Source: a bacterium (GTDB lineage: Bacteria; Electryoneota; Electryoneia; Electryoneales; Electryoneaceae). From it: a stretch of DNA of 64,000 nucleotides. Position 1 is the stretch's first letter. Every line of letters begins with the position of its first letter. The position numbers were made by a program, and so were the translations under genes. The stretch lies in NCBI GenBank assembly GCA_020444265.1, contig JAHLLH010000001.1, positions 124,001 through 188,000 of the forward strand. The letters are read 5' to 3'. The notes beneath the pieces are model-generated. The model saw nothing but the letters and a program-made list of their open reading frames with translations. It was not told the DNA's origin and ran no database searches. Shown here piece after piece: positions 1 to 64,000 of this stretch.

Positions 1-256
1 TGTCCACCGTTGACCTGACTCGATCCACATAACCGCGTTTGACCATCCGGTCGAGGATGGCACTCATCGTCGCATTGCTCAGGCTGACACTCTTCGCCAA
101 TTCGCTAATGGATGGAGTCCCCATCGTTTCAATAGCGCGAAGTACAATCAGCTGAGGGACAGTAAGCCCCTGCTGCTGAACGAGGTTTTTTGAATGTTGG
201 TCAATCGAACGGAGAATTCTCCGCAATGAGACCAGAACCTTGTCCGTTGTATCCAT
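1..256 (-). CDS. MarR-family transcriptional regulator (N-terminal part, cut by window edge)
   Basis: The reverse strand reads an open frame from an ATG at 254-256 to the window edge, giving about 85 residues. A helical N-terminus (MDTTDKVLVSLRRILRSID) leads into a winged-helix region: LTVPQLIVLRAIE, then SISELAKSVSLSNATMS as the helix-turn-helix, then AILDRMVKRGYVDRV entering the wing. This order is typical of MarR proteins, dimeric repressors that often respond to small phenolics or oxidants. The wing and C-terminal dimerisation helix lie outside the window. No ligand or target can be inferred. Other frames over this stretch give longer but composition-poor ORFs and were discarded. Confidence 0.75.
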   Translation of the reverse strand, partial: MDTTDKVLVSLRRILRSIDQHSKNLVQQQGLTVPQLIVLRAIETMGTPSISELAKSVSLSNATMSAILDRMVKRGYVDRVRSTVD

Positions 257-910
257 GAAAGAGTTTTGTCGGTGAGCGTTGCCGAAATATATCGTGTACG
301 AAACAATACTTCAACTGACATCTTTTGAAGTGTGGGCTCCGGGAACCTGATAAAACATCTGCTGGCAGCCATTTGTTGGAATTGCTGTAGACAGGATGTC
401 GCGATGAGGGAAGGAATTGGCATCCAGGATCGTTTCGCGCACAACAAAAATTAGCACAAGGAATGGTACCCACAGCAGGTCAGCTAAATCTACTCTCACC
501 ATTTTTTGTTTCCGTCACGGTCAGGCTTGATGTCGTGTTGGATAAAATCGAATGATAGCAGTCTTGCCTTAGAGCACATTTCTCAATCGAACCGAACGGG
601 CAGACACAGTCCTGCAGTTGAAGGGCTTCATGATAATACAGTCCCGCTCGCAGGTTTGACGACAGGATAGAATAGCTGGCTCAATCAGCAAAGGGGCATG
701 CGCACGCTTGGCATTGGAGCAATGATCAATCGATGGAGTGGAAACCCCAAGGCGCAGGGGCGTTAGTGGAGGTTAACGGTTCAATCGATAGTCTTGTAAA
801 TACATAGAATAAGTTGAGAAACAGGGGAAGAGGAAGGTATAGGCGTGTTTTATAGAAAGTGCAATGAAAGTGTATATTGTCACATGATAAATATTGCAAG
901 GAGACAGACC
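257..910. other. Intergenic region with no convincing gene
   Basis: This 650-base stretch separates the divergent MarR and bacteriohemerythrin genes. Overlapping minus-strand ORFs of 60-100 codons exist. The only one with a plausible hydrophobic segment lies at 311-502 (LLWVPFLVLIFVV), and its start has only a weak GGAAAC upstream. I do not call it. The region probably holds the promoters of both flanking genes; I saw no clear sigma-70 pair or RNA family. Confidence 0.4.
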
Positions 911-1318
911 ATGGCGTTTCTGAAGTGGGAAGAAAAGTATTCGACGGGCATCCCGAGTATGGACAGTCAGCATCAGAAATTGGTTCAGCTTATCAATGCC
1001 CTCCACACAGCCATGATAGAAGGTCGCGGCAATGATGTGATGATCCCCGTGTTGGATCGTCTGGTGACATACACTACCGTCCACTTCAACGCAGAAGAAT
1101 CCTTGATGAAACTGCATCACTTTCCCGATTTGGACGCTCATATGATGGAGCATGAGAAACTGAAACAGCAGGTCAGTGATTTTCAGACAAAGGTGACTTC
1201 CGGCCAGACCAGTGTCTCCGTGCAAGTTTTGCAGTTTCTGAAGGAGTGGTTGCTGGACCACATCCTGAAGGCAGACAAGCAGTACGGAGGCTACCTCTCT
1301 GCACGAGGTGTCAAGTAG
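911..1318 (+). CDS. Bacteriohemerythrin (non-heme di-iron oxygen-binding protein)
   Basis: A 135-residue single-domain hemerythrin, the usual size for bacteriohemerythrins. All seven expected di-iron ligands can be seen: H21 (MDSQHQKL), H58 and E62 (HFNAEES), H77 and H81 (HMMEHEK), H117 and D122 (HILKAD). The family binds O2 reversibly in the cytoplasm and is used for oxygen storage, delivery or sensing in microaerophilic and facultative bacteria. The frame opens upstream at 845, but the ATG at 911 is chosen because AAGGAGA lies just before it and the MAFLKWEEKYSTGI start matches the family. The gene stands alone and no partner domain is fused. Confidence 0.93.
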   Translation: MAFLKWEEKYSTGIPSMDSQHQKLVQLINALHTAMIEGRGNDVMIPVLDRLVTYTTVHFNAEESLMKLHHFPDLDAHMMEHEKLKQQVSDFQTKVTSGQTSVSVQVLQFLKEWLLDHILKADKQYGGYLSARGVK

Positions 1319-1470
1319 GCACTTATAAATACATCATTTACTTCATGTGTGGAACCAATATTTCATGTACGGCGGACATGCTGTGACGTCGATCATTGGA
1401 TTCGGTCCCATTCTTGCTCATCTTTCACCACCCCGCATATCTGACTTGATCGGCATCGAAAGGTAGAATC

Positions 1471-4400
1471 ATGGTTTACCGTGGACTGGTTTTAACGACC
1501 CTTTTGTTCCTGTTTTCACTATCTGTTTCCGCCCAGCCTTGGATGGCTCGTTTTGAGGGTATGGACCGTACGCCAACCCTGCAGGAAAAACGACAGGCAT
1601 TTGACGAGTACTGGCAGGGGCGTCCAAAAGCGAAAGGGAAGGGCTACAAGCAATTCCTGAGATGGGAATGGTTCATGGAAAGCCGTGTCAATGAAAATGG
1701 CTACCTGGATCCCGCCGCACGCTGGCAGGCCTGGGAAGAGAAACGTACCATGTTCCCGCCGAACGAGTTGGACGAAGCGGACTGGACTCCGCTTGGCCCC
1801 TTCGATCCTGATCCCAGCTACTATGTCGGTGGGGTGGGGCGGATCAATTGCATCGCTTTCCATCCCACAGATGACAACATCTTCTATGTCGGTGCCGCCT
1901 CAGGCGGATTGTGGAAGACGACCGATGGCGGGATCAACTGGGAACCGATGACCGATCATCTGCCCCTGCTGGGCGTCAGTTCGATTGTGGTCGATCACAC
2001 CAACCCCAATACTGTCTACCTCGCAACAGGGGATGCGGACGCCAATGATACCTATTCCATCGGTGTGTTGAAATCCACCGATGGAGGGGTAACCTGGAAT
2101 ACAACCGGGTTGGATTGGACTGTTACCCAATTTACAACCATTTCGAAGCTGATCATGAATCCTGACGATAACCAGATCCTGGTGGCGGCAGGATCGTCCG
2201 GTATTCGACGCACAACAGATGGTGGGGACACCTGGAATGTTGCTTACAACCAGGGCAATTTCCGTGACCTCGAGGTGGACCCGGATGATAGCGAAATCTG
2301 GTATGCTGCTCGTTCAAGCGATGGCGTTTACAAGTCGACAAATGGGGGCGCGAGTTGGACACGTTCCAGCTCCGGGCTACCCGTGTCGGGCTTCAGCAGG
2401 ATCGCGATCGCTGTTGCCCCTTCCAACAGTCAGCGTATTTACGCCCTCTATGTCAACAATTCCAGTGGATTCTTCGGGATGTACCGTTCGGATAACGGCG
2501 GTGCAAACTGGACTATCACGGCAAACTCTCCCAACCTGCTGGGCTACGAGGCGGATGGTTCAGATGGCGGTGGCCAGGGGTGGTATGATCTTACCCTCGC
2601 TGTAGACCCTTCCAATGCGGACGTGGTATTCGTGGGTGGGATCAACCTCTGGAAATCGACGGACCAGGGCATCAGCTGGGACATCAAGGCACATTGGCTC
2701 GGAGATCTGTTTGGGTACGATGCAGATTATATGCACGCAGATCAGCACGCCCTCGAATATCGTGGCCAGACACTCTTCGCGGGGAATGATGGTGGCATCT
2801 ATATGTCTCCGGACAATGGCGAAAACTGGACGGACATCAGCTACGACCTCGCAATCAGCCAGGCGTATCGTGTAGGTATCTATGCCGGTGGTGAGGAAGT
2901 TGATTGGTTGCTGAATGGCTACCAGGATAACGGCACCAAGCTCAAGCAGGGCGATGTCTGGACCCCTGTATTGGGTGGTGATGGTATGGAATGTGCCATC
3001 GATCCGCTCAATCCGAACTATATGTATGGTGAGATTTATTACGGCAACATGTCGCGTTCGACCAACGGTGGCGATAGCTGGGTGAGTGCAAACAGCGGGG
3101 TCTTTGATGATGGTGCCTGGGTTACCCCGTTTGTGATTGACCCGACCTCCGGCACGCTATTCAAGGGAACCAGGCGCATCTATCGGTCCCAGAACCACGC
3201 TGGTAGCTGGACCGATATGAGCGGCCAGATCAGCGGCAGCACCTTCCGAGCGATGGCCATCTCGCCTTCTGACCCAACTGTGCTCTATGCGGCGAATGCC
3301 TCCGAGCAAATCATGGTCAGCACCAACAGCGGGTCAAACTGGACGATTCATCAGGGTCCGATGAACCGTGACATCACCTACATGGCTGTCCATCCAATCA
3401 ATCCGGATGTCGTGTACGCGACTGTTGGTCAGTATTACGACAACCAGAAGGTGTTCGTCTCGTTCAACCAGGGAGAGGATTGGACCAACCTTTCTGAAGG
3501 GCTGCCAAACCTCCCAGTTAATTGCATCCTGGTGCATCCGGTTGATCCACAGCATCTCTACATCGGCACGGATGTCGGCGCCTTTTTCTCCCCCGATGGT
3601 GGTGAAAGCTGGCAGGATTTCAGCACAGGTTTGCCGAACGTGATCATCACCGAGCTCGAGTTGCATCAGCCCTCAAACACGATTGTCGCGGCGACCTTTG
3701 GCCGTGGCACCTGGATGACCCCGGCGGAAGAGGCGCAGGGCGAACCGAACATCGTGCTGATTTCGCCAAATGGCGGGGAAGATCTTGTTGCTGGCTCGAC
3801 CGTTTCCATTTCGTGGAGTTCGATGATGATCGAGGGGGGGATCAAGGTCGAATGGATGCCTGACTTCCCGGATGGCAACTGGATCACCATCTATGAGGAT
3901 ACTCCCAACGACATCTCGGAGCCCTGGGTGGTGGATGGCCCGGCCACAACCAGCGCACGTGTCCGTGTTTCTTCAGTGATGACTCCTGCCCTGATGGATA
4001 CCTCGGATGCCGACTTCTCAGTCGTTGTTCCATCGATCACCATCACCGCACCCAACGGCAGCGAAGAGTGGGTGCTCGGCGAAACGGAGAACATTACCTG
4101 GACCACGGAAAACCTGACGGGTCGTCTCGTCCTCGAACTGAACCGCTCTTTCCCAAGCGAAAACTGGGAAACCGTGCATCCAAATATGTCCGATGGGGGC
4201 ACACAGGCCTGGATTGTGAATGGTGAGCCATCGACCACAGCTCGATTCCGTATCCGCTCTCAAGATTTGGCCACGGTGATGGACACATCCGACACTGATT
4301 TCAGTATTGTTTTTGTTCCCTATATCACGGTGTCTGAACCGGAAGAAGGGGATCTCTTCGCCATTGGCTCTGAATTGGCGATACGTTGGCAGGACAATAT

Positions 4401-5181
4401 TGGTGGGAATGTTTCCATTGATCTCATGAATGATGACGATGAGGTCGTACTGAACGTTGTCGAGAATACCGAATCGGATGGAGAGTTTGACTGGCAGATT
4501 TCGGAGGAAGTGACCACCGGTCAGCCCATGCACCTTCTGATAAGCGGTCTAGAGGATGAGGTGGATGGTGCCAGTGAAGATTTCCAGTTTATTCTCTCCC
4601 AGACGGCATTGTTGTTTCCGGAAGATGCTGTCGAACTAACCGAGTTTCCAGTTTCCTTCAGTTGGGAAGCTGTGCCGGGTGCCACGATCTACGATTTCGA
4701 AATCGCATCCGATCCCGGTTTCAGCATGGAGACAATTGTCCACGAGCAGGATATGTTGGAGACAACAAGTGCCATCCTTGAAGCGCTTGAGAACGGTACC
4801 TACTATTGGCGTGTTCGCAGTATTTCCAGCTCAGGTGTCGAATCGACTTCCGAGTTCAACACTTTCACGCTGAATGTCCTCAGCGTTCCGGATGACCTGT
4901 TCTCAGGCATCCCGGCAGACTACAGCCTCGCCGCCGCCTACCCGAATCCATTTAATGCCATCGCTCGAATTGTGGTTGGATTGCCCGATGTATCACAGCT
5001 GAAGGTGACCCTGTACAACATCAAGGGTGAGCGGGTGGCGGTGCTTGCGGATGGTTCCAATCAGGCGGGGTATGCTGAGTTGATTCTTAAAGCGGACCGC
5101 CTTGCAAGTGGCGTCTATTTCGTGCGAGCCGAGGTTCCCGGCAAGCTGGACTCAATGCGAAAGCTGGTCCTCGTGAGGTAG
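1471..5181 (+). CDS. Secreted Asp-box (BNR/sortilin-like) propeller protein with T9SS sorting domain
   Basis: 1236 residues with an N-terminal signal peptide (hydrophobic core LVLTTLLFLFSLSVSA, likely cut near residue 22). Residues about 100-740 carry around eleven Asp-box motifs of the form S/T-x-D/N-x-G-x-x-W (TTDGGINW, STDGGVTW, STNGGASW, SPDNGENW and others), as in sortilin/VPS10-like and sialidase-type beta-propellers. Three related Ig-like or KRE9-like modules start near 761, 855 and 951 (SPNGGED, APNGSEE and related), followed by a fibronectin-III-like module near 1043. From about 1155 a T9SS sorting domain begins with AAYPNPFN and ends in LVLVR. The protein is probably exported and displayed or released at the surface. 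Its substrate is unknown, and no glycosidase active site can be assigned. Confidence 0.88.
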   Translation: MVYRGLVLTTLLFLFSLSVSAQPWMARFEGMDRTPTLQEKRQAFDEYWQGRPKAKGKGYKQFLRWEWFMESRVNENGYLDPAARWQAWEEKRTMFPPNELDEADWTPLGPFDPDPSYYVGGVGRINCIAFHPTDDNIFYVGAASGGLWKTTDGGINWEPMTDHLPLLGVSSIVVDHTNPNTVYLATGDADANDTYSIGVLKSTDGGVTWNTTGLDWTVTQFTTISKLIMNPDDNQILVAAGSSGIRRTTDGGDTWNVAYNQGNFRDLEVDPDDSEIWYAARSSDGVYKSTNGGASWTRSSSGLPVSGFSRIAIAVAPSNSQRIYALYVNNSSGFFGMYRSDNGGANWTITANSPNLLGYEADGSDGGGQGWYDLTLAVDPSNADVVFVGGINLWKSTDQGISWDIKAHWLGDLFGYDADYMHADQHALEYRGQTLFAGNDGGIYMSPDNGENWTDISYDLAISQAYRVGIYAGGEEVDWLLNGYQDNGTKLKQGDVWTPVLGGDGMECAIDPLNPNYMYGEIYYGNMSRSTNGGDSWVSANSGVFDDGAWVTPFVIDPTSGTLFKGTRRIYRSQNHAGSWTDMSGQISGSTFRAMAISPSDPTVLYAANASEQIMVSTNSGSNWTIHQGPMNRDITYMAVHPINPDVVYATVGQYYDNQKVFVSFNQGEDWTNLSEGLPNLPVNCILVHPVDPQHLYIGTDVGAFFSPDGGESWQDFSTGLPNVIITELELHQPSNTIVAATFGRGTWMTPAEEAQGEPNIVLISPNGGEDLVAGSTVSISWSSMMIEGGIKVEWMPDFPDGNWITIYEDTPNDISEPWVVDGPATTSARVRVSSVMTPALMDTSDADFSVVVPSITITAPNGSEEWVLGETENITWTTENLTGRLVLELNRSFPSENWETVHPNMSDGGTQAWIVNGEPSTTARFRIRSQDLATVMDTSDTDFSIVFVPYITVSEPEEGDLFAIGSELAIRWQDNIGGNVSIDLMNDDDEVVLNVVENTESDGEFDWQISEEVTTGQPMHLLISGLEDEVDGASEDFQFILSQTALLFPEDAVELTEFPVSFSWEAVPGATIYDFEIASDPGFSMETIVHEQDMLETTSAILEALENGTYYWRVRSISSSGVESTSEFNTFTLNVLSVPDDLFSGIPADYSLAAAYPNPFNAIARIVVGLPDVSQLKVTLYNIKGERVAVLADGSNQAGYAELILKADRLASGVYFVRAEVPGKLDSMRKLVLVR

Positions 5182-5216
5182 AACTGCACCCTTAGAGACA
5201 ATTTCCTGAAAACCCG

Positions 5217-5244
5217 AAATGCGTGATTTCAATCACGCATTTTT
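5217..5244 (+). terminator. Intrinsic terminator after the Asp-box protein gene
   Basis: An 11-bp perfect stem (AAATGCGTGAT / ATCACGCATTT, 5217-5227 and 5232-5242) with a TTCA loop and a short T run. It lies 36 nt after the stop codon. It also rules out the upstream extension of the next frame, which would have to start inside this hairpin. Confidence 0.85.
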
Positions 5245-5405
5245 GCATTTTCGATCTTATATTTCTTATACACATTATCAGGCTTTGGAGCTTAGACCCC
5301 TGTTCAGGGGGTCTCCGGGACGCTATTTCTCAGATGTGGATTATTCTTACCGATAAGGTAGGTAGAAACGTTTCACCCAGTCGTGTGGGTTTGTGCAGGT
5401 GGGGT

Positions 5406-6920
5406 ATGATGATTTGCAAACGTGTGGCTCTCCTTGCTGTACTCTCTCTTTTCCTCTCGACAAGCGGGCTTTTTGCCGCGGCCGAGGATCCGGTTCTCAC
5501 CTATTTCGATGGTGGCCGGATGAACATGGCGATCGAGTTGAACTCGATGCTTGTTTCTGGGGCAGGAGGGTCGAGTATCCTTTCCGGTCCAGCAGCGCCC
5601 AACCAGGCTGATCCCTTCTCCCTCTTCCGTGGACCCGCAGGGATGCGATATATCCGTGGTGATGCCAAGGTTGGCTTCACCTTTCAGCCGCAACTCCTGC
5701 TGCCGTTCAGCTCCCTGCCGGGTGGTGGAGCACAAACCGCCGTTGACGAAGCGGTTGATGGCTTCACCGAGAATTTCAACAAGACGGATAACTTCGAGTA
5801 CCCGGAATTCGGCGGATCGTTTTCAAGGTCTGTCAATTCGTTCAGCTCGTTTGGTATGGTTCTGCCCGCTGGGAAATGGCGAGTAGGGTTCGGCTATGCG
5901 AAGCCCTTCCATCTCAAACTTGACCTGCTACTTGGCGGATTTCGCCAGCGGATTGATACGGTGGAAGACAACCCGGACGAACAGATTGGGTTCGCCATCC
6001 AAACCAAGATCAGCAACCGGATGGAGATGGACTCCGATAAATGGGTGCTTGCCCTGTCGCGTGACCTGGGAAGCCATTTTTCCCTCGGTGCGAGTGCCTC
6101 ACGTACCATCATCGAATTCGGTTGGCTGGGTGGGTACAACGTTGATGGGATTATGACACGAGGGACTCAGCAATACACTTTCAACAATCCGCTCGACCCC
6201 TGGTACAATAATTTGCATTCGGAAGCCAATGGCGGCTACACCGGGTTCCTCTATACCTATCACATCGGTGCGATCTTCTCATCCAGCCGGGACGATGGTT
6301 GGCGAATCGGCGCGGACCTGGCTCTGAACACCCAGACCATTCTGCGAGGCTCGATGTTCCTGTTGGTCGATGAATTTCCACCCTTGAAGCTTCAAACTGA
6401 AGATGATGAAGAACCCTTTGATGCGAACCGGATCGCAGACGTGACCGAAATAACCCGTACCTACCCGAACCGTTACCTGACAGCCGGGGAGATGAACCTG
6501 TCTGTTCCCAGTTCGGTGGCATTGACTATCTCCAAGGGTGGAGGTGCAAGGCCAAACTTTACCTATATCCATTACTTCGGCGGCGCGTTCGCCTACGAAC
6601 TCGATGTGAGTGAAAAGCGGATCGATCAGGGAGAATACTCGACACGGACCTACAGCCGAGGAGTTCTTCCCGAGTGGCAGGCCTACCTCGCCATCCATCC
6701 GGGCCGATTCTTCCTCGGCCTCGGTGCAATTTCGGCCAAAGATGTTGTCGAGGGGTACGTTGATGGGAACGGAGAACCGATTCCCGGCGACAACGCCTTG
6801 CTGATCCCACGTTTTGACATGGGGTTCTCATTCCCGATCAAGGGCGGCCTGAGTGGTGAACTGCTGGTGACAGGCCTTCCAGAAGATGTCTTTCGAGTTG
6901 CCTTGCTCTATGACTTTTAA
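5406..6920 (+). CDS. Outer-membrane beta-barrel-like protein, function unknown
   Basis: 504 residues with a signal peptide (VALLAVLSLFLSTSGLFAAA). The mature part shows alternating polar/hydrophobic strands and aromatic girdles (YTGFLYTYHIGAIF, FAYELDVSEKR). It ends in a terminal phenylalanine (FRVALLYDF), the classic C-terminal signature of outer-membrane barrels inserted by BamA. I do not recognise a named family. The frame is open from 5223, but that start lies in a terminator. ATG at 5406, or the adjacent ATG at 5409, follows AGGTGGGG and precedes the signal peptide. It is the first gene of a tight operon (17 nt to the giant repeat protein, then PorV-like and propeller-SPOR proteins), so it may be the outer-membrane part of that surface system. 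The leader contains a short hairpin near 5294-5314. Confidence 0.7.
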   Translation: MMICKRVALLAVLSLFLSTSGLFAAAEDPVLTYFDGGRMNMAIELNSMLVSGAGGSSILSGPAAPNQADPFSLFRGPAGMRYIRGDAKVGFTFQPQLLLPFSSLPGGGAQTAVDEAVDGFTENFNKTDNFEYPEFGGSFSRSVNSFSSFGMVLPAGKWRVGFGYAKPFHLKLDLLLGGFRQRIDTVEDNPDEQIGFAIQTKISNRMEMDSDKWVLALSRDLGSHFSLGASASRTIIEFGWLGGYNVDGIMTRGTQQYTFNNPLDPWYNNLHSEANGGYTGFLYTYHIGAIFSSSRDDGWRIGADLALNTQTILRGSMFLLVDEFPPLKLQTEDDEEPFDANRIADVTEITRTYPNRYLTAGEMNLSVPSSVALTISKGGGARPNFTYIHYFGGAFAYELDVSEKRIDQGEYSTRTYSRGVLPEWQAYLAIHPGRFFLGLGAISAKDVVEGYVDGNGEPIPGDNALLIPRFDMGFSFPIKGGLSGELLVTGLPEDVFRVALLYDF

Positions 6921-6937
6921 CATCGGACTGATAGTCG

Positions 6938-9900
6938 ATGAAACGATTGATTGCTAAAGCTGGTCTGATTTCGATGCTACTCGCTCTCGGCAGCCCCTTG
7001 ATCGCGGCCGATTTGATCAACATTGGCCTGATTGCATCCAGCGAGAATGAGGAGCAGGATCTTGTCCTGCAGCAGGTACCGCTGAACATTACTGAAGCAA
7101 GTGACACACTTGTCATCGAGTGGTCACCGGCCACAACAGGTGTTTTCCGGTACGCGCAGGGATCGCCTGGAAACAACCTCGACGCCTACAGTGTGCTCAA
7201 CAATCCACTCAACTCGAGCCCGGGTCATCTTGAGATTCTGGCCAGCCGTCTTCCGGTCGGTCAACTGACCTGTATCATCACATCACAGGATGGGGTGGAT
7301 CGCTCCGCCTATTTCCAGGTGTTGCGGGCGTCCGCTTTCGCTCCTGTCCCGCTCAGTCCTATTACCGCGGCCGGTGGCGACGGCATCAATACGGTAACCC
7401 CGACATTTACCTGGCAATCGGTGACCGGCGTTCCATACTACTTGATCTTTGTCGCAGACCAGCCCTTTACCATTATTCAGGATGATGATGGCACACGTGT
7501 CGAGGGCGCGAATGTCGTCTGGCAGGCAATCACGTCAGGAACTTCGATCCAATACGGTGTGCAGGATCCATCTGGTACGATCGAAAACGAGATGGTTCCG
7601 CCACTCGTTGGTAGCACCGATCCTGATGGGCGGCCCCGCTACAACTGGACCGTGCTCAACTCATACGGAAACTCAGCAGAATACACATCGGGTGTAGTTG
7701 GGACAGTGGCGGGATTCGAGCTGGAAGTGTCCTCACCTTTTGCAGCTCCGACACTCATCACGCCCGCTGGTCAAGCGGAAGTCTACGACAGCGAAATCCT
7801 CTTCCAGTGGTCCAGTATCCCCGAGGCGACCAGCTACCTGGTTTACCTGAGTCGATTCGAACTCTATTCGAACGGCACCGAAATTCTTTTCCCTGTATGG
7901 CGTGTCCAGACCACCGACAATGCGGTCATCTGCCCTGCGGCATCTATCCTGCAGAATGAGCGTTACAACTGGAAGGTGATCGCGGCGAATGGTCAGGGCT
8001 ATGGTTCTCTCTCAGACAGTTCTTCCTTCTCCTACAACATCGAGTCGGAAGAGATGCGTATCCGGACGATGGACACGTTCGGCAATCCCGTTGACCTGGT
8101 TCGTGTGGAGTTCGAGGCGGTAGATGGTCCTGGTCTCCAGCCAATTGCGACGGATGATGGGGGCAGATATACAAACGATTTCCCGCTGGGAACCTATATC
8201 CTGCGTGCCTCGAAGCAGGGGTACATCGATGCCGAATCTCCTGTCATCACGCTCGATGGTGTTGGCAACGGTGTATCAGCAAATCTTGAGCTCGAGCAGC
8301 AGCAGTCTGCTTTTATCGGGTTAGTGCGCAATTCGTCGAACAGTCCAGTCAGCGGGGCGACAGTGCAGGCTGTTAGCGGTGGAGGGACTACTTTTTCCGC
8401 CACCACGAACCTCTCCGGCGAGTTTCACCTGCCGGCTGATCCGGCCACATATACCTTGACCGCATCACGCAGCGGGTACCAGGAGAGCGACCCACGAACT
8501 CTTAACCTCGGCCTTGGTCAGTCGATGGACCTCGCGGATAATGGCGGCCCATTGATCCTGACACCTTATACCTACACGATTAGCGGACAGGTGCGTAACC
8601 CGGCAGGTCAGCCCATCAACTTGGCCCAGGTGCAAGTAAACAAGGGCAGCCAAACCTTTTCGATGTATACCGGTCAGGCTGGTCAGTACAGCTTTACGGT
8701 TGGTAATGGGACTTGGTCCCTCTCCGCGTCAAAACCCGGTTTCTACCTGAACTCGGGCCCGATTGCGGTTCAGATCGCCGATGCAGATGTTCCACGCAAC
8801 ATTACTCTGAACCCGCAGGCGGCGATTATCTCCGGATTTGTCTACCTGGGGACCAGCCCAAGTGGAGCCTCCGGCCTGCAGGTTCGTGCTATTCCATCGT
8901 CTGGTGAGGCCGTCTCTGTTCCACCGGCGGCCAATGGCAGCTTTTCACTCGGTGTTGCACCCGGTACATACACCCTGACCGCGATCCTGACTGGATATAC
9001 CGCCCAGCCGATCACCATGACGTTGGGTCCGGGTCAAACATCAAATGGTATCCAGCTCCAACTGACCGCGAACCCATCTGCTATCACCGGCGCACTGCGC
9101 ACCTCGTCTGGAACCCCGGTTCCACAGGCAGCAGTCTATTCAGGGGATGTCTCCGCCACAACCAATGCCAGCGGCGTCTACAGCCTGAATCTACCTGCGG
9201 GCGAGCACACCTTGACGGCACAAAAAACGGGTTATTCTACTGCAATCAGCGGCCCCTGGACCCTCGCTGCAGGGCAGAACCTGACAAATGTCAACCTGAC
9301 GACCTCGCCAAACGTTGCGACGGTTACGGGTGCGGTTAGTCACGGTGGGGCGGGAATTATCGGGGCGACCATCACTGCGACCCCCAGTACAGGTAGTCCG
9401 ATCACCGTTTCCACTGGAACAGGCGGAACCTTCAACCTCGGCCTGCAGCCTGGGACCTACACGCTGACCGCCGCCAAATCCGGGTTTGTTGTCCTTGCCC
9501 CAACCAGCTATTCGCTGAACCTTCAACCGGGTGCACAGGTAGGCGGCAGGAACTTTTCAATGCAGCCGAATATCGGTACGGTTATTGGCACAGTGACCAG
9601 CGCCAGCGGGCCCGTGTACGGTGCTTTGGTTACCGTCCGTCCTTCCGGTTCCACCAGTGGTGGTGTTCAAACGTCTAGCAGCGTGACCGGTTCGTTTAAC
9701 GTCAGTGTCGAACCGGGAATTGCGTACCAGGTGATCGCGAGCAAGCAGGGGTTCAATACTGCAACCACAACCACATCTACCATCCCGTTGGGGGGAGAGG
9801 TGAATTCCACCATCACCATGAGCCTGCTCGGTTCATCCGTGAGCGGAGTGGTCACCTCAAGCGAGGGAAGTGTCCTGAGTGGGGCGACCATCATTGCCAG

Positions 9901-12900
9901 TTCCGGGACAAACAGCTACAGCACCACAAGCGAAGCGGGCGGTGCGTACACCATCAGCATCCCACCGGGCACCTACACGATCGACATCAGTGCAGCGGGA
10001 CATGTAGGTGGAACCGGGAGTGTGACAACCACTCCAGGTCAAAACCGTAGCGGGGTCAACTGGACACTTGAGACCAATTATGCCTTGATTGCAGGGTCTG
10101 TGTCGGATGATGAGGGCAATGGTGTCCCCGATGCACAAGTGGTCCTGAACAGGTCCAGCGGAGGGTCTCGCCAAGCCACAGCCGATGCTGCGGGCTATTT
10201 CCAGTTTAACCAGGTTCTTGGTGGAAATTATTCTGCTGTAGCGAGTGCGTCCGCTTTTGCATCGCAAACTATTGCCATCGGACTGGTGGTTGATGGTCAG
10301 GTGGTAGGGACGGCTGATTTTGAGCTCGAACCCCTCGCGAGCGGCTTTAGCGGTACCGTCACAGCAGGTGCAAGCCCCATTTCCGATGCCACCGTTCGCG
10401 CAACTGGTGAGGATGGGGTCAACTACACCGCATTATCCGGGGCAGATGGTACCTACACGCTTTCATCAATACCATCTGGTACCTATACCGTGGAAGCACT
10501 GAAAGCAGGCTATACCGGGTCACAACTCACTGGACGTACTGTCAACCCTGGGGAGACGGCTACAGCAAACCTCTCCCTGACAGCAAACAATGGTCAAATT
10601 ACTGGTCTGGTGACAGATTCGGATGATTCACCGGTTTCTGGAGTGCGAGTCACTGCCCAGGCGCCAACCGGCCACTACGCTGAAACTAACAGCACTCCGA
10701 CTGGAACCTATACTCTCAACGCCCTCTTCCCGGCGACGACCTACGATCTGACTTTCAGTAAGGAAGGCTTCGCCAACGACAGCCGCTCTTCGATCTCAAC
10801 TGGATCGAACGTGCAGGTCGAATTGGTCCGAAACTCTTTGACTATTTCGGGACTGACCCGAAACCAGGCAAACACCATCCTGCCTTCGATCCCTATTCGG
10901 GCCACCAACCTCGAAGATGGATCGATCCTGACTGCGACATCCAATGAGAGTGGTGTATACACCCTGACTGAAGTGGCCGCGAATACTGGCTACCGTATTG
11001 TCACACTCTACGCACAGCCCAATGTGCTCGATGAGGATACCACCTACAATACTGGCACCTCGAACGTCAGCAATGTTCACCTTCAACTCATTCAGCGAAC
11101 AGCTTCCGTAACAGGGTCAGTTGGGACCTCTGGTGTTCTGATTTCAGCGGAACGTACAGACGGCGGATCGAAATCAACCTACTCTGAAGCCAATGGCAGT
11201 TACACACTCAGCGGCATGCGTGATGGAACATGGACTCTGACTCCAGCAAAAGCGGGGTACCAGTTCTCGCCTGCCACTCGGACGGTGACGGGATTGGGAG
11301 TAGGGGAGGCGCGTACCGGTGTCAGCTTCTCTGCGTCGAATACGCAAGTGACTGTCAGCGGGACCGTTGTGGACGATGGTAATCTGCCCATGGCAGAAAC
11401 AACCGTCAGTTTGCTCGCTGAAGGCGGATCGCTCCAGGCAACCACGGATGAGAATGGTGATTTCATTTTCACAGAGGTCCCTGGATACACGACCTATACG
11501 CTTTCAGCAGTGGTTCCAGCCGAAGGGTATCAATCAAGCATCGAATCGCTTGAGATTGAAACGAGCAATGTATCGGATATCGAAGTTGTGGTCACCATCA
11601 GCCTTGGTGGATTGCGCGGAAATGTGACCAATTCATCTGGCGTGGGCTTACGGCCCTACTACATCAGTCTTGATGGAGGGGATCCTGAAGAAGTTTCTCG
11701 CAATGAAGGCATGATTGTCATTAATAATCTCCTGCGCGGTGACCACACAGCACAATTCTCGAGACAGGGTTACACCACCGTTGACGAAAGCTTTACTCTC
11801 GAAGATGGGTTCGACGTAGATACCCTTAACGTCGTGATGGAACTCATTCAAGGCGGCTTCTCATTTGAAATATTTCATAATTATACTGGTTTGGATGTTC
11901 CCATTCGTGGGGTACACCTAGCCTTGGAAAACCAGAATGGGGAAACCTGGGAAGCCTTTACAAATTCTTTGGGATTGGCATCCATCAGTGACTTGTCGAT
12001 GGATGACAGTTTTGAGTTGTCTCTGTCCAAGCTTGGGTATGTACCGCGTACAGGGCTGGAAGTATCACTTGACAACCCCAACCGGGACTTTCTTCTGGTC
12101 CCGCAGACCAACACGATTTTCGGAACCGTTTTCGACCAGGAAAACACTCCCTTAGAGAATGCGACCGTCACACTGCGCAACCAGGAAGGGACGGTTCGTA
12201 CATCGGTTACGGATGCTTTTGGTGCGTACTCGCTTCTCCGTCTCGATGGTCCATCCACGATTCTCGCCATCGATCCGGATGAAGGCCAGACCAGCTATCT
12301 TCACACGTTTGCCCTTCCGAGCGGTGAATATTTGTCGCTCGACCTGACCATGCGCAATGCGGCTGAAATTCACGGCACCGTTGAGACAACTGGTGGCGAC
12401 CCGCCAGCATCTCGTGCCTTGATTGAAACGGAGAACAGCACTGCCGGTACCTTCGGCTTTCTGCGTGCGGACACCCTTGGAAACTACCGGATTCGTGGCC
12501 TGCGGCCCGGGGAGTTTACTGTGACGCTGTCGGCTTCCGGCTACATTTCCCCGGATCCGGTCGAGTTGGGAATCGAGGCAGGGACGAACGTCGAACAGAA
12601 CTGGGTGATTGAAGCGGAAGCGACAAGTATTGCCGGCCGTGTACTTCGAAGCGATACCGAACAGGGTATCACCCATGCTGTCGTCGATGCTGTTGGTCCC
12701 GAAACCTACCGTGCAGAAACCGAGGGTGATGGTGATTTCGGGTTCGTCGACATTGAACCGGGCGCCTATACCCTGACCGCCTCTCGACATGGGTATGTCG
12801 AGAGCGAGCAGGAAGTGACGGTTGCGAGTGGTGATGTAGCGGGCGCAACATTCACCATCCAGCCGACCCCGAATACCGTATCAGGAATCTACTACGATTC

Positions 12901-15457
12901 GGATGGTACTGAACCATTCGAAGCGGGTGTTATCCAATTGTTTGATGACACTGAAACCCTTGTTGCCAATGATACCACCGATTCGCTGGGTCGTTATTCC
13001 CTCGAGCTGCCTGACGATGGCACCTACAACCTTGTTCCACTGGAGGATACCAGCCCAGCGAACCGTGAAGTGATGCACGAAGCGGGGCAGGGGCATCCTG
13101 AACTTGATTTCACGCTGGTTGTTACACAGGGGACAGCAACTGTCACCGGCAACGTCACCTATCGTTCCACAGGAGTCGGCAACGCCGCCATTACCATCCA
13201 GCAGATCGCAGGTACGAATCAGTTTGAAACCACGACGGATCAGGATGGTCGCTACAGTCAAGTCGTGACAGCCCCCGCACGCTATCGTTTGCAGGCCTTC
13301 AGCGACCAGCATGGGTTTGTCAGTTCTGCCGGATTTGAAATCGTGGTGGATACCACAATCACACGGGATCTTGCCTATGCGAGTGGTCAGATAGGTGTGA
13401 CGGTTATCGACGAGGATGATAATCCTGTTCCGAACAACCTGGTGACCATTTCAGCACTGGATGGAAGCTACACGGCATCCTTCTTCACCAATGCTGCGGG
13501 GCACGCTGTTACCCCAGGCACCCTCTTGAACGGCAGCTACAGTGTTTCCGCCTCGGCTACCGATTCTCTGTTAGCGACTGCTCCAATCGATGTTGAAATC
13601 ACTCAAGGCGACTCGGTAGGAGTCCAGGTGCCGCTTGGCTTTGCTTATACGCCACCAACCGTAGGGAATGTGGGCGAATCACTTACTGTACAGGTTCGTG
13701 TGCCGGACACCTACATCTTTGTTTCGACACTCCTTTACTACCGGAATGTGGGAGAAAACTTCTTCCGTACGGTTCAGATGGTACCCGCACCCTCATTAAG
13801 CTCTACGGGGATCGGATCGGGCCAGAAGGAATCAGCGCCTACTCTTCGTACGGAACGGGTGAAACGAGTACGAGGTGCGGATAAGCTGGGCAGGGTCATC
13901 CGAAGCCAGAGCAACGGCTCAAACCATAAGATGCCCGATGGTGGGGATGCCGTTGTGATTTACGAGGGTGAAGTACCAGCCCAGAGTGGAACAGGCAATC
14001 TTGCCTTTTATCCTGAGCTGATTACGACGACAGGCCTGGTCATTGGTGGGCCTTCCTCAACAATCGAGGTTGAGATTTCCAACATCGGGATCCTCAGTGC
14101 TCTGCAAGTGACTCCCGGACTCGAAGAAGTACAGCCAGGTGTGCCCGTTCTTTTTACCGTACGCGCTCTTGATGCGGCAGGAAACAACCTCACCGAAGCT
14201 ATCGAGGCGGCAAACCCCTTCAATTGGTTCGCGGAAGAAGAGATTGTGGTGCAGGAGGATTCAAGGGAAGCGGTCTATCTCGCCATGGAAGAGGGGCCTG
14301 ACACGATTTCAGTGAGTGCCACCCAGGAAGTCGGAGGCAGCCCCTTGACAATCCGTCAACTTGTTCCAGTTTCCAAGTTGTTACGTGAGCTGGGTGATCT
14401 GGAGATCGCTTCACCTGCTCTCGAGGTGGCGAGTGGTGATTCCCTGCTGATGTCCGCCGTTGCGATCGATACCGGTGGGGTGTTGATGGGTATCGCTGCC
14501 GATTGGGGATTGGATACTACCCTCGTCGGGTCGCTTGCCGTGGTCGATTATACCCAGGATGCCTGGTTCCATGCACGATCTGGCAGGATTGGCCAAGCCA
14601 GGATCACGGTCGAGGACAGCTATACGGGTGTTATGTCCGTGATGAACGATCAGAACGGCGGGTCATCCGAGGGACTTGGAGTCTATTTCCCAATCGTATC
14701 AGGGCCCGATTCGACCTTCGAAGTTGAGGATGGTACCGGCGCGGTTATCAGCGGCAGGTTCACCGCTGCGGCGCAAACAGGTCAACAGGGGAAACTCTTC
14801 CTGAGACGTCCCCAACTGGCTCAGTTACAGCGATTCTACTCGGATCAGGAAGCAGTGGAGGAATCCGGGTATCGCCTCCTGCTGGTTGGATCATTGAATG
14901 AGGATGTCATTATCTACCGTGTCACACTGCCTTTAAAGGCGGGTGCCGCGGATCGATCCCCGGAAATCGCCCGCTGGAATGTCAGTTCACTCGGTTGGGA
15001 GTCGTTAGGAGGCGAGATTGCAGAGGATGGACGTTCCATTACTACTGCCATCCGAGCTGACGTAGAAAGCTCCTCGGGGATTGATGGTCTTTACGCAGTA
15101 ATTGTACCTGCCAAACCCTTGGCGATTGAGGATCTTTTCTTCAACCCAAACCCCTTCAGTCCGAGGGGGGATTACCCGCTGTCTATTGAGTTTACACTCC
15201 ACAGCCTTTACCCGGATGTCTGGGTGAGCATCGATCTCTACAACATGGTCGGACAACATGTACGATCCCTGCTTGACCGGACCCCGATCTCGAAAGGACG
15301 GTATGCCCGGACGGGCGGCGACAATGCGCCGATTATCTGGAATGGGTTGACGGATGACGGATTGATGGCACGAAACGGACGGTATGTGGTGCACATCATC
15401 GCCGAGGATGCGAGCGGGAAGAAGGAGAGGATTGAAACGGTGGTGCTGATCAAATGA
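6938..15457 (+). CDS. Giant secreted protein with tandem carboxypeptidase-regulatory-like repeats
   Basis: 2839 residues with a signal peptide (AGLISMLLALGSPLIAA). Residues about 110-365 hold fibronectin-III-like modules. From about 370 to 2230 there are around 20 tandem transthyretin-like units of the carboxypeptidase-regulatory (CarboxypepD_reg / Cna-B-like) type. Each has a signature such as GTYTLTASKxGY followed by a Pro/Gly turn and L-x-L strands. No catalytic zinc motif is visible, so these are structural Ig-like repeats. The C-terminus (from about 2731, FNPNPFSPRGD) resembles a FlgD-like or type-B T9SS terminal domain ending in VVLIK. It sits in an operon between a barrel-like protein and a PorV-like protein. 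It could be a long surface stalk or adhesin; that role is inferred from size, repeats and context only. Confidence 0.8.
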   Translation: MKRLIAKAGLISMLLALGSPLIAADLINIGLIASSENEEQDLVLQQVPLNITEASDTLVIEWSPATTGVFRYAQGSPGNNLDAYSVLNNPLNSSPGHLEILASRLPVGQLTCIITSQDGVDRSAYFQVLRASAFAPVPLSPITAAGGDGINTVTPTFTWQSVTGVPYYLIFVADQPFTIIQDDDGTRVEGANVVWQAITSGTSIQYGVQDPSGTIENEMVPPLVGSTDPDGRPRYNWTVLNSYGNSAEYTSGVVGTVAGFELEVSSPFAAPTLITPAGQAEVYDSEILFQWSSIPEATSYLVYLSRFELYSNGTEILFPVWRVQTTDNAVICPAASILQNERYNWKVIAANGQGYGSLSDSSSFSYNIESEEMRIRTMDTFGNPVDLVRVEFEAVDGPGLQPIATDDGGRYTNDFPLGTYILRASKQGYIDAESPVITLDGVGNGVSANLELEQQQSAFIGLVRNSSNSPVSGATVQAVSGGGTTFSATTNLSGEFHLPADPATYTLTASRSGYQESDPRTLNLGLGQSMDLADNGGPLILTPYTYTISGQVRNPAGQPINLAQVQVNKGSQTFSMYTGQAGQYSFTVGNGTWSLSASKPGFYLNSGPIAVQIADADVPRNITLNPQAAIISGFVYLGTSPSGASGLQVRAIPSSGEAVSVPPAANGSFSLGVAPGTYTLTAILTGYTAQPITMTLGPGQTSNGIQLQLTANPSAITGALRTSSGTPVPQAAVYSGDVSATTNASGVYSLNLPAGEHTLTAQKTGYSTAISGPWTLAAGQNLTNVNLTTSPNVATVTGAVSHGGAGIIGATITATPSTGSPITVSTGTGGTFNLGLQPGTYTLTAAKSGFVVLAPTSYSLNLQPGAQVGGRNFSMQPNIGTVIGTVTSASGPVYGALVTVRPSGSTSGGVQTSSSVTGSFNVSVEPGIAYQVIASKQGFNTATTTTSTIPLGGEVNSTITMSLLGSSVSGVVTSSEGSVLSGATIIASSGTNSYSTTSEAGGAYTISIPPGTYTIDISAAGHVGGTGSVTTTPGQNRSGVNWTLETNYALIAGSVSDDEGNGVPDAQVVLNRSSGGSRQATADAAGYFQFNQVLGGNYSAVASASAFASQTIAIGLVVDGQVVGTADFELEPLASGFSGTVTAGASPISDATVRATGEDGVNYTALSGADGTYTLSSIPSGTYTVEALKAGYTGSQLTGRTVNPGETATANLSLTANNGQITGLVTDSDDSPVSGVRVTAQAPTGHYAETNSTPTGTYTLNALFPATTYDLTFSKEGFANDSRSSISTGSNVQVELVRNSLTISGLTRNQANTILPSIPIRATNLEDGSILTATSNESGVYTLTEVAANTGYRIVTLYAQPNVLDEDTTYNTGTSNVSNVHLQLIQRTASVTGSVGTSGVLISAERTDGGSKSTYSEANGSYTLSGMRDGTWTLTPAKAGYQFSPATRTVTGLGVGEARTGVSFSASNTQVTVSGTVVDDGNLPMAETTVSLLAEGGSLQATTDENGDFIFTEVPGYTTYTLSAVVPAEGYQSSIESLEIETSNVSDIEVVVTISLGGLRGNVTNSSGVGLRPYYISLDGGDPEEVSRNEGMIVINNLLRGDHTAQFSRQGYTTVDESFTLEDGFDVDTLNVVMELIQGGFSFEIFHNYTGLDVPIRGVHLALENQNGETWEAFTNSLGLASISDLSMDDSFELSLSKLGYVPRTGLEVSLDNPNRDFLLVPQTNTIFGTVFDQENTPLENATVTLRNQEGTVRTSVTDAFGAYSLLRLDGPSTILAIDPDEGQTSYLHTFALPSGEYLSLDLTMRNAAEIHGTVETTGGDPPASRALIETENSTAGTFGFLRADTLGNYRIRGLRPGEFTVTLSASGYISPDPVELGIEAGTNVEQNWVIEAEATSIAGRVLRSDTEQGITHAVVDAVGPETYRAETEGDGDFGFVDIEPGAYTLTASRHGYVESEQEVTVASGDVAGATFTIQPTPNTVSGIYYDSDGTEPFEAGVIQLFDDTETLVANDTTDSLGRYSLELPDDGTYNLVPLEDTSPANREVMHEAGQGHPELDFTLVVTQGTATVTGNVTYRSTGVGNAAITIQQIAGTNQFETTTDQDGRYSQVVTAPARYRLQAFSDQHGFVSSAGFEIVVDTTITRDLAYASGQIGVTVIDEDDNPVPNNLVTISALDGSYTASFFTNAAGHAVTPGTLLNGSYSVSASATDSLLATAPIDVEITQGDSVGVQVPLGFAYTPPTVGNVGESLTVQVRVPDTYIFVSTLLYYRNVGENFFRTVQMVPAPSLSSTGIGSGQKESAPTLRTERVKRVRGADKLGRVIRSQSNGSNHKMPDGGDAVVIYEGEVPAQSGTGNLAFYPELITTTGLVIGGPSSTIEVEISNIGILSALQVTPGLEEVQPGVPVLFTVRALDAAGNNLTEAIEAANPFNWFAEEEIVVQEDSREAVYLAMEEGPDTISVSATQEVGGSPLTIRQLVPVSKLLRELGDLEIASPALEVASGDSLLMSAVAIDTGGVLMGIAADWGLDTTLVGSLAVVDYTQDAWFHARSGRIGQARITVEDSYTGVMSVMNDQNGGSSEGLGVYFPIVSGPDSTFEVEDGTGAVISGRFTAAAQTGQQGKLFLRRPQLAQLQRFYSDQEAVEESGYRLLLVGSLNEDVIIYRVTLPLKAGAADRSPEIARWNVSSLGWESLGGEIAEDGRSITTAIRADVESSSGIDGLYAVIVPAKPLAIEDLFFNPNPFSPRGDYPLSIEFTLHSLYPDVWVSIDLYNMVGQHVRSLLDRTPISKGRYARTGGDNAPIIWNGLTDDGLMARNGRYVVHIIAEDASGKKERIETVVLIK
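8055..13640 (+). repeat. About 20 tandem carboxypeptidase-regulatory-like coding repeats
   Basis: Within the giant gene, units of roughly 80-90 codons repeat. They are recognised by recurring ends such as YTLTASRSGY, YTLTAAKSGF, WTLTPAKAGY, FTVTLSASGY and YTLTASRHGY. The units are diverged at DNA level, so recent slippage-type amplification is not evident. Several lack the full GY signature, so the exact count depends on the threshold used. Confidence 0.75.
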
Positions 15458-15471
15458 GCGGAGGAGATACC

Positions 15472-16425
15472 ATGCTGCATCGAATGAAGCTCCTCCCGCT
15501 GCTGGTCCTTACGATGATCGTCTGGATCACACCGGTACGGGGCCAGGAATTATCCGGAATTCCGGGAGCGTATGTTGATGTCGGCCTTGGAGTTCGTCCC
15601 CTCGGGATGGGTGGTGCCTATGTCGCAGTCGCGCAGGACGAGGCAGCAACTCGCTGGAACCCTGCCGCTCTCGCGACACAGCAGAGACGGTCTGCTGGTT
15701 TCACCTGGACAAAGCAGATGAACCTAATTCCCTACAACTACCTGTCGGGCACCTTCCCGCTCTACCGGAAAGGGATCGGGTATTACATCGAAGCGTCCGG
15801 TGACGATGCTTTACGCGAAAATACAGTGGCTGTGGGATATGGCAGCACCGCTGAAGAGATGCCTTTCCTGCGCGGGGGGAATCGTCTCAGCGTCGGTATG
15901 ACCGCCAAACTTCGCTGGGCGTCGTTTGGCAACAATCCCAATGGTGGAGTTGGACAGGTGACCGGCGATGCGGTTGGCTACGGCATTGACCTCGGCCTGC
16001 TCTACCGTGTCCCGTTCGTTCGTGGTCTGACTGCGGGAGTGATGCTGCGGGACGCACTCAATTCAATCACCTGGGACAGCAGCACCAGTGGCCAGTACAA
16101 GGAGGGGGTACCAACCACCCTTTCAACCGGAATAGCCTATCAGGATGGACGACGTGTGCTGGTGACGCTTGACATCATGCCTGCACTATACAAGGATGTG
16201 TACACACGGTTTGCTGTGGGAGGAGAATACCGTCTCCTGAAAGTGATCTCCCTGCGTGCAGGTGTTTCCCAGGATATTGGAGCCACCGAGCCGAGACGGG
16301 ATGTGACCGCCGGGATCGGGGTCCATGTCCCGATCTTCGGCACGGCGATGCTCGAAGCGGGTGCTGCATACCTCTTTGATGAATTGGTCAACACACCGCG
16401 AGTTGGTCTCGCAATTCGGTGGTAA
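15472..16425 (+). CDS. PorV/PorQ-like (UPF0164-type) outer-membrane protein
   Basis: 317 residues with a signal peptide (LLPLLVLTMIVWITPVRG). The N-terminal motif of mature PorV/PorQ-type proteins is clear: DVGLGVRPLGMGGAYVAVAQDEAATRWNPAALA, written here in parts as GVRPLGMGGAYVAV, then AATRWNPAAL. In Bacteroidetes, PorV shuttles T9SS cargo in the outer membrane; related proteins are FadL-like barrels. The reading frame overlaps the previous stop by four bases at 15454, but the ATG at 15472 is preferred because CGGAGGAGA lies before it and the signal peptide follows directly. Co-transcription with a giant secreted protein supports a role in its export or anchoring (inference). It is three bases from the next gene. 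Confidence 0.8.
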   Translation: MLHRMKLLPLLVLTMIVWITPVRGQELSGIPGAYVDVGLGVRPLGMGGAYVAVAQDEAATRWNPAALATQQRRSAGFTWTKQMNLIPYNYLSGTFPLYRKGIGYYIEASGDDALRENTVAVGYGSTAEEMPFLRGGNRLSVGMTAKLRWASFGNNPNGGVGQVTGDAVGYGIDLGLLYRVPFVRGLTAGVMLRDALNSITWDSSTSGQYKEGVPTTLSTGIAYQDGRRVLVTLDIMPALYKDVYTRFAVGGEYRLLKVISLRAGVSQDIGATEPRRDVTAGIGVHVPIFGTAMLEAGAAYLFDELVNTPRVGLAIRW

Positions 16426-16428
16426 CCC

Positions 16429-18330
16429 ATGATTTGTTTCAATCGTACAGTCGTTCTGGTCTTTTCTCTCCTGGTACTACCGGGTTTGATGTCCCCAGTG
16501 AACGCAGCGGATTCGCTCATTGTCCAGTTAGGTGAAATCGAGATGGAGGAGGAAACGGTCCTCGATGCAGTCCATCTCGATTCGAGCATGGTGCTGGTTA
16601 CGACTCATGGATTGCGCGCTTACAGCGACACCCTGGGACCGAACGAATGGACGGTTGATTATCCTGTAGCGAAACATGTTCTTGGACTGCCGATATTTCA
16701 TGAGACGATTGCTCTCTTCTTCTCTTACAGGGGGAAGGGAAAGTATGGTCCTGATGAGAGTGGAGATGCCCTGCTGACGGCCATTCGCCTGACCGACGGT
16801 GAAACCCTGTGGTCAGCACATCTGCCGGGATACCTGCCGCTTGAACGCACGTTGGATGGGGACCGAGCCTACCTCACCTGCCAGCGTATTGGGAAACCGC
16901 TTGACGTCAAGGGGGTAGAACGCACCTGGCGTATTCCAATGGAAGAACGTCCCGATACCTGGATTCTCGCCCTCGATCTGACGAGCGGCGAACTCCTCTG
17001 GCATGCAAAAACGAAGTATTGGGCCTCCTATCTCGGCACAATCGATGAGGCTGTTTACTTCGCCGAGCAGGTCGGTTCCGGTAGCAGCCAGAAAACACCC
17101 CTTGTGAAACGGGACAAGCTTACCGGGAAGATGATCTGGCGAGCTGAAGCTGGCCTCGACCGAACCAACTACCAAGAGGTACGAGAACATCCGCGCGGTG
17201 TCGCTGCATTCAGCACCGGTGAAGACGGCACCATCTCCCACCTATTCCACAACCTCTCCGGCGAGATTATGGGCCGACTCAGTGAACCAATGAGGTTTCG
17301 AGCGTTGCACGGAGACACTCTCTACGTCCTCGGTGCCGGGGAATCGTTTGGGTACAGCAGGAAGCTGCGTTATACCGCGATCCAGTGGAATGGTTTCACT
17401 CCGATTGCCCAGGAAACCATCGATTGGAGTGAAAAAGTTCGTGGTGCGGAATGGTACCGTGATGATGGTGTTGAGCAGGCGTTAGACTCTGATCTGGGCT
17501 ACTGGGCCGCGACAGTCCGTCAATTGCCGCGGGGGAAACGGCCCGCCTTTGCCTTAAGCGAGCAAACGACTGGTCCCGTTCTTTTGTTGCCGGATGTGTC
17601 GCCGGCGTCCACTGCTCGGACGGTTGTCGCTTTGGACAACGGTTTCCTCTTTACCATGCGGGACAGGGAGGGAATGACCCATTGGGGCCTCGTCCCTCGA
17701 CTGGTGACTAACACACCTCGTTTCAGGGCCAAGCGAAGAACCCTGCAGGATCCTGTTCTCTCGGGGGCCTTGGTCCAGGGACGTTTTGTCACTGCATATG
17801 AAAAGGGGGTGCTCTCTCTGGATCCTGTCTCCGGTCAGCTCACTACGATCTCCTCCTCGACTCCTGATTTTGCACTGGGAGTTTTTGCCCGGGGGGACGA
17901 GGTGCTTGCTGTAACAGTCCGGGGAGTGGATCGCTTTGGTCCCAAACCACCAGATCCGGAACCTGACCCCGAACCAGTGATCGATGAACCTGTCATTGCA
18001 GTAGCTCCACAACCTTTACCGGTCGCTCAACCAGTTGTCACGCCTCCAGCCCCGGTTGAACCGGTGAAACGTGAACGTCTGGTGAAGGGCTATCGAGTGC
18101 AGTTGATGTACCTTGCACGTACCCCGCTTTCTCGCATTGAGCAGTTGGCCGAAGGACTGGAAAGGGAGCTTGGGCAGGAAGTGCTCGTTCAGGGACAGGG
18201 TTCCGGCTATGTGGTTTTGGCTGGTGCGTTCGAAAACATCTCAGATGCCCGGAAGGTGATGAAAACCATCCGCTCTTCCGGTCATGCAGATGCCTTCCTC
18301 GTAAAATCGACCTGGACGGTCACTGAATGA
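16429..18330 (+). CDS. Exported PQQ-like beta-propeller protein with C-terminal SPOR-like domain
   Basis: 633 residues. A signal peptide (VLVFSLLVLPGLMSPVNA) is followed by propeller-like repeats with Trp-containing blades (DGETLWSAHLPG, SGELLWHAKTKYW, TGKMIWRAEAG) that resemble PQQ-binding or YWTD-type blades. A Pro/Glu/Val-rich linker covers about 505-547. The last 80 residues (GYRVQLMYLA, then LGQEVLVQGQGSGYVVLAGAF) match a SPOR domain, which in other proteins binds denuded peptidoglycan strands. It is the last gene of the four-gene operon. The architecture suggests a periplasmic scaffold linking the cell wall to the surface complex; this is inference. No quinone-binding residues were assigned. 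Confidence 0.65.
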   Translation: MICFNRTVVLVFSLLVLPGLMSPVNAADSLIVQLGEIEMEEETVLDAVHLDSSMVLVTTHGLRAYSDTLGPNEWTVDYPVAKHVLGLPIFHETIALFFSYRGKGKYGPDESGDALLTAIRLTDGETLWSAHLPGYLPLERTLDGDRAYLTCQRIGKPLDVKGVERTWRIPMEERPDTWILALDLTSGELLWHAKTKYWASYLGTIDEAVYFAEQVGSGSSQKTPLVKRDKLTGKMIWRAEAGLDRTNYQEVREHPRGVAAFSTGEDGTISHLFHNLSGEIMGRLSEPMRFRALHGDTLYVLGAGESFGYSRKLRYTAIQWNGFTPIAQETIDWSEKVRGAEWYRDDGVEQALDSDLGYWAATVRQLPRGKRPAFALSEQTTGPVLLLPDVSPASTARTVVALDNGFLFTMRDREGMTHWGLVPRLVTNTPRFRAKRRTLQDPVLSGALVQGRFVTAYEKGVLSLDPVSGQLTTISSSTPDFALGVFARGDEVLAVTVRGVDRFGPKPPDPEPDPEPVIDEPVIAVAPQPLPVAQPVVTPPAPVEPVKRERLVKGYRVQLMYLARTPLSRIEQLAEGLERELGQEVLVQGQGSGYVVLAGAFENISDARKVMKTIRSSGHADAFLVKSTWTVTE

Positions 18331-18565
18331 CCCAAACGAAGTCGGTAAAAATCCAAATACTGCGTCTCTCAGTTCCCCGCAAGCATGTGCATCGCGAACC
18401 GGTTCGACACGTTGCAACCCTTAAGTATTTATTGTAAATCACTTCTTTTTCTGAATCGTAAATGGCAGGTTGTGTGTTTCAAAGCAGTCGTGGCATCCCT
18501 TGCTTCAGCAGTCTATCTTACCATTTGCAGGTTTTGACACGCTTTAGACTAATTGGAGTATCTGG

Positions 18566-19738
18566 ATGCGTCAGTGTGGTTCACAACAGCTTCAGAGCGG
18601 GATGGTTCTCGCTCGCCCCATCTATGACCAGCACTACCGTAAGCTTCTGGCTGAGGGAACGACGCTTAATTCCATGTCCATCAAGCGAGTTCAGGATATG
18701 GGATTCAAGTACGTGTACATCCAGGAGGATGGCACTGAAAATATCCACGTCGAAGAGTTAATCGGCGTACAGTGTCGTCGTGAAGCATCCGAAGCACTTG
18801 AACGTCTTGCCACGGTGGACAAGCAGCGGAATAAAGGGACAAGCAATCCTTTCCAGGTGCGGCAGAAAGAGAAGGCATTTGGTACGGAACAACAGGCCCT
18901 GGTGCAGCGTGCGATCAACTCGATGATGCGTGACCTGATGTATGCGCGTCAACCAGTTTACTTTCCAGGTGTCTACCTCGCCAAGGATCAGTTGATCAAC
19001 CATTCCACCGATGTCGCCATCCTGACGATGCTCATCGGTTTGGGTTTTGGCTTCACCAACAAAGACCTCGCAATTCTGGGCAAAGCAGCCCTGTTCCATG
19101 ATGTCGGGAAGATTCGGTTGGATGAAGAGTTGACCTATTTGCACCCGATGGACATGGAAGAAGAGCAGGAAGACCTTTACCGGATGCACCCGCAAATGGG
19201 TGCAGTGCTGCTCGAGCAGGATATCACCAATGACATCCATGTCACCATGGCAGTTTTGCAGCACCACGAACGACAGGATGGTACGGGCTTCCCTGAAGGT
19301 CTGAAAGGAAGTGGAGAACCCCCGACAAGCAAGGTTCGTGAACGAGGCACCATCCATCGTTTTGCGGAGATTATTTCAGTTGCCAACTACTTCGACAACC
19401 TCGTTTCAGGTCGCGTGGAACGCGAACCGCTCAACCCGATGGATGCTGTGCAGCATATCCTCAACCACACACCGGATTGGTTTAACCCACATGTCACCCA
19501 GATGGCGCTCTCGGTGATTAATGTCTTCCCAGAAGGCTGCAACGTTGAAATTCGTGAGTCCCGGCACTACAGCCTGGTTGGATTCCGTGGTGTGGTTTCG
19601 AAGATCAACATCGAGAACCTGAGCCGTCCCACGATCACCCTGCTGTACAACGCACGCCATCAACGTCTCGAAAAACCGCTGATCGTCGATTTTCGCGATG
19701 ACAGCAGGATTAAACTGGACTACCTAACCGATCTGTAA
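18566..19738 (+). CDS. HD-GYP-type domain protein (putative cyclic-di-GMP phosphodiesterase)
   Basis: 390 residues, cytoplasmic, no signal peptide. The N-terminal 100 residues resemble the DUF3391-type lead-in of HD-GYP proteins (QLQSGMVLARPIYD). The HD motif is H178-D179 in ALFHDVGKIRLDEE. The second signature reads HHERQDGTGFPEG at about residue 233, where the canonical GYP is replaced by GFP. The other metal-binding histidines appear present (MHPQMGAVLLEQ). HD-GYP enzymes hydrolyse c-di-GMP to pGpG or GMP and control attachment and motility. The Tyr to Phe change is also found in other family members, so activity is likely but unproven. ATG 18566 follows GGAGTATCTGG. A strong terminator follows the gene. 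Confidence 0.82.
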   Translation: MRQCGSQQLQSGMVLARPIYDQHYRKLLAEGTTLNSMSIKRVQDMGFKYVYIQEDGTENIHVEELIGVQCRREASEALERLATVDKQRNKGTSNPFQVRQKEKAFGTEQQALVQRAINSMMRDLMYARQPVYFPGVYLAKDQLINHSTDVAILTMLIGLGFGFTNKDLAILGKAALFHDVGKIRLDEELTYLHPMDMEEEQEDLYRMHPQMGAVLLEQDITNDIHVTMAVLQHHERQDGTGFPEGLKGSGEPPTSKVRERGTIHRFAEIISVANYFDNLVSGRVEREPLNPMDAVQHILNHTPDWFNPHVTQMALSVINVFPEGCNVEIRESRHYSLVGFRGVVSKINIENLSRPTITLLYNARHQRLEKPLIVDFRDDSRIKLDYLTDL

Positions 19739-19759
19739 AAAATGATCATATCGATTTAT

Positions 19760-19789
19760 CTCCCCACAATTTTGGGGAGTTCTCTTTTT
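19760..19789 (+). terminator. Intrinsic terminator after the HD-GYP gene
   Basis: Stem CTCCCCA/TGGGGAG (19760-19766 and 19773-19779), six-base loop, then TTCTCTTTTT. It begins 21 nt after the stop codon. Confidence 0.88.
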
Positions 19790-20033
19790 ATGTTGCGAAT
19801 CTTAGGTATTCCTAATACGTTAAGCAGTGAGCCGGTTCAGTTGCATGTTTGTTGTTTGAGGGACTGAACCACCATGATGACGGTCCACCGGCAGCCTGCC
19901 GGTCCCCGCAATCCGTCACCTTGTGTGTTATCCCGATTTGCATGGTCACGATCACATCGCAATCTGTCGAGGAGTCCCCTTGAGCACGACTGCGCATCTC
20001 ACCGCTGCTTGGAGCAGCTTGCGGGAGGAGTGT

Positions 20034-21794
20034 ATGAGCAGGCTTATGTCCCGAGTTCTGATTGGACTCACCTTTGTAGCCCTCGTGGTAGCCCCAACCT
20101 TTGCCACCATTCACCAGGTTCCAGACGCGTTTGAGACCATACAGTCTGCGATGGACGCAGCAGTTGTGGGTGATACGGTCCTCGTTGCCGATGGAACCTA
20201 TATGGAGAACATCAACTACCGCGGAAAAGATATTGTTGTGTCCAGCCATTTTCTGCTGGATCGCGATATCGACCACATTGTCAATACCATCATTGATGGA
20301 AGTGCTCATGCGGACCCTGATTCGGGCAGTACAGTCTATTTCATCAGCGGAGAGGGCAACGGAGCCATCATCATGGGTTTTACCCTGCGTGGTGGAAATG
20401 GTACTCCCTCGACCGACCAGTGGACCAATTCAAACTGGCGTGAAGGGGGTGGCATCCTTACGGAAAACTCGTCGCCGACGATCATGTTTAACCTGATTAC
20501 TGAAAACTATGTGACACAGCCGATGGGGCAGCAGGGAGCAGGGGGCGGTGGGATTCGCAGCGGCTATGGCGATCCGATTATCCTCAACAACGTGATCGCG
20601 GGAAACGAAGGACGGTACGGTTCAGGATTGGTGCTGAATGTGACCGATGCCATCGTTCGCAACAATGTCATCGCTTTCAACTCAGGCGCTTCGCTACCTG
20701 GGTTGTATGGTGGCGCGGGAATCTGGATATGGGGACTCGGGTCTGAGATCATCCTCGAAAACAACACCTTCCTCGGCAATCGTGCGACGGTGGGTGGAGG
20801 GGCAATCCTCAATTGGAATTCCGATCTGCTTGGCAGTGGGAACATCTTTTACGCCAACCAGGGTCCAGCACAAGATGATGTCTACACGTTCCAGGCGAGT
20901 GCAACCACCGCTATCACCTACAGCCGTACACAGGAACTGGAAGGAGAAGGAAATGTTGAGCTTGAGCCACTATTTTCCAACACTGATCTTCATCTAGACC
21001 CCATGTCGCTGCTAGTCGATGCGGGCAATCCCAACGATGCATTTGATGATCCTGAAGATCCCCAGATGGATGGGCAGGCGCAGCACCCGGCGCAGGGAAC
21101 GACTGCTTCGGATATGGGAGCTTTTGGTGGTCCGGGAGCATCCGAGCTGCCACCTGTTCCGGTTATGGGAGTTTTTGGCTACATCAGTCCGAGCAACTCA
21201 GCTTTCGATTTCGGTGAAACAGTTATCGGAGAATCCTACTCACAGGCTATGCCAATCTGGAACCATGGGAACGGGTCGGTTCTAGTAGACAGCATCACCT
21301 TCAGATTTGAAAACCAGGACCAATTCAGCTTTAATCCAACAGTACCGTTTGAACTGGAGATGTTCAGCGAGGACAGCTTGCGGATTACCTGGACCCCCAT
21401 TGAAGAGGGACCCTTCGGTGATGTGGTAACAATCTTTTATTCGAACAACGGTGTCGTATCCAGTATCAATCTTGCGGTTCAGGGCACCGCCTCCTCGACC
21501 GGTATCGAGCATGAACCGGCAACACTCACCAGGAGTTTCCTCGACCCGGCATTTCCGAATCCTTTCAACCCCTCCACCACCGTTCGGTATGGCCTGGCAC
21601 AACCTGCCAACATGTCGTTGACACTTTACGATATACTTGGGCGACGGGTACAAACCCTGGAACGGGGAAGACGTGCCCCTGGAACCCACGCGGTTGTGCT
21701 TGATGGTAGCCAGCTCGCAAGTGGAACTTACTTGTTGCAGCTGAAAACGGACGGGGGCTTTGATGCAGTCAGTAAAGTGTACCTGGTGAAGTAA
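20034..21794 (+). CDS. Secreted right-handed beta-helix protein with ASH-like module and T9SS sorting domain
   Basis: 586 residues. A signal peptide (VLIGLTFVALVVAPTFA) leads into a parallel beta-helix beginning IHQVPDAFETIQSAMDAA with the typical GDTVLVADGTY turn, then repeated N-N-x-I rungs (ILNNVIAGN, VRNNVIAFN, LENNTFLGN). After it comes an ASH/choice-of-anchor-like module (FDFGETVIGESYS) and a T9SS sorting domain (FPNPFNPSTTVRYGL to VYLVK). Such proteins often bind or cleave polysaccharides, but no lyase residues are evident. ATG 20034 follows GCGGGAGGAG; the upstream extension lacks a signal peptide. The leader holds two hairpins (GGTTCAGT/ACTGAACC, and ACCGGCA/TGCCGGT). A paralogue with the same plan lies at 39419. 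Confidence 0.85.
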   Translation: MSRLMSRVLIGLTFVALVVAPTFATIHQVPDAFETIQSAMDAAVVGDTVLVADGTYMENINYRGKDIVVSSHFLLDRDIDHIVNTIIDGSAHADPDSGSTVYFISGEGNGAIIMGFTLRGGNGTPSTDQWTNSNWREGGGILTENSSPTIMFNLITENYVTQPMGQQGAGGGGIRSGYGDPIILNNVIAGNEGRYGSGLVLNVTDAIVRNNVIAFNSGASLPGLYGGAGIWIWGLGSEIILENNTFLGNRATVGGGAILNWNSDLLGSGNIFYANQGPAQDDVYTFQASATTAITYSRTQELEGEGNVELEPLFSNTDLHLDPMSLLVDAGNPNDAFDDPEDPQMDGQAQHPAQGTTASDMGAFGGPGASELPPVPVMGVFGYISPSNSAFDFGETVIGESYSQAMPIWNHGNGSVLVDSITFRFENQDQFSFNPTVPFELEMFSEDSLRITWTPIEEGPFGDVVTIFYSNNGVVSSINLAVQGTASSTGIEHEPATLTRSFLDPAFPNPFNPSTTVRYGLAQPANMSLTLYDILGRRVQTLERGRRAPGTHAVVLDGSQLASGTYLLQLKTDGGFDAVSKVYLVK

Positions 21795-21898
21795 AGTCGG
21801 CACGCTTCGGCGAGTTGGGGGTCCACGTACCTCTCGCTGGTCGAGTGATCTCCCTCAGCGTGCCAGACCACCCCGCCCGTGATGGTGGGGGATAACAG

Positions 21899-21928
21899 CA
21901 GCGCCATGACCAAGCGGTCATGGCGCTG
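21899..21928. terminator. Bidirectional terminator-like hairpin between convergent genes
   Basis: A perfect 13-bp stem CAGCGCCATGACC / GGTCATGGCGCTG with an AAGC loop lies between the beta-helix gene (+) and the acyl-CoA synthetase gene (-). The T tracts are weak on both sides. Confidence 0.65.
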
Positions 21929-21953
21929 TCTGTCTTCGGAATAGCCCCGATGG

Positions 21954-23699
21954 TTACACTTTCTCACCGTTGATCTTCAGCATGTCGCCACTGTAGAGGT
22001 AGCGTTTGATCTTTCGCGTGGATGTTTTCTGGAACTCTTCTTCCATGATCCTGATGCGGTGAACCCGCTTGTATTCGGGAAGCGTCTTCTGTGCTTCTTT
22101 CACTTCCGCCTTCAGCAGGGCGAGGACATCCGACTCGGATGCTTTGGATTCCTTCTCCTCATACATCACATCGATCTGCTCGTAGTCCGGGTAGACCAGC
22201 GCGGCCACTTCATCACCGTAGCCCGACTCACGTGGAACACCCAAGACAACCGATTCCATGATGTAGGGACTGCGGTTCAGGTAATGCTCGACCTCTTCCG
22301 GGAAGACATTTTTTCCGCCCGCCGTCACCAGCATGTTCTTCTTACGCCCAGTGATTTGCAGATAGTCATCGGGGTATACTTTCCCGAGGTCACCGGAACG
22401 GAACCAGCCATCCTCACTTTTTGCCTCGCGTGTCGCCTCCTCATTTTTGTAGTAACCGAGGAAGATATTTGGACCACGCAAGAGAATTTCTCCGATCCCG
22501 TTCGCATCCGGATCGTCGATTTTATGCTCAACATCAATGATCGGGGGGCCGACACAAATGTTGCGAATCCGTTTCGGCAGGTTTACATGGGTCAATGGGC
22601 TCGTTTCAGTCAAGCCGTACCCCTGCAGCATATAAATCCCGAGCCGGTTGAAGAACTCCGCGACACGTGGATCGAGTGGACCGCCACCGCTGACAAAAAA
22701 GACGACGGACCCAAGCCCTGCCTTTTCACGCAAGCTGCGGAAGAGCGCCTTGCCGAGGCGCATGTTCATTTTCTCGCCTGCGGTGGTGATACCCATCAGG
22801 GTCGAGATCAAGCCGCGAGTTACCGCACCCTGCTTTTTCAGGTTACGAGTGATGCCGGCATACATCTTCTCATAAAGCAGGGGGACCGCGACCATGATGG
22901 TCACATTGGTCCGTTTCATGTCTTCCAACAGCTCGGTGCTCTTCATGCTGCGAGCATACGTAATGCTGCTGCCGCAATAAATCGGTAGCAGGAATCCCGT
23001 CGTGCACTCGTAGGTGTGGTGCATCGGGAGCACGGAAAGGAAGGTATCCTTGGTGTCGAGGGGGAGGATGCGGCTTGCTGCGGCTACGTTGGACATGATG
23101 TTTTCCTGTGAAAGCATCACACCCTTGCTCGTGCCCGTTGTACCGGAAGTATAAATAATGGCCGCAAGCTCATCCAGTTCGCGTTTCGGCAGCTCAATGC
23201 TGCTCGAACTGCCCATATCCAGAACATCGGTATAGGCCAGCACCCCATCCCCTTCAGGGGTATCGAGGGAGACAGTCGCTTCAAGTGTCGAGATCGGTTC
23301 CACTTCAGCCAGCAGGTTGACAAACTTGCCCGAGGCAAAGAGGAAACGGGATTCGGAATCATGGATGATGTGACGAATCCCCGACTCGTGCATCAGGCTG
23401 TCGACCGGGACAATGACCCCGCCTGCTGCCTGTGTCCCGAGATAGACCGCGCCCCAGTCGGGTCGGTTCTCGCTGAGGATGGCGACACGATCCCCGTGCT
23501 GCAGCCCTTTTTCCAACAGCCAGCGTGCAACCGCGCCCACACGACGGCCAAACTCATTGAAACTGATCTCGGAATAGCCATTCCCATTCCAGGTACGCAT
23601 CACCGGTTTATCGCCAAAGTCTCGAGCAGCATTGAACGCCAGCTCGCTTAAGGGATAGAGGCCACGATTTGGCCTGAGATAGCTTTCGTAACGGTACAT
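21954..23699 (-). CDS. AMP-forming long-chain acyl-CoA synthetase (fatty acid-CoA ligase)
   Basis: 581 residues from ATG 23699. The start is chosen because GGGGGAG lies just upstream; the longer frame adds an unrelated 49-residue tail. ANL-superfamily motifs occur in order: the phosphate-binding loop IIYTSGTTGTSKGVML near residue 183, GYGLTETSP, then GWFRSGDLGKV with the hinge, and ITGRKKNMLVTAGGKNVFPEEVE in the C-terminal subdomain carrying the catalytic lysine region. It activates a carboxylate with ATP and transfers it to CoA, probably a medium or long fatty acid for beta-oxidation or lipid recycling. It stands alone on the minus strand, divergent from the flavin-reductase-like gene. Confidence 0.92.
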   Translation of the reverse strand: MYRYESYLRPNRGLYPLSELAFNAARDFGDKPVMRTWNGNGYSEISFNEFGRRVGAVARWLLEKGLQHGDRVAILSENRPDWGAVYLGTQAAGGVIVPVDSLMHESGIRHIIHDSESRFLFASGKFVNLLAEVEPISTLEATVSLDTPEGDGVLAYTDVLDMGSSSSIELPKRELDELAAIIYTSGTTGTSKGVMLSQENIMSNVAAASRILPLDTKDTFLSVLPMHHTYECTTGFLLPIYCGSSITYARSMKSTELLEDMKRTNVTIMVAVPLLYEKMYAGITRNLKKQGAVTRGLISTLMGITTAGEKMNMRLGKALFRSLREKAGLGSVVFFVSGGGPLDPRVAEFFNRLGIYMLQGYGLTETSPLTHVNLPKRIRNICVGPPIIDVEHKIDDPDANGIGEILLRGPNIFLGYYKNEEATREAKSEDGWFRSGDLGKVYPDDYLQITGRKKNMLVTAGGKNVFPEEVEHYLNRSPYIMESVVLGVPRESGYGDEVAALVYPDYEQIDVMYEEKESKASESDVLALLKAEVKEAQKTLPEYKRVHRIRIMEEEFQKTSTRKIKRYLYSGDMLKINGEKV

Positions 23700-23814
23700 G
23701 CGACTCCCCCTGAAATGGTTGAAGGTATATATTGCGAAACTTGGGACAATCGGATCTGAGTTTGCAAGCCTTGATGTCTCTTGAAATGGTTCGTTATTGG
23801 GGAGGGAGTTACTC

Positions 23815-24354
23815 ATGGAAAAAGTCCAGGTGCCGCCGTATGTCAATGTTCATCCAGCCCCTGCGGTGCTTATTGGTTGCGGAAGTCTGGAGGCTCCAAA
23901 CATTATCACCTGTGCCTGGTTTGGGACAGTGGCTTCCGAACCTCCGATGGTGTCAGTCTCGATCCGGCCGAGCAGGTTCAGCCACCCGCTGATTGTCGAA
24001 TCAGGGGAATACACAGTGAATCTGGCAACGCGGGATCAGCTGGAGTGGGTAGAATACTGCGGGCTGAAATCAGGACGGGATGGAAACAAATTTGATGCTT
24101 TAGATCTGACCGCAGCCCCCTGCGCACCACTTGCATCCGCGCCAATGATAGAGGAGTGCTTCATCTCTCTGGGATGTAAAGTGGTTCAAACAGCGGAAGT
24201 GGGCACACATACCCTCTTTGTCGGGGAGGTCGTTTCCATGTGGGTTGCTGCTGAATCACTCCGAGGGAACAAACGAGTGAATCCTCGAACTCGCGAACAG
24301 ATCACCTTCCTGGATGGCTCATACTGGACCCACATTCCCATTCATGAGAAGTGA
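23815..24354 (+). CDS. Flavin reductase-like FMN-binding domain protein
   Basis: 179 residues beginning MEKVQVPPYVNVHPAPAVLIG. ATG 23815 has GGAGGGAG six bases upstream. The sequence CAWFGTVASEPPMVSVSIRPSRFSHPLI, split here as AWFGTVASEPPMVSVSI and SRFSHPLI, matches the flavin reductase/DIM6-NTAB fold, in which FMN is bound by the T-x-x-S-x-x-P strand-turn. The C-terminal part (TLFVGEVVSMWV) is the usual closing strand pair. Members reduce free flavin or act as flavoprotein oxidoreductases; no partner oxygenase is adjacent, so the substrate is unknown. It converges with the amphi-Trp gene; a GTTCGTT/AACGAAC hairpin lies between them. Confidence 0.85.
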   Translation: MEKVQVPPYVNVHPAPAVLIGCGSLEAPNIITCAWFGTVASEPPMVSVSIRPSRFSHPLIVESGEYTVNLATRDQLEWVEYCGLKSGRDGNKFDALDLTAAPCAPLASAPMIEECFISLGCKVVQTAEVGTHTLFVGEVVSMWVAAESLRGNKRVNPRTREQITFLDGSYWTHIPIHEK

Positions 24355-24408
24355 TCCGGTAATGCATGTGGGCCATCAATGAGGTTCGTTTCGAATTCCA
24401 GAACGAAC

Positions 24409-24663
24409 TTACGAGAGGCTGGCAGCTTGCTTTCCCCATGCCATCTCGAGCCGAAAAGACTCGTTCGCCTCATCATCCAGGGCATGGAGGGTGAGCTTCA
24501 TTGCGTCAGATGGGGAGAGGATCAGTGAGTTTGAGTCCTGCTGCAGGAAAACCCGTCCTGATTTCAGGCTGGAAATCAAATCTTCAAGAAAACCGACGAC
24601 CTGGTTCCGGTCAAATTCGCCTTCCAACTTGACTTCACGCATGGCACGTTGAATGTCGCTCAT
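24409..24663 (-). CDS. Small amphi-Trp domain protein
   Basis: 84 residues, soluble. The start MSDIQRAMREVKLEGEF at 24663 has GGGTGAGGG upstream, while the longer frame from 24687 has no ribosome-binding site. The pattern E-x-E-G-x-x-x-R...V..FLEDLISSLKSGRVFLQ...L.L...W matches the amphi-Trp domain, a short domain of unknown function widespread in archaea and bacteria, often near stress or metal genes. No catalytic residues are apparent. It lies just upstream of, and divergent from, the ArsR-type regulator. Confidence 0.7.
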   Translation of the reverse strand: MSDIQRAMREVKLEGEFDRNQVVGFLEDLISSLKSGRVFLQQDSNSLILSPSDAMKLTLHALDDEANESFRLEMAWGKQAASLS

Positions 24664-24866
24664 GGCACCCTCACCCAAAAAAGTCATCGTTCGATTTCAG
24701 CAAAGAAATGGTAGGCCGCATTCGTTAGAATCGTGTTAGATGCAAAGCCATAACATCTCTTCACGCAGGAATGTGAGAGCAAATAGAAACATGGTTCCAA
24801 TGCTTTGCTATCTGGTGATAGTACAGGGTATATTCACTTTCGCGCATACACTACAGTGAGGCAGGC

Positions 24867-25256
24867 ATGGACCAGATAGTCGAGCTGCTGAAGGCATTGG
24901 GTGAAGAAAGCCGACTCAGAATTCTTCTCCTGCTTGAGCAGGCCGGTGAGTTATCTGTCGCAGATATCGGGCATGCCCTCGAATTGCCGCAGCCGAAAGT
25001 GTCACGTCACCTCGCCAGGCTTCGTCTTGCGGGTTGGGTCAAGGAACGTCGCTGGAGAGGGTTCGCTCTCTACCGTGTCGTCCTCAACCCTGGTAATGTG
25101 CACCGTGAGTACCTGCTAAACCTTGTTCAGACACTCGAAGATGATCCCACAGCGTCAGCCGACGTGCAACGTTTGATGGCATTGCGTCAACGTGATATGC
25201 AGGAACGCGCTGCTCAGGAGGCTAAGGGTGCCACCAAGGACGGCGGCGAGTCCTGA
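24867..25256 (+). CDS. ArsR-type winged-helix regulator without the cysteine metal site
   Basis: 129 residues. Residues 1-75 form an ArsR/SmtB winged helix: LLKALGEESRLRILLLLEQAGELSVADI, read here as LGEESRLRILLLL and ELSVADIGHALEL, then QPKVSRHLARLRLAGWVKE for the recognition helix. The alpha-3 position, which is ELCVCDL in metal-sensing ArsR proteins, is ELSVADI here. No cysteines occur, so arsenic or soft-metal sensing is unlikely. The last 30 residues are charged and probably coiled. It lies 49 nt upstream of the cobalamin adenosyltransferase gene on the same strand, so it may co-transcribe with or control that gene (inference). Confidence 0.85.
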   Translation: MDQIVELLKALGEESRLRILLLLEQAGELSVADIGHALELPQPKVSRHLARLRLAGWVKERRWRGFALYRVVLNPGNVHREYLLNLVQTLEDDPTASADVQRLMALRQRDMQERAAQEAKGATKDGGES

Positions 25257-25305
25257 TGTACTTTCTCCACACCACTAGACAAACGTAGACCGAACCGGAT
25301 TCCCG

Positions 25306-25860
25306 ATGAAAATCTATACGAAGACGGGGGACAAGGGTCAGACCAGTCTCCTGCGTGGCGGACGTGTCTCAAAGCATCACCCGCGCGTCGAAGCGTATGG
25401 TACATTTGACGAGCTCAACAGCATGATCGGTATCGTCCGTAGCCTCAACAATGATGCCGGTGTCGAAGAAATCCTTGCCGATTTGCAGCCTCGTTTGCAC
25501 AGGCTTTGCAGTGATGTCGCCGCACCACCTGCCAAAAGCGAAGATGGGGCACGTATCCCGCGCATACGTGAGGAAGAGATCACTCGCCTTGAGCAGTTGA
25601 TCGACCGGATGGACGAGGATCTTCCCCAGTTGATGAACTTTATCCTGCCGGGTGGATGCCCCGCTGGGGCACAGCTTCACCTTGCTCGGACCATCTGTCG
25701 GCGCGCGGAGCGACGGCTTACCGAACTGATCGAGGCGGGTGAATCGGTCAACGAACACGCATTGATGTTTGTCAACCGCCTTTCCGACATGCTCTTCACC
25801 CTCGCACGCTGGACCAATTTCCGGGCTGGCAGTGAGGAGACAGCTTGGAAAGAAGGGTAA
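25306..25860 (+). CDS. pduO: PduO-type ATP:cob(I)alamin adenosyltransferase
   Basis: 184 residues of the MMAB/PduO family, the usual size. The N-terminal ATP-binding loop is IYTKTGDKGQTSLLRGGRV, and the conserved helices VEAYGTFDELNS, RRAERRLTEL and NRLSDMLFTLAR are present. The enzyme transfers the 5'-deoxyadenosyl group of ATP to cob(I)alamin, making adenosylcobalamin for mutases such as methylmalonyl-CoA mutase. A methylmalonyl-CoA epimerase is encoded at 54695, consistent with a B12-dependent propionate/methylmalonyl-CoA route. It sits directly after an ArsR-type regulator and ends before a strong terminator. No cobalamin riboswitch was seen upstream. Confidence 0.92.
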   Translation: MKIYTKTGDKGQTSLLRGGRVSKHHPRVEAYGTFDELNSMIGIVRSLNNDAGVEEILADLQPRLHRLCSDVAAPPAKSEDGARIPRIREEEITRLEQLIDRMDEDLPQLMNFILPGGCPAGAQLHLARTICRRAERRLTELIEAGESVNEHALMFVNRLSDMLFTLARWTNFRAGSEETAWKEG

Positions 25861-25883
25861 ACAAGCGATGTTGTGCCAAATAA

Positions 25884-25907
25884 AAGCCCGGGCGATTGCC
25901 CGGGCTT
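25884..25907. terminator. Bidirectional terminator between convergent genes
   Basis: Perfect 10-bp stem AAGCCCGGGC/GCCCGGGCTT with a GATT loop, flanked by AAAT and TTAGTTGTTTT. It serves the plus-strand adenosyltransferase and possibly the minus-strand selenoprotein candidate gene. Confidence 0.85.
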
Positions 25908-25934
25908 AGTTGTTTTCAGCAAGTAGTCAGAATC

Positions 25935-27962
25935 TTACTTGATCAGCGAAACTTTCCGCATCACAGTTGAAGTTTCTGTCGCGACACGCACGAGGTAGAT
26001 GCCTGACGACATGTCTGTGGCATCCCAGCTTAAGGTGTGGTGACCAGCATTGTACGAACCGCTGGCAAGACGAGCCACTTCCTGACCCAACAGGTTAAAG
26101 ACGCTCACCTTCACCTGACCAGCCTGCGGTAGCGCAAAGTCGACGCTGAGGGCCGCGTTGAACGGGTTCGGCCAGGTTGACAGATCGAGGTTCGTCGGCA
26201 GAATTGCTTCCGCATCGGACGGCACATCGTTGACATCTCCGCCCATCCAGGTCAGCAAGGTGTTCAGCAGATCACCCGGTGCTGTTGTACCGTTCATGCC
26301 CGATACAGCCTGCATGTTGAAGGCGACGTAAACAGCAGCGTAGTCATCGTCACGATAGCCGCTCGCGCCACGTTCCGTGGTCTGGATGTACTTGAAGAAT
26401 GGGACAGCGCCGCCATCTTCCACCAGGCTCAAGGTGCTGGGGTTCGTTGAATGACCATCTCCACCGACGAGGATCAAGTCGAGATCGAGGAAAAGATCCG
26501 GGCAGTCGTTATGAGGTACCAAGCGAATCCGTGAGGCAGTCGGCGGAGCATCCAGACGGTGATAGACCTTGAACCAATCCTGGAACCACTGGTTGCTGCC
26601 CTCATCCTCTCCGATCTGTTCACCATTCAAAATCAGGTTGCCACCAGCTTCCATGAAGTCGACCAGAATCGTAACTTCCGCTTCGGTGAGCACGTCGCCG
26701 TCTGCGGTGGAAGTCGCCCAGATCACGGTCGAATAGTCCATGATCCCGTATTCAGTTACCGCGGCTTCCGTGTAGATCTCAGGAGCGACACCCGCACCCA
26801 TGAACATGTTGAACCAGGCGTCGTAATCCTCGTCACCATCGCCATAGTCATTCACAAACAGCATGTCCGGAGTACCAACAAGCTGGATGAACTCGACCTG
26901 GGTCGTGTACTCGGTCGCTCCATCGCTTAAAGTGACAGTGAAGGTGACATACTCCTCTTCGAACTCTTCCGGGACCTCGATCACAAAATGATCATCCGTA
27001 TTCGCTAGCTGGGCACCGGGTTCAATTGCATCCCAGGAAGCCTGGTTGTCGGTGATCGTGATGTTCTCGTTGTCGCAGGTGAGCGTTCCGGTCAGTCCAT
27101 CAGTCGCGAGGAACTGCGGATCGTTCTCGAGCAGGACTGTCAGTTCGGCCGTTTCACCGGCGTCAGGGCGGCCATTTTCCATGTCGCCCGGATCGATCAC
27201 CGTATGTGAGACGAAAGTCAGGAAGGGTGTGGTTGCTGGCACCGGATTATACTGGGCTTGCAGGACTTCGTTGGTGCTGGTGGACTGAATCCAGGCGATG
27301 ACAGCGAGGTTCGACAGCGGGTACTGGCTTTCGTACGGGAAAATCGCTTCCATTTCTACCGTACCACCCGCATCACCAGTCACTGTTGTACCCGAAGCAT
27401 TGGGGTGCATGTCGAGCATGCTGTCGTAGTAATCCGCGACACCATTCGGACCCGGCGGTTCCAGGTGATGAAACTCTTCGACAAGCGCGATATAGAGTTT
27501 CATCTGATCAGGAAGGGCTTCATCGAGTGTGATCGTCAAGGGAACATGGATGTTTCCATCTCCCTGAAGTTCCGGATCCATTTCGATGAGGTAGGGGGAC
27601 TCACGATCGAGACGGTTTGCGACTAACGTCGCCAGACCGTTGGTAGGCAAAGTTCCAACCTGCCCGTCTGTACGGAACGCTGGAATACCAGTGATACCAT
27701 AGTAATTACGGCGAACTTCGTTGTCCGACTGGTTATGAAGATACCAGGGGTCCGAACCACTCGGCCAGCTCATGTGCCACGTAATGCCAATAACCTGGTC
27801 GCGTGTGTACTCATTCAAGATATTATGGTAGGGCGCAGCCTGCGCCGAACAGTACGGTCAACCATAATTGTCAAAATCCTCGATGAGGACCCTGCGGGGG
27901 TAAGCATCGGCGCTGCTGGCGATCAGCAGACCGAGCATGACGAGAACTGCTGCCTTTTTCAT
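25935..27962 (-). CDS. Putative selenoprotein: Omp28-like thioredoxin-fold T9SS cargo with a UxxC motif (in-frame TGA)
   Basis: The full frame starts at ATG 27962 (GAGGAAC before it) and reads 675 residues if the in-frame TGA at 27858-27860 (codon 35) is decoded as selenocysteine. Residues 1-20 are a signal peptide (VLVMLGLLIASSADA). Residues 25-38 read VLIEDFDNYG-U-PYC, which aligns exactly with the E-x-F-x4-C-x-x-C start of Omp28-like thioredoxin folds, so TGA replaces the first redox cysteine. The cis-proline loop GITGIPAF (P94) confirms the fold. Then come an Ig-like module, a glutamine-amidotransferase-like module (DMLFVNDYGDGDEDY) and a T9SS sorting domain from WPNPFN to VSLIK. Coding quality is the same on both sides of the TGA. 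A SECIS-like hairpin lies 11 nt downstream. The alternatives are a nonsense mutation or a sequencing error in a Cys codon; without readthrough only a 34-residue stub would be made. Confidence 0.8.
27832..27860 (-). promoter_or_regulatory. Candidate bacterial SECIS element with its UGA
   Basis: On the minus strand the UGA (27860-27858) is followed by C, a weak termination context. Eleven bases later a perfect 6-bp mini-hairpin GGCGCA-GGC-TGCGCC (27846-27832) begins. Its loop opens with G and lies 17 nt from the UGA, inside the 16-37 nt window and with the loop guanine required by the bacterial SECIS consensus. The core GCAGG...CTGC resembles the apical part of the E. coli fdhF SECIS. No bulged U is evident in the stem. 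Confidence 0.7.
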
Positions 27963-28294
27963 GTTCCTCGTCCCTTTCTCGTTTGGGAGGCGAAATAACT
28001 CTCTTCCAACTAGTCAATTTCTGGCCTGAAAAGGAGATGCGCAAGGCTGAGGGCTCTTGGTGTATGCGCCTGGATTTCGGAAGTATCAAAGACCTCAAGG
28101 GAAGAAAAGCGAAGATGTTCAAGGCTTTGGGGGCCATTGTAGTAGAAACCACACCTCTGCTCTCGGCTCTCCAATCTCTGCTGCGAGGGTACCTATACTT
28201 AGGCAGTTGTTGTCCCAAATGCAACGTCTTATCTATCGCTTTAAGAGGTTGTGAACATGATTACACTCGTTGGTGCAAGCAAATTGGAGTAGCT
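27963..28294. other. Divergent intergenic region
   Basis: About 330 bases between the divergent selenoprotein-candidate and TSUP genes. The plus-strand frame running through it has no signal of coding before the ATG at 28295. A TATACT sequence near 28195 could be a -10 element for the permease, but no matching -35 was found. I see no conserved RNA structure. Confidence 0.35.
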
Positions 28295-29095
28295 ATGGGC
28301 ATGGAATCCCTGCTGTTTTTTGCGCTGATCGGTATCTTAGGTGGGACTGCGGCCGGCTTCATTGGGATCGGAGGAGGGGTTATTATGGTCCCCGTCCTGC
28401 TCGAGGTGTTTCGTGCACAGGGCGTTCCGACAGAAGTTCTGGTCCATGTCAGCATGGGGACCTCAGTCGCGGTTGCCTCGCTCTCCTCAGTCTCATCTGC
28501 ATTTCGTCACCATCGGCAGGGGAATGTCCTCTGGCGAGTCGCCCCCATACTTGCAACAAGCAGCTTTGCAGCAGGATTGGCGGCGGGGATGCTCGCCCAA
28601 CTGATTCCCGGCGTCGGGCTGCAACGTGGCCTGGCCGTTGTCCTGCTGCTGGCGGCCTTCAGGATGTTCGCGGATCAGAACAAGCCGGACCTGCCTGAGC
28701 GGAAACTGCCCTGGTGGGGATGGACAATCATGGGTGTTCTGACAGGAGTATTTTCAGGCTTCACCGGGCTGGCTGGAGGGCTGTTTCTCATTCCATTGAT
28801 GGCATTTATCCCGCACGTTCCCACCAGAAAACTGGCGGGGACTTCCTCTGGAGTTGTGATGTTTACTGCCTTTGCGGCTGCTCTTGGAAAAATCCTCTCC
28901 ACACCAACAATCTTCCCCGGACCCGGGTTCATCGGACATGTGAACGTGCTGGCGGCACTCGCCCTCGCAAGCACATCCATCCCATCAGCCCAGCTTGGTG
29001 CCTGGTTGAATCGTCGAGTCGGATCTGTGGTCTACAAAAGGATTTTTGCGATCCTGCTTATGCTGGTCGTGATTCGATTGTTCTGGACATCCTGA
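28295..29095 (+). CDS. TSUP (TauE/SafE) family permease
   Basis: 266 residues, almost entirely hydrophobic with seven to eight transmembrane segments. The glycine-rich repeat typical of the TauE/SafE superfamily occurs twice: GILGGTAAGFIGIGGGVIMVPVL (in part, GFIGIGGGVIMVPVL) in the first half and GVFSGFTGLAGGLFLIPLM in the second. The family exports or imports small organosulfur or sulfur oxyanions such as sulfite, taurine-derived sulfoacetate or thiosulfate. ATG 28295 has GGAG five bases upstream. The longer frame runs back to 27983 with unrelated composition. It is divergent from the candidate selenoprotein, but no functional link to selenium is shown. Confidence 0.85.
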   Translation: MGMESLLFFALIGILGGTAAGFIGIGGGVIMVPVLLEVFRAQGVPTEVLVHVSMGTSVAVASLSSVSSAFRHHRQGNVLWRVAPILATSSFAAGLAAGMLAQLIPGVGLQRGLAVVLLLAAFRMFADQNKPDLPERKLPWWGWTIMGVLTGVFSGFTGLAGGLFLIPLMAFIPHVPTRKLAGTSSGVVMFTAFAAALGKILSTPTIFPGPGFIGHVNVLAALALASTSIPSAQLGAWLNRRVGSVVYKRIFAILLMLVVIRLFWTS

Positions 29096-29266
29096 CCAAC
29101 AAGAACCCTGGAGCGTCTTTCCCGCAGGGTTGTTGTCTGATTTGGTGTTCCCACCTTCAAAACCGTACTATAAAAGACTAGGACATAGTTCATGGTTGGA
29201 ACCTTCCTTCGGGGCCTCGCAGGATCCACCATAGAAGCCGGTTAAAGCCTTGCCTTTGGAGATGCA

Positions 29267-31987
29267 ATGATGAGAAAGTTTGTCCCATTACTGACTGTGC
29301 TACTGCTCTTCGGGGTCCTGCTGCCCCTGCAGGCTGCGCCCATGCAACTCGATTACTTGCCCGGGAAGCTGTTGGTACGTTTCACCCACGATGTTCAGCT
29401 TCAGATGGATGGGAAAAGTGTTGTCTCCTCGGAATCCGAGCTGAACCGTCTGCTCACTCGTTTTGATGCCTACGCGTTCAAGGGAACCTACGAGCCTTAC
29501 ATCATCCAGGATGAAGAGTTTCGTGCGTTCACACGCAATGACAAAACGATCTTTTTCCCGGAAGCGACTGATATCAACTTGGTGATGGCTGAATTCAACC
29601 AGTTGAGCAGTGTTGATGAAGCCATCCCGGACTGGCTGATGCCGGTGGATGAGATGTGCCCGACGGATGATCCCAGCCTCGCTAGCCAGTGGTGGATCAA
29701 CAAGACCTCCGCGAAGGAAGCCTGGTGCCACAACACGGGAAATTCGGACATCCTCGTTGTTGCGATCGATTCAGGTACGGATTGGAACCATCCTGACTAC
29801 ATCGATCATATCTGGCGTAATCTTGGGGAAGACCCTGATGGCGATGTCCATAACTATCAGTCCCTGACCGCAGACTACATCCTGACAGGTACCGGGGATG
29901 ACGGTCAGGATAACGATGGTAACGGCCTCGTAGATGACTTCCTTGGCTGGGATTTTGTCGCTTCTGCCTCTTCGCCGAATCCGAACGAGGATTCAAATTC
30001 CCCGGATAACAACCCGATTGACTTCAATGGCCATGGTACTGGCTGCGCCGGTGCCCTTGCCCAGGTCGGTAATAATGGTGTTGGTACCGCCGGCATGGCT
30101 TACAACACTACGATCATCGGGATGCGCTGTGGCTATGAAAACAGCCAGGGCAATGGCCTGATCATCACCAGTGCCGCGCTGCAGGGTATTGCCTACGCGG
30201 TTGACAAGGGTGCACAGGTCATTAACATGTCGTATGGCGGACCGAGCTACATCAGCCAGGTCAACACAGCCATGGTTAATGCCTGGAACAATGGTGCCCT
30301 GCTGTTTGGTGCCGCAGGCAACGATGGTGTCGGTTCGCTGCACTACCCGGCTGCGTATAACAACGTGATTGCCGTTGGTGCCAGTACACAGAGCGATGGT
30401 CGAGCCAACTTCTCGAACTATGGCAACTGGGTGGATGTTTCCGCTCCAGGGACCGGCTGCTTCACGGGCTGGTTTGATGATGCCTATACGACTTGGGATG
30501 GTACCTCGGTCGCATCGCCGATCGCCGCTGGCGTCGGTGCCCTCGTGATTGATGCATTCCCCGATTCCTCCAACACATTCTGGCGTATGGTTGTCGAGGA
30601 GACCACGGACTTGATCACCACGGACCAGCCACTCGGAACAGGTCGTGTGAATGCCTACAAGGCCGTCACACAGTTCAAATTCCCCGAGATGAGCATCGAT
30701 TCGGTCGCGGTACTGAACGCGGGTGAAAATGGTTTCCCCGATCCGGGCGAAACGTTCAATGTCTACGTCGAGCTGAGCAACGAGCTGGGCTGGATGGATG
30801 CGGAAAATGTGACCATTACCGTCAGCTTTGACAACGAAGACCTTACCGCAACCACCAACGACGTAAATATCGGGACGATCCAGGATGGCGCTGCAGCGAA
30901 CAATGCAGACAACCTGGTGGCGGTCGAGGTGTCGGAAGATGCAGAAAATGGTATCTTTGTCAACATGTACGTGACCATTTCTGCTGATCCAAATGACTAT
31001 GTCATCGAAACCCAGAAACGGATTCTCGTTGGAACGCCTCAGGTGCTGGTTGTTGACGATGATGGTGGGGAAGATTACGAGACCTATATCTCCGCTGATC
31101 TGGATTCGCTCGGCGAAGTCTATTTCTCTTATGATGTTGCTGATCTGGGCGTATCACCCAGCCTCAACACCCTGACACGGCAGCCAGTGGTCCTCTGGAT
31201 GACAGGCAGCACCTCAGATCCGCTTAGCGAAGAAGAGCAGACCTCGATTTCCGACGCAATCGATGCGGGAATCAATGTCTTCCTCTTCGGTCAGACCATT
31301 CACGACCAATTGAACGGGACCGATTTCTACGCGAATGTTCTGCATGCAACCGAAGGTGAAGGATCAGTTGCCTTCCATGGTGTGGATGCGGTAGAAGGTG
31401 TTGGTGGTCCGATTGTGGACGACCAGCGTCTCGTGATGATCGGTGGCAGTGGTGCAGGCAACAGCACAGACCCAGACATTGTCGATGCAATCGCTCCCGG
31501 AATGGTGGGGTATCGTTACCTGGTCGCTTCTGGTGAAGGTGCCCCGGCGGGTGTCTTTGTCGGCGGTGAAGAGGATGCGAAATTGCTTTATCTGCCCTTC
31601 GCCTTCGAAGCGGTCAGCGGTGACAACAACACCACGTCCCGTGAAGACGTGCTCCTTGGTGTTCTGAACTGGTTCCGTGGTGTCAGCGATGTGCCATTCG
31701 CCGATCCGTCGGAACAGCTTCCGACCGAATTCGCCATCGAATCGGCTTACCCGAACCCCTTCAACCCCTCCACGACACTGCGTGTCAACGTACCGGCTGC
31801 TTCCCAGGTGAAGCTGGCGGTTTACGATGTGCTGGGTCGTCAGGTCGCCACCTTGGTGGACGGCCGTATGGGCGCGGGTCGTCACTCTATCAGTTGGAAT
31901 GCCTCCAACGTTTCGACGGGCATCTACTTCGCTGTCCTTGAAGCACAAGGCACTCGTCAGGTGACCAAGTTGGCGTTCATGAAGTAA
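29267..31987 (+). CDS. Secreted subtilisin-like (S8) serine protease with T9SS sorting domain
   Basis: 906 residues. A signal peptide (LLTVLLLFGVLLPLQA) and an N-terminal prodomain (about 24-130) precede a subtilase domain. Its catalytic triad is D168 (VVAIDSGTDW), H256 (NGHGTGCAG) and S414 (DGTSVASPIAAG). The oxyanion asparagine is in LLFGAAGNDG. After it come an Ig-like module (GENGFPDPGETFNVYVEL), a glutamine-amidotransferase-like module (VLVVDDDGGEDYETY) and a T9SS sorting domain (YPNPFNPSTTLRVNV to LAFMK). The Ig and amidotransferase-like modules closely match those of the selenoprotein candidate on the other side of the TSUP gene. It probably degrades extracellular protein. Start ATG 29267, with a second ATG next to it, follows TTTGGAGATGC. 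Confidence 0.93.
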   Translation: MMRKFVPLLTVLLLFGVLLPLQAAPMQLDYLPGKLLVRFTHDVQLQMDGKSVVSSESELNRLLTRFDAYAFKGTYEPYIIQDEEFRAFTRNDKTIFFPEATDINLVMAEFNQLSSVDEAIPDWLMPVDEMCPTDDPSLASQWWINKTSAKEAWCHNTGNSDILVVAIDSGTDWNHPDYIDHIWRNLGEDPDGDVHNYQSLTADYILTGTGDDGQDNDGNGLVDDFLGWDFVASASSPNPNEDSNSPDNNPIDFNGHGTGCAGALAQVGNNGVGTAGMAYNTTIIGMRCGYENSQGNGLIITSAALQGIAYAVDKGAQVINMSYGGPSYISQVNTAMVNAWNNGALLFGAAGNDGVGSLHYPAAYNNVIAVGASTQSDGRANFSNYGNWVDVSAPGTGCFTGWFDDAYTTWDGTSVASPIAAGVGALVIDAFPDSSNTFWRMVVEETTDLITTDQPLGTGRVNAYKAVTQFKFPEMSIDSVAVLNAGENGFPDPGETFNVYVELSNELGWMDAENVTITVSFDNEDLTATTNDVNIGTIQDGAAANNADNLVAVEVSEDAENGIFVNMYVTISADPNDYVIETQKRILVGTPQVLVVDDDGGEDYETYISADLDSLGEVYFSYDVADLGVSPSLNTLTRQPVVLWMTGSTSDPLSEEEQTSISDAIDAGINVFLFGQTIHDQLNGTDFYANVLHATEGEGSVAFHGVDAVEGVGGPIVDDQRLVMIGGSGAGNSTDPDIVDAIAPGMVGYRYLVASGEGAPAGVFVGGEEDAKLLYLPFAFEAVSGDNNTTSREDVLLGVLNWFRGVSDVPFADPSEQLPTEFAIESAYPNPFNPSTTLRVNVPAASQVKLAVYDVLGRQVATLVDGRMGAGRHSISWNASNVSTGIYFAVLEAQGTRQVTKLAFMK

Positions 31988-32009
31988 GAATACTGTTTGC
32001 ACGATCAAG

Positions 32010-32039
32010 GCCGGGGTAGATAGCCCCGGCTTTTTTTTT
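32010..32039 (+). terminator. Strong intrinsic terminator after the S8 protease
   Basis: GCCGGGG/CCCCGGC stem with a 7-base loop followed by nine T residues, 22 nt after the stop. Confidence 0.95.
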
Positions 32040-32049
32040 GCCCAAGAGA

Positions 32050-32086
32050 GAACGAACCCGGCATTGCGGGATTGCCGGGTTCGTTC
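32050..32086 (-). terminator. Terminator of the small minus-strand gene at 32114
   Basis: Perfect 14-bp stem GAACGAACCCGGCA/TGCCGGGTTCGTTC with a 9-base loop. On the minus strand it is followed by TCTCTCTTGGG. It lies 28 nt beyond the minus-strand stop codon. Confidence 0.75.
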
Positions 32087-32113
32087 AGTGCCCATCGCAG
32101 CGCGATGTAAAGG

Positions 32114-32461
32114 TCAGGCCACCGAATGGATCGATTTGCGTAAATCGATATTGCCCAGTTCGGTGCTAAGAATCTCTTTCATACTCTGTGCAAACTGTTT
32201 GACGCGGACCTCGTCCTTCGCTTTCGCGGCTTCCAGCACGTCCAACCCGCTGTTGAGGAACTGCCATTGCGGGTATCGGTTATGCAACTGGTAGGAGCTC
32301 CAGCCAAATTCGATCCATGCGAGACGGTTGTACTCCTTCTGTACCAGGAGACGGTTCAGCCAGTTGTCCAGGTTGCGCAGCACCTCGTAGCGGATCAAAT
32401 CCATCGGATCAATCGCGGAGGAGGGGGTCTGTTGGTCACGCGACGTGATGAATGCTGCCAT
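32114..32461 (-). CDS. Small uncharacterised alpha-helical protein
   Basis: 115 residues, no signal peptide and no membrane segment. Sequence is helical and charged: DPMDLIRYEVLRNLDNWLNRLLVQKEYNRL, noted here as IRYEVLRNLDNWLNRLLV, then SGLDVLEAAKAKDEVRVKQF. Start ATG 32461 follows GAAGGAACGAGGC. I do not recognise the family. Good spacing to a strong terminator and an SD site make it a likely real gene. It is alone between the S8 protease and a 490-base intergenic region. Confidence 0.7.
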   Translation of the reverse strand: MAAFITSRDQQTPSSAIDPMDLIRYEVLRNLDNWLNRLLVQKEYNRLAWIEFGWSSYQLHNRYPQWQFLNSGLDVLEAAKAKDEVRVKQFAQSMKEILSTELGNIDLRKSIHSVA

Positions 32462-32870
32462 TGCCTCGTTCCTTCACTCGTCCAGCAGGGAATCCCGCTG
32501 AAATTTCTACCACCAAACGTTCGCACAAGTAGAATGCAAAGGGTGGACCATTTTTCCCCAATGAGCTCTAATGGTGAGGAAATAGAATTAATTTATTGTT
32601 TATATGTAACTTATGAAGTTACGGTCTTTCACAATGGCAAGAGCGGGCTGTGCCATCCTGAAACTCCAATCTCTATCGCGGAACAAGCTGTGTATCGAAC
32701 TTGTACGGTTTCCTCTCAGGGCTCTCGGATACGGTCCACCTCAGGAACCCACCATTCGATGGGGTGTGTAATCATAGAGAACATGGATGCATCCTCCCTC
32801 GACATCATGCATCCAACCCACAACTGGCCCCTCCGCTTTCGTCTACCTCCCTGGACGGAAGCGGTCTCCC
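32462..32870 (+). other. Intergenic region that may hold an untranslated RNA
   Basis: About 410 bases with no plausible protein. A frame is open on the plus strand from 32267, but it runs antisense through the small minus-strand gene and then through the terminator at 32872. That terminator lies upstream of the next gene and downstream of no plus-strand gene. Some transcript must end there, either a small RNA or a leader. No known RNA family (SRP, 6S, tmRNA, tRNA-Sec) was recognised. Confidence 0.35.
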
Positions 32871-32871
32871 A

Positions 32872-32903
32872 AAGCGGACGGATTTCGATCCGTCCGTTTT
32901 TAT
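32872..32903 (+). terminator. Orphan intrinsic terminator upstream of the saccharopine-dehydrogenase-like gene
   Basis: Stem CGGACGGAT/ATCCGTCCG (32875-32883 and 32888-32896) with a stable TTCG tetraloop, A-rich before it and GTTTTTATC after it. It ends 48 nt before the ATG at 32951, with no plus-strand gene upstream to terminate. Confidence 0.85.
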
Positions 32904-32950
32904 CTTCCCCTCACACACGCGATGACCAACGGACACCCAACCTGGAGAAG

Positions 32951-34096
32951 ATGATGTATCGTTACCTGGTTCTCGGAGCTGGACGGCAGGGGACTGCTGC
33001 GGCCTATGATTTGTTGCGGGGCGGGGGGGATGTCCATCTCGTGGACAGCAGTGAAGAAGCTGTTCAAAACGCTCTCACTAAGCTCGGATTAGCCCCGGAG
33101 AAAGGTCATGTTGCCAATTTCCGGGAAAAGGATGCGATCCTGCCCCTGATGAAGGACTCGGATGGTGCTGTTTTCGCTGCGGATTATTCGCTGAATCTGG
33201 AGTTGACTCGTTGGGCGATAGAGGCACGCTGTCACACGGTCGACTATGGCGGGAATCATGATGTGGTTAACGATCAGCATTTGTTGCAGGTAGACGCGGA
33301 AGCGGCTGGTGTAGCGATTGTCCCGGATACAGGGCTGACGCCCGGTCTGGCTGGTATCCTCGTTGCTGGCGGGGTTGGACGGCTTGAAAAACCACGTGAA
33401 GCTCGGATCCGTGTTGGCGGTTTACCGCAGGATCCGAAGCCACCGCTAAACTATTCCCTCATTTTCAGCGTGCGTGGACTGACCAACGAGTACCTCGAGG
33501 AGAGTGTTGTTGTCGAAAAGGGGGTGAAAACGACTCGTCCCTCGATGACAGAACTCGAAACCCTCCGTTTCGGGGATCGAGAGTTTGAAGCCTTTCTTAC
33601 CAGCGGTGGGGTCAGCACACTTCCCGAAACATTCGCTGGCGTACTTGATCATTTGGACTGCAAAACGATCCGCTACCCGGGGCACGCCAACCTGATTACA
33701 TTCGCCTTTGATATCGGGTTCCGCAGCGAAGAAATTGTTGAGATGGATGAACACTCCTTCGTCCCGCGTGCGGCTTTCGAGGAGATGCTGCTGCGGTCCC
33801 TGCCTCACAACCCGCCCGACGAAACCCTGATGCGTGTTTCTGTCAAGGGAATTCACCAGGGAAAAGAGCGAGAGGTGGTGTACGAGATGGTCGACCTGTA
33901 CGATCACGACCTCGGGTTTACCTCGATGCAGAAAACCACAGCATGGCCCGGCAGCCTGATCCTCGCAATGCTGGTGGAAGGCGAAATAAAAGACCGCGGT
34001 GTCCTCTACCAGGAACGTGTCGTGGATTGCAACCTGCTGGTCGATCGACTTGCTGAGCGAGGTGTGCAGATCGACTTGATCGAACGTGATCTCTGA
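32951..34096 (+). CDS. Saccharopine dehydrogenase-like NAD(P)-dependent oxidoreductase
   Basis: 381 residues. The N-terminal Rossmann fold begins YLVLGAGRQGTAAAYDLLRGG (GxGxxG type, here GAGRQG). The family motifs DYGGNHDVV and PDTGLTPGLAGIL lead into the C-terminal catalytic half (SFVPRAAFEEML, MQKTTAWPGSLI). Close relatives are annotated saccharopine dehydrogenase or lysine-ketoglutarate-reductase-like; some act on lysine or carboxynorspermidine intermediates. The exact substrate is not decidable from sequence. GGAG at 32944-32947 serves ATG 32951 or the adjacent ATG 32954. The upstream extension is rejected because it crosses a terminator. The gene is followed by its own terminator. Confidence 0.85.
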   Translation: MMYRYLVLGAGRQGTAAAYDLLRGGGDVHLVDSSEEAVQNALTKLGLAPEKGHVANFREKDAILPLMKDSDGAVFAADYSLNLELTRWAIEARCHTVDYGGNHDVVNDQHLLQVDAEAAGVAIVPDTGLTPGLAGILVAGGVGRLEKPREARIRVGGLPQDPKPPLNYSLIFSVRGLTNEYLEESVVVEKGVKTTRPSMTELETLRFGDREFEAFLTSGGVSTLPETFAGVLDHLDCKTIRYPGHANLITFAFDIGFRSEEIVEMDEHSFVPRAAFEEMLLRSLPHNPPDETLMRVSVKGIHQGKEREVVYEMVDLYDHDLGFTSMQKTTAWPGSLILAMLVEGEIKDRGVLYQERVVDCNLLVDRLAERGVQIDLIERDL

Positions 34097-34123
34097 TCCA
34101 CACTAGATGAATGTTACCTCTGG

Positions 34124-34155
34124 CCCCGTCAGCTTGATGACGGGGTTTTCTTCTT
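34124..34155 (+). terminator. Intrinsic terminator after the saccharopine-dehydrogenase-like gene
   Basis: Stem CCCCGTCA/TGACGGGG with a six-base loop and a TTTTCTTCTTTT tail, 27 nt after the stop codon. Confidence 0.92.
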
Positions 34156-34532
34156 TTCAGCGTGGCCCGGGACTTCAATCCCAGGTCTCTTCGTATCCGT
34201 CTTGGAATTACCTACTACTCATCCCCCCATCAAACGCCGGATGCCCGATCGGGGAGACCGGGCATCCAAAGCAGCAAGGGTTTTCGCCACAGGGGCGACA
34301 GGAAGTACAGTCCGTTTTCGGCGAGGCCTCCTGTATAAACCATCACGCCGCTAGATCCGACGTGGTACACTTCTACTATCGGAACAACTCACCGACAACT
34401 TGAGCTTTTCTTCAAGTTATCGAGCAAGTATCTCTCGGTAATGCCCTGAGGGTCAAGAGTGGCAAGGCTTACAGCTGAGTGCTCTCGAGAGCCCGTACGA
34501 GTAGGCACGTGAAGAAATGGTCCGAATCTGGA
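34156..34532. other. Intergenic region with a hairpin, no gene recognised
   Basis: About 380 bases between convergent genes. It contains one good stem, GGATGCCCG/CGGGCATCC (34239-34247 and 34259-34267, 11-base loop), without a T tract, and a weaker CTTGAG/CTTCAAG pair near 34401. I saw no riboswitch consensus and no ORF with a ribosome-binding site. Confidence 0.35.
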
Positions 34533-35393
34533 CTACTGGAGGAGTTGTTGATGCAGTTCTGCGCCGAGTTCGATCTCCTGCTTTGAGGCAGCGATCAGGT
34601 CTTCCGGTTTGAACGGTGTATGCGGGATGTACCTGGACAATCCTTCCCATACCGGATCCGCAGCGAGAGTAGTGGAATTGGTTTCCCTTGCCACATAAAC
34701 TCCATAATGCGCGGTAATCCGGTTGGCGAGGTAGCCGAGGTAGACACTCGGGAAGTGTTTTTCAGCTTCGATCGGTGCATGGTGGTAGCGCACGACATGA
34801 TGGATCGTTTCGGGCAGGTTCCACCGTTTGCAGAGGATCGCCCCAATCCTTGGGTGATCAAAGCCGAGTACTTCCTGTTCAGCATCGAGCCAACTGAGCT
34901 GCTTTTCATCAGCAAGAGTGACCATGTCGACAAAATCTTCCTCGAAGAAGGAGGCGAGAACGAGATGGCCCATGTCATGCAGAAGCGCACCGGTTAGGGA
35001 TTCAGAATACTCGCGGATCTTTAATCGAGTGGCGAGACCACGTACGACTTCCGCGACCGTGATGCAGTGCAGCCAGAAACTGGAATAATCAAACTGTCCG
35101 CCGACACGGATGGACGGGAAGGCATTCAGAAAGGTGATGGCACGGATAATCCGTGCGGTTTCTTCCAGCCCCAACACCACCAGGGCCATCTTCAACGTGG
35201 AAACTTGACGGCTTAACCCATAGTACGAGGAATTGGCGACACGCAAAACTTTCGCGGTCAGGGAAGGGTCATTGCTCATCAACTCTTCAAGGTCCTTAAT
35301 GCCAGCGTCAGGATCCGATGTTTTTTGCAAAACCTTCATCGCCACTTCTGGAAGAGTTGGCAGACTCTGCAGGTTTTCCAGCAGCGCATCCAT
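34533..35393 (-). CDS. HDOD-domain signalling protein
   Basis: 286 residues from ATG 35393 (MDALLENLQSLPTLPEVAMK). The open frame continues upstream through the tRNA-Phe gene, so a start before about 35430 is excluded. An in-frame GTG at 35411, with GGGGGC before it, is an alternative. The HDOD fold is clear: LPTLPEVAMKVLQ, then LEELMSNDPSLTAKVLRVANSSYYG, read here as NDPSLTAKVLRVANSSYYG, then GALLHDMGHLVLASFF. HDOD proteins are HD-like output domains without proven hydrolase activity, linked to c-di-GMP, chemotaxis or stress signalling. No partner is fused, so its input is unknown. Confidence 0.87.
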   Translation of the reverse strand: MDALLENLQSLPTLPEVAMKVLQKTSDPDAGIKDLEELMSNDPSLTAKVLRVANSSYYGLSRQVSTLKMALVVLGLEETARIIRAITFLNAFPSIRVGGQFDYSSFWLHCITVAEVVRGLATRLKIREYSESLTGALLHDMGHLVLASFFEEDFVDMVTLADEKQLSWLDAEQEVLGFDHPRIGAILCKRWNLPETIHHVVRYHHAPIEAEKHFPSVYLGYLANRITAHYGVYVARETNSTTLAADPVWEGLSRYIPHTPFKPEDLIAASKQEIELGAELHQQLLQ

Positions 35394-35584
35394 GCTGAAA
35401 GGATCCCTCACCGTGCCCCCATTCCCAACGATCACCAAACTGTCCTCGTTACGACAGGTATCAACCTTAATCGCCAAAAATACCACAAACTGACTCTCGG
35501 CGCAATCCGAATGAGTTTTCACAATAAGAGGGTGTGGGCGGTGTGCAGGTATCAATCTTTTATAAAGGGGGATGCAGGGGAAAG

Positions 35585-35611
35585 CAAAAGAACCGCAACA
35601 ATGATTGCGGT
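35585..35611 (-). terminator. Terminator of the tRNA-Phe transcript
   Basis: On the minus strand the stem ACCGCAA/TTGCGGT with a six-base loop is followed by TCTTTTGC. It lies 10 nt after the tRNA 3' end. Confidence 0.75.
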
Positions 35612-35620
35612 CCTTTGCGG

Positions 35621-35693
<73 letters not shown>

Positions 35694-35934
35694 ATGAAAA
35701 TGTGCGCCGGGGGCCTGGCGTAGGGACCCCGCTTTTTTGGCGCCCGGAAAAAGTAGGGGACAAGGGTTGCGTTGTCAAGCCTGATTAAGAGACACCGGGG
35801 CCGTTGACGAATGCAGGGATACTGGAAGCTGACTGGGGCGGTGTCAAATACGCCATTCGTGTGAGATCGCTGAGCGGGGAAGACTGAACATCTGTTTGGT
35901 TTTAGGGGAGATCGTCCAGTGACCACAGCTGAAC

Positions 35935-35962
35935 AAAAAATACCCGGCGGATGTCCGCCGGG
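35935..35962 (-). terminator. Terminator of the PepF-like gene
   Basis: On the minus strand CCCGGCGGA-CA-TCCGCCGGG is followed by TATTTTTTG. It lies 31 nt beyond the stop codon of the peptidase gene. Confidence 0.88.
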
Positions 35963-35993
35963 CATTGAAATGGATATGAATGATGCGAGGAAC

Positions 35994-37925
35994 TTACTCG
36001 TCCATCATCTCCTCATCCATCATCATCGCTTTTCGCTCACGCAGCAACTTGCTCATCTCATCGAGCGTCTGCTTGTAGTCGACCATGACAGACTTGATCA
36101 CGTCTGGGTTGTTCATGTCAACGCCCGCGACCTTGAGCGCATCCATCGGGTAAACACTACCACCCAGCTTCAGCATGTCGAGGTATCCCTGAACCGCTTC
36201 ATCCTGGTTGCCGGAGCGGAAATTGGCAGCAATGGCCTGACCGGCGGAGAAGCTGGTCGCATAGACCCAGACATAGTAGCTGCGGTAGAAGTGGCTGACA
36301 CGTGCCCAGCCGGCGCGATATTCAGCATCGAGCACCAGTTCCGGACCGTAATACTGCTTCCAAAGCTCTTCGTAGATGTCGCCCAGCGATTCCTGGGTGA
36401 CAGCTGCCCCGGATTCCGCCAGCTTGTGCGCACGATCTTCAAACTCGTGGAAGAAGATCTGGCGCAGGAAGGTGCCGGTAATGTTGTTCAGGTGCAGGTT
36501 CAGCAGGTCGAGACGTTCTGTCGGATCCTCTGTCCGTTCCAGCATCCACTCGAAGAAGAGGGCTTCACTGGCGACTGACGCAACTTCTGCGACGAACAGC
36601 GAGTAGTCACTGTACTGGAAGGGCTGGTTCTTGTTGGCCATGTAAGTATGAACTGAATGGCCCATCTCGTGGACGAGGGTGAAGACATCTTCCAGCGTAC
36701 CACCCCAGTTCAGCAGGAGGTAGGGAACACTGTTGTAGGTACCCCAGGAGTAAGCACCGCCACGTTTGCCCTCATTGGCATAGACATCAACCCAACGCTC
36801 GTTGAAGGCACGTTCCGCGATCGTGGCATACTCTTCACCATAGGTCTCGCCCCAGAACTCAAGCGCCAGCTCAGTCGCCTGCTTGAAGGTGAAGCTACGC
36901 TGTGCTTCGGCAACCAGCGGGACATAGAGGTCGTAAACATGGAATTCATCGAGGTCGAGGATTTCCTTACGAAGCGAAGCGTACTGCTGCGGCAGTTCGA
37001 TGTTGTCGTGGACCGTTTCCACCAGATTGTTCACGACACTCGACGGCACATTGGAGTTTGCCAGGACACGGTCCAGGGTGCGGTCGTAGTTGCGTGCTTC
37101 GGTAAAGAAGATGTCGTTCTGTAGTTGGCCGTTGTAGGTGGCCGCAAAGGTATTGCCGTACTTGGTGTAGGTGCCGAAGATTGCCAGGCTGGCATCCTTG
37201 CGGATACGACGGTCCTGGTTGGAAACGAAGGAGTAATATAACGACGGTGTCGCGGTGACTGTGTCGCCCTTCTCATCCACAATTTCCGGCCATTCCGCAT
37301 CGGCGCTGGTCAGGTTGGAGTAGGCTTCGAAGCCTGCACCGGACATCGGACCAGCTGCGGCGAGCAGCTGCTCTACTTCCTTGTTGCGAATGTGTGGCTT
37401 CAGACGGACGAGATTGTCGATGTAATGTTGCCAGGGTTCAAGGGTGGCCGATTTACGGAATTTCTTCAGCTTCTTGTCGGAAATGGCCGTGATTTCAGGG
37501 TCAATGAACGAGGTCGCCTGGGACACTTTCGCGGCGAGGCCACGGACACGCAGGTACATGTCGTTCGCACCGCTGTTGCGGGTGTCGAGGTCACGAGTCT
37601 GGCTCGCATAAACCTGCAATTCGCTGAACTGTTCCCAGAGATTGTAGTTGAGAGCCAGGGCGGCGGCGACATTGTCCGCAGACTTACCGAGGGTGCCCTT
37701 CAACTCGTCCATCGCTGGAATCGATTCTTCCAGCTTAACATAGGCGGCTTCAAAATCTTCGGGAGTCTCGAAAATGAGTGTCAGGTCCCATGTGTACTCC
37801 GTCGGGATCTCGTCACGGCTGGAGTAGTAGGGTGCGGCATCCTCTTCTGCCTGGACGGGCAACGGCGCGAATGCTGCTGTCAGGACAAAGAGGAAAAGGG
37901 TAAAGAGAAGGGTGGTACGTTTCAT
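35994..37925 (-). CDS. Exported oligoendopeptidase F-like (M3B) zinc metallopeptidase
   Basis: 643 residues with a signal peptide (MKRTTLLFTLFLFVLTAAFA, likely cut after PVQA). It follows the PepF plan: N-terminal helical part (YTWDLTLIFETPEDFEAAY), then the zinc site H419-E420-M-G-H423 (LVHEMGHSVHTY), with the third ligand glutamate in FVAEVASVASE, and the conserved C-terminal RAGWARVSHFY. PepF enzymes cleave short peptides; a signal peptide is unusual for PepF and places this one in the periplasm or outside. The tail is Met/Glu-rich (MMMDEEMMDE). It is single, with its own terminator. Confidence 0.92.
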   Translation of the reverse strand: MKRTTLLFTLFLFVLTAAFAPLPVQAEEDAAPYYSSRDEIPTEYTWDLTLIFETPEDFEAAYVKLEESIPAMDELKGTLGKSADNVAAALALNYNLWEQFSELQVYASQTRDLDTRNSGANDMYLRVRGLAAKVSQATSFIDPEITAISDKKLKKFRKSATLEPWQHYIDNLVRLKPHIRNKEVEQLLAAAGPMSGAGFEAYSNLTSADAEWPEIVDEKGDTVTATPSLYYSFVSNQDRRIRKDASLAIFGTYTKYGNTFAATYNGQLQNDIFFTEARNYDRTLDRVLANSNVPSSVVNNLVETVHDNIELPQQYASLRKEILDLDEFHVYDLYVPLVAEAQRSFTFKQATELALEFWGETYGEEYATIAERAFNERWVDVYANEGKRGGAYSWGTYNSVPYLLLNWGGTLEDVFTLVHEMGHSVHTYMANKNQPFQYSDYSLFVAEVASVASEALFFEWMLERTEDPTERLDLLNLHLNNITGTFLRQIFFHEFEDRAHKLAESGAAVTQESLGDIYEELWKQYYGPELVLDAEYRAGWARVSHFYRSYYVWVYATSFSAGQAIAANFRSGNQDEAVQGYLDMLKLGGSVYPMDALKVAGVDMNNPDVIKSVMVDYKQTLDEMSKLLRERKAMMMDEEMMDE

Positions 37926-38066
37926 CTGAAAGTGATCCTTTCGTTGTCGGCTCAGGGACCGTGGTCATTCGATCCAATTGGCGCAAAATAGACGATGGAG
38001 GGAGGGGAGACAAGCATCCTCACCTCGATCCTGCGAGGAAAAATTGCTGTGTTTGAATCTTTCGTA

Positions 38067-38116
38067 TCGTTGTGTCAGATCCCATGTCGTTGTATCAGAT
38101 CCGTAGATCTGACACG
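38067..38116. repeat. Operator-like repeat cluster between pepF-like and HTH-REC genes
   Basis: The 16-base element TCGTTGTRTCAGATCC occurs twice in direct order (38067-38082 and 38087-38102, 20-bp spacing, about two helical turns). A reversed half-copy AGATCTGACACG follows at 38105-38116. It sits about 140 nt upstream of the minus-strand pepF-like start and 230 nt upstream of the HTH-REC start. It looks like a cooperative binding site, regulator unknown. Confidence 0.5.
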
Positions 38117-38348
38117 TCCAGCACACTTTCAGCATCACATTCCTGAGAACTGCTGGCAGAAACCTCGTCCTATTTGGAAGCTGCAAACCAAACTGATACC
38201 GAGGCAGAATTGTCAGTTTCAATCTTAAAGTCCAAAAAACCAGAAGGAGACGCCGAGAGTCGCGGGTGCAAAAAACACCAAAATCTGTTGAAGATGTTAC
38301 TGCGTTATGTGTATATACTAGATGTACATATCAACTTGTGGGTGATTG

Positions 38349-38990
38349 ATGGATCTCAACAGCAAGGAAGTACTGTCGACTTTTGAGGTTGCGAAAATTG
38401 TCGGCGTACACCACCAGACGGTTAACAGCTGGGTTCGTAAAGGTTGGCTGAATGCTGCCCGCACCCCCGGCGGCCATCGTCGCATCCATCGCGACGAACT
38501 CGAGCGCTTCCTTCGCAAACACCAGCAAAAGGTCGAAACGGCACCCGCCGCCGAACCGAGCACGAAGCAGGTGTTGATTGTTGAAGATGACGATGCGACT
38601 CGAGAATTCCTCGTCCGTGCCATCCACGAAATGTTCCCGGCGTTGGATGTCGATTATGCGACCGATGGCTACGATGCGGGTCGTAAGCTGAGTCGGCGAG
38701 TCCCGAATATCGTCTTTCTCGACCTGATGATGCCGGGATTGGATGGTTTCCATGTTCTGCGCGACATCCGTAGCGATACACGTCTGCGAGGCATCCATGT
38801 TATCGTGGTCACAGGCCATCACACCCGAAAAAATGGGGAAGAGGCGTTGCGTTCCGGCGCAAACCTGGTCTTGACCAAACCGATCCAGCTCGATGTGATC
38901 AACAAGATTGTCCAGCACCTTGTCGTAGAAGATCGCCCCGTCGATTCGCTGAAGGTTCCCCTCGAATCGATCGCGCCCTTTTTCGAATAG
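38349..38990 (+). CDS. Excisionase/MerR-type HTH fused to a response-regulator receiver domain
   Basis: 213 residues. Residues 1-60 form an excisionase/MerR-like helix-turn-helix (LSTFEVAKIVGVHHQTVNSWVRKG, in part EVAKIVGVHHQTVNSW, then GGHRRIHRDELERFL). A short Ala/Pro linker joins it to a CheY-like receiver at about 75-205: acidic pair VLIVEDDDAT, phospho-acceptor D in NIVFLDLMMPGLDG, Thr in IVVTGHH and Lys in LVLTKPIQ. The DNA-binding domain precedes the receiver, the reverse of most response regulators. No histidine kinase is adjacent. ATG 38349 has only a weak GGGTG upstream. A possible promoter is TTGAAG (38288) with TATATA (38312). Confidence 0.85.
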   Translation: MDLNSKEVLSTFEVAKIVGVHHQTVNSWVRKGWLNAARTPGGHRRIHRDELERFLRKHQQKVETAPAAEPSTKQVLIVEDDDATREFLVRAIHEMFPALDVDYATDGYDAGRKLSRRVPNIVFLDLMMPGLDGFHVLRDIRSDTRLRGIHVIVVTGHHTRKNGEEALRSGANLVLTKPIQLDVINKIVQHLVVEDRPVDSLKVPLESIAPFFE

Positions 38991-39136
38991 GTCGCTCAAC
39001 GGATAGATGGTTTCGTGGACGGTCCCGGCAGCATCCGGGGCCGTCTCTCTGTCACCCCGTGCGGGTTTGCGTTGCCAAAACCCTCCCGCTATATTCGATG
39101 CGTTTCGGGAGAGGGAGTAGACCTCTTTCCGAGGTT

Positions 39137-39209
39137 GCCACCTTAGCTCAGTTGGTAGAGCAATGCATTCGTAATGCATAGGTCTGCGGTTCAAGTCCGC
39201 AAGGTGGCT
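39137..39209 (+). tRNA. tRNA-Thr (anticodon CGT)
   Basis: Cloverleaf: acceptor GCCACCT/AGGTGGC, D-arm GCTCAGTTGGTAGAGC, anticodon stem ATGCA/TGCAT with loop TTCGTAA, T-arm TGCGG-TTCAAGT-CCGCA, discriminator T. CCA is not encoded. A terminator follows 6 nt later. Confidence 0.97.
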
Positions 39210-39215
39210 CGATTT

Positions 39216-39244
39216 ACAGCCCGTCCCATGGACGGGCTGTTTCT
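39216..39244 (+). terminator. Terminator of the tRNA-Thr transcript
   Basis: Perfect 11-bp stem ACAGCCCGTCC/GGACGGGCTGT with a CAT loop, then TTCTGTT. Confidence 0.8.
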
Positions 39245-39418
39245 GTTAGAGTTGATTCCGATTCGTGTTTGTACGCTTTTTTTCTGCACATCGAAACACT
39301 CTTGCAAAACTCCCCTGTGCCGTCGATATTGCTACTATATCCAGTCTATCAACCCACTGTATTGAAATTGAGCTAGTTGTACCGGGACGGTAGACCTCAT
39401 GCTGTTGCGGGGGCAATA

Positions 39419-41365
39419 ATGAAGCGACTATTCCTCTTTATCCTTGTTCTCTCCCATCTGACTGGTATTGTCAGCGCCTCGATTCTGCATGTACCGAACG
39501 ATTTTCCGACCATTCAGAATGCGATCCACCAGTCCACTTCCGGGGATACCATTCTGGTCGCCGAGGGGACGTACCATGAATTTGTCAGGATCGAATCCCA
39601 CCCTGTGACTATCGCCAGTAGCTACCTGTTCGATCAAAACCCTGATCACATAGAGCGTACGGTGTTGGCGGGTGCATTGGATCAGGATGGCACGCTGAAA
39701 CTGATGAACATCGATCTGCGGGGGACGGGGGAGACTCGTCTGGTGGGTGTAACATTTACAAGTGATTCTTCCATCGCAGGTACAAACGGAAACCTTCTTG
39801 TATGGCGCAATGGCCCCGGTGAAATCCGAAACTGTCGTTTCACAAGGTTGGGTACACCCGAGTACGGAACCGCGTTAAGTATCTTTACTGCTGATAGGGT
39901 AACCATCCGTCAAACGAGCTTTATTGAAAATGAGTACCGAAGCATCTACGCTGACCGAAGCAATTTTATCGTTGACGATTGTCGGTTTGAACGGAACTTC
40001 AGTGCAGCTATTTACTCTACTAAGTCTGACCTGACGGTTCAGAATTCCACGTTTCAGCACCATCGGAGCAGCATCGGTGTAATCGCGATCTTTAACAGGG
40101 AAGATGTCAGCCCGGAGATCCTGATCGAAGGAAATGTGTTCCATCAGAATGAAGTAAGCGGTTTATTCAGCGCGCCCCTATTTATCTACAAGGGGTCGAA
40201 CAACCGGGTTACCAATAACCGGTTTACGGAGAACCGGTCGGACCTTGGTGCTGCAAGTGGCGTAAAGGTGACGAATGCGGAGTATGTTCAGGTTGACCGT
40301 AATCTCTTCGAGGGAAACATCAGCTACAGGTCAACTACGGCACTCGAATTGCTTTCCCACGCGGATGTTAACCTGAATATCTTCCGCAATAACAGGGGCC
40401 TGCAATACTTGACCTGTTGTATCCTTTCAAGCAACCTGGTCAACCCCGAGGTTCACTTCAGACGCAATCTCTTCATACAGAACGCACCACTGGTTGAGGG
40501 TTATATTCCAGAATGGGCGGGGGTTCTCATCGGTTATCAGGATGCGACCGTCAGCGTTGAGCAATGTGATTTTGTCGGCAATGTTGGTGGAGGTGAGAGC
40601 GTCATCTCGTTCGCATCGGATCAGGCAGAAGCTCGAAACAACTTTTGGGGTGATCCCTCCGGACCCTATCACTCGACCTCCAACCCGGGCGGATTGGGCG
40701 AAATAATTGATCTGGAACCGGAGCAGTTCCTCCCCTTTTCAAGCGAGCATTATTTCCTGCCAAACCTTTGGATGAGGGGGGATGCTTTTGACATCGGGGA
40801 GACTTTGCCAGACCAACCAGTAACCAAAACCCTTTGGGTGACAAACAATGGTATCATGGATCTGATTCTCTATTCCATCGGCTCAAACAACTCCGTTTTT
40901 CGTGCGGTCGCTCAGTTTGATACCTTGCATGAAGGCGAGTACGGCGCGGTTGATCTCTATTTCGAACCAACTGAAGTTGGGCAACAGTCGGCAATCCTGT
41001 CGTTTGCTTCGAATGATCCTTTTGCTACACGTGATCGCCTGGAGGTTACTGGAACATGCAGCCGAACACTTGATGCTGCGGAAGATAATGCCCTCCCGGA
41101 CCGTTTTTCAGTCGCCCCGTCACATCCGAATCCCTTTAATGCGGAGACTCGTTTTTCCATTTCTCTGCCTGAGACGGGGGAGTTGAGGGTTCGAGTCATC
41201 GATGTGCAGGGCAGGGAGGTGGCCCAGTTGACGAATGGAATGCTAAGAGCTGGTACCCACCAGTTTTCCTGGCGTGCGGAAGATGTCAGCAGCGGGATTT
41301 ACTTCCTGGATGTCCAAACCTCCGCGGGCAAACATGTTGTTCAGAAGCTGGTGTTGATTCGATAA
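39419..41365 (+). CDS. Secreted right-handed beta-helix protein with ASH-like module and T9SS sorting domain (second copy type)
   Basis: 648 residues. The signal peptide (LFLFILVLSHLTGIVSA) is followed by a parallel beta-helix starting LHVPNDFPTIQNAIHQSTSGDTILVAEGTY, in part FPTIQNAIHQS and GDTILVAEGTY, almost the same opening as the protein at 20034. Rungs such as NRVTNNRFTENRS and VQVDRNLFEGN follow. An ASH-like module (FDIGETLPDQPVTKTLWVTN) and a T9SS domain (HPNPFNAETRFSISLP to KLVLIR) close it. ATG 39419 has GCGGGGGC upstream and directly precedes the signal peptide. It is probably a surface or secreted polysaccharide-binding protein; activity cannot be assigned. It converges on trxB through a shared terminator. 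Confidence 0.85.
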   Translation: MKRLFLFILVLSHLTGIVSASILHVPNDFPTIQNAIHQSTSGDTILVAEGTYHEFVRIESHPVTIASSYLFDQNPDHIERTVLAGALDQDGTLKLMNIDLRGTGETRLVGVTFTSDSSIAGTNGNLLVWRNGPGEIRNCRFTRLGTPEYGTALSIFTADRVTIRQTSFIENEYRSIYADRSNFIVDDCRFERNFSAAIYSTKSDLTVQNSTFQHHRSSIGVIAIFNREDVSPEILIEGNVFHQNEVSGLFSAPLFIYKGSNNRVTNNRFTENRSDLGAASGVKVTNAEYVQVDRNLFEGNISYRSTTALELLSHADVNLNIFRNNRGLQYLTCCILSSNLVNPEVHFRRNLFIQNAPLVEGYIPEWAGVLIGYQDATVSVEQCDFVGNVGGGESVISFASDQAEARNNFWGDPSGPYHSTSNPGGLGEIIDLEPEQFLPFSSEHYFLPNLWMRGDAFDIGETLPDQPVTKTLWVTNNGIMDLILYSIGSNNSVFRAVAQFDTLHEGEYGAVDLYFEPTEVGQQSAILSFASNDPFATRDRLEVTGTCSRTLDAAEDNALPDRFSVAPSHPNPFNAETRFSISLPETGELRVRVIDVQGREVAQLTNGMLRAGTHQFSWRAEDVSSGIYFLDVQTSAGKHVVQKLVLIR

Positions 41366-41387
41366 GGACCAAGAACGCACAATAGAA

Positions 41388-41417
41388 AAGGGGCATGGCG
41401 AATTCGCCATGCCCCTT
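41388..41417. terminator. Bidirectional terminator between the beta-helix gene and trxB
   Basis: Perfect 13-bp stem AAGGGGCATGGCG/CGCCATGCCCCTT with an AATT loop; A-rich before and TTGTT after. Confidence 0.85.
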
Positions 41418-41437
41418 GTTGCATGCTGTAGATCAGA

Positions 41438-42415
41438 TCAGGCATGAGCTTCGGCGTTGGCTTCTTCCGTTTCCTCGGCCTTTTCTTCCAGCCAACGTTC
41501 CGCATCAATCGCTGCACGGCAGCCCGATCCGGCGGCGGTGACCGCTTGACGGTAGACATGGTCACGTACATCACCAGCAGCGAAGACGCCTTCGATTTCC
41601 GTGCGGGTCGAATCGGCATCCGCGATCAGGTAGCCCGTTTCATCCATTGAAAGCTGGCCAGCGAATAGGTCGGTGTTCGGCTTGTGGCCGATGGCGAGGA
41701 AGAAACCCTCGACGTTTAGGGTGCTCTTCTCGCCGGTGACCGTATCCTCGAGCGCCACCCCGGTCACACCACTCTCCTTGTCGCCAAGAACTTCGTTGAC
41801 CGTCTTGTTCCAATGTACAACGACCTTCTCATTGCTCAGCGCACGCTTCTGCATGATCTTGCTGGCACGGAACTCGTCGCGACGATGGATCAGGTGCACC
41901 TTGGAGGCATGTCGTGTCAGGTAAGTTGCCTCTTCCATGGCGGTATCGCCACCACCAACAACCGCTACCTCTTTGCCCGTGAAGAAGAATCCATCACACG
42001 TTGCACAGGCCGACACACCAAAACCCATCAACTCCTGCTCGCTCGGTAGACCAAGCCATTTGGCGGAGGCGCCTGTGGAGATGATAACGGCATCCGCGAG
42101 GATTTCCTCATCCTCTGCCCAGAGGCGGAAAGGCGAGCCGTGGGTCAGATCGACCTTGGTGACATCTTCATGGCGAAGTTCAGCGCCGAAACGGCCTGCC
42201 TGCTTGCGGAAAGCATCCATCATCTCCGGGCCGGTGATCCCTTCCGGGAAGCCAGGGTAGTTCTCGACGTCCGTTGTGATCATCAGCTGACCGCCGGAGG
42301 CGAAGCCTTCCATCACGAGGACGTTGAGATTTGCACGTGATGCGTAAATCGCGGCCGTGTAGCCTGCCGGGCCGCTTCCAATAATGACTACCTGGTAATG
42401 CTTTGTCTCGCCCAT
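41438..42415 (-). CDS. trxB: Thioredoxin reductase
   Basis: 325 residues. FAD-binding GxGxxG at the start ([17 protein letters not shown]), the second nucleotide-binding site [14 protein letters not shown], the redox pair C137-A-T-C140 ([12 protein letters not shown]) and the closing FAD motif [10 protein letters not shown] are all present. It reduces thioredoxin with NADPH in the cytoplasm. The C-terminus has an extra Glu/Ala-rich tail ([16 protein letters not shown]). It is 42 nt downstream of rsmE on the same strand and may be co-transcribed. It could feed electrons toward the TlpA-like and selenocysteine thioredoxin-fold proteins of the window only through a transmembrane relay, which is not seen here. 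Confidence 0.95.
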
Positions 42416-42457
42416 GGTTCGTCCGTTCTTTTTCAGTCCACTATCGATGATTGATGT

Positions 42458-43189
42458 TCACTTGTTTGGGTTGAGATCCGCTGTCAGGATCAGGTGTGAA
42501 ACACCTACTGCGACAGCTGTCTCGCTACGAAGCCGTCGGTCGCCCAGACGGACACGCTGAAATCCCGCATCCTCCAACATGCCCAGTTCCTCGTTGTGGA
42601 AACCACCTTCCGGGCCGATAGCGAGGGCAACCTGCTCTCCCGGGTTCATCTCCGGAAGTGGTCCGCCATCCCCATCCAGCAGGATCCGATGCGTTATCTC
42701 TCTTACTTCGATGCACCATTTGTCGAGGGGTTGCACCGGGTGGAGCGGAGGAACGAGGCCTCGGCCGCATTGTTTGGCAGCTGTCCGGGCGATACGCTCC
42801 GCTCTGCTCGCTTTTTTATCGGTCCAACCGGCAACCGAATAGCGTGTCTCCAGAGGAGTGACCGAAGCGACACCCGCCTGCACTGCGAGGTTGATTGCAT
42901 CGCTGACATGGTCTGCCTTCAGCAGCCCAAGGCCGAGGTGGACTGTCAGGCCTGGCTCATTCCAGGCAGGTAGGGGGTCGCCAATGTTCAGGATGGCCGA
43001 GATGGAGTCCGCCTGTTGAAAGGAGGCGGGCCAGGCGGTACCCATGCCATCGATCAACATAACCTCGTCTCCCGGTCGAGCACGTCTCACCCGCAGCAGG
43101 TGATGGGCCTCATCGCCTTCGAGCAGGGCGGTGTTGCGAGCTGGATCGATGGAGGCTGGATCGACGATATACACTTCGAGTTGCGCCAT
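42458..43189 (-). CDS. rsmE: 16S rRNA m3U1498 methyltransferase
   Basis: 243 residues of the RsmE/SPOUT family. The conserved EGDEAHHLLRVRRARPGDEV, in part DEAHHLLRVRR, forms the N-terminal PUA-like part. The trefoil-knot SAM site is LAIGPEGGFHNEE, followed by RLGDRRLRSETAV. The enzyme methylates U1498 of 16S rRNA using SAM. The frame is open upstream, but MAQLEVYIVDPAS at 43189 matches the family start; its ribosome-binding site is weak. It precedes trxB and diverges from the M2/M3-type peptidase. Confidence 0.93.
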   Translation of the reverse strand: MAQLEVYIVDPASIDPARNTALLEGDEAHHLLRVRRARPGDEVMLIDGMGTAWPASFQQADSISAILNIGDPLPAWNEPGLTVHLGLGLLKADHVSDAINLAVQAGVASVTPLETRYSVAGWTDKKASRAERIARTAAKQCGRGLVPPLHPVQPLDKWCIEVREITHRILLDGDGGPLPEMNPGEQVALAIGPEGGFHNEELGMLEDAGFQRVRLGDRRLRSETAVAVGVSHLILTADLNPNK

Positions 43190-43391
43190 GGCCAAAGATA
43201 GGGACTGTCGTCCCTCTCTGCCACTCTGGCGGAAATGCGGTCGAACGGCCCTCATCGTGCAGAAACAGACCATACTCAACTTGCAAAAAATCGTGAAGAT
43301 TAGTACCTTTGCAGGCTAAATCTCAAGGACGATCCGTGCGAAGCGATGGTTCGTTTCGCACCCCTACCAGATGTGTACGGAGGAAGTGGCG

Positions 43392-45017
43392 TTGACTGGA
43401 AATACTGAAACCGAAAATGCCCTGCGATCAACTCTCGAAGCGACGGACAAACTGCTCGAGCCTTTGCGTACCAAACAAGGTGAAACGACCTGGAAGGCAT
43501 CGACGACTGGTTCCGAAGAAAGTTTCAAGGAAGCCGAACAGGCTGAAATGGACTATCGTCTCGCACTCGCGAACCGTGAAGTCTTCGATGAATTGAAAGT
43601 GAAGCTGGCTGATTCGGGTGTTCAGGATCATCAGCTGCGCCGCTGGGCCCAGTTGCTGCTGCTGGAGATGGCACCGCACATGCTCCCCGAAGAGGTTCTG
43701 TCCGAGCTGGTGACACGTGAGAAACGGCTTGAGGCAAAGGTGACCTCCTTCCGCCCGGAAATCGGCGGCGAAAAGGTCACTTCCAACGTCGTCAATGATA
43801 TCCTGCGCAACTCAACGGACATCGAGCAGCGCAAGGAGGCTTGGGAAGCAAGCAAGATGATCGGCCCCGAGATCGGGCAGGAGATTTATGAGCTGGTGAA
43901 AATGCGCAACGTCGCGGCGCGCTCCATCGGCTTCCCTGATTATTACCGTATGAACCTGGAGCTGCAGGAAATTGATGAGGCACGTCTATTCAGCGCGTTG
44001 GGCAACTTCACGACCATGTCCGAAGAAGCCTACCGTCGCATGAAAGCACGTCTCGATTTCCTCATGTCGGCCAAGTTCGATACCGAATCCATTGACCTCG
44101 CCCCATGGCATTATTCCGATCCCTTCTTCCAGGAAGTACCGCCGGTTTTCGGTGCGGAAACCGACCCGATTTACCAGGGACGAGAGACGCTCGAGTGGAA
44201 CAAGGAGTACTTCAAGGGGATTGGCCTGCCTATTGATAGCATCCTTGACAAGGGCGATTATTACGAGCACGAGGGCAAGGATCCGCACGCTTTCTGCCTC
44301 GATGTAGACCGGAAGGGCGATGTCCGTACCCTGCTGAACCTCAAAGACAACACCTACTGGGCAGGAACGGCGTTGCACGAGTTTGGTCATGCGGTCTACG
44401 ATCTGAACATCGACAGTGGTCTGCCGCACACCCTGCGTCGTGCCGCGCACATTTCGACCACCGAGGGCGTTGCTATGTTCTTTGGGCGTCTGGCCCGTGA
44501 CCTCGAGTGGATGGTCGAGATGTTCGGCCTGACTGGTTCGCAGATTCGCGGCCTCGCCAGCAGTCTGCTGGAAGAGCAGAGGATGAATATGGCCGTTACC
44601 ACTCGCTGGATCATGGTTATGATCCACTTTGAACGCGGCCTCTACCGTGATCCCGACCAGGATCAACAAAATCGCTGGTGGGACCTGATCGAACGTTTCC
44701 AACTGGTCCGTCGTCCCAAGAACCGTACCGACATGGCGGACTGGGCGAGCAAGACTCACATCTCCATGGCACCCGTCTACTACCACAACTACCTGTTGGG
44801 CGAGTGGCAGGCGAGCATGTTCCAGGAGAAGATGGTAGAGGATCTCGGCCTCGATGAACACGCTTCCTGGGTAGGGGACAAGCGGATCGGCAAGTGGTTC
44901 CAGGAGAACATCTTCAAGCATGGATCGTTGTGGCAGATGGATGAACTGGTGCGTAATGCGACCGGTAAAACCCCACGTCCCGATGCCTTCGTACGACAAT
45001 ACCTGCAGGGCAAATGA
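43392..45017 (+). CDS. M2/M3-type gluzincin zinc metallopeptidase
   Basis: About 541 residues. The best ribosome-binding site (ACGGAGGAAG) lies eight bases before a TTG at 43392; the frame also has an ATG at 43371 but that has no SD. The zinc site is ALHEFGHAVYDL with the downstream glutamate in HISTTEGVAMFFGRLARD. The overall helical layout resembles M2 (ACE-like) and M3 peptidases. No signal peptide is present, so it is cytoplasmic, unlike the PepF-like protein at 35994. It likely degrades oligopeptides. Its stop overlaps the next start by four bases (ATGA), so it is translationally coupled to the MBL hydrolase. Confidence 0.85.
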   Translation: MTGNTETENALRSTLEATDKLLEPLRTKQGETTWKASTTGSEESFKEAEQAEMDYRLALANREVFDELKVKLADSGVQDHQLRRWAQLLLLEMAPHMLPEEVLSELVTREKRLEAKVTSFRPEIGGEKVTSNVVNDILRNSTDIEQRKEAWEASKMIGPEIGQEIYELVKMRNVAARSIGFPDYYRMNLELQEIDEARLFSALGNFTTMSEEAYRRMKARLDFLMSAKFDTESIDLAPWHYSDPFFQEVPPVFGAETDPIYQGRETLEWNKEYFKGIGLPIDSILDKGDYYEHEGKDPHAFCLDVDRKGDVRTLLNLKDNTYWAGTALHEFGHAVYDLNIDSGLPHTLRRAAHISTTEGVAMFFGRLARDLEWMVEMFGLTGSQIRGLASSLLEEQRMNMAVTTRWIMVMIHFERGLYRDPDQDQQNRWWDLIERFQLVRRPKNRTDMADWASKTHISMAPVYYHNYLLGEWQASMFQEKMVEDLGLDEHASWVGDKRIGKWFQENIFKHGSLWQMDELVRNATGKTPRPDAFVRQYLQGK

Positions 45018-45655
45018 AGATCGAACAGATTCCAGTAGGCCCGATTCAGACCAACGCCTTCCTCGTGCACGAGGGAGGCGTGGCCTTTCTGGTCGACCCG
45101 GGCGACGAGGCTTTGCGCTTGACGGCGATGATCCGTCAATTGGGCGTCGAGTTGAAGGCGATTCTGATCACCCATGGCCACTACGATCACATCGGCGGTG
45201 TCGCTGAGCTGCGTGAGCAGTTTCCAGACGCGGAATTGATCTGCCATCCCGATGAGGTTGACGCGATGACCAACCCTCAGGCCAATTTATCGGTCTTCAT
45301 GGGGAATTCCTCGGTCGCGGGTGAACCAGATCGCACGGTCCGCGATGGCGACACCCTCGAGATCGGACCATTCCACCTTGAGGTGATGCACATCCCCGGC
45401 CATACCAGAGGTCATGTCGTCTTCAAGCTGGACAATCATCTCTTCGCTGGCGATACCCTTTTCGCTGGCGGTGTGGGGAGGTGGGACCTGCCCGGTGGTG
45501 ATGGGGTGCAGCTTCTAAAGGGGCTGCGTAGTCGTCTGCTTGCCCTGCCCGATGAGACAAATGTCTACCCTGGGCATGGTCCAGCGACAACCATTGGCAC
45601 CGAAAGAGCGACTAATCCCTACCTCGATCCATCGTTTGATCCATCAATGTATTGA
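45014..45655 (+). CDS. MBL-fold (glyoxalase II-like) metallohydrolase
   Basis: 213 residues. Zinc motif ILITHGHYDHIGGV (H-x-H-x-D-H), third histidine in MHIPGHTRGHVVF, bridging aspartate in LFAGDTLFAGGVGR and final histidine in YPGHGPAT. The order matches glyoxalase II-like hydrolases with short C-terminal domain. It hydrolyses thioesters or related bonds, but the lack of the full glutathione-binding domain makes the substrate uncertain. The ATG overlaps the upstream peptidase stop, indicating an operon. Confidence 0.92.
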   Translation: MKIEQIPVGPIQTNAFLVHEGGVAFLVDPGDEALRLTAMIRQLGVELKAILITHGHYDHIGGVAELREQFPDAELICHPDEVDAMTNPQANLSVFMGNSSVAGEPDRTVRDGDTLEIGPFHLEVMHIPGHTRGHVVFKLDNHLFAGDTLFAGGVGRWDLPGGDGVQLLKGLRSRLLALPDETNVYPGHGPATTIGTERATNPYLDPSFDPSMY

Positions 45656-45674
45656 TCATCTATTGTCCTGCCAG

Positions 45675-45707
45675 ACAAAAACAGCGCAACCCGGATGGGC
45701 TGCGCTG
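45675..45707 (-). terminator. Terminator of tatA
   Basis: On the minus strand CAGCGCA/TGCGCTG with an inner CCC/GGG pair is followed by TTTTTGTC. It lies 26 nt beyond the tatA stop. Confidence 0.75.
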
Positions 45708-45732
45708 ATTGGTATGCAATGTTGTAGATCGC

Positions 45733-45930
45733 CTATTCGGCTTTTTTCTCATCTTCGGGAATCGTCTTGGTCTCCGCATCTTCTTCACGAACACCCTTCT
45801 TGAATTCCTTGATCCCGGTTCCGATACCCTTCATCATCTCGGGGATCTTTTTTCCGCCAAACAGGACGAGGATGCCGAAGACGACAATGATAATTTCCCA
45901 TTGGCCGGGAATGTACATCGGCAGAATCAT
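45733..45930 (-). CDS. tatA: Twin-arginine translocase subunit TatA
   Basis: 65 residues. A single N-terminal transmembrane helix (WEIIIVVFGILVLFGGKKIPE) ends in the hallmark FGGKKIPE, followed by an amphipathic helix (MMKGIGTGIKEFKKG) and an acidic tail. TatA forms the protein-conducting part of the Tat pathway for folded proteins. The start at 45930 (MILPMYIPGQ) has GGAGTAGGAAC upstream. tatB and tatC are not in the window. Confidence 0.93.
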   Translation of the reverse strand: MILPMYIPGQWEIIIVVFGILVLFGGKKIPEMMKGIGTGIKEFKKGVREEDAETKTIPEDEKKAE

Positions 45931-46008
45931 GTTCCTACTCCGCAAGTCTAAGCGGTTGGTGGACTGAATCCCGTCCACACATCCGGGGGGCCGCTTTGCG
46001 CGGCCTGG

Positions 46009-46386
46009 TTACGACATCAGATTGATGAGCTTCACCATCACCGTTGTCTCAAGATACTCGAGATCGATCGGTTTGGTCACAAAATCTGCGGCACCCAACT
46101 TGAGAGCCTCACGTCCAATGTTTACCTCGTGGACGGCAGTGACCATGATGACACCAACATTTTCATCATGTTCGCGTATCTTCCGCAGCGTTTCAATCCC
46201 ATCCATTTTAGGCATGCGTACGTCAAGCAATACCACATGGGGATTAAATGATTTCAGCTTCTCGAGGCCTTCCATACCGCTGTTCGCCACTTGGGGTTCA
46301 TAGCCTTTGAGCTGAAAAAACGCGGAAAGAAAATCGCTGATATCAGGTTCATCATCAACGATAAGAATACGACCCTTTGAACTCAT
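46009..46386 (-). CDS. CheY-like response regulator (stand-alone receiver)
   Basis: 125 residues, receiver domain only. Acidic pair in ILIVDDEPDIS, phospho-acceptor in HVVLLDVRMPKMDG, Thr in VIMVTAVHE, Lys in DFVTKPIDLEYL. ATG 46386 follows GAAGGGA. It has no output domain and would work through protein-protein contacts or a separate kinase. No kinase is nearby. It lies between the MFS transporter and tatA, all on the minus strand. Confidence 0.92.
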   Translation of the reverse strand: MSSKGRILIVDDEPDISDFLSAFFQLKGYEPQVANSGMEGLEKLKSFNPHVVLLDVRMPKMDGIETLRKIREHDENVGVIMVTAVHEVNIGREALKLGAADFVTKPIDLEYLETTVMVKLINLMS

Positions 46387-46595
46387 CGTGGTCCCTTCAG
46401 TCCGATCCATACGGATGGTTGGTCACGGCTTCCTATTGCCCATCGGGAAATATAGCGGATTCAGCGAGTCAGGGCAATCACCTGAACACCCTTTCCCCCG
46501 ACAATTATACCCCGGTGACTCGGTATTTTCGGTGTTCTTAAGCCCTGTAGTCTGTTTATCGGCAACAATGCAGCTGTTCTACCGGGCTCCCGAGA

Positions 46596-47963
46596 TCATT
46601 CAAGCCCCTCGGCCAGGGCAATCTCACGACCTTCCTTCTCATCAACACGAGTCAGTAAAATCATCCCAGTGACAAAGAAGAGGATGAGAGTCAGAATGGC
46701 AATTCGGAGCGAACCGGTAAGGGCAACCACGGCACCGTAGGTCAAGGGTCCGAGGATCGCTGCAAATCTGCCACTGACCGCGAAGAAACCGAAAAACTCC
46801 GCTTCCTGTCCCACTGGCGTGAAGGTACCCTGAAGCGCGCGAGCGAGGGACTGGCTGGCACCCATAACGATACCGGCGATAATCCCGAGGACAAAATACT
46901 CAGGGATCGGGTAGCCGGTCCAGCCGACAAAGAATGCGCTGATGACCACGATGCACCAGATGATCAGAGTGACACGCAGCGCACGTAATGTGCCGATTGC
47001 GTTGCTGATACGTCCGAAGAGCAGCGACCCGAAGAAGGCGGTGAATTGGATCAGAAGGAAATATCCGATCAGTAGCTCCTGGCTCATTCCCAGCACTTGG
47101 TCCCCAAAGACCGCAGCCATGATAATCACCGTTTCGATGCCATCGTTGAAGAAGAGGTAGGCAACAAGAAAACGCCACAGCTGACGGTAACGTCGAATAT
47201 TGCGGAAGGTGTGGCCAAGGCGTCTGAAGGAATCGACCGCTCCTTCGACCATGGATAGCTTCTCAACCGGGACACGTTCCTTCACCTTGACCAGCAATGG
47301 AATCGAGAAGAGGGCCCACCAGACGGAAACAGTCATGAAGGTGTGGTGGACGGTGAACGTATCCGGTGGAAACCCCAGCAAGTGCGGTGCCTGAAGCATG
47401 AGCAGGTTCAGCAGTAGCAAAGTACCACCACCGAGGTAGCCGATTCCCCACCCCCAGCCCGAGATACGTCCCATTTCGTCTGGACTGGCAATATCTCGCA
47501 GGAAGGCGTTGTAGAAAACATTGCCCCCGGCGAAGGCAAAATTAGCGAGGATGAACCAGATGCCGCTGGATAACCAGGTCCCGGGTCCGGCCTGGCTCAA
47601 CATCGCCGTCGAGAGGACACCGAGCAGGATATAGGCGGAGAGGAATCGTTTCTTTGCGGCGAGGGAATCAGCCCAGGCACCCAGGATTGGGGAGGAGACT
47701 GCTACCAGGAACATGGCGATGGTGACGATGAAATTGAACATCGCCGCACCGTGGATGGTCCGCTCCTGCCCGAAGATGGCAAGTGATACACCTTCCGCGC
47801 CACCGGCGACGACGCCCGCGTAGTAGCGGTTGAAGATGACCGCGAGGATGGTGGTCGCAAAGGCGGAGTTGGCAAAGTCGTAGAGGGCCCAGGAGAGAAC
47901 CTCGCCACCGCTTGCTTTGCTGGTACGCAGGAAACGGATGCTCCCTCCGGGGATTGTGACCAA
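46596..47963 (-). CDS. MFS transporter (UMF1/Atg22-like)
   Basis: 455 residues with about 12 transmembrane segments. The opening SWALYDFANSAFATTILAVIF, in part WALYDFANSAFATTI, and the later WGWGIGYLGGGTLL match bacterial UMF1/Atg22-like permeases. Substrates in the family are unclear; Atg22 exports amino acids from yeast vacuoles. The start is uncertain: the frame begins with TTG at 47963, 10 nt after the previous stop; no ATG or GTG fits better. It follows the TlpA-like lipoprotein gene in a probable operon. Confidence 0.85.
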   Translation of the reverse strand: MVTIPGGSIRFLRTSKASGGEVLSWALYDFANSAFATTILAVIFNRYYAGVVAGGAEGVSLAIFGQERTIHGAAMFNFIVTIAMFLVAVSSPILGAWADSLAAKKRFLSAYILLGVLSTAMLSQAGPGTWLSSGIWFILANFAFAGGNVFYNAFLRDIASPDEMGRISGWGWGIGYLGGGTLLLLNLLMLQAPHLLGFPPDTFTVHHTFMTVSVWWALFSIPLLVKVKERVPVEKLSMVEGAVDSFRRLGHTFRNIRRYRQLWRFLVAYLFFNDGIETVIIMAAVFGDQVLGMSQELLIGYFLLIQFTAFFGSLLFGRISNAIGTLRALRVTLIIWCIVVISAFFVGWTGYPIPEYFVLGIIAGIVMGASQSLARALQGTFTPVGQEAEFFGFFAVSGRFAAILGPLTYGAVVALTGSLRIAILTLILFFVTGMILLTRVDEKEGREIALAEGLE

Positions 47964-47973
47964 CTGCCATTTT

Positions 47974-48969
47974 CTACGGCAGCATCGACTCGAGCTTGGT
48001 TGTCAGGTCTTCGTAGGTCGTGGATCCGAAACGATACTGGATGACACCGGTTTCATCAATCAGGAAATTGGTCGGGGCTGAAGTAACCTGATAAACCGTG
48101 TTGGTTATTTCCTGCTGATCCTGGTTCACCAGCAACGGGAAGCTCAAGTTGAACTGGGATTTGAAGTCGGCGATGGCCTCATCCGTGTCAGTCGTATACC
48201 ATCCCGTATTGACCGCAAGGATACGAAATCCATCTCCGGCATACTCGTCGTAGACCTGTTCAATCGAGGGGAATTCCTCACGGCAGGGCTGGCAGTTGAC
48301 AAACCAGAAATTGACCAGCACCACATGTCCACGAAGTTCACCTAGAGAATACTCGTTGCCGTCTGGATCAGGCAGAGTAAACTCGGGTGCGATTTCATCA
48401 AGGCTGTTTCCAATCGTCCCCGACTCCAGTGTCAACGTGTACATATAGCTGCCACCCGGTTCCATCTCCTCGCTGACGACCAAGGCTGGAGTAACGGTAA
48501 GGAAGCCATTTTTCCAGACACTGAACTCGTGGATACCCGGCGAGATGAAGAAGGGGGAGTTTGGCTCTGCGGAGGCATATGCCTCGTCCACAATGATAGT
48601 GGCATCGTCATCCGTATTGATCTGCACCTGGGCGGTGTCGGGTGTGTTGAACTGGGCAAAGACCTGCGAAGTATCAGGCGGGTTCACAACTGTTGTAAAG
48701 CTCTGAGCCGGGTAAATGCCTTCAGGTCGAACTTCGACCTCATAGGATCCAGCCGTCAGGCCCGAAACAAGTGCGGGCAGACGTTGAGCGCGTGGCACAC
48801 CGTCTACCAGGACGCGACCGGCAGTAAGTGGCGTCCCCTGGGAGGTATCGATCGCTGTTACAGAAATGGCACCGACCGGGTCCTTGTCAGATTCCTCTAT
48901 GGCACAGGCAGAGACAAGAAACAGGGCGATCAAAAGCAGGGTTGTCAGGCGTGCGATTCTGGCAGTCAT
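47974..48969 (-). CDS. TlpA-like thioredoxin-fold lipoprotein with PEGA-type N-terminal modules
   Basis: 331 residues. Lipobox LVSAC with the lipidated Cys22. Residues about 35-195 hold two beta-rich modules resembling PEGA-like surface repeats (GRVLVDGVPRAQRLPA; ATIIVDEAYASAEPNSPFF). From about 205 a TlpA/ResA-type thioredoxin fold begins (APEFTLPDPDGNEYSLGEL) with the redox site FVNCQPCREEF and a cis-proline in VTSAPTNFLID. Such proteins reduce or oxidise envelope disulfides, often in cytochrome c or oxidative-stress pathways. The start at 48969 (MTARIARLTTLL) precedes the signal peptide directly; longer frame starts lack an SD. It lies 10 nt upstream of the MFS gene. Confidence 0.88.
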   Translation of the reverse strand: MTARIARLTTLLLIALFLVSACAIEESDKDPVGAISVTAIDTSQGTPLTAGRVLVDGVPRAQRLPALVSGLTAGSYEVEVRPEGIYPAQSFTTVVNPPDTSQVFAQFNTPDTAQVQINTDDDATIIVDEAYASAEPNSPFFISPGIHEFSVWKNGFLTVTPALVVSEEMEPGGSYMYTLTLESGTIGNSLDEIAPEFTLPDPDGNEYSLGELRGHVVLVNFWFVNCQPCREEFPSIEQVYDEYAGDGFRILAVNTGWYTTDTDEAIADFKSQFNLSFPLLVNQDQQEITNTVYQVTSAPTNFLIDETGVIQYRFGSTTYEDLTTKLESMLP

Positions 48970-49009
48970 AACGTTTATCTTTCCGGCGGGTCGCATCACA
49001 GTCGTGGGG

Positions 49010-49477
49010 TTACTTGTCTTCATCCGAAGGTTTGTCCAATTCTACACCTTCCTGTCCTTCGGCAAGAGCACGGAGCTCGTCTTTGATCTCCTGGATCTGC
49101 TTGATTTTGGTCTGAATCCGTCCAAACAGGTCACTCTTGGTCGCAATACCCTCTGCAATCAGGTAGGCGGCAGCTTCGCTTCGACTGCGGAATAAGCCTG
49201 CGTCTTTCAGATCCGTGATCCGCTCCAGAGCTTCGTCGTTGATACGAACCATGAGGACATGATCGCGAGAATTCAGTGCACGCTTTACCACAGATGATAC
49301 CCCTTCTGCCCCAGTGGAGAAACCCTGTTTCACCTTGCCTGCCGCACGTTTGACACGCTCACTGATATCCTCTGCGGACTCAGGATCATCCTGATCAGGT
49401 TCGTTGATACCGAAAAATTCATCCTCTTCTTCGATGGCATCCGGTTGGACCGCTTCCTGCTTTTTGGGGTCGGCCAT
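49010..49477 (-). CDS. Acidic protein with ribbon-helix-helix-like segment, function unknown
   Basis: 155 residues, soluble. The first 50 residues are acidic (AIEEEDEFFGINEPDQDD). The middle part VLMVRINDEALERITDLKDAGLFRSRSEAAAYLIAEGI, in part VRINDEALERITDL and RSRSEAAAYLIAEGI, resembles a ribbon-helix-helix DNA-binding segment. The end is a predicted coiled coil (FGRIQTKIKQIQEIKDELRA). Start ATG 49477 has GAGGATC upstream. I do not recognise the family. It sits between the helicase and TlpA-like genes on the same strand. Confidence 0.7.
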   Translation of the reverse strand: MADPKKQEAVQPDAIEEEDEFFGINEPDQDDPESAEDISERVKRAAGKVKQGFSTGAEGVSSVVKRALNSRDHVLMVRINDEALERITDLKDAGLFRSRSEAAAYLIAEGIATKSDLFGRIQTKIKQIQEIKDELRALAEGQEGVELDKPSDEDK

Positions 49478-49633
49478 ACGATCCTCATCTGGTGGTAAGC
49501 CTGTCAGCGAATTCAACACAGGCGGGTATTCCAAGCTATGAACAACCTGCCTGTAGAACAGAAGTATACGCAGAGAGCGGTTGCCGATCAAAGTATCACA
49601 GCCCTGTCTGCTACTCTGGCACTCACGAGGCGG

Positions 49634-51961
49634 TCAGGGGCGATGTGTCCAGTCTGCTAGCAGGTTGTGGAGAATGGTGGGGTCATCATGAACTTCGGCT
49701 TCACGCCAACCATCGGGCATCAATGACTCAATATCGGGACGAGTGAACCGTGGGTCAATCAGCAGGAGTGCACCACGCTGTTCGGGACCACGGATCAATC
49801 TGCCTGCGGCTTGCTGAACCCGACGCAACCCCGGCAGCAAGTAAGCCTTCAGTAATCCCGACTCACCCCGTTCTTCGGTCACGACACGCATCAATTCCGC
49901 ACGTGGAGATGGGGGTGGTAAGCCGATGCTGACGATGGCCAGGCCACGATACCCACCCTCGAGCAGGTCCATGCCCTCGGCAAGGGTGCCACCCATCAGC
50001 GCGAGATGCAGCGCGGACGTACTACCTTCGGTCAGCCGTTTCATCAGGGAAGGGGGCATCCCTGGACGCAACGCCAAGGCGGGGGTGGAGCGGGTTGCCA
50101 AGTGACGATTCAGCAACTCGAGGTACGCACGGGAGGGAAGAAAGACCAGCCAGTTCCCGCCAGTGGCTTTCACACATCCGCTGAGCAGGTCTGCAAGGGT
50201 AGGTGCCGTTTCTTCACGTCTTGCCCAGGTGGTATCGATCCCGGCATACCTTAGCACCAAACGCTGATCTCGCCCGTACGGGTCTGGGAGTCGGACCAGA
50301 CGAGAGTGTGCAACAGGAAGCCCCAATTCCTCACGAGCGATCTCGAGAGGATCAAGGGTGGCGGAGAAGGCGATCACACTGCTGTACCACTCAGAAAGAA
50401 TTGACAGTACCTGCCCGGTCTCGGCCAGTTCACAACACCAAGTGCCGTTCATCCTGTCGAGATAAGCAGCGTAGCCGGATGGCTGGGATGCCGCTGTGAT
50501 GGCTCGTTGGAGCTGGTACAGCGATTCTCGCTGCTGCTCGGGCAGGGAGTCGTGCAGAGTGCTACTGATCAGTTCGAGGGCATGCAGAAAATGAGGTTGC
50601 AGGATCGGGTCGGCTGGATCGACACGGTCATAAATCGGCAAGCCCTCGTTATCTTCTTCAGGATGTAGCATTTCCGCTAATAGTCCAACTATTTCCTCGA
50701 CGACCGAAGCAAGTTCACCGGTTAACGGCGAAGGGTGGTCACGCAGCTCTTCGGCCAGCCTTTTTAACTCTTCTGGTGCTAACGTGGCGGCTCGCTGGTC
50801 TCGGAGACGGTCGGGCAGGCCGTGCGCTTCGTCGATCAGCAGGATTTCCTCTCGAGAGGTCCGAACTCGTCCCATAGGGGAGCGTGTTCCCGGCGCAGGC
50901 ATCGCCAGCAGGTTCATATCACCAATCAAGACATCGGCATAGCGCATTGCTTCTCGCTGAAGCTGAACAGGGTCAACCTGGTGCGCGAGAGCGACATCCC
51001 GCACTGCTTCACCATCGAGGACGATCCCCCTGTCGAGCCATTCGAGGAACCATTCAGGTGGATCCCAGGGGTCGAAGGGGAGGGAGGCCTCTTCAGGCAA
51101 GTCAAATCCATCCAGCAATTTTTCCTGCGCGGTCAGGATCAGCATGCGACCGCGTGCTTCAGCATCTGCGGCTTCGCAGAGCAACTCTCCTCGACTCTGC
51201 TGCTGTGCGGTCCGCGATGTGGCGAAGGCGAGACGTTTACCATGCTTACAGGAGTGACGGAAAGCGGTTAGAAGAACAGGAGCGGTCTTGCCACTGCCGG
51301 TAGGAGCAGAGATCAACGCATGCTGTCCACTAGTCAAGGCCGATTCGACCTCAGCTTCCATTACTTCCTGGCCGGGTCGCTTTTCAGGGTAAGGCCAGCG
51401 AATCCGATTAGCAGTCGCTTTACGAGCCTCCAGACGTTCCGTCTCACGACGGTGCCAATTCAGAATCGCCTGCATTCTGCGTTCGAGTTCAGCCCAGGTG
51501 ACCTCCTCGAGATGGGTCGAGAAGAGGGATTCAGCACGCGTGATCGGATGAAGGTAGCAGAGCTGTCCAACGGCGGTTGTACCCTGCTTATCAAGCATGG
51601 CGAGATAGATTAGCAGCTGCATCTGATGGGAGGGATAGGGCAGGAGCGATGAGTTCGCGAAAGTTGATTTTAATTCTTCTACGATCGCTGTATCATCACC
51701 CTGCCAGATTCCGTCGATACGACCATGCAGCACAATCTCCGCTCCATCAAGCGACCCGCTCCAGGTTACCTCGACTTCCGAGCGGAAATCGTCGAAACGT
51801 TCAGCACGTTTCTCACCGTGGAGAATATGCAAATCTCGTCCCAGTTCGGACCGGGAGGCAAGATCACCTGCGATGCGTGGATCGCGAACACGCTCGACAT
51901 AAAGCAGATCGCCGACCGCCAGGTGAAGACGGTCGGCGTTGCGGTCATACCGTACAGCCAT
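49634..51961 (-). CDS. DinG/XPD-like superfamily 2 helicase fused to an N-terminal RecB/Cas4-like nuclease
   Basis: 775 residues. Residues about 70-125 carry a PD-(D/E)XK pattern of the RecB type: GRIDGI, then IVEELKS, then HQMQLLIYLAML. Helicase motifs follow: Walker A APTGSGKTAPVL near 240, DEAH box LLIDEAHGL near 375, and VQQAAGRLIRGPEQRG near the end. Between motifs I and II the four-cysteine iron-sulfur site of XPD/DinG is absent: only two cysteines occur (HSCKH, LLCEA) and the usual CPY region reads REAMRYADVLIGD. The protein likely unwinds and cuts DNA in repair. Start ATG 51961 (or TTG 51964) is uncertain, as the frame remains open to 52024. Confidence 0.85.
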   Translation of the reverse strand: MAVRYDRNADRLHLAVGDLLYVERVRDPRIAGDLASRSELGRDLHILHGEKRAERFDDFRSEVEVTWSGSLDGAEIVLHGRIDGIWQGDDTAIVEELKSTFANSSLLPYPSHQMQLLIYLAMLDKQGTTAVGQLCYLHPITRAESLFSTHLEEVTWAELERRMQAILNWHRRETERLEARKATANRIRWPYPEKRPGQEVMEAEVESALTSGQHALISAPTGSGKTAPVLLTAFRHSCKHGKRLAFATSRTAQQQSRGELLCEAADAEARGRMLILTAQEKLLDGFDLPEEASLPFDPWDPPEWFLEWLDRGIVLDGEAVRDVALAHQVDPVQLQREAMRYADVLIGDMNLLAMPAPGTRSPMGRVRTSREEILLIDEAHGLPDRLRDQRAATLAPEELKRLAEELRDHPSPLTGELASVVEEIVGLLAEMLHPEEDNEGLPIYDRVDPADPILQPHFLHALELISSTLHDSLPEQQRESLYQLQRAITAASQPSGYAAYLDRMNGTWCCELAETGQVLSILSEWYSSVIAFSATLDPLEIAREELGLPVAHSRLVRLPDPYGRDQRLVLRYAGIDTTWARREETAPTLADLLSGCVKATGGNWLVFLPSRAYLELLNRHLATRSTPALALRPGMPPSLMKRLTEGSTSALHLALMGGTLAEGMDLLEGGYRGLAIVSIGLPPPSPRAELMRVVTEERGESGLLKAYLLPGLRRVQQAAGRLIRGPEQRGALLLIDPRFTRPDIESLMPDGWREAEVHDDPTILHNLLADWTHRP

Positions 51962-52028
51962 CAATCTCTCTTCGTATTCCCACTTGATCGTGGGTGGCCC
52001 GGGCAGTCCCGTGCCCAGGTTTCACTCC

Positions 52029-53780
52029 CTACCTCACTCCTGCCGCCGTCCCACCAGCACGTGGATCCGCAGCACCAAAATAGAGACCTGTTTCCGGATC
52101 GATCATCACACCCTGAACCACGCTGCCAAGGTCGTAGCGCACGACACGATGGCCCAACCGGTACAATTCCTTTGCGCAGTCGGGGGAGATTTCCGGGTCG
52201 ATGAAGAGGTAATCTGGCGACCACTGGTGATGGATGCGGGGGTCGCTGATCGCTTCCTGGATATCTGCACCGAAATCGATCACATTGACCACACTCTGCA
52301 AAGTTGATGTGATGATTCGCGGTCCACCTGCGGCACCAATCGCCATAAAGGGTTTGCCATCCTTCAGTACGAGGGTTGGTGTCATGCTGGAGAGGGGACG
52401 TTTCTCCGGGCGAATTGCATTGGCCTGTTCACCAATCAAGCCGAAGGCGTTCGGATGGCCCGGCTGGATGGAGAAATCGTCCATCGTATTGTTCAGGAAG
52501 AAGCCATTACTGCCCACAATCACCTTACTGCCAAAGTGGGTGTTGACCGATGTGGTTAGGGCGACCATGTTGCCCCACTGGTCAATCACCGACAGGTGGG
52601 AAGTGTGGGAGGGCTTGATCAGGGAATCGGGAGGATTCTCCATGTACATCCTCGGATCGCCTGGTCCACGAACCTTTCGTTCCCAAAGCGAGTTGATCGA
52701 GCTTCTCAGTTCAACTGCGTATTCTTTCGAGGTCAACCCTTCGGTAGGTACGTTGACAAAGGCCGGGTCGCCGAGGAAGTGGGAACGGTCTGCAAAGGCG
52801 GCTTCCATCGCCTCACCCAGGTGGTGGTAATAGCGCGCCGAATAGCGGTCAAACTGCTCGAGGTTCCATTCCTCCAGAATGTTGAGGATCTGGACGAGAT
52901 GAATCCCGCCCGAAGAAGGGGGCGGCATCGAATAGATGTCGTACCCACGATACTCACCGTGGATCGGCTCACGGACGATGGGGGTGTAATCGGCGAGGTC
53001 CTGTGCAGTGATGATTCCGCCGACCTCCTGCATGTAGCGGGCAAATTCTTCGGCGGTCTCGCCACGGTAAAACTCATCCCCGCCATCCTTCGCGATTCGC
53101 TTCAGGGTGGAGGCAAGATCTTTCTGGATGAAACGGTCTCCGACACTCCAGGTGGTGGTGTCGGATTTGAACATCACCGCGCCGGATGTCTCGTACTGTT
53201 GGAAATAGGGGCCGGCCGCTTCGAAAATTGCTCCCTGCGAAGGAGTCAGAATGAAACCTTTGTCCGCCGCAGAAATCGCGTCCTTCATGATTCGGGAGCG
53301 CTTCATGCTGCCGTAGCGCTTCAATGCTTCTTCACGAGCCGCAACCGATCCCGGCACACCACCGGCTAGCGGGCCGTAGGTGGACAATCCCGGAATGACT
53401 GCACCAGCCGTATCGAGATACATATTCTGTTTCGCCGCTGCGGGGGCGGATTCACGACCATCAATCGTGATTACCGACCCATCCTTCGCCCAGTGGACCA
53501 CCCAGAACTCCCCTCCGCCGAGCCCTTCGCTGTATGGAGTGACCACATCGAGGGTATAAATGGCTGCAAGTGCGGCATCCACCGCGTTGCCACCATCTTC
53601 AAGCACCTTTTGAGCTGCTGCAGTTGCCAGCGGATGCGCGGTTGACGCCATTCCTTTGCTGCTCCAGGCGGGATCGGGTGCTGCTGCATGGGTTTGTCCT
53701 ACTGGAAACAAGATCGCTGTGAAGAGCAACAGCGCTAGAAAGATGAATCGTGAGGGTCGGGAGTGGGGGTGACTAAACAT
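52029..53780 (-). CDS. ggt: Gamma-glutamyltransferase
   Basis: 583 residues. Signal peptide (FIFLALLLFTAILFPVGQTHA). Family motifs: KVLEDGGNAVDAALAAI at the N-terminus, the autocatalytic nucleophile T393 in SHTSHLSVIDQWGN, then NNTMDDFSIQ, PLSSMTPTLVLKDGKPF and AAGGPRIITSTLQ. The proenzyme is cleaved before T393 into large and small subunits and transfers or hydrolyses gamma-glutamyl groups, mainly of glutathione, in the periplasm. ATG 53780 is chosen because it starts the signal peptide; the longer frame to 54020 is antisense-like. It is 67 nt upstream of the nuclease-helicase. Confidence 0.95.
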   Translation of the reverse strand: MFSHPHSRPSRFIFLALLLFTAILFPVGQTHAAAPDPAWSSKGMASTAHPLATAAAQKVLEDGGNAVDAALAAIYTLDVVTPYSEGLGGGEFWVVHWAKDGSVITIDGRESAPAAAKQNMYLDTAGAVIPGLSTYGPLAGGVPGSVAAREEALKRYGSMKRSRIMKDAISAADKGFILTPSQGAIFEAAGPYFQQYETSGAVMFKSDTTTWSVGDRFIQKDLASTLKRIAKDGGDEFYRGETAEEFARYMQEVGGIITAQDLADYTPIVREPIHGEYRGYDIYSMPPPSSGGIHLVQILNILEEWNLEQFDRYSARYYHHLGEAMEAAFADRSHFLGDPAFVNVPTEGLTSKEYAVELRSSINSLWERKVRGPGDPRMYMENPPDSLIKPSHTSHLSVIDQWGNMVALTTSVNTHFGSKVIVGSNGFFLNNTMDDFSIQPGHPNAFGLIGEQANAIRPEKRPLSSMTPTLVLKDGKPFMAIGAAGGPRIITSTLQSVVNVIDFGADIQEAISDPRIHHQWSPDYLFIDPEISPDCAKELYRLGHRVVRYDLGSVVQGVMIDPETGLYFGAADPRAGGTAAGVR

Positions 53781-54042
53781 GGGAGACCGTTCCTGGTTGA
53801 CGTGGTCGTAGTGATAGTGGCGGAAAGGTAGGACGGGCTTGGGATGGACGCAACTACTGAGCGGCGTGTCGTCCTTGCCTGTTTCGAGCAAGTGTCCAGG
53901 AGGCTGGCTCATCGCTCGAAGCCGGACTGCCGCATGGAGGCTCGGCGATCCACAAAAGTACCACACGAGGAGCAGAGCGGAACGGGTGGGAAGAGCATGT
54001 CCCCTTGTGTATATTCTCACGAACCAAACGAGAGGGAGCTGA

Positions 54043-54666
54043 GTGAATCATTACGTCGCTATTGCCGGGAATATCGGAGTGGGGAAAACGACTATTACCA
54101 ACCTGATCGCCGAAGATCTCGGTTGGAAGGCCTGGTATGAACCGGTGATTGACAATCCTTATCTCGATGATTTCTATGCCGACATGAAGCGATGGAGCTT
54201 CCACCTTCAGGTGTACTTCCTCTCCAAACGATTCGAAGCGCAAAGAGAGATTTCGGCGAGCAGAAACTCCTGTATCCAGGACCGCACCATTTATGAGGAT
54301 GTCGAAATCTTTGCCCGCACGCTACATCGTCAAGGTTACATGGGCCCTCGTGACTTCGAAAACTATTCCGAACTGTTCCGCAACATGGTCAGCTACCTGC
54401 GTCCGCCCGACATGATCCTCTACCTCAGGGCTGATGTAGATGACCTGATTGGACGAATCAACAAGCGGGGGCGGGACAGTGAAAAGGGCATCGCACGCGA
54501 CTATCTGGCTGAGCTGAACCGTGCCTACGAAGGGTGGGCGGAGCGTGCCGTGAAAATCTGCCCCGTTCGGACAATTGAGACGACGAATGGTGAGTTCGAG
54601 AATGCCCGTGACGTTGCAGATCAGGCGATCAAGGAGATTCGTACCCATTTTGGGTTGATGCTGTAA
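54043..54666 (+). CDS. Deoxynucleoside kinase
   Basis: 207 residues starting with GTG at 54043, supported by GAGGGAGCTGA just upstream. P-loop GNIGVGKTT at residues 9-17, the DRX motif IQDRTIYED, and the lid arginines INKRGRDSEKG fit the dNK/dCK/dGK family. It phosphorylates deoxynucleosides in the salvage pathway; which base cannot be told. It is followed at 28 nt by methylmalonyl-CoA epimerase on the same strand. Confidence 0.92.
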   Translation: MNHYVAIAGNIGVGKTTITNLIAEDLGWKAWYEPVIDNPYLDDFYADMKRWSFHLQVYFLSKRFEAQREISASRNSCIQDRTIYEDVEIFARTLHRQGYMGPRDFENYSELFRNMVSYLRPPDMILYLRADVDDLIGRINKRGRDSEKGIARDYLAELNRAYEGWAERAVKICPVRTIETTNGEFENARDVADQAIKEIRTHFGLML

Positions 54667-54694
54667 AGAGAACCAAAACAACGAGTAATGATTC

Positions 54695-55099
54695 ATGATG
54701 AAGAAGATTGATCATATTGGCGTTGCCGTTCGTAGCCTCGATGAAAGCATCCCGCTCTATCGTGATGTGATGGGGATGCAGCTGCACGCCATTGAGGACG
54801 TGCCGGACCAAAAGGTGAAAGCTGCGATGTTTGAGGTAGGGGATGTTCACATCGAACTCCTCGAACCAACATCGCCCGACTCCCCCATCGCCAAGTTCCT
54901 TGAGAAAAACGGTCCCGGTATGCACCACATCTGCTACGAAGTGGATGATGTGGATGTCTCACTTGAGCAGATCGGTGAGAAAGGGGTTCGATTGATCGAC
55001 CAGCAGAGTCGTCCCGGTGCCGGAGGAAAGCGTGTTGGTTTCCTTCATCCAAAGAGCACGGGAAGTGTGCTGGTTGAACTCAATTCGATGAGTGATTAA
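54695..55099 (+). CDS. mce: Methylmalonyl-CoA epimerase
   Basis: 134 residues, full length for the vicinal-oxygen-chelate epimerase family. Metal ligands can be placed in KIDHIGVAV (His), PGMHHICYEV (His) and SVLVELNS (Glu). The enzyme interconverts (S)- and (R)-methylmalonyl-CoA, linking propionyl-CoA carboxylation with the B12-dependent mutase. The mutase itself is not in the window, but a cobalamin adenosyltransferase is at 25306. Two adjacent ATGs (54695, 54698) are possible. Confidence 0.93.
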   Translation: MMKKIDHIGVAVRSLDESIPLYRDVMGMQLHAIEDVPDQKVKAAMFEVGDVHIELLEPTSPDSPIAKFLEKNGPGMHHICYEVDDVDVSLEQIGEKGVRLIDQQSRPGAGGKRVGFLHPKSTGSVLVELNSMSD

Positions 55100-55132
55100 C
55101 GACAAGCTTTGCTGAACGAGAAGGGAGTTTCC

Positions 55133-56329
55133 ATGACGAAGGTGAAAGAGCACTGGCGGATAGCTACGAAAGCCATCCATGGTTTTGGAGGGGGGGATGC
55201 CGCGACGGGTGCAATCAGCCTTCCGATCTACCAGACCTCAACCTACCAGTTCCGCGATTCACAGCACGGGGCCGATCTGTTTAATGGCGAGGCGGATGGT
55301 TACATCTACTCACGCATTTCGAATCCCACCGTTGACGCTTTTCAGCGTGAAATCGCCTGCCTCGAAGGGGGAGAGGCTGCGCAGGCTTTGGGCTCAGGGA
55401 TGGCCGCTAGCTTCAATGCGATCATGACCGACTGCAAGTCCGGGGATAGCTACATCTCGAGTGAGACGGTCTATGGTGGAACGCACGCGTTGACGGATCA
55501 TGTGATGCCGCGTTTTGGCGTTACCGGGATCGAGGTAGATTTCACCGATTTGAATGTGGTCGAGGATGCTATCAAGAAGGCAAAGAACCCGAAGGTGCTT
55601 TTCTTCGAGACTCCGGCTAACCCGACCCTGGCAATCCTGGATATCAAGGCACTTGCTGAACTCGGCCACAAGCATGGGCTGACTGTCGTTGTCGACAACA
55701 CCTTTGCCACCCCGATTCTGCAGCGTCCGCTTGAATACGGTGTCGATGTGGTCATGCACTCCGCGACCAAGTACATTGGTGGGCATGGTGATGTTGTTGC
55801 CGGGTGTGTGGTTGGTAAGCAGGAGTACATCGACCGTCTGCGCAACGATGTCTACATTGACACCGGCGCGACCATGGCACCGCTGAACGCCTGGCTGCTG
55901 CTGCGCGGTCTGAAGACCCTGCCGATCCGGATGAAAGCGCACTGCGAAAACGCGATGAAGATCGCGCAGTTCCTCGTCTTCCATCCGAAAGTCAAGGTCG
56001 TTCATTATCCCGGCCTTTCATCGAACACGGGTCACGAGCTTGCGAAACGCCAGATGAGCGGCTTCGGTGGCATGATTGCTTTTGAAATCGATGGTGGCTT
56101 CGAGGAAGGGAAGAAGCTGATGGATGCCGTCGAACTTGCAAAGGTTGCCGTCAGCTTGGGCGATTGCGACACGCTGGTTTGCCATCCAGCCTCCACGACT
56201 CACTCGACCTACGAGAAAACAGTTCGCGAAAAAGCTGGGATCAAAGATAATCTCATCCGTCTATCGGTCGGTATCGAAGACCCGGCGGACATCATGGATG
56301 ACCTCAACCAGGCGCTGCGTGTTCTCTGA
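55133..56329 (+). CDS. Trans-sulfuration PLP enzyme (cystathionine gamma-lyase/synthase or methionine gamma-lyase type)
   Basis: 398 residues of the Cys/Met metabolism PLP family. Signatures: YSRISNPTVDAFQREIACLEGGE, in part SRISNPTVDAF, the substrate loop VYGGTHALTDHV, PLP lysine K213 in VMHSATKYIGGHGD and the C-terminal HPASTTHS. Overall sequence is closest in feel to methionine gamma-lyases, but the active-site position that is Cys in classic MGL (YGCT) is Gly here (YGGT), as in cystathionine gamma-synthase and -lyase. The reaction therefore stays open. ATG 55133 follows AAGGGAG. It ends the dNK-mce operon. Confidence 0.88.
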   Translation: MTKVKEHWRIATKAIHGFGGGDAATGAISLPIYQTSTYQFRDSQHGADLFNGEADGYIYSRISNPTVDAFQREIACLEGGEAAQALGSGMAASFNAIMTDCKSGDSYISSETVYGGTHALTDHVMPRFGVTGIEVDFTDLNVVEDAIKKAKNPKVLFFETPANPTLAILDIKALAELGHKHGLTVVVDNTFATPILQRPLEYGVDVVMHSATKYIGGHGDVVAGCVVGKQEYIDRLRNDVYIDTGATMAPLNAWLLLRGLKTLPIRMKAHCENAMKIAQFLVFHPKVKVVHYPGLSSNTGHELAKRQMSGFGGMIAFEIDGGFEEGKKLMDAVELAKVAVSLGDCDTLVCHPASTTHSTYEKTVREKAGIKDNLIRLSVGIEDPADIMDDLNQALRVL

Positions 56330-56355
56330 TTAACAGCAACCTGATTGCCACAAAT

Positions 56356-56390
56356 AACGGGGACGGGTGATTTACCTGTCCCCGTTCTCT
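56356..56390 (+). terminator. Intrinsic terminator after the PLP-enzyme gene
   Basis: 12-bp stem AACGGGGACGGG/CCTGTCCCCGTT with one G-T pair and a 7-base loop, then CTCT. Confidence 0.8.
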
Positions 56391-56525
56391 CTGGTACCCC
56401 GTTCTTCTCTAATGATTACTGTAAGTCCTTGTTATATTACAAGAAAGCCAACATGCCCCACCGGCTCTAAATCTAGCAAATCCTCAAAGACTCTCCTTGA
56501 CCTGAGCCTAAATTTAGTACTTATT

Positions 56526-56538
56526 AGGAATGATTCCT
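56526..56538. promoter_or_regulatory. Candidate autoregulatory operator of the PerR-like gene
   Basis: AGGAATGATTCCT, a 6-1-6 palindrome, sits 13 bases before the start codon and directly upstream of the AGGAG site. A second palindrome, CTAAATTTAG, lies at 56508-56517. Position and symmetry fit binding by a Fur/PerR dimer; the sequence is not a textbook PerR or Fur box. Confidence 0.45.
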
Positions 56539-56551
56539 GATTAGGAGAAAG

Positions 56552-56941
56552 ATGTCCGAAACGCCTACAAGAATGACGCGGCAACGATCCATTCTGCTCG
56601 AGGTTCTTCGCGAGTCGCACGCTCATCCGACCGCGGACGAGTTGCATTCGAAGGTTCGGGAGAAGCTCCCTAATGTCAGCCTGGCAACGGTGTACCGTAA
56701 CTTGGAACTGCTGACCAACCAGGGTGAAATCCGCACCATCGAGCTCCCGGGTATGCCGAGACGGTACGATGGCGACACCTACCCGCATTACCACCTGCAC
56801 TGTGTGGAATGCGGACGAATTGTGGACATCGACCACCGGGTGTTGCCTGACATGGGGACGTTGCTGAAAAAGACGGGTCGTTTCGAAGTGCTCCGCATGC
56901 GCTTGGAACTCGAGGGCATCTGCGAGGATTGCAGGAAGTAA
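56552..56941 (+). CDS. Fur-family regulator, PerR-like
   Basis: 129 residues. Winged helix with HPTADELHSKV and LPNVSLATVYRNLELL. Structural zinc cysteines C84-C87 (CVECG) and C124-C127 (CEDC). The regulatory metal ligands align with B. subtilis PerR as H25, D73, H79, H81 and D92. The residue after IV is Asp (GRIVDID), which favours PerR over Fur, where it is usually Glu. PerR senses peroxide by iron-catalysed histidine oxidation. The gene opens a run of ferritin-like and superoxide dismutase genes, which supports a peroxide and iron role. ATG 56552 follows TTAGGAGAAAG. Confidence 0.88.
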   Translation: MSETPTRMTRQRSILLEVLRESHAHPTADELHSKVREKLPNVSLATVYRNLELLTNQGEIRTIELPGMPRRYDGDTYPHYHLHCVECGRIVDIDHRVLPDMGTLLKKTGRFEVLRMRLELEGICEDCRK

Positions 56942-56980
56942 GGAGAGGCTGATTCTGGCTCTTTGACAAGCGATTGGACG

Positions 56981-57009
56981 AAAAAGTGTGGTGACAATCA
57001 CCACCTTTT
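56981..57009 (+). terminator. Terminator after the PerR-like gene
   Basis: GTGGTGA/TCACCAC stem with CAA loop, AAAAA before and CCTTTTC after. Confidence 0.65.
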
Positions 57010-57021
57010 CGGTTGTTCGTC

Positions 57022-57043
57022 ACAAAGTAATTAGATACTTTGT
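57022..57043. promoter_or_regulatory. 22-bp palindromic operator candidate
   Basis: ACAAAGTA-N6-TACTTTGT, an 8-bp perfect inverted repeat with a six-base spacer, lies in the promoter region of the ferritin-like gene at 57153, just past the perR-like terminator. Its spacing fits a homodimeric repressor. Confidence 0.5.
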
Positions 57044-57152
57044 TAATGATGGTGCAATGTCTCGATCCTGTCCTTTACAGGGTCGTAGCTCGAAAGCAGT
57101 CATCCATTGGATAAAACGATGATTGTGCACAATACAGCCAAAGGGGGGGGAT

Positions 57153-57590
57153 ATGTCGCAGAAAGAAGTTCAGGAACAAATCGTCGCCGATTTGAAAGAT
57201 TGGCAGAAGATCGAAAATGCTTCGATGTCTTCATGCAGCAGTATCCTCGAAAAGACGGATCATCCGCTGCTTCGCGCAGTGGTGGAAACAATCATGCGGG
57301 ATTCCCAGAACCATTACAATATTCAGCAATTGATTGTCGATTCGATGGAGAAGAAACCTTTCTCGCTAACACCTGAAGATGTCGCATCTGTCTGGGATGG
57401 CATCGAGAAGCACAACAGGCTGGAGAAGCGGACCGTGGAGATGGCCACGAAGCTTCTTGGTGAAGTCAAGGGACAGCACTTGACCGCCCAGCACTACCTG
57501 CTTCGCTACCTCCTGATTGACGAGGAAAAGCATAACGCTATGCTGGACATGCTCGAGAAAGTGAAAAACGATTTGTATCCTTATGCCTGA
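57153..57590 (+). CDS. Ferritin-like four-helix protein, function unknown
   Basis: 145 residues, helical throughout. Diiron-type residues occur at helix positions: WQKIENASMSS (Glu), MRDSQNHYNIQQL (His), HNRLEKRTVEMA (Glu) and LIDEEKHNAML (E-x-x-H). The pattern suggests a rubrerythrin/ferritin-superfamily di-metal site, but the first E-x-x-H is replaced by D-S-Q-N-H, so the site may be unusual. ATG 57153 follows a run of eight G residues (57143-57150) that acts as the SD. It lies downstream of the PerR-like gene. Confidence 0.75.
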   Translation: MSQKEVQEQIVADLKDWQKIENASMSSCSSILEKTDHPLLRAVVETIMRDSQNHYNIQQLIVDSMEKKPFSLTPEDVASVWDGIEKHNRLEKRTVEMATKLLGEVKGQHLTAQHYLLRYLLIDEEKHNAMLDMLEKVKNDLYPYA

Positions 57591-57616
57591 GAACTGATCG
57601 AGAGGCATATTTCTGC

Positions 57617-57651
57617 GGCTTGCATTTCAACTGAAATACAAGCCGTTTTTC
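57617..57651 (+). terminator. Terminator after the ferritin-like gene
   Basis: 14-bp stem CGGCTTGCATTTCA/TGAAATACAAGCCG with one mismatch, then TTTTTCTTG. Confidence 0.88.
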
Positions 57652-57714
57652 TTGTCTCCCGAATCCAATAGAAGACTTTCGTTGAAACGTGAACAACCAT
57701 ACAGGAGATCAACC

Positions 57715-58215
57715 ATGCTGAGCAAAAAGATCCAGAAGGCCTTTAACGAACAGATGACCTTCGAACTCTATTCCGGCTACATCTACATGTCAATGGCTGC
57801 CTGGTTCCGTACCCAGAACCTCGACGGTTTTGCGGCTTGGATGGAGAACCATGCCCGTGAAGAAGTGACCCATGGTATGAAGTTCTACACCTACCTCTAT
57901 GATCGTCTGTCCAGCGCCGAATTTGGCGCGATTGCCAAGCCGAAGACGACCTGGAAATCCCCGATCGAAGCTGTCAAGCAGGCTTTCGATCATGAGCAGG
58001 AAGTGACACGTCGCATCCACGAGCTCGTTGAACTCGCGGAGAACGAGAAGGACCACGCGTCCGTCAGCTTCCTCCAGTGGTTTGTAGACGAGCAGGTTGA
58101 AGAGGAGCAGGTTGTCGATGAGATTTACTCGCGCATGCAGTTGGTCGGCGACTTCAAGCCGGGTCTCTTCTTCCTTGACCGTGAACTGGCAAGCAGTGGC
58201 GCGTCGCAGGCCTAA
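57715..58215 (+). CDS. ftnA: Bacterial non-heme ferritin
   Basis: 166 residues, typical of FtnA. Ferroxidase residues are in place: Glu in MTFELYSGYIYM, E-x-x-H in AREEVTHGMKF, Glu in FDHEQEVTRR and Gln/Glu in VDEQVEEEQ. The protein forms a 24-mer that oxidises Fe(II) and stores ferric mineral. ATG 57715 follows ACAGGAGATC; the longer frame lacks support. It forms part of the iron and oxidative-stress island. Confidence 0.95.
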   Translation: MLSKKIQKAFNEQMTFELYSGYIYMSMAAWFRTQNLDGFAAWMENHAREEVTHGMKFYTYLYDRLSSAEFGAIAKPKTTWKSPIEAVKQAFDHEQEVTRRIHELVELAENEKDHASVSFLQWFVDEQVEEEQVVDEIYSRMQLVGDFKPGLFFLDRELASSGASQA

Positions 58216-58237
58216 GCTGATTCACTGAAATACGATG

Positions 58238-58318
58238 GGTCCACTCTGTCTCCGTATTGCTGTCCGTCTGGAACCTCCAGAAGGGAGAGGCATTACGGAA
58301 ACGGGGTGGACCTTTTTT
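58238..58318 (+). terminator. Nested three-stem RNA structure ending in a U tract (terminator or small RNA)
   Basis: Three nested helices are seen: GGTCCAC/GTGGACC (58238-58244 and 58306-58312), TCCGTA/TACGGA (58251-58256 and 58294-58299) and TCTGG/CCAGA (58267-58271 and 58277-58281), then TTTTTT. It is far larger than the other terminators of the window, about 80 nt. Confidence 0.65.
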
Positions 58319-58373
58319 CGTATTTTACCCGGGAAACAACAACTCAATTCGTGATAGAGAAGGAGCCGTAACG

Positions 58374-58907
58374 ATGGCGCAGGACGGAACCTCCATCCCG
58401 ACGGTGGAAGAAGCAATTACCACCGCAATCGAATTCGAAACAAAAGTGCGCGACACTTACCTCAAAGCGGTGGAAGCGGCTACGGATGAGACCGGACGAC
58501 GGGTATTCAAGCTGCTCGCGAAGGAAGAGCAGGGCCATCTGGACTACCTGAACAGCCGTTTGGACGAATGGCACAAGACGGGCCATGTTACTCCCGAAAA
58601 GCTCGCGACTGTGGTTCCTCCCAGTGAAGTGATTGAGGATCGAGCCTCGGCTTTGCGTGACAAACTTGCGGGTGAGGATCGCGGTGAAGAAGTGAAGATG
58701 CTGATGAAGGCCGAAGAGGTCGAAATAGAGACAAGCAACTTCTACGAGCTGATGGTCAATACCCTGAAGGATGAGGCCAGGGAGATGTTCGCTCGTTTTC
58801 TCGAGATCGAGCAGGGTCATCTTGCCATCGTCCGTGCCGAAATCGATGCCCTGAGTGGCACCGGCTACTTCTTCGAATTTGGGGAGTTCAACCTCGAAAA
58901 CGGTTGA
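58374..58907 (+). CDS. Rubrerythrin-like ferritin-family protein (no rubredoxin domain)
   Basis: 177 residues. Two E-x(n)-E-x-x-H helical pairs: AIEFETKVRDTYLKAVE with LLAKEEQGHLDYL, then KAEEVEIETSNFYELM with FLEIEQGHLAIV. This is the rubrerythrin/erythrin diiron pattern. The rubredoxin CxxC...CxxC domain is missing. Family members reduce peroxide or handle iron. ATG 58374 follows AAGGAGCCG. Its 3' end is 55 nt from the next ferritin-like gene. Confidence 0.85.
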   Translation: MAQDGTSIPTVEEAITTAIEFETKVRDTYLKAVEAATDETGRRVFKLLAKEEQGHLDYLNSRLDEWHKTGHVTPEKLATVVPPSEVIEDRASALRDKLAGEDRGEEVKMLMKAEEVEIETSNFYELMVNTLKDEAREMFARFLEIEQGHLAIVRAEIDALSGTGYFFEFGEFNLENG

Positions 58908-58962
58908 TTTTCCTGCGTGCTTAAGTGTTAGCGTTACAGACAGTGGACATTGGGGGTACAGA

Positions 58963-59463
58963 GTGGACAGGATAGTCGAAGGACTGAAAAAAGCCATTCG
59001 TTTTGAAGGGGATGGGCACAATTTTTACATGATGGCTGCAGGAAATACGTCCGACCCGAAAGGGAAAGAGGTGTTTGAGATGCTGGCACGTGAGGAACTT
59101 GCCCATGTACGTTTTCTCCGCACTCAGTATGATTCCATCATCAAGTCCGGAGCGCCCGACAAATCGGTCAAGCTGCCGAAACACCAGTCTCTGCAGGGCG
59201 ATCATCCCATCTTCTCAGATCGGCTGAAAGGTCGTATTAAGGATGCCCACATGGAAATGAGCGCACTTGCCATTGGCATTCAGCTCGAGCTCTCCTCGAT
59301 CCAGTTTTACAAAGGCGAGGCGGAAGCGTCCGACGATCCAGAGGTGCAACAGTTCTACACTGAGCTCGCCGAATGGGAAAAGGAACACTATGATGCCCTG
59401 CTACGTCAGCAGGACTCGCTGAAGGAAGACTACTGGTCGGCTGGCGGTTTCTCACCGTTTTAG
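58963..59463 (+). CDS. Rubrerythrin-like ferritin-family protein
   Basis: 166 residues starting with GTG 58963 (VDRIVEGLKKAIRFEGDGHNF). The upstream frame overlaps the previous gene. Diiron residues: IRFEGDGHNFYMMA, LAREELAHVRFL (E-x-x-H), GIQLELSSIQFYKG and LAEWEKEHYDALL (E-x-x-H). It pairs with the preceding protein as a probable second erythrin-type peroxidase or iron handler. No rubredoxin domain is present. A GGGGG tract precedes the GTG. Confidence 0.85.
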   Translation: MDRIVEGLKKAIRFEGDGHNFYMMAAGNTSDPKGKEVFEMLAREELAHVRFLRTQYDSIIKSGAPDKSVKLPKHQSLQGDHPIFSDRLKGRIKDAHMEMSALAIGIQLELSSIQFYKGEAEASDDPEVQQFYTELAEWEKEHYDALLRQQDSLKEDYWSAGGFSPF

Positions 59464-59492
59464 ACCGGTGTAGCCATCAGCACATCTTTTTG

Positions 59493-59518
59493 CCCCGGCT
59501 CTTGATGCCGGGGTTTTT
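59493..59518 (+). terminator. Intrinsic terminator after the rubrerythrin-like genes
   Basis: CCCCGGC/GCCGGGG stem, 7-base loop, then TTTTT. Confidence 0.93.
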
Positions 59519-59569
59519 GATGAGTGGGCTTTTTTCCTCAGGTGCAAGATGAACTGCAGGCTCATTCAA

Positions 59570-59599
59570 AAGGAAAACCCCGACATCGATCTGCCGGGG
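59570..59599 (-). terminator. Terminator of the first superoxide dismutase gene
   Basis: On the minus strand CCCCGGCA/TGTCGGGG (one G-T pair) with a six-base loop is followed by TTTTCCTTTTG. Confidence 0.85.
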
Positions 59600-59628
59600 T
59601 CAGAAGACTCCAAACAGTGCTACTGTTG

Positions 59629-60231
59629 CTACTTACAGCGTGCGTTCAGGTAACGCTGATTGACATTCTCCCAACTGACCAGGTTGTCGAGGAAGGCTGC
59701 GGTCCACTCAGGACGTTTGTTTTGGTATTTCAGGTAGTACGCATGTTCCCAGACATCGCAGACGAGCAATGGGACAATACCCTGTACGGCCAGGTTTTGG
59801 TGGATCTCGCTCTGGAGGACCAGCAGTTTGCCCAGCTCATCACTCCAGCCTAGAATGCCCCAACCACTCCCCTCAACTGAGTTGGTTGCAGCGAGGAACT
59901 GCTTTTTGAATGCATCAACCGATCCAAAATCATTGTCGATTTGAACAGCAATCTCACCCATCGGCTTCCCGCCGCCTTCGGGCTTCATGTTTTCCCAGAA
60001 AATGGTATGAAGCACATGGCCGCTGCCGTGGAATGCGAGTTCCTTGGAGAGAGCTTTCGCAGCAGCAAAATCACCTGATTCACGTGCTGCCTCGAGCTTC
60101 TCAAGAGCAGCATTCAGACCGTTGACATACCCGGCATGATGCTTGTCGTGATGCAGGGTCACCGTTTCTTTGTCGTACCAGGGTTCCAGTGCGTCATAGG
60201 CATAGGGCAAAGGAGGCAAGCTGTAGGACAT
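59629..60231 (-). CDS. Fe/Mn superoxide dismutase
   Basis: 200 residues. Metal ligands: H27 (TLHHDKHHAGYV), a second His in GSGHVLHTIFWENM, and Asp and His in VCDVWEHAYYLKYQN. The middle region GSGWGILGWSDELGKL is typical. It dismutates superoxide to O2 and H2O2 in the cytoplasm. The metal preference cannot be fixed by eye. It lies on the minus strand, next to a second, more divergent SOD gene. Confidence 0.95.
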   Translation of the reverse strand: MSYSLPPLPYAYDALEPWYDKETVTLHHDKHHAGYVNGLNAALEKLEAARESGDFAAAKALSKELAFHGSGHVLHTIFWENMKPEGGGKPMGEIAVQIDNDFGSVDAFKKQFLAATNSVEGSGWGILGWSDELGKLLVLQSEIHQNLAVQGIVPLLVCDVWEHAYYLKYQNKRPEWTAAFLDNLVSWENVNQRYLNARCK

Positions 60232-60349
60232 GTCGGACTCCTTGTCAGGGAAGAAGGCCCCGGACGGGGCGGACTGGGTATCTCTTCGAAGAAGATCGAA
60301 ACTCGTTGAAATGTCAAGCAGTTAGGGATGTCAAACTCCGGTATCCTGA

Positions 60350-60375
60350 GCAAAAAAGCGGCCCGAAGGCCGCTT
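60350..60375 (-). terminator. Terminator of the second superoxide dismutase gene
   Basis: On the minus strand AAGCGGCC-TTCG-GGCCGCTT is followed by TTTTGC. Confidence 0.9.
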
Positions 60376-60402
60376 TGGAATGCATCAGAACGAGAACCCG
60401 GA

Positions 60403-61002
60403 TTAGCGGGTAGCGTTCTTGTACAATTCGTTGATCTTTGTCCAGTTGAGGTTGTTGATGAAAGCATCAACATAGCTGCCACGGTCCGGGCCGTAATCGA
60501 AGTAGTACGCATGCTCGAAAACGTCGATCGGAACCAGTGGGCTCGAGCCCCAGACAGCCCCGTTGTTGTGCATATCGACAAGGAAGTTGTGAAGCTTGCC
60601 ATCGGAGGGATCAAAGCTGAGGATGGCCCAACCAAGAGCTGACAGGGCGGTCAGCTTGAAGTCTTCCTTCCAGGCATCGAATGATCCGAAATCTTCGACA
60701 ATCTTCTTTACGACGTCCAGCGACTCGTCGGCGGATCCATCGCCGCCCATGATATCATAATAGATCTCATGCAGGATCTGACCAGACGCGTTGAAAGTCT
60801 CGCGACGTTTGAGCTCACCAAATTCGGAGTAATTGGCGTTGCCAGCCTTTTCCTTCAGCTCGGCAAGCTTCGTCTCAATCTCGTTACGCTTGGCCACATA
60901 ACCCGCGTAGTGCTTGTCATGGTGCCACTCATTGACCTGCTTCGAGATGCCTGTCAGGCTATCATAGGCGTACGGAAGTGCCTTGACACTATGGTTACTC
61001 AT
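60403..61002 (-). CDS. Second, divergent Fe/Mn superoxide dismutase
   Basis: 199 residues from ATG 61002 (ATGGGGAGTATTC before it). Ligands are retained: H27 (EWHHDKHYAGYV), His in SGQILHEIYYDIM, Asp and His in PIDVFEHAYYFDYG. Compared with its neighbour, the conserved Trp of DVWEHAYY is Phe, and the centre reads ALGWAILSFDPSDGKL. It may differ in metal or pH preference. It is transcribed separately, with its own terminator between the two SOD genes. Confidence 0.92.
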   Translation of the reverse strand: MSNHSVKALPYAYDSLTGISKQVNEWHHDKHYAGYVAKRNEIETKLAELKEKAGNANYSEFGELKRRETFNASGQILHEIYYDIMGGDGSADESLDVVKKIVEDFGSFDAWKEDFKLTALSALGWAILSFDPSDGKLHNFLVDMHNNGAVWGSSPLVPIDVFEHAYYFDYGPDRGSYVDAFINNLNWTKINELYKNATR

Positions 61003-61225
61003 GAATACTCCCCATTCTATAGTGAACGAACAATGTGGGGTTTGCCCACAGTTAAGTGCTCCTAACTGCCGGAAGGATACAACGACTGCTCGCCGGTGGC
61101 AAGGGGAGGCGATTCCACTCCGGGTCACCCGGAGCAATCAGCGGGTCCAAAGAGGCAATCTCGAAGGTATAGGGTTTTAGAATGGCTGGGAAGAACGAGT
61201 CTGCAATGTTTAATACTGAAAGCTG

Positions 61226-62566
61226 TTAATAATAATTTCGTTCTTTCATGGAGATATAACTGTCACGACCGATAATGATGTGATCGAGTAGTTCGATGCC
61301 CAGGAGACGGCCTGCTTCTGCAAGTTCACGTGTGATGTGAATATCCTCAGGGGAGGGATTCGGGTCACCGGAAGGGTGGTTGTGCGCGATCAACAGGCTG
61401 TGACAGTGACGTTCAATCGCGGGACCGAAGACTTCACGCGGATGTACCAGTGCGGTGGTGAGGGTACCGATTGATATCACCTCATCTGCTACCACCTTTC
61501 CCTTCACATCGAGGTAGAGGCCACGGAAATGTTCTCGCGTCAAGGGCGCCATTTGTGGACCCAGGTGACGATAGGCATCCTCGGGACCATGCACTTCGGC
61601 AACCCCTGATTCGAAGGGCTGGTTCAATCGTCGTCCCAGCGTCAGAAGGCTGATGAAACGCTTCGCAGCGGAAGAGCTCATCCCTGTTACTTCTGCCAGC
61701 AGGGTCTCGTCGGACAGTGCACCAAGTGCTCGTGCACCGAACGTGCCGAGTAGGGTGTTTGCGGTTTGTTCCGGATCATCGACCAGGTCTGCCAACTGAA
61801 TGGTCAATAGTTCACGCAGCCCTGTATCTTCGGGTCGGAGCTTGTCCGCACCAGAAAGAGTTTCCTTCTTCTCTTCTGCGGCACGTCGAGCCTGTTGCAC
61901 CTGCATGACCACTTTCCGTGTGCCATAGGCAACAGTCAGAGGTGCAGGTTTAACTGGGTGCTCACGCATACCGCTCACAAGGTGACTACTGTCCCCATCA
62001 GTCTCTTCCAGACGAGTGATTGCCTCAGCGGTCATGAAGGAAACATCCTGCTCACTGAACCAATTGGTTGCTTCGGAAGATTGTTGTCTGACATGAGTCA
62101 AACCTGATTTCTGCAGGACTTGGACCAATTGCTGGCCAGCCATTCTGCGAAGGTTGGTCTCCCTTTCAAGCAAATTCAAGACCTCAGCATGAAGGGATTC
62201 CGGGCTGTCTGGATCGAGGTGGGGAAAGGCGGCCCATTCCAGTGCAACTAGACGGCCACCATTGGCGAGACGTTCGGCCCACCGGGAGACCTGTTTCACG
62301 GGGTCATCAAGTGAGCTGACTCCGAAGGCGAGCAGCAGGCAGTCTATATCGTTGTCAAGGTGGTCCGGATCGATTTGGGCTCCGTGCAACTCTCGTACGA
62401 CACCCTTTTGTAAGGTACTGGATCCGCTATGAGATCCGAGCTGCCTGGAGGGATCAGCGACAATCACCTGTTCGTATCGTTCGCGTAGTTTCTCAATCAA
62501 TCCTTCGCCCATACCGATCAGAATGGCGGTCTGTCCTCCGGGCAGAATGGAATCAATCGCTGACAT
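61226..62566 (-). CDS. RadC-type JAB-domain protein with fused N-terminal methyltransferase-like domain
   Basis: 446 residues. Residues 1-170 look like a class-I SAM methyltransferase Rossmann fold: TAILIGMGEGLIEKL (motif I), VIVADPSRQ, DIDCLLLAFGVSSLDD and LANGGRLVALEW. Residues about 240-446 are RadC: a helix-hairpin-helix part (LLAEVTGMSSSAAKRFISLL) and a JAB/MPN metal site HNHPSGDPNPSPED, followed by LGIELLDHIIIG. Normal RadC is about 220 residues and lacks the first half. RadC's biochemical role is still unclear. Start ATG 62566 follows GAGAGCAGC. No helix between the halves suggests a frameshift. Confidence 0.82.
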   Translation of the reverse strand: MSAIDSILPGGQTAILIGMGEGLIEKLRERYEQVIVADPSRQLGSHSGSSTLQKGVVRELHGAQIDPDHLDNDIDCLLLAFGVSSLDDPVKQVSRWAERLANGGRLVALEWAAFPHLDPDSPESLHAEVLNLLERETNLRRMAGQQLVQVLQKSGLTHVRQQSSEATNWFSEQDVSFMTAEAITRLEETDGDSSHLVSGMREHPVKPAPLTVAYGTRKVVMQVQQARRAAEEKKETLSGADKLRPEDTGLRELLTIQLADLVDDPEQTANTLLGTFGARALGALSDETLLAEVTGMSSSAAKRFISLLTLGRRLNQPFESGVAEVHGPEDAYRHLGPQMAPLTREHFRGLYLDVKGKVVADEVISIGTLTTALVHPREVFGPAIERHCHSLLIAHNHPSGDPNPSPEDIHITRELAEAGRLLGIELLDHIIIGRDSYISMKERNYY

Positions 62567-62781
62567 GCTGCTCTCGTTTTATTGAAATTGTGATCGACAT
62601 CAAAGGTTCCCCTCCGTCGTACGATGCATACTTGCAACTGTCGTTATTCCAGAAGGGGCACCCGGTAATGCAATATACCGGATGTTCAGGCTGGATAAAA
62701 CGATGGTCGAACTTGGTACATCATGTTTTGGTAAACGTACCCGGACAATCTGGGGCAGCAGAAAGCAGGAAGGGTAACATC

Positions 62782-63681
62782 ATGAAACAGAATAGTCGAG
62801 TGATGATGGCTGTTTTTCTCGTGTTGCTGGTGATCGTTGCCGGTTGCAGCGAGGATGACAATCCGGTGGATGGGGGCGACACTGGTCAAACGGTTGAGTT
62901 CAGCGATTTGAACGCGAGTCAGCGTGACAGTGTGGCCGTCGAGATGTTCGCCGGCTCGGTAGTCTCTGCTGAAGCAGCAGCTAACTCGGGTAGCCAGTCG
63001 TTGGTTAATGGCGAGTACTTTGGCGGTGGATTTGTAGCTGCTGGCATTAAAGGTCCTGTCGCCAATGTGAGCGAAGCACCAGAAGGATGGGACGGTCCCG
63101 ATGCATCGGGGTGGTACTCATACGATGTCAGTACTAATCCCTTCCTTTCCGAGCTGACGGTTCGCTGGACCCCCGATCTCTGGGCCGATGACTATATGGG
63201 GGAGCCCGCGACCCGAATAGAGGTAATACAGCAGATTGATTTCTCAGGATCCGAGGCAGAGGGATCTCTCTCCCTTCGCAACGAGTGGTGGACCGGCATT
63301 AACGATGAACGCACCCTCGTTGAGGGGAGCACCAGCAACGAGATCAGCGCCAGCGGTGATGGCGCTATCGAATTCAGCAATACAGTGAGCTGGGAAGCTG
63401 TTACCGTCGCGTTGGATGATTACGCGGGCAACTACCACACCACAGGCAGCTACTCCTTCTTTGACCCGGAGGCGGGCCAGGTGATCAGTCTCGAAGAACT
63501 GTATAGTGACTTCGTGTTTATCGCCGATGGATCTGGTACTGGAGGCGCTGGGGTTGCCTCGGTTGAATTGATCCGATACGAGTTCGATGCTGTGGTCGAA
63601 GGCAGTTTCGAGCGAACCGGTCGATACTACCTGCTGTCGGAGAACTGGGCAATTGCCCATGAGTTCACCATTAGCATGTAG
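62782..63681 (+). CDS. Uncharacterised lipoprotein
   Basis: 299 residues. Signal peptide with lipobox VAGC at Cys22, followed by an acidic tether (SEDDNPVDGGDTG). The mature part is beta-rich with many Gly, Ser, Asp and aromatic residues (GWYSYDVSTNPFLSELTVRW; YAGNYHTTGSYSFFD). I do not recognise the family. ATG 62782 follows GGAAGGGTAACATC; the frame upstream to 62590 has no support. It may be an outer-membrane lipoprotein. A strong terminator follows. Confidence 0.8.
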   Translation: MKQNSRVMMAVFLVLLVIVAGCSEDDNPVDGGDTGQTVEFSDLNASQRDSVAVEMFAGSVVSAEAAANSGSQSLVNGEYFGGGFVAAGIKGPVANVSEAPEGWDGPDASGWYSYDVSTNPFLSELTVRWTPDLWADDYMGEPATRIEVIQQIDFSGSEAEGSLSLRNEWWTGINDERTLVEGSTSNEISASGDGAIEFSNTVSWEAVTVALDDYAGNYHTTGSYSFFDPEAGQVISLEELYSDFVFIADGSGTGGAGVASVELIRYEFDAVVEGSFERTGRYYLLSENWAIAHEFTISM

Positions 63682-63704
63682 GTCTCAATCGAAACGAAAT
63701 CTGC

Positions 63705-63735
63705 AACAGGCCAGCCATCAGGCTGGCCTGTTTTG
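63705..63735 (+). terminator. Intrinsic terminator after the lipoprotein gene
   Basis: Perfect 12-bp stem AACAGGCCAGCC/GGCTGGCCTGTT with an ATCA loop, then TTGC. Confidence 0.88.
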
Positions 63736-63887
63736 CTTCCTGCCTCTGCGAGCAAAGAATCTATGAAGCTGTCGAACTGCTCGCGAAAGAGGACACAATA
63801 GTGACCCCACTTGTACTACCTTTGTATTCCTGTTAGCATAGGGTAACTGTCTGGTTCAGACCATTTGGAGAAGAGAAGAGCAAGGGT

Positions 63888-64000
63888 ATGCCTGCAACGA
63901 TTGAAGAGATTCGAGAAAACCCGCTGCGCCTCATTGAACTGGCCCGAGAACTGGCGGAATCCGAAGGAAAGCTGGACCTTCCGGCAAGTCTTGTCGCTGA
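63888..64000 (+). CDS. Start of an unidentified gene, cut by window edge
   Basis: ATG 63888 follows GAAGAGCAAGGGT. The 37 visible residues are helical and charged: MPATIEEIRENPLRLIELA, then RELAESEGKLDLPASLVA. This is too short for a family call. Confidence 0.5.
   Translation, partial: MPATIEEIRENPLRLIELARELAESEGKLDLPASLVA

Follow-up and report, generated by a model that had tools for sequence, protein, structure and literature searches.

Related selenoproteins and surface proteins

Omp28-related proteins with selenocysteine (Sec) at a UxxC site were first reported by Zhang and Gladyshev in 2008 as the GOS_C family from ocean metagenomes, with 74 sequences containing Sec, 312 homologues containing Cys, and a fold of the thioredoxin-like type (PMC2398784). 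The corresponding NCBIfam model, NF045500 (Omp28_seleno), carries the name "Omp28-related selenoprotein", and its entry in Table 1 of a 2026 review of prokaryotic selenoproteins is "Hypothetical protein GOS_C", with UxxC given as the motif (PMC13188914). In two genomes of candidate division LCP-89, 4 and 7 known selenoproteins were counted in a 2025 study (PMC12013277). A further point of comparison is HBP35, whose thioredoxin activity is lost upon mutation of its two active-site cysteines (PMC2907840) and which reaches the cell surface via the Por (type IX) secretion system (T9SS) through its C-terminal domain (PMC3120885).

Reading frame and in-frame TGA

The window, the 64,000-nucleotide stretch of contig JAHLLH010000001.1 analysed here, contains on its minus strand a long frame that is interrupted by a TGA close to its start. 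The features of this part of the locus are as follows.

25935..27962, minus strand: full selenoprotein reading frame, 675 residues with the TGA as Sec (frame reading and homologues of the same architecture)
27858..27860, minus strand: TGA at codon 35, in frame and interpreted as the selenocysteine that opens the UPYC motif (frame and homologue alignment)
27849..27851, minus strand: Cys38 (TGT), predicted resolving cysteine of UxxC (nearly invariant alignment column)

Reading of the minus strand from 27962 to 25935 reveals one TGA only, at 27860-27858, in an otherwise open frame that ends with TAA. This is the arrangement described in the sequence-only reading, which had placed the codon in the context EDFDNYG-U-PYC with GITGIPAF following later, and both motifs are found as claimed. 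The encoded product runs from a hydrophobic signal peptide through EDFDNYG-U-PYC to a type A T9SS sorting domain at the C-terminal end, and a purine-rich ribosome-binding-like stretch, AAAGGGACGAGGAAC, is present just 5' of the ATG at 27962. The mechanical table-11 ORF list gives a product of 627 residues from a TTG at 27818, which lacks the signal peptide and the active site; this is the truncation that had been anticipated for a standard gene caller. Two other regions of the window (41438-43279 and 49010-51964), in which TGA-ending ORFs are followed by long open frames, were considered as further selenoproteins and rejected, as they look like ordinary in-frame neighbours.

Homologues and the Sec/Cys column

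Homologues were searched in 39 genomes of the phylum (candidate division LCP-89 and relatives) and are present in 38 of them; 72 were aligned with stops read through. Where the first active-site cysteine is aligned, 23 homologues have TGA (the window gene and 22 other loci), 47 have Cys, one has Asp, one has Ser and none has Trp, which supports the earlier proposal that UxxC replaces CxxC at a thioredoxin-like site. No other TGA is found within the domain in the 72 aligned homologues; a single row has an extra one, which lies before the start of that gene. The 23 Sec-form loci are spread over 13 genomes. The nearest homologues of the window gene are only about 38% identical to it, and one sequencing error copied from gene to gene therefore does not account for the TGA codons. 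A quick tree with many weak branches, from which the active-site column was left out, requires at least 10 exchanges between Sec and Cys.

Two paralogues are present in the window's own genome, one with Cys at this place (contig C1, locus L049) and one with TGA (contig C18, locus L050). The latter, at G000:C18:74000-77400, is a second Omp28-like Sec paralogue, and its SECIS-like hairpin, with 10 pairs and the loop GGC, is the longest among the homologues compared. A few homologues have odd active sites: UGPN in L057:870-2382, where the second Cys is replaced, and DDAC and SLSC in L081:445-2301 and L074:2880-4904, respectively, where the first Cys is lost. These sequences suggest that the redox role of such members has been altered or lost.

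SECIS-like hairpin downstream of the TGA

A candidate recoding signal is located a short distance downstream of the TGA.

27832..27846, minus strand: bacterial SECIS-like hairpin GGCGCA-GGC-UGCGCC (register-based pairing test and covariation)

The hairpin consists of 6 pairs and starts 11 nt after the UGA, with the G of the apical loop starting 17 nt after it; as judged from the sequence, a hairpin with a G in its loop downstream of the UGA matches the pattern of bacterial SECIS elements. An MFE-based SECIS rule separates Sec and Cys genes poorly (14 of 23 versus 18 of 49), since the fold was altered by closing pairs of the G-U type and by adjacent helices, and it was replaced by a register-based pairing test (loop register 20-22, at least 4 pairs). 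Such a hairpin is found in 8 of the 23 Sec genes and in none of the 49 non-Sec homologues, and a second register with the loop GAUCCN is found in 5 of 23 and 1 of 49, respectively. Of 500 synonymous recodings of the window gene, 2 do as well as the hairpin of the gene itself.

In a subset of 8 covarying sequences, all 8 pair positions are changed on both sides, a result that 0 of 500 shuffles reaches; the subset was chosen for a common register, and its pairing counts are inflated because of this choice. The total folding energy of the hairpin segment is unremarkable (z -0.71), and several Sec homologues are without a clear hairpin under the simple pairing rule. Omp28-like Sec genes of family f3 mostly have the GAUCCN loop register, and those of family f1 have the loops GGC or GUC.

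Sec machinery

The search of the window's genome for the Sec machinery, proposed in the sequence-only reading as a check, returned every component that was named. The matches to selA (541.7 bits), selB (331.5 bits) and selD (362.4 bits) are all above curated cut-offs, and a tRNA-Sec with the anticodon TCA scores 59.3 bits (gathering score 47). The selD gene has its own in-frame TGA, within the active-site motif CAGUASK. Additionally, selA is above the cut-off in 13 of the 13 genomes with a Sec form, and the 5 genomes without a selA match above the cut-off contain non-Sec forms only. The association of the Sec form with selA is by itself weak (Fisher p 0.15), because selA occurs in most genomes of the phylum.

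In one family of the phylum, f3, two divergent Sec systems per genome are observed. Both appear complete in G010, G011, G013, G014 and G015, and G012 shows the arrangement in part, with 2 selA and 2 tRNA-Sec but 1 full-length selB. In G037 and G038, selB and selA are each present twice, and one tRNA-Sec was found. Photobacterium profundum 3TCK is reported to have two Sec operons in its genome (PMC5330540). A lineage in which such a pair of systems is conserved, each possibly with a SECIS specificity of its own, seems to merit a separate study.

Predicted fold and export signals

The remaining features of the protein are listed below.

27903..27962, minus strand: putative signal peptide MKKAAVLVMLGLLIASSADA, residues 1-20 (read by eye from the sequence)
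27603..27902, minus strand: predicted thioredoxin-fold domain, residues about 21-120 (structure model and structural matches)
27681..27683, minus strand: Pro94, candidate cis-proline of the thioredoxin fold in GITGIP-AF (invariant column, directly before model strand 76-79)
27243..27602, minus strand: predicted beta domain like that of Omp28 and HBP35, residues about 121-240 (PF11551 at 30.5 bits, sub-threshold; model; match to 2r2c)
25950..26174, minus strand: T9SS type A C-terminal sorting domain, residues 597-671 (PF18962 at 41.8 bits, cut-off 27; TIGR04183 at 41.1 bits, cut-off 23)

Residues 20-240 were modelled from a 12-row alignment, and both the model and the structure searches were run with Cys at position 35. 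The model (pLDDT 90) consists of a thioredoxin unit, in which the Sec position lies at the start of the first helix, followed by a beta sandwich. The best match among solved structures is HBP35 (5y1a; Z 23.8, rmsd 2.5, 215 of 221 residues), followed by 2axo (Z 18.2) and Omp28 (2r2c, Z 9.8).

The architecture of a T9SS cargo holds, with the sorting domain over the cut-offs and a signal peptide visible by eye; the Sec homologues have similar hydrophobic N-termini, and the motif [YFW][PS]NP[FY]N is present at the start of the T9SS-type tail in 20 of 23. Two T9SS genes were searched in the window's genome, the sortase PorU (693.6 bits) and SprA (537.3 bits), and both are over the cut-off. The search with the PorU model also matched dozens of T9SS-tail-like ends in this genome, and the T9SS therefore appears heavily used. 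Within the window, a beta-helix protein at 19923-21794 (plus strand) has a T9SS tail, and the divergent neighbours of the selenoprotein gene are a TauE/SafE-family transporter at 27983-29095 (plus strand) and a subtilase, likewise T9SS-tailed, at 29267-31987 (plus strand). The neighbouring genes (a cobalamin adenosyltransferase, the TauE-like transporter and the subtilase) point to no redox partner or substrate.

Interpretation of UGA 35 and the role of the protein

In light of these results, UGA 35 is predicted with high confidence to encode selenocysteine in an exported thioredoxin-like protein. If it were a true stop, whether ordinary or caused by a pseudogene mutation or a sequencing error, only the downstream ORF of 627 residues would be used; the mechanical ORF list does begin the gene at TTG 27818, and the assembly that contains the window is a draft in 19 contigs. 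This explanation is highly improbable given that TGA recurs at the same column in 22 other loci and nowhere else in the domain, in 13 genomes with that of the window included, and that the downstream hairpin is conserved and covarying. Additionally, no ribosome-binding-like sequence was found before TTG 27818, and a start at this codon removes the signal peptide together with the active site. Decoding of the UGA as Trp or Cys, with the genetic code altered or a suppressor tRNA mischarged, has precedents in that other UGA decodings occur in nature, but we give it very little credence: TGA is a normal stop in the window, where it ends 12 of the 28 long ORFs checked, the genome contains a tRNA-Sec with the anticodon TCA and all of the Sec genes, and the TGA column alternates with Cys and never with Trp.

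The main role of the selenoprotein could also differ, with heme, metal or selenium being bound at the surface as hemin is by HBP35. The closest solved structure is indeed that of a hemin-binding protein, which has thioredoxin activity as well; however, this activity requires the two active-site cysteines of HBP35, and the equivalent UxxC/CxxC pair is conserved here, which makes a mainly binding role unlikely. Thiol-disulfide exchange is the probable role of the window protein. The match to the HBP35 fold, the activity and export of HBP35, and the presence of PorU and SprA together point to a surface-displayed thioredoxin-like enzyme that may use a selenol as the attacking group.

The frame, the TGA/Cys column, the Sec machinery, the covariation of the hairpin, the T9SS genes and the predicted fold are computational results, whereas Sec insertion itself, export and the redox chemistry are inferred. 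In the proposed scheme, the hairpin that follows UGA 35 would direct its recoding by SelB and Sec-tRNA(UCA), the precursor would pass the inner membrane via its signal peptide, and the T9SS would carry the protein to the cell surface through the type A tail. There, the thioredoxin domain, which is like that of HBP35 and Omp28, would serve as a thiol/selenol:disulfide oxidoreductase, in which the selenol of UxxC may be the attacking group and Cys38 the resolving residue.

Most known bacterial selenoproteins are thought to act inside the cell or in the envelope. We lean toward a broader reading of the homologues as a phylum-wide, undescribed clade of surface thioredoxins exported by the T9SS, with at least 10 exchanges between Sec and Cys and with selenium as the reactive atom of a redox protein displayed outside the cell. 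A Sec thioredoxin at the surface, if true, raises the question of its reductant at that location, and a phylum with so many Sec/Cys pairs offers a natural test of what Sec adds. Automatic annotation truncates the Sec-form genes, such that 23 of the 72 aligned homologues would lose the signal peptide and the active site, and NF045500 at its present cut-off would not rescue those of this phylum.

Comparison with known proteins

A comparison with HBP35 of Porphyromonas gingivalis (PDB 5y1a) reveals the same two-domain fold, predicted here for the window protein, and a C-terminal T9SS signal in both; the two active-site cysteines of HBP35 correspond to the UxxC/CxxC pair that is conserved in the homologues. 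The two proteins differ in that HBP35 has Cys rather than Sec and is 344 residues long versus 675, with an identity of 13%. HBP35 is hemin-binding, and the structural likeness does not establish the same function for the window protein. The match to the Omp28 outer membrane lipoprotein family (PF11551 and NF033782; PDB 2r2c) is weak, with 30.5 and 25.3 bits, both under the cut-offs (PF11551 gathering 34.9), and the likeness in the fold of the beta domain is at Z 9.8. Unlike the Omp28 lipoprotein, the window protein has a T9SS tail, and its signal peptide lacks a lipobox cysteine.

The window protein shares with GOS_C/NF045500 the prediction as a selenoprotein, the thioredoxin-like fold, the UxxC motif and many Cys homologues. 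Residues 22-238 align with positions 38-265 of the NF045500 model (E 6e-12), but the score is only 45.6 bits against a cut-off of 200 bits, and matches above this cut-off are found in 0 of the 39 genomes of the phylum. Literature searches on Omp28 with selenoprotein and on selenoprotein with type IX secretion found nothing relevant and no relevant paper, respectively, and the prior art surfaced through the NCBIfam accession in the review table. NF045500 is GOS_C, in which Omp28-related UxxC selenoproteins were already predicted in 2008, and therefore the claim in the sequence-only reading of a new kind of selenoprotein fails. Its second claim, that a T9SS-sorted selenoprotein is undescribed, stands for the tailed form, of which no description was found (the available portions of PMC2398784 and PMC13188914 mention no T9SS tail for GOS_C), and does not extend to the broad family, which is known. 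The divergent, T9SS-tailed subfamily of this uncultured phylum is thus apparently an undescribed, distant variant of the GOS_C family.
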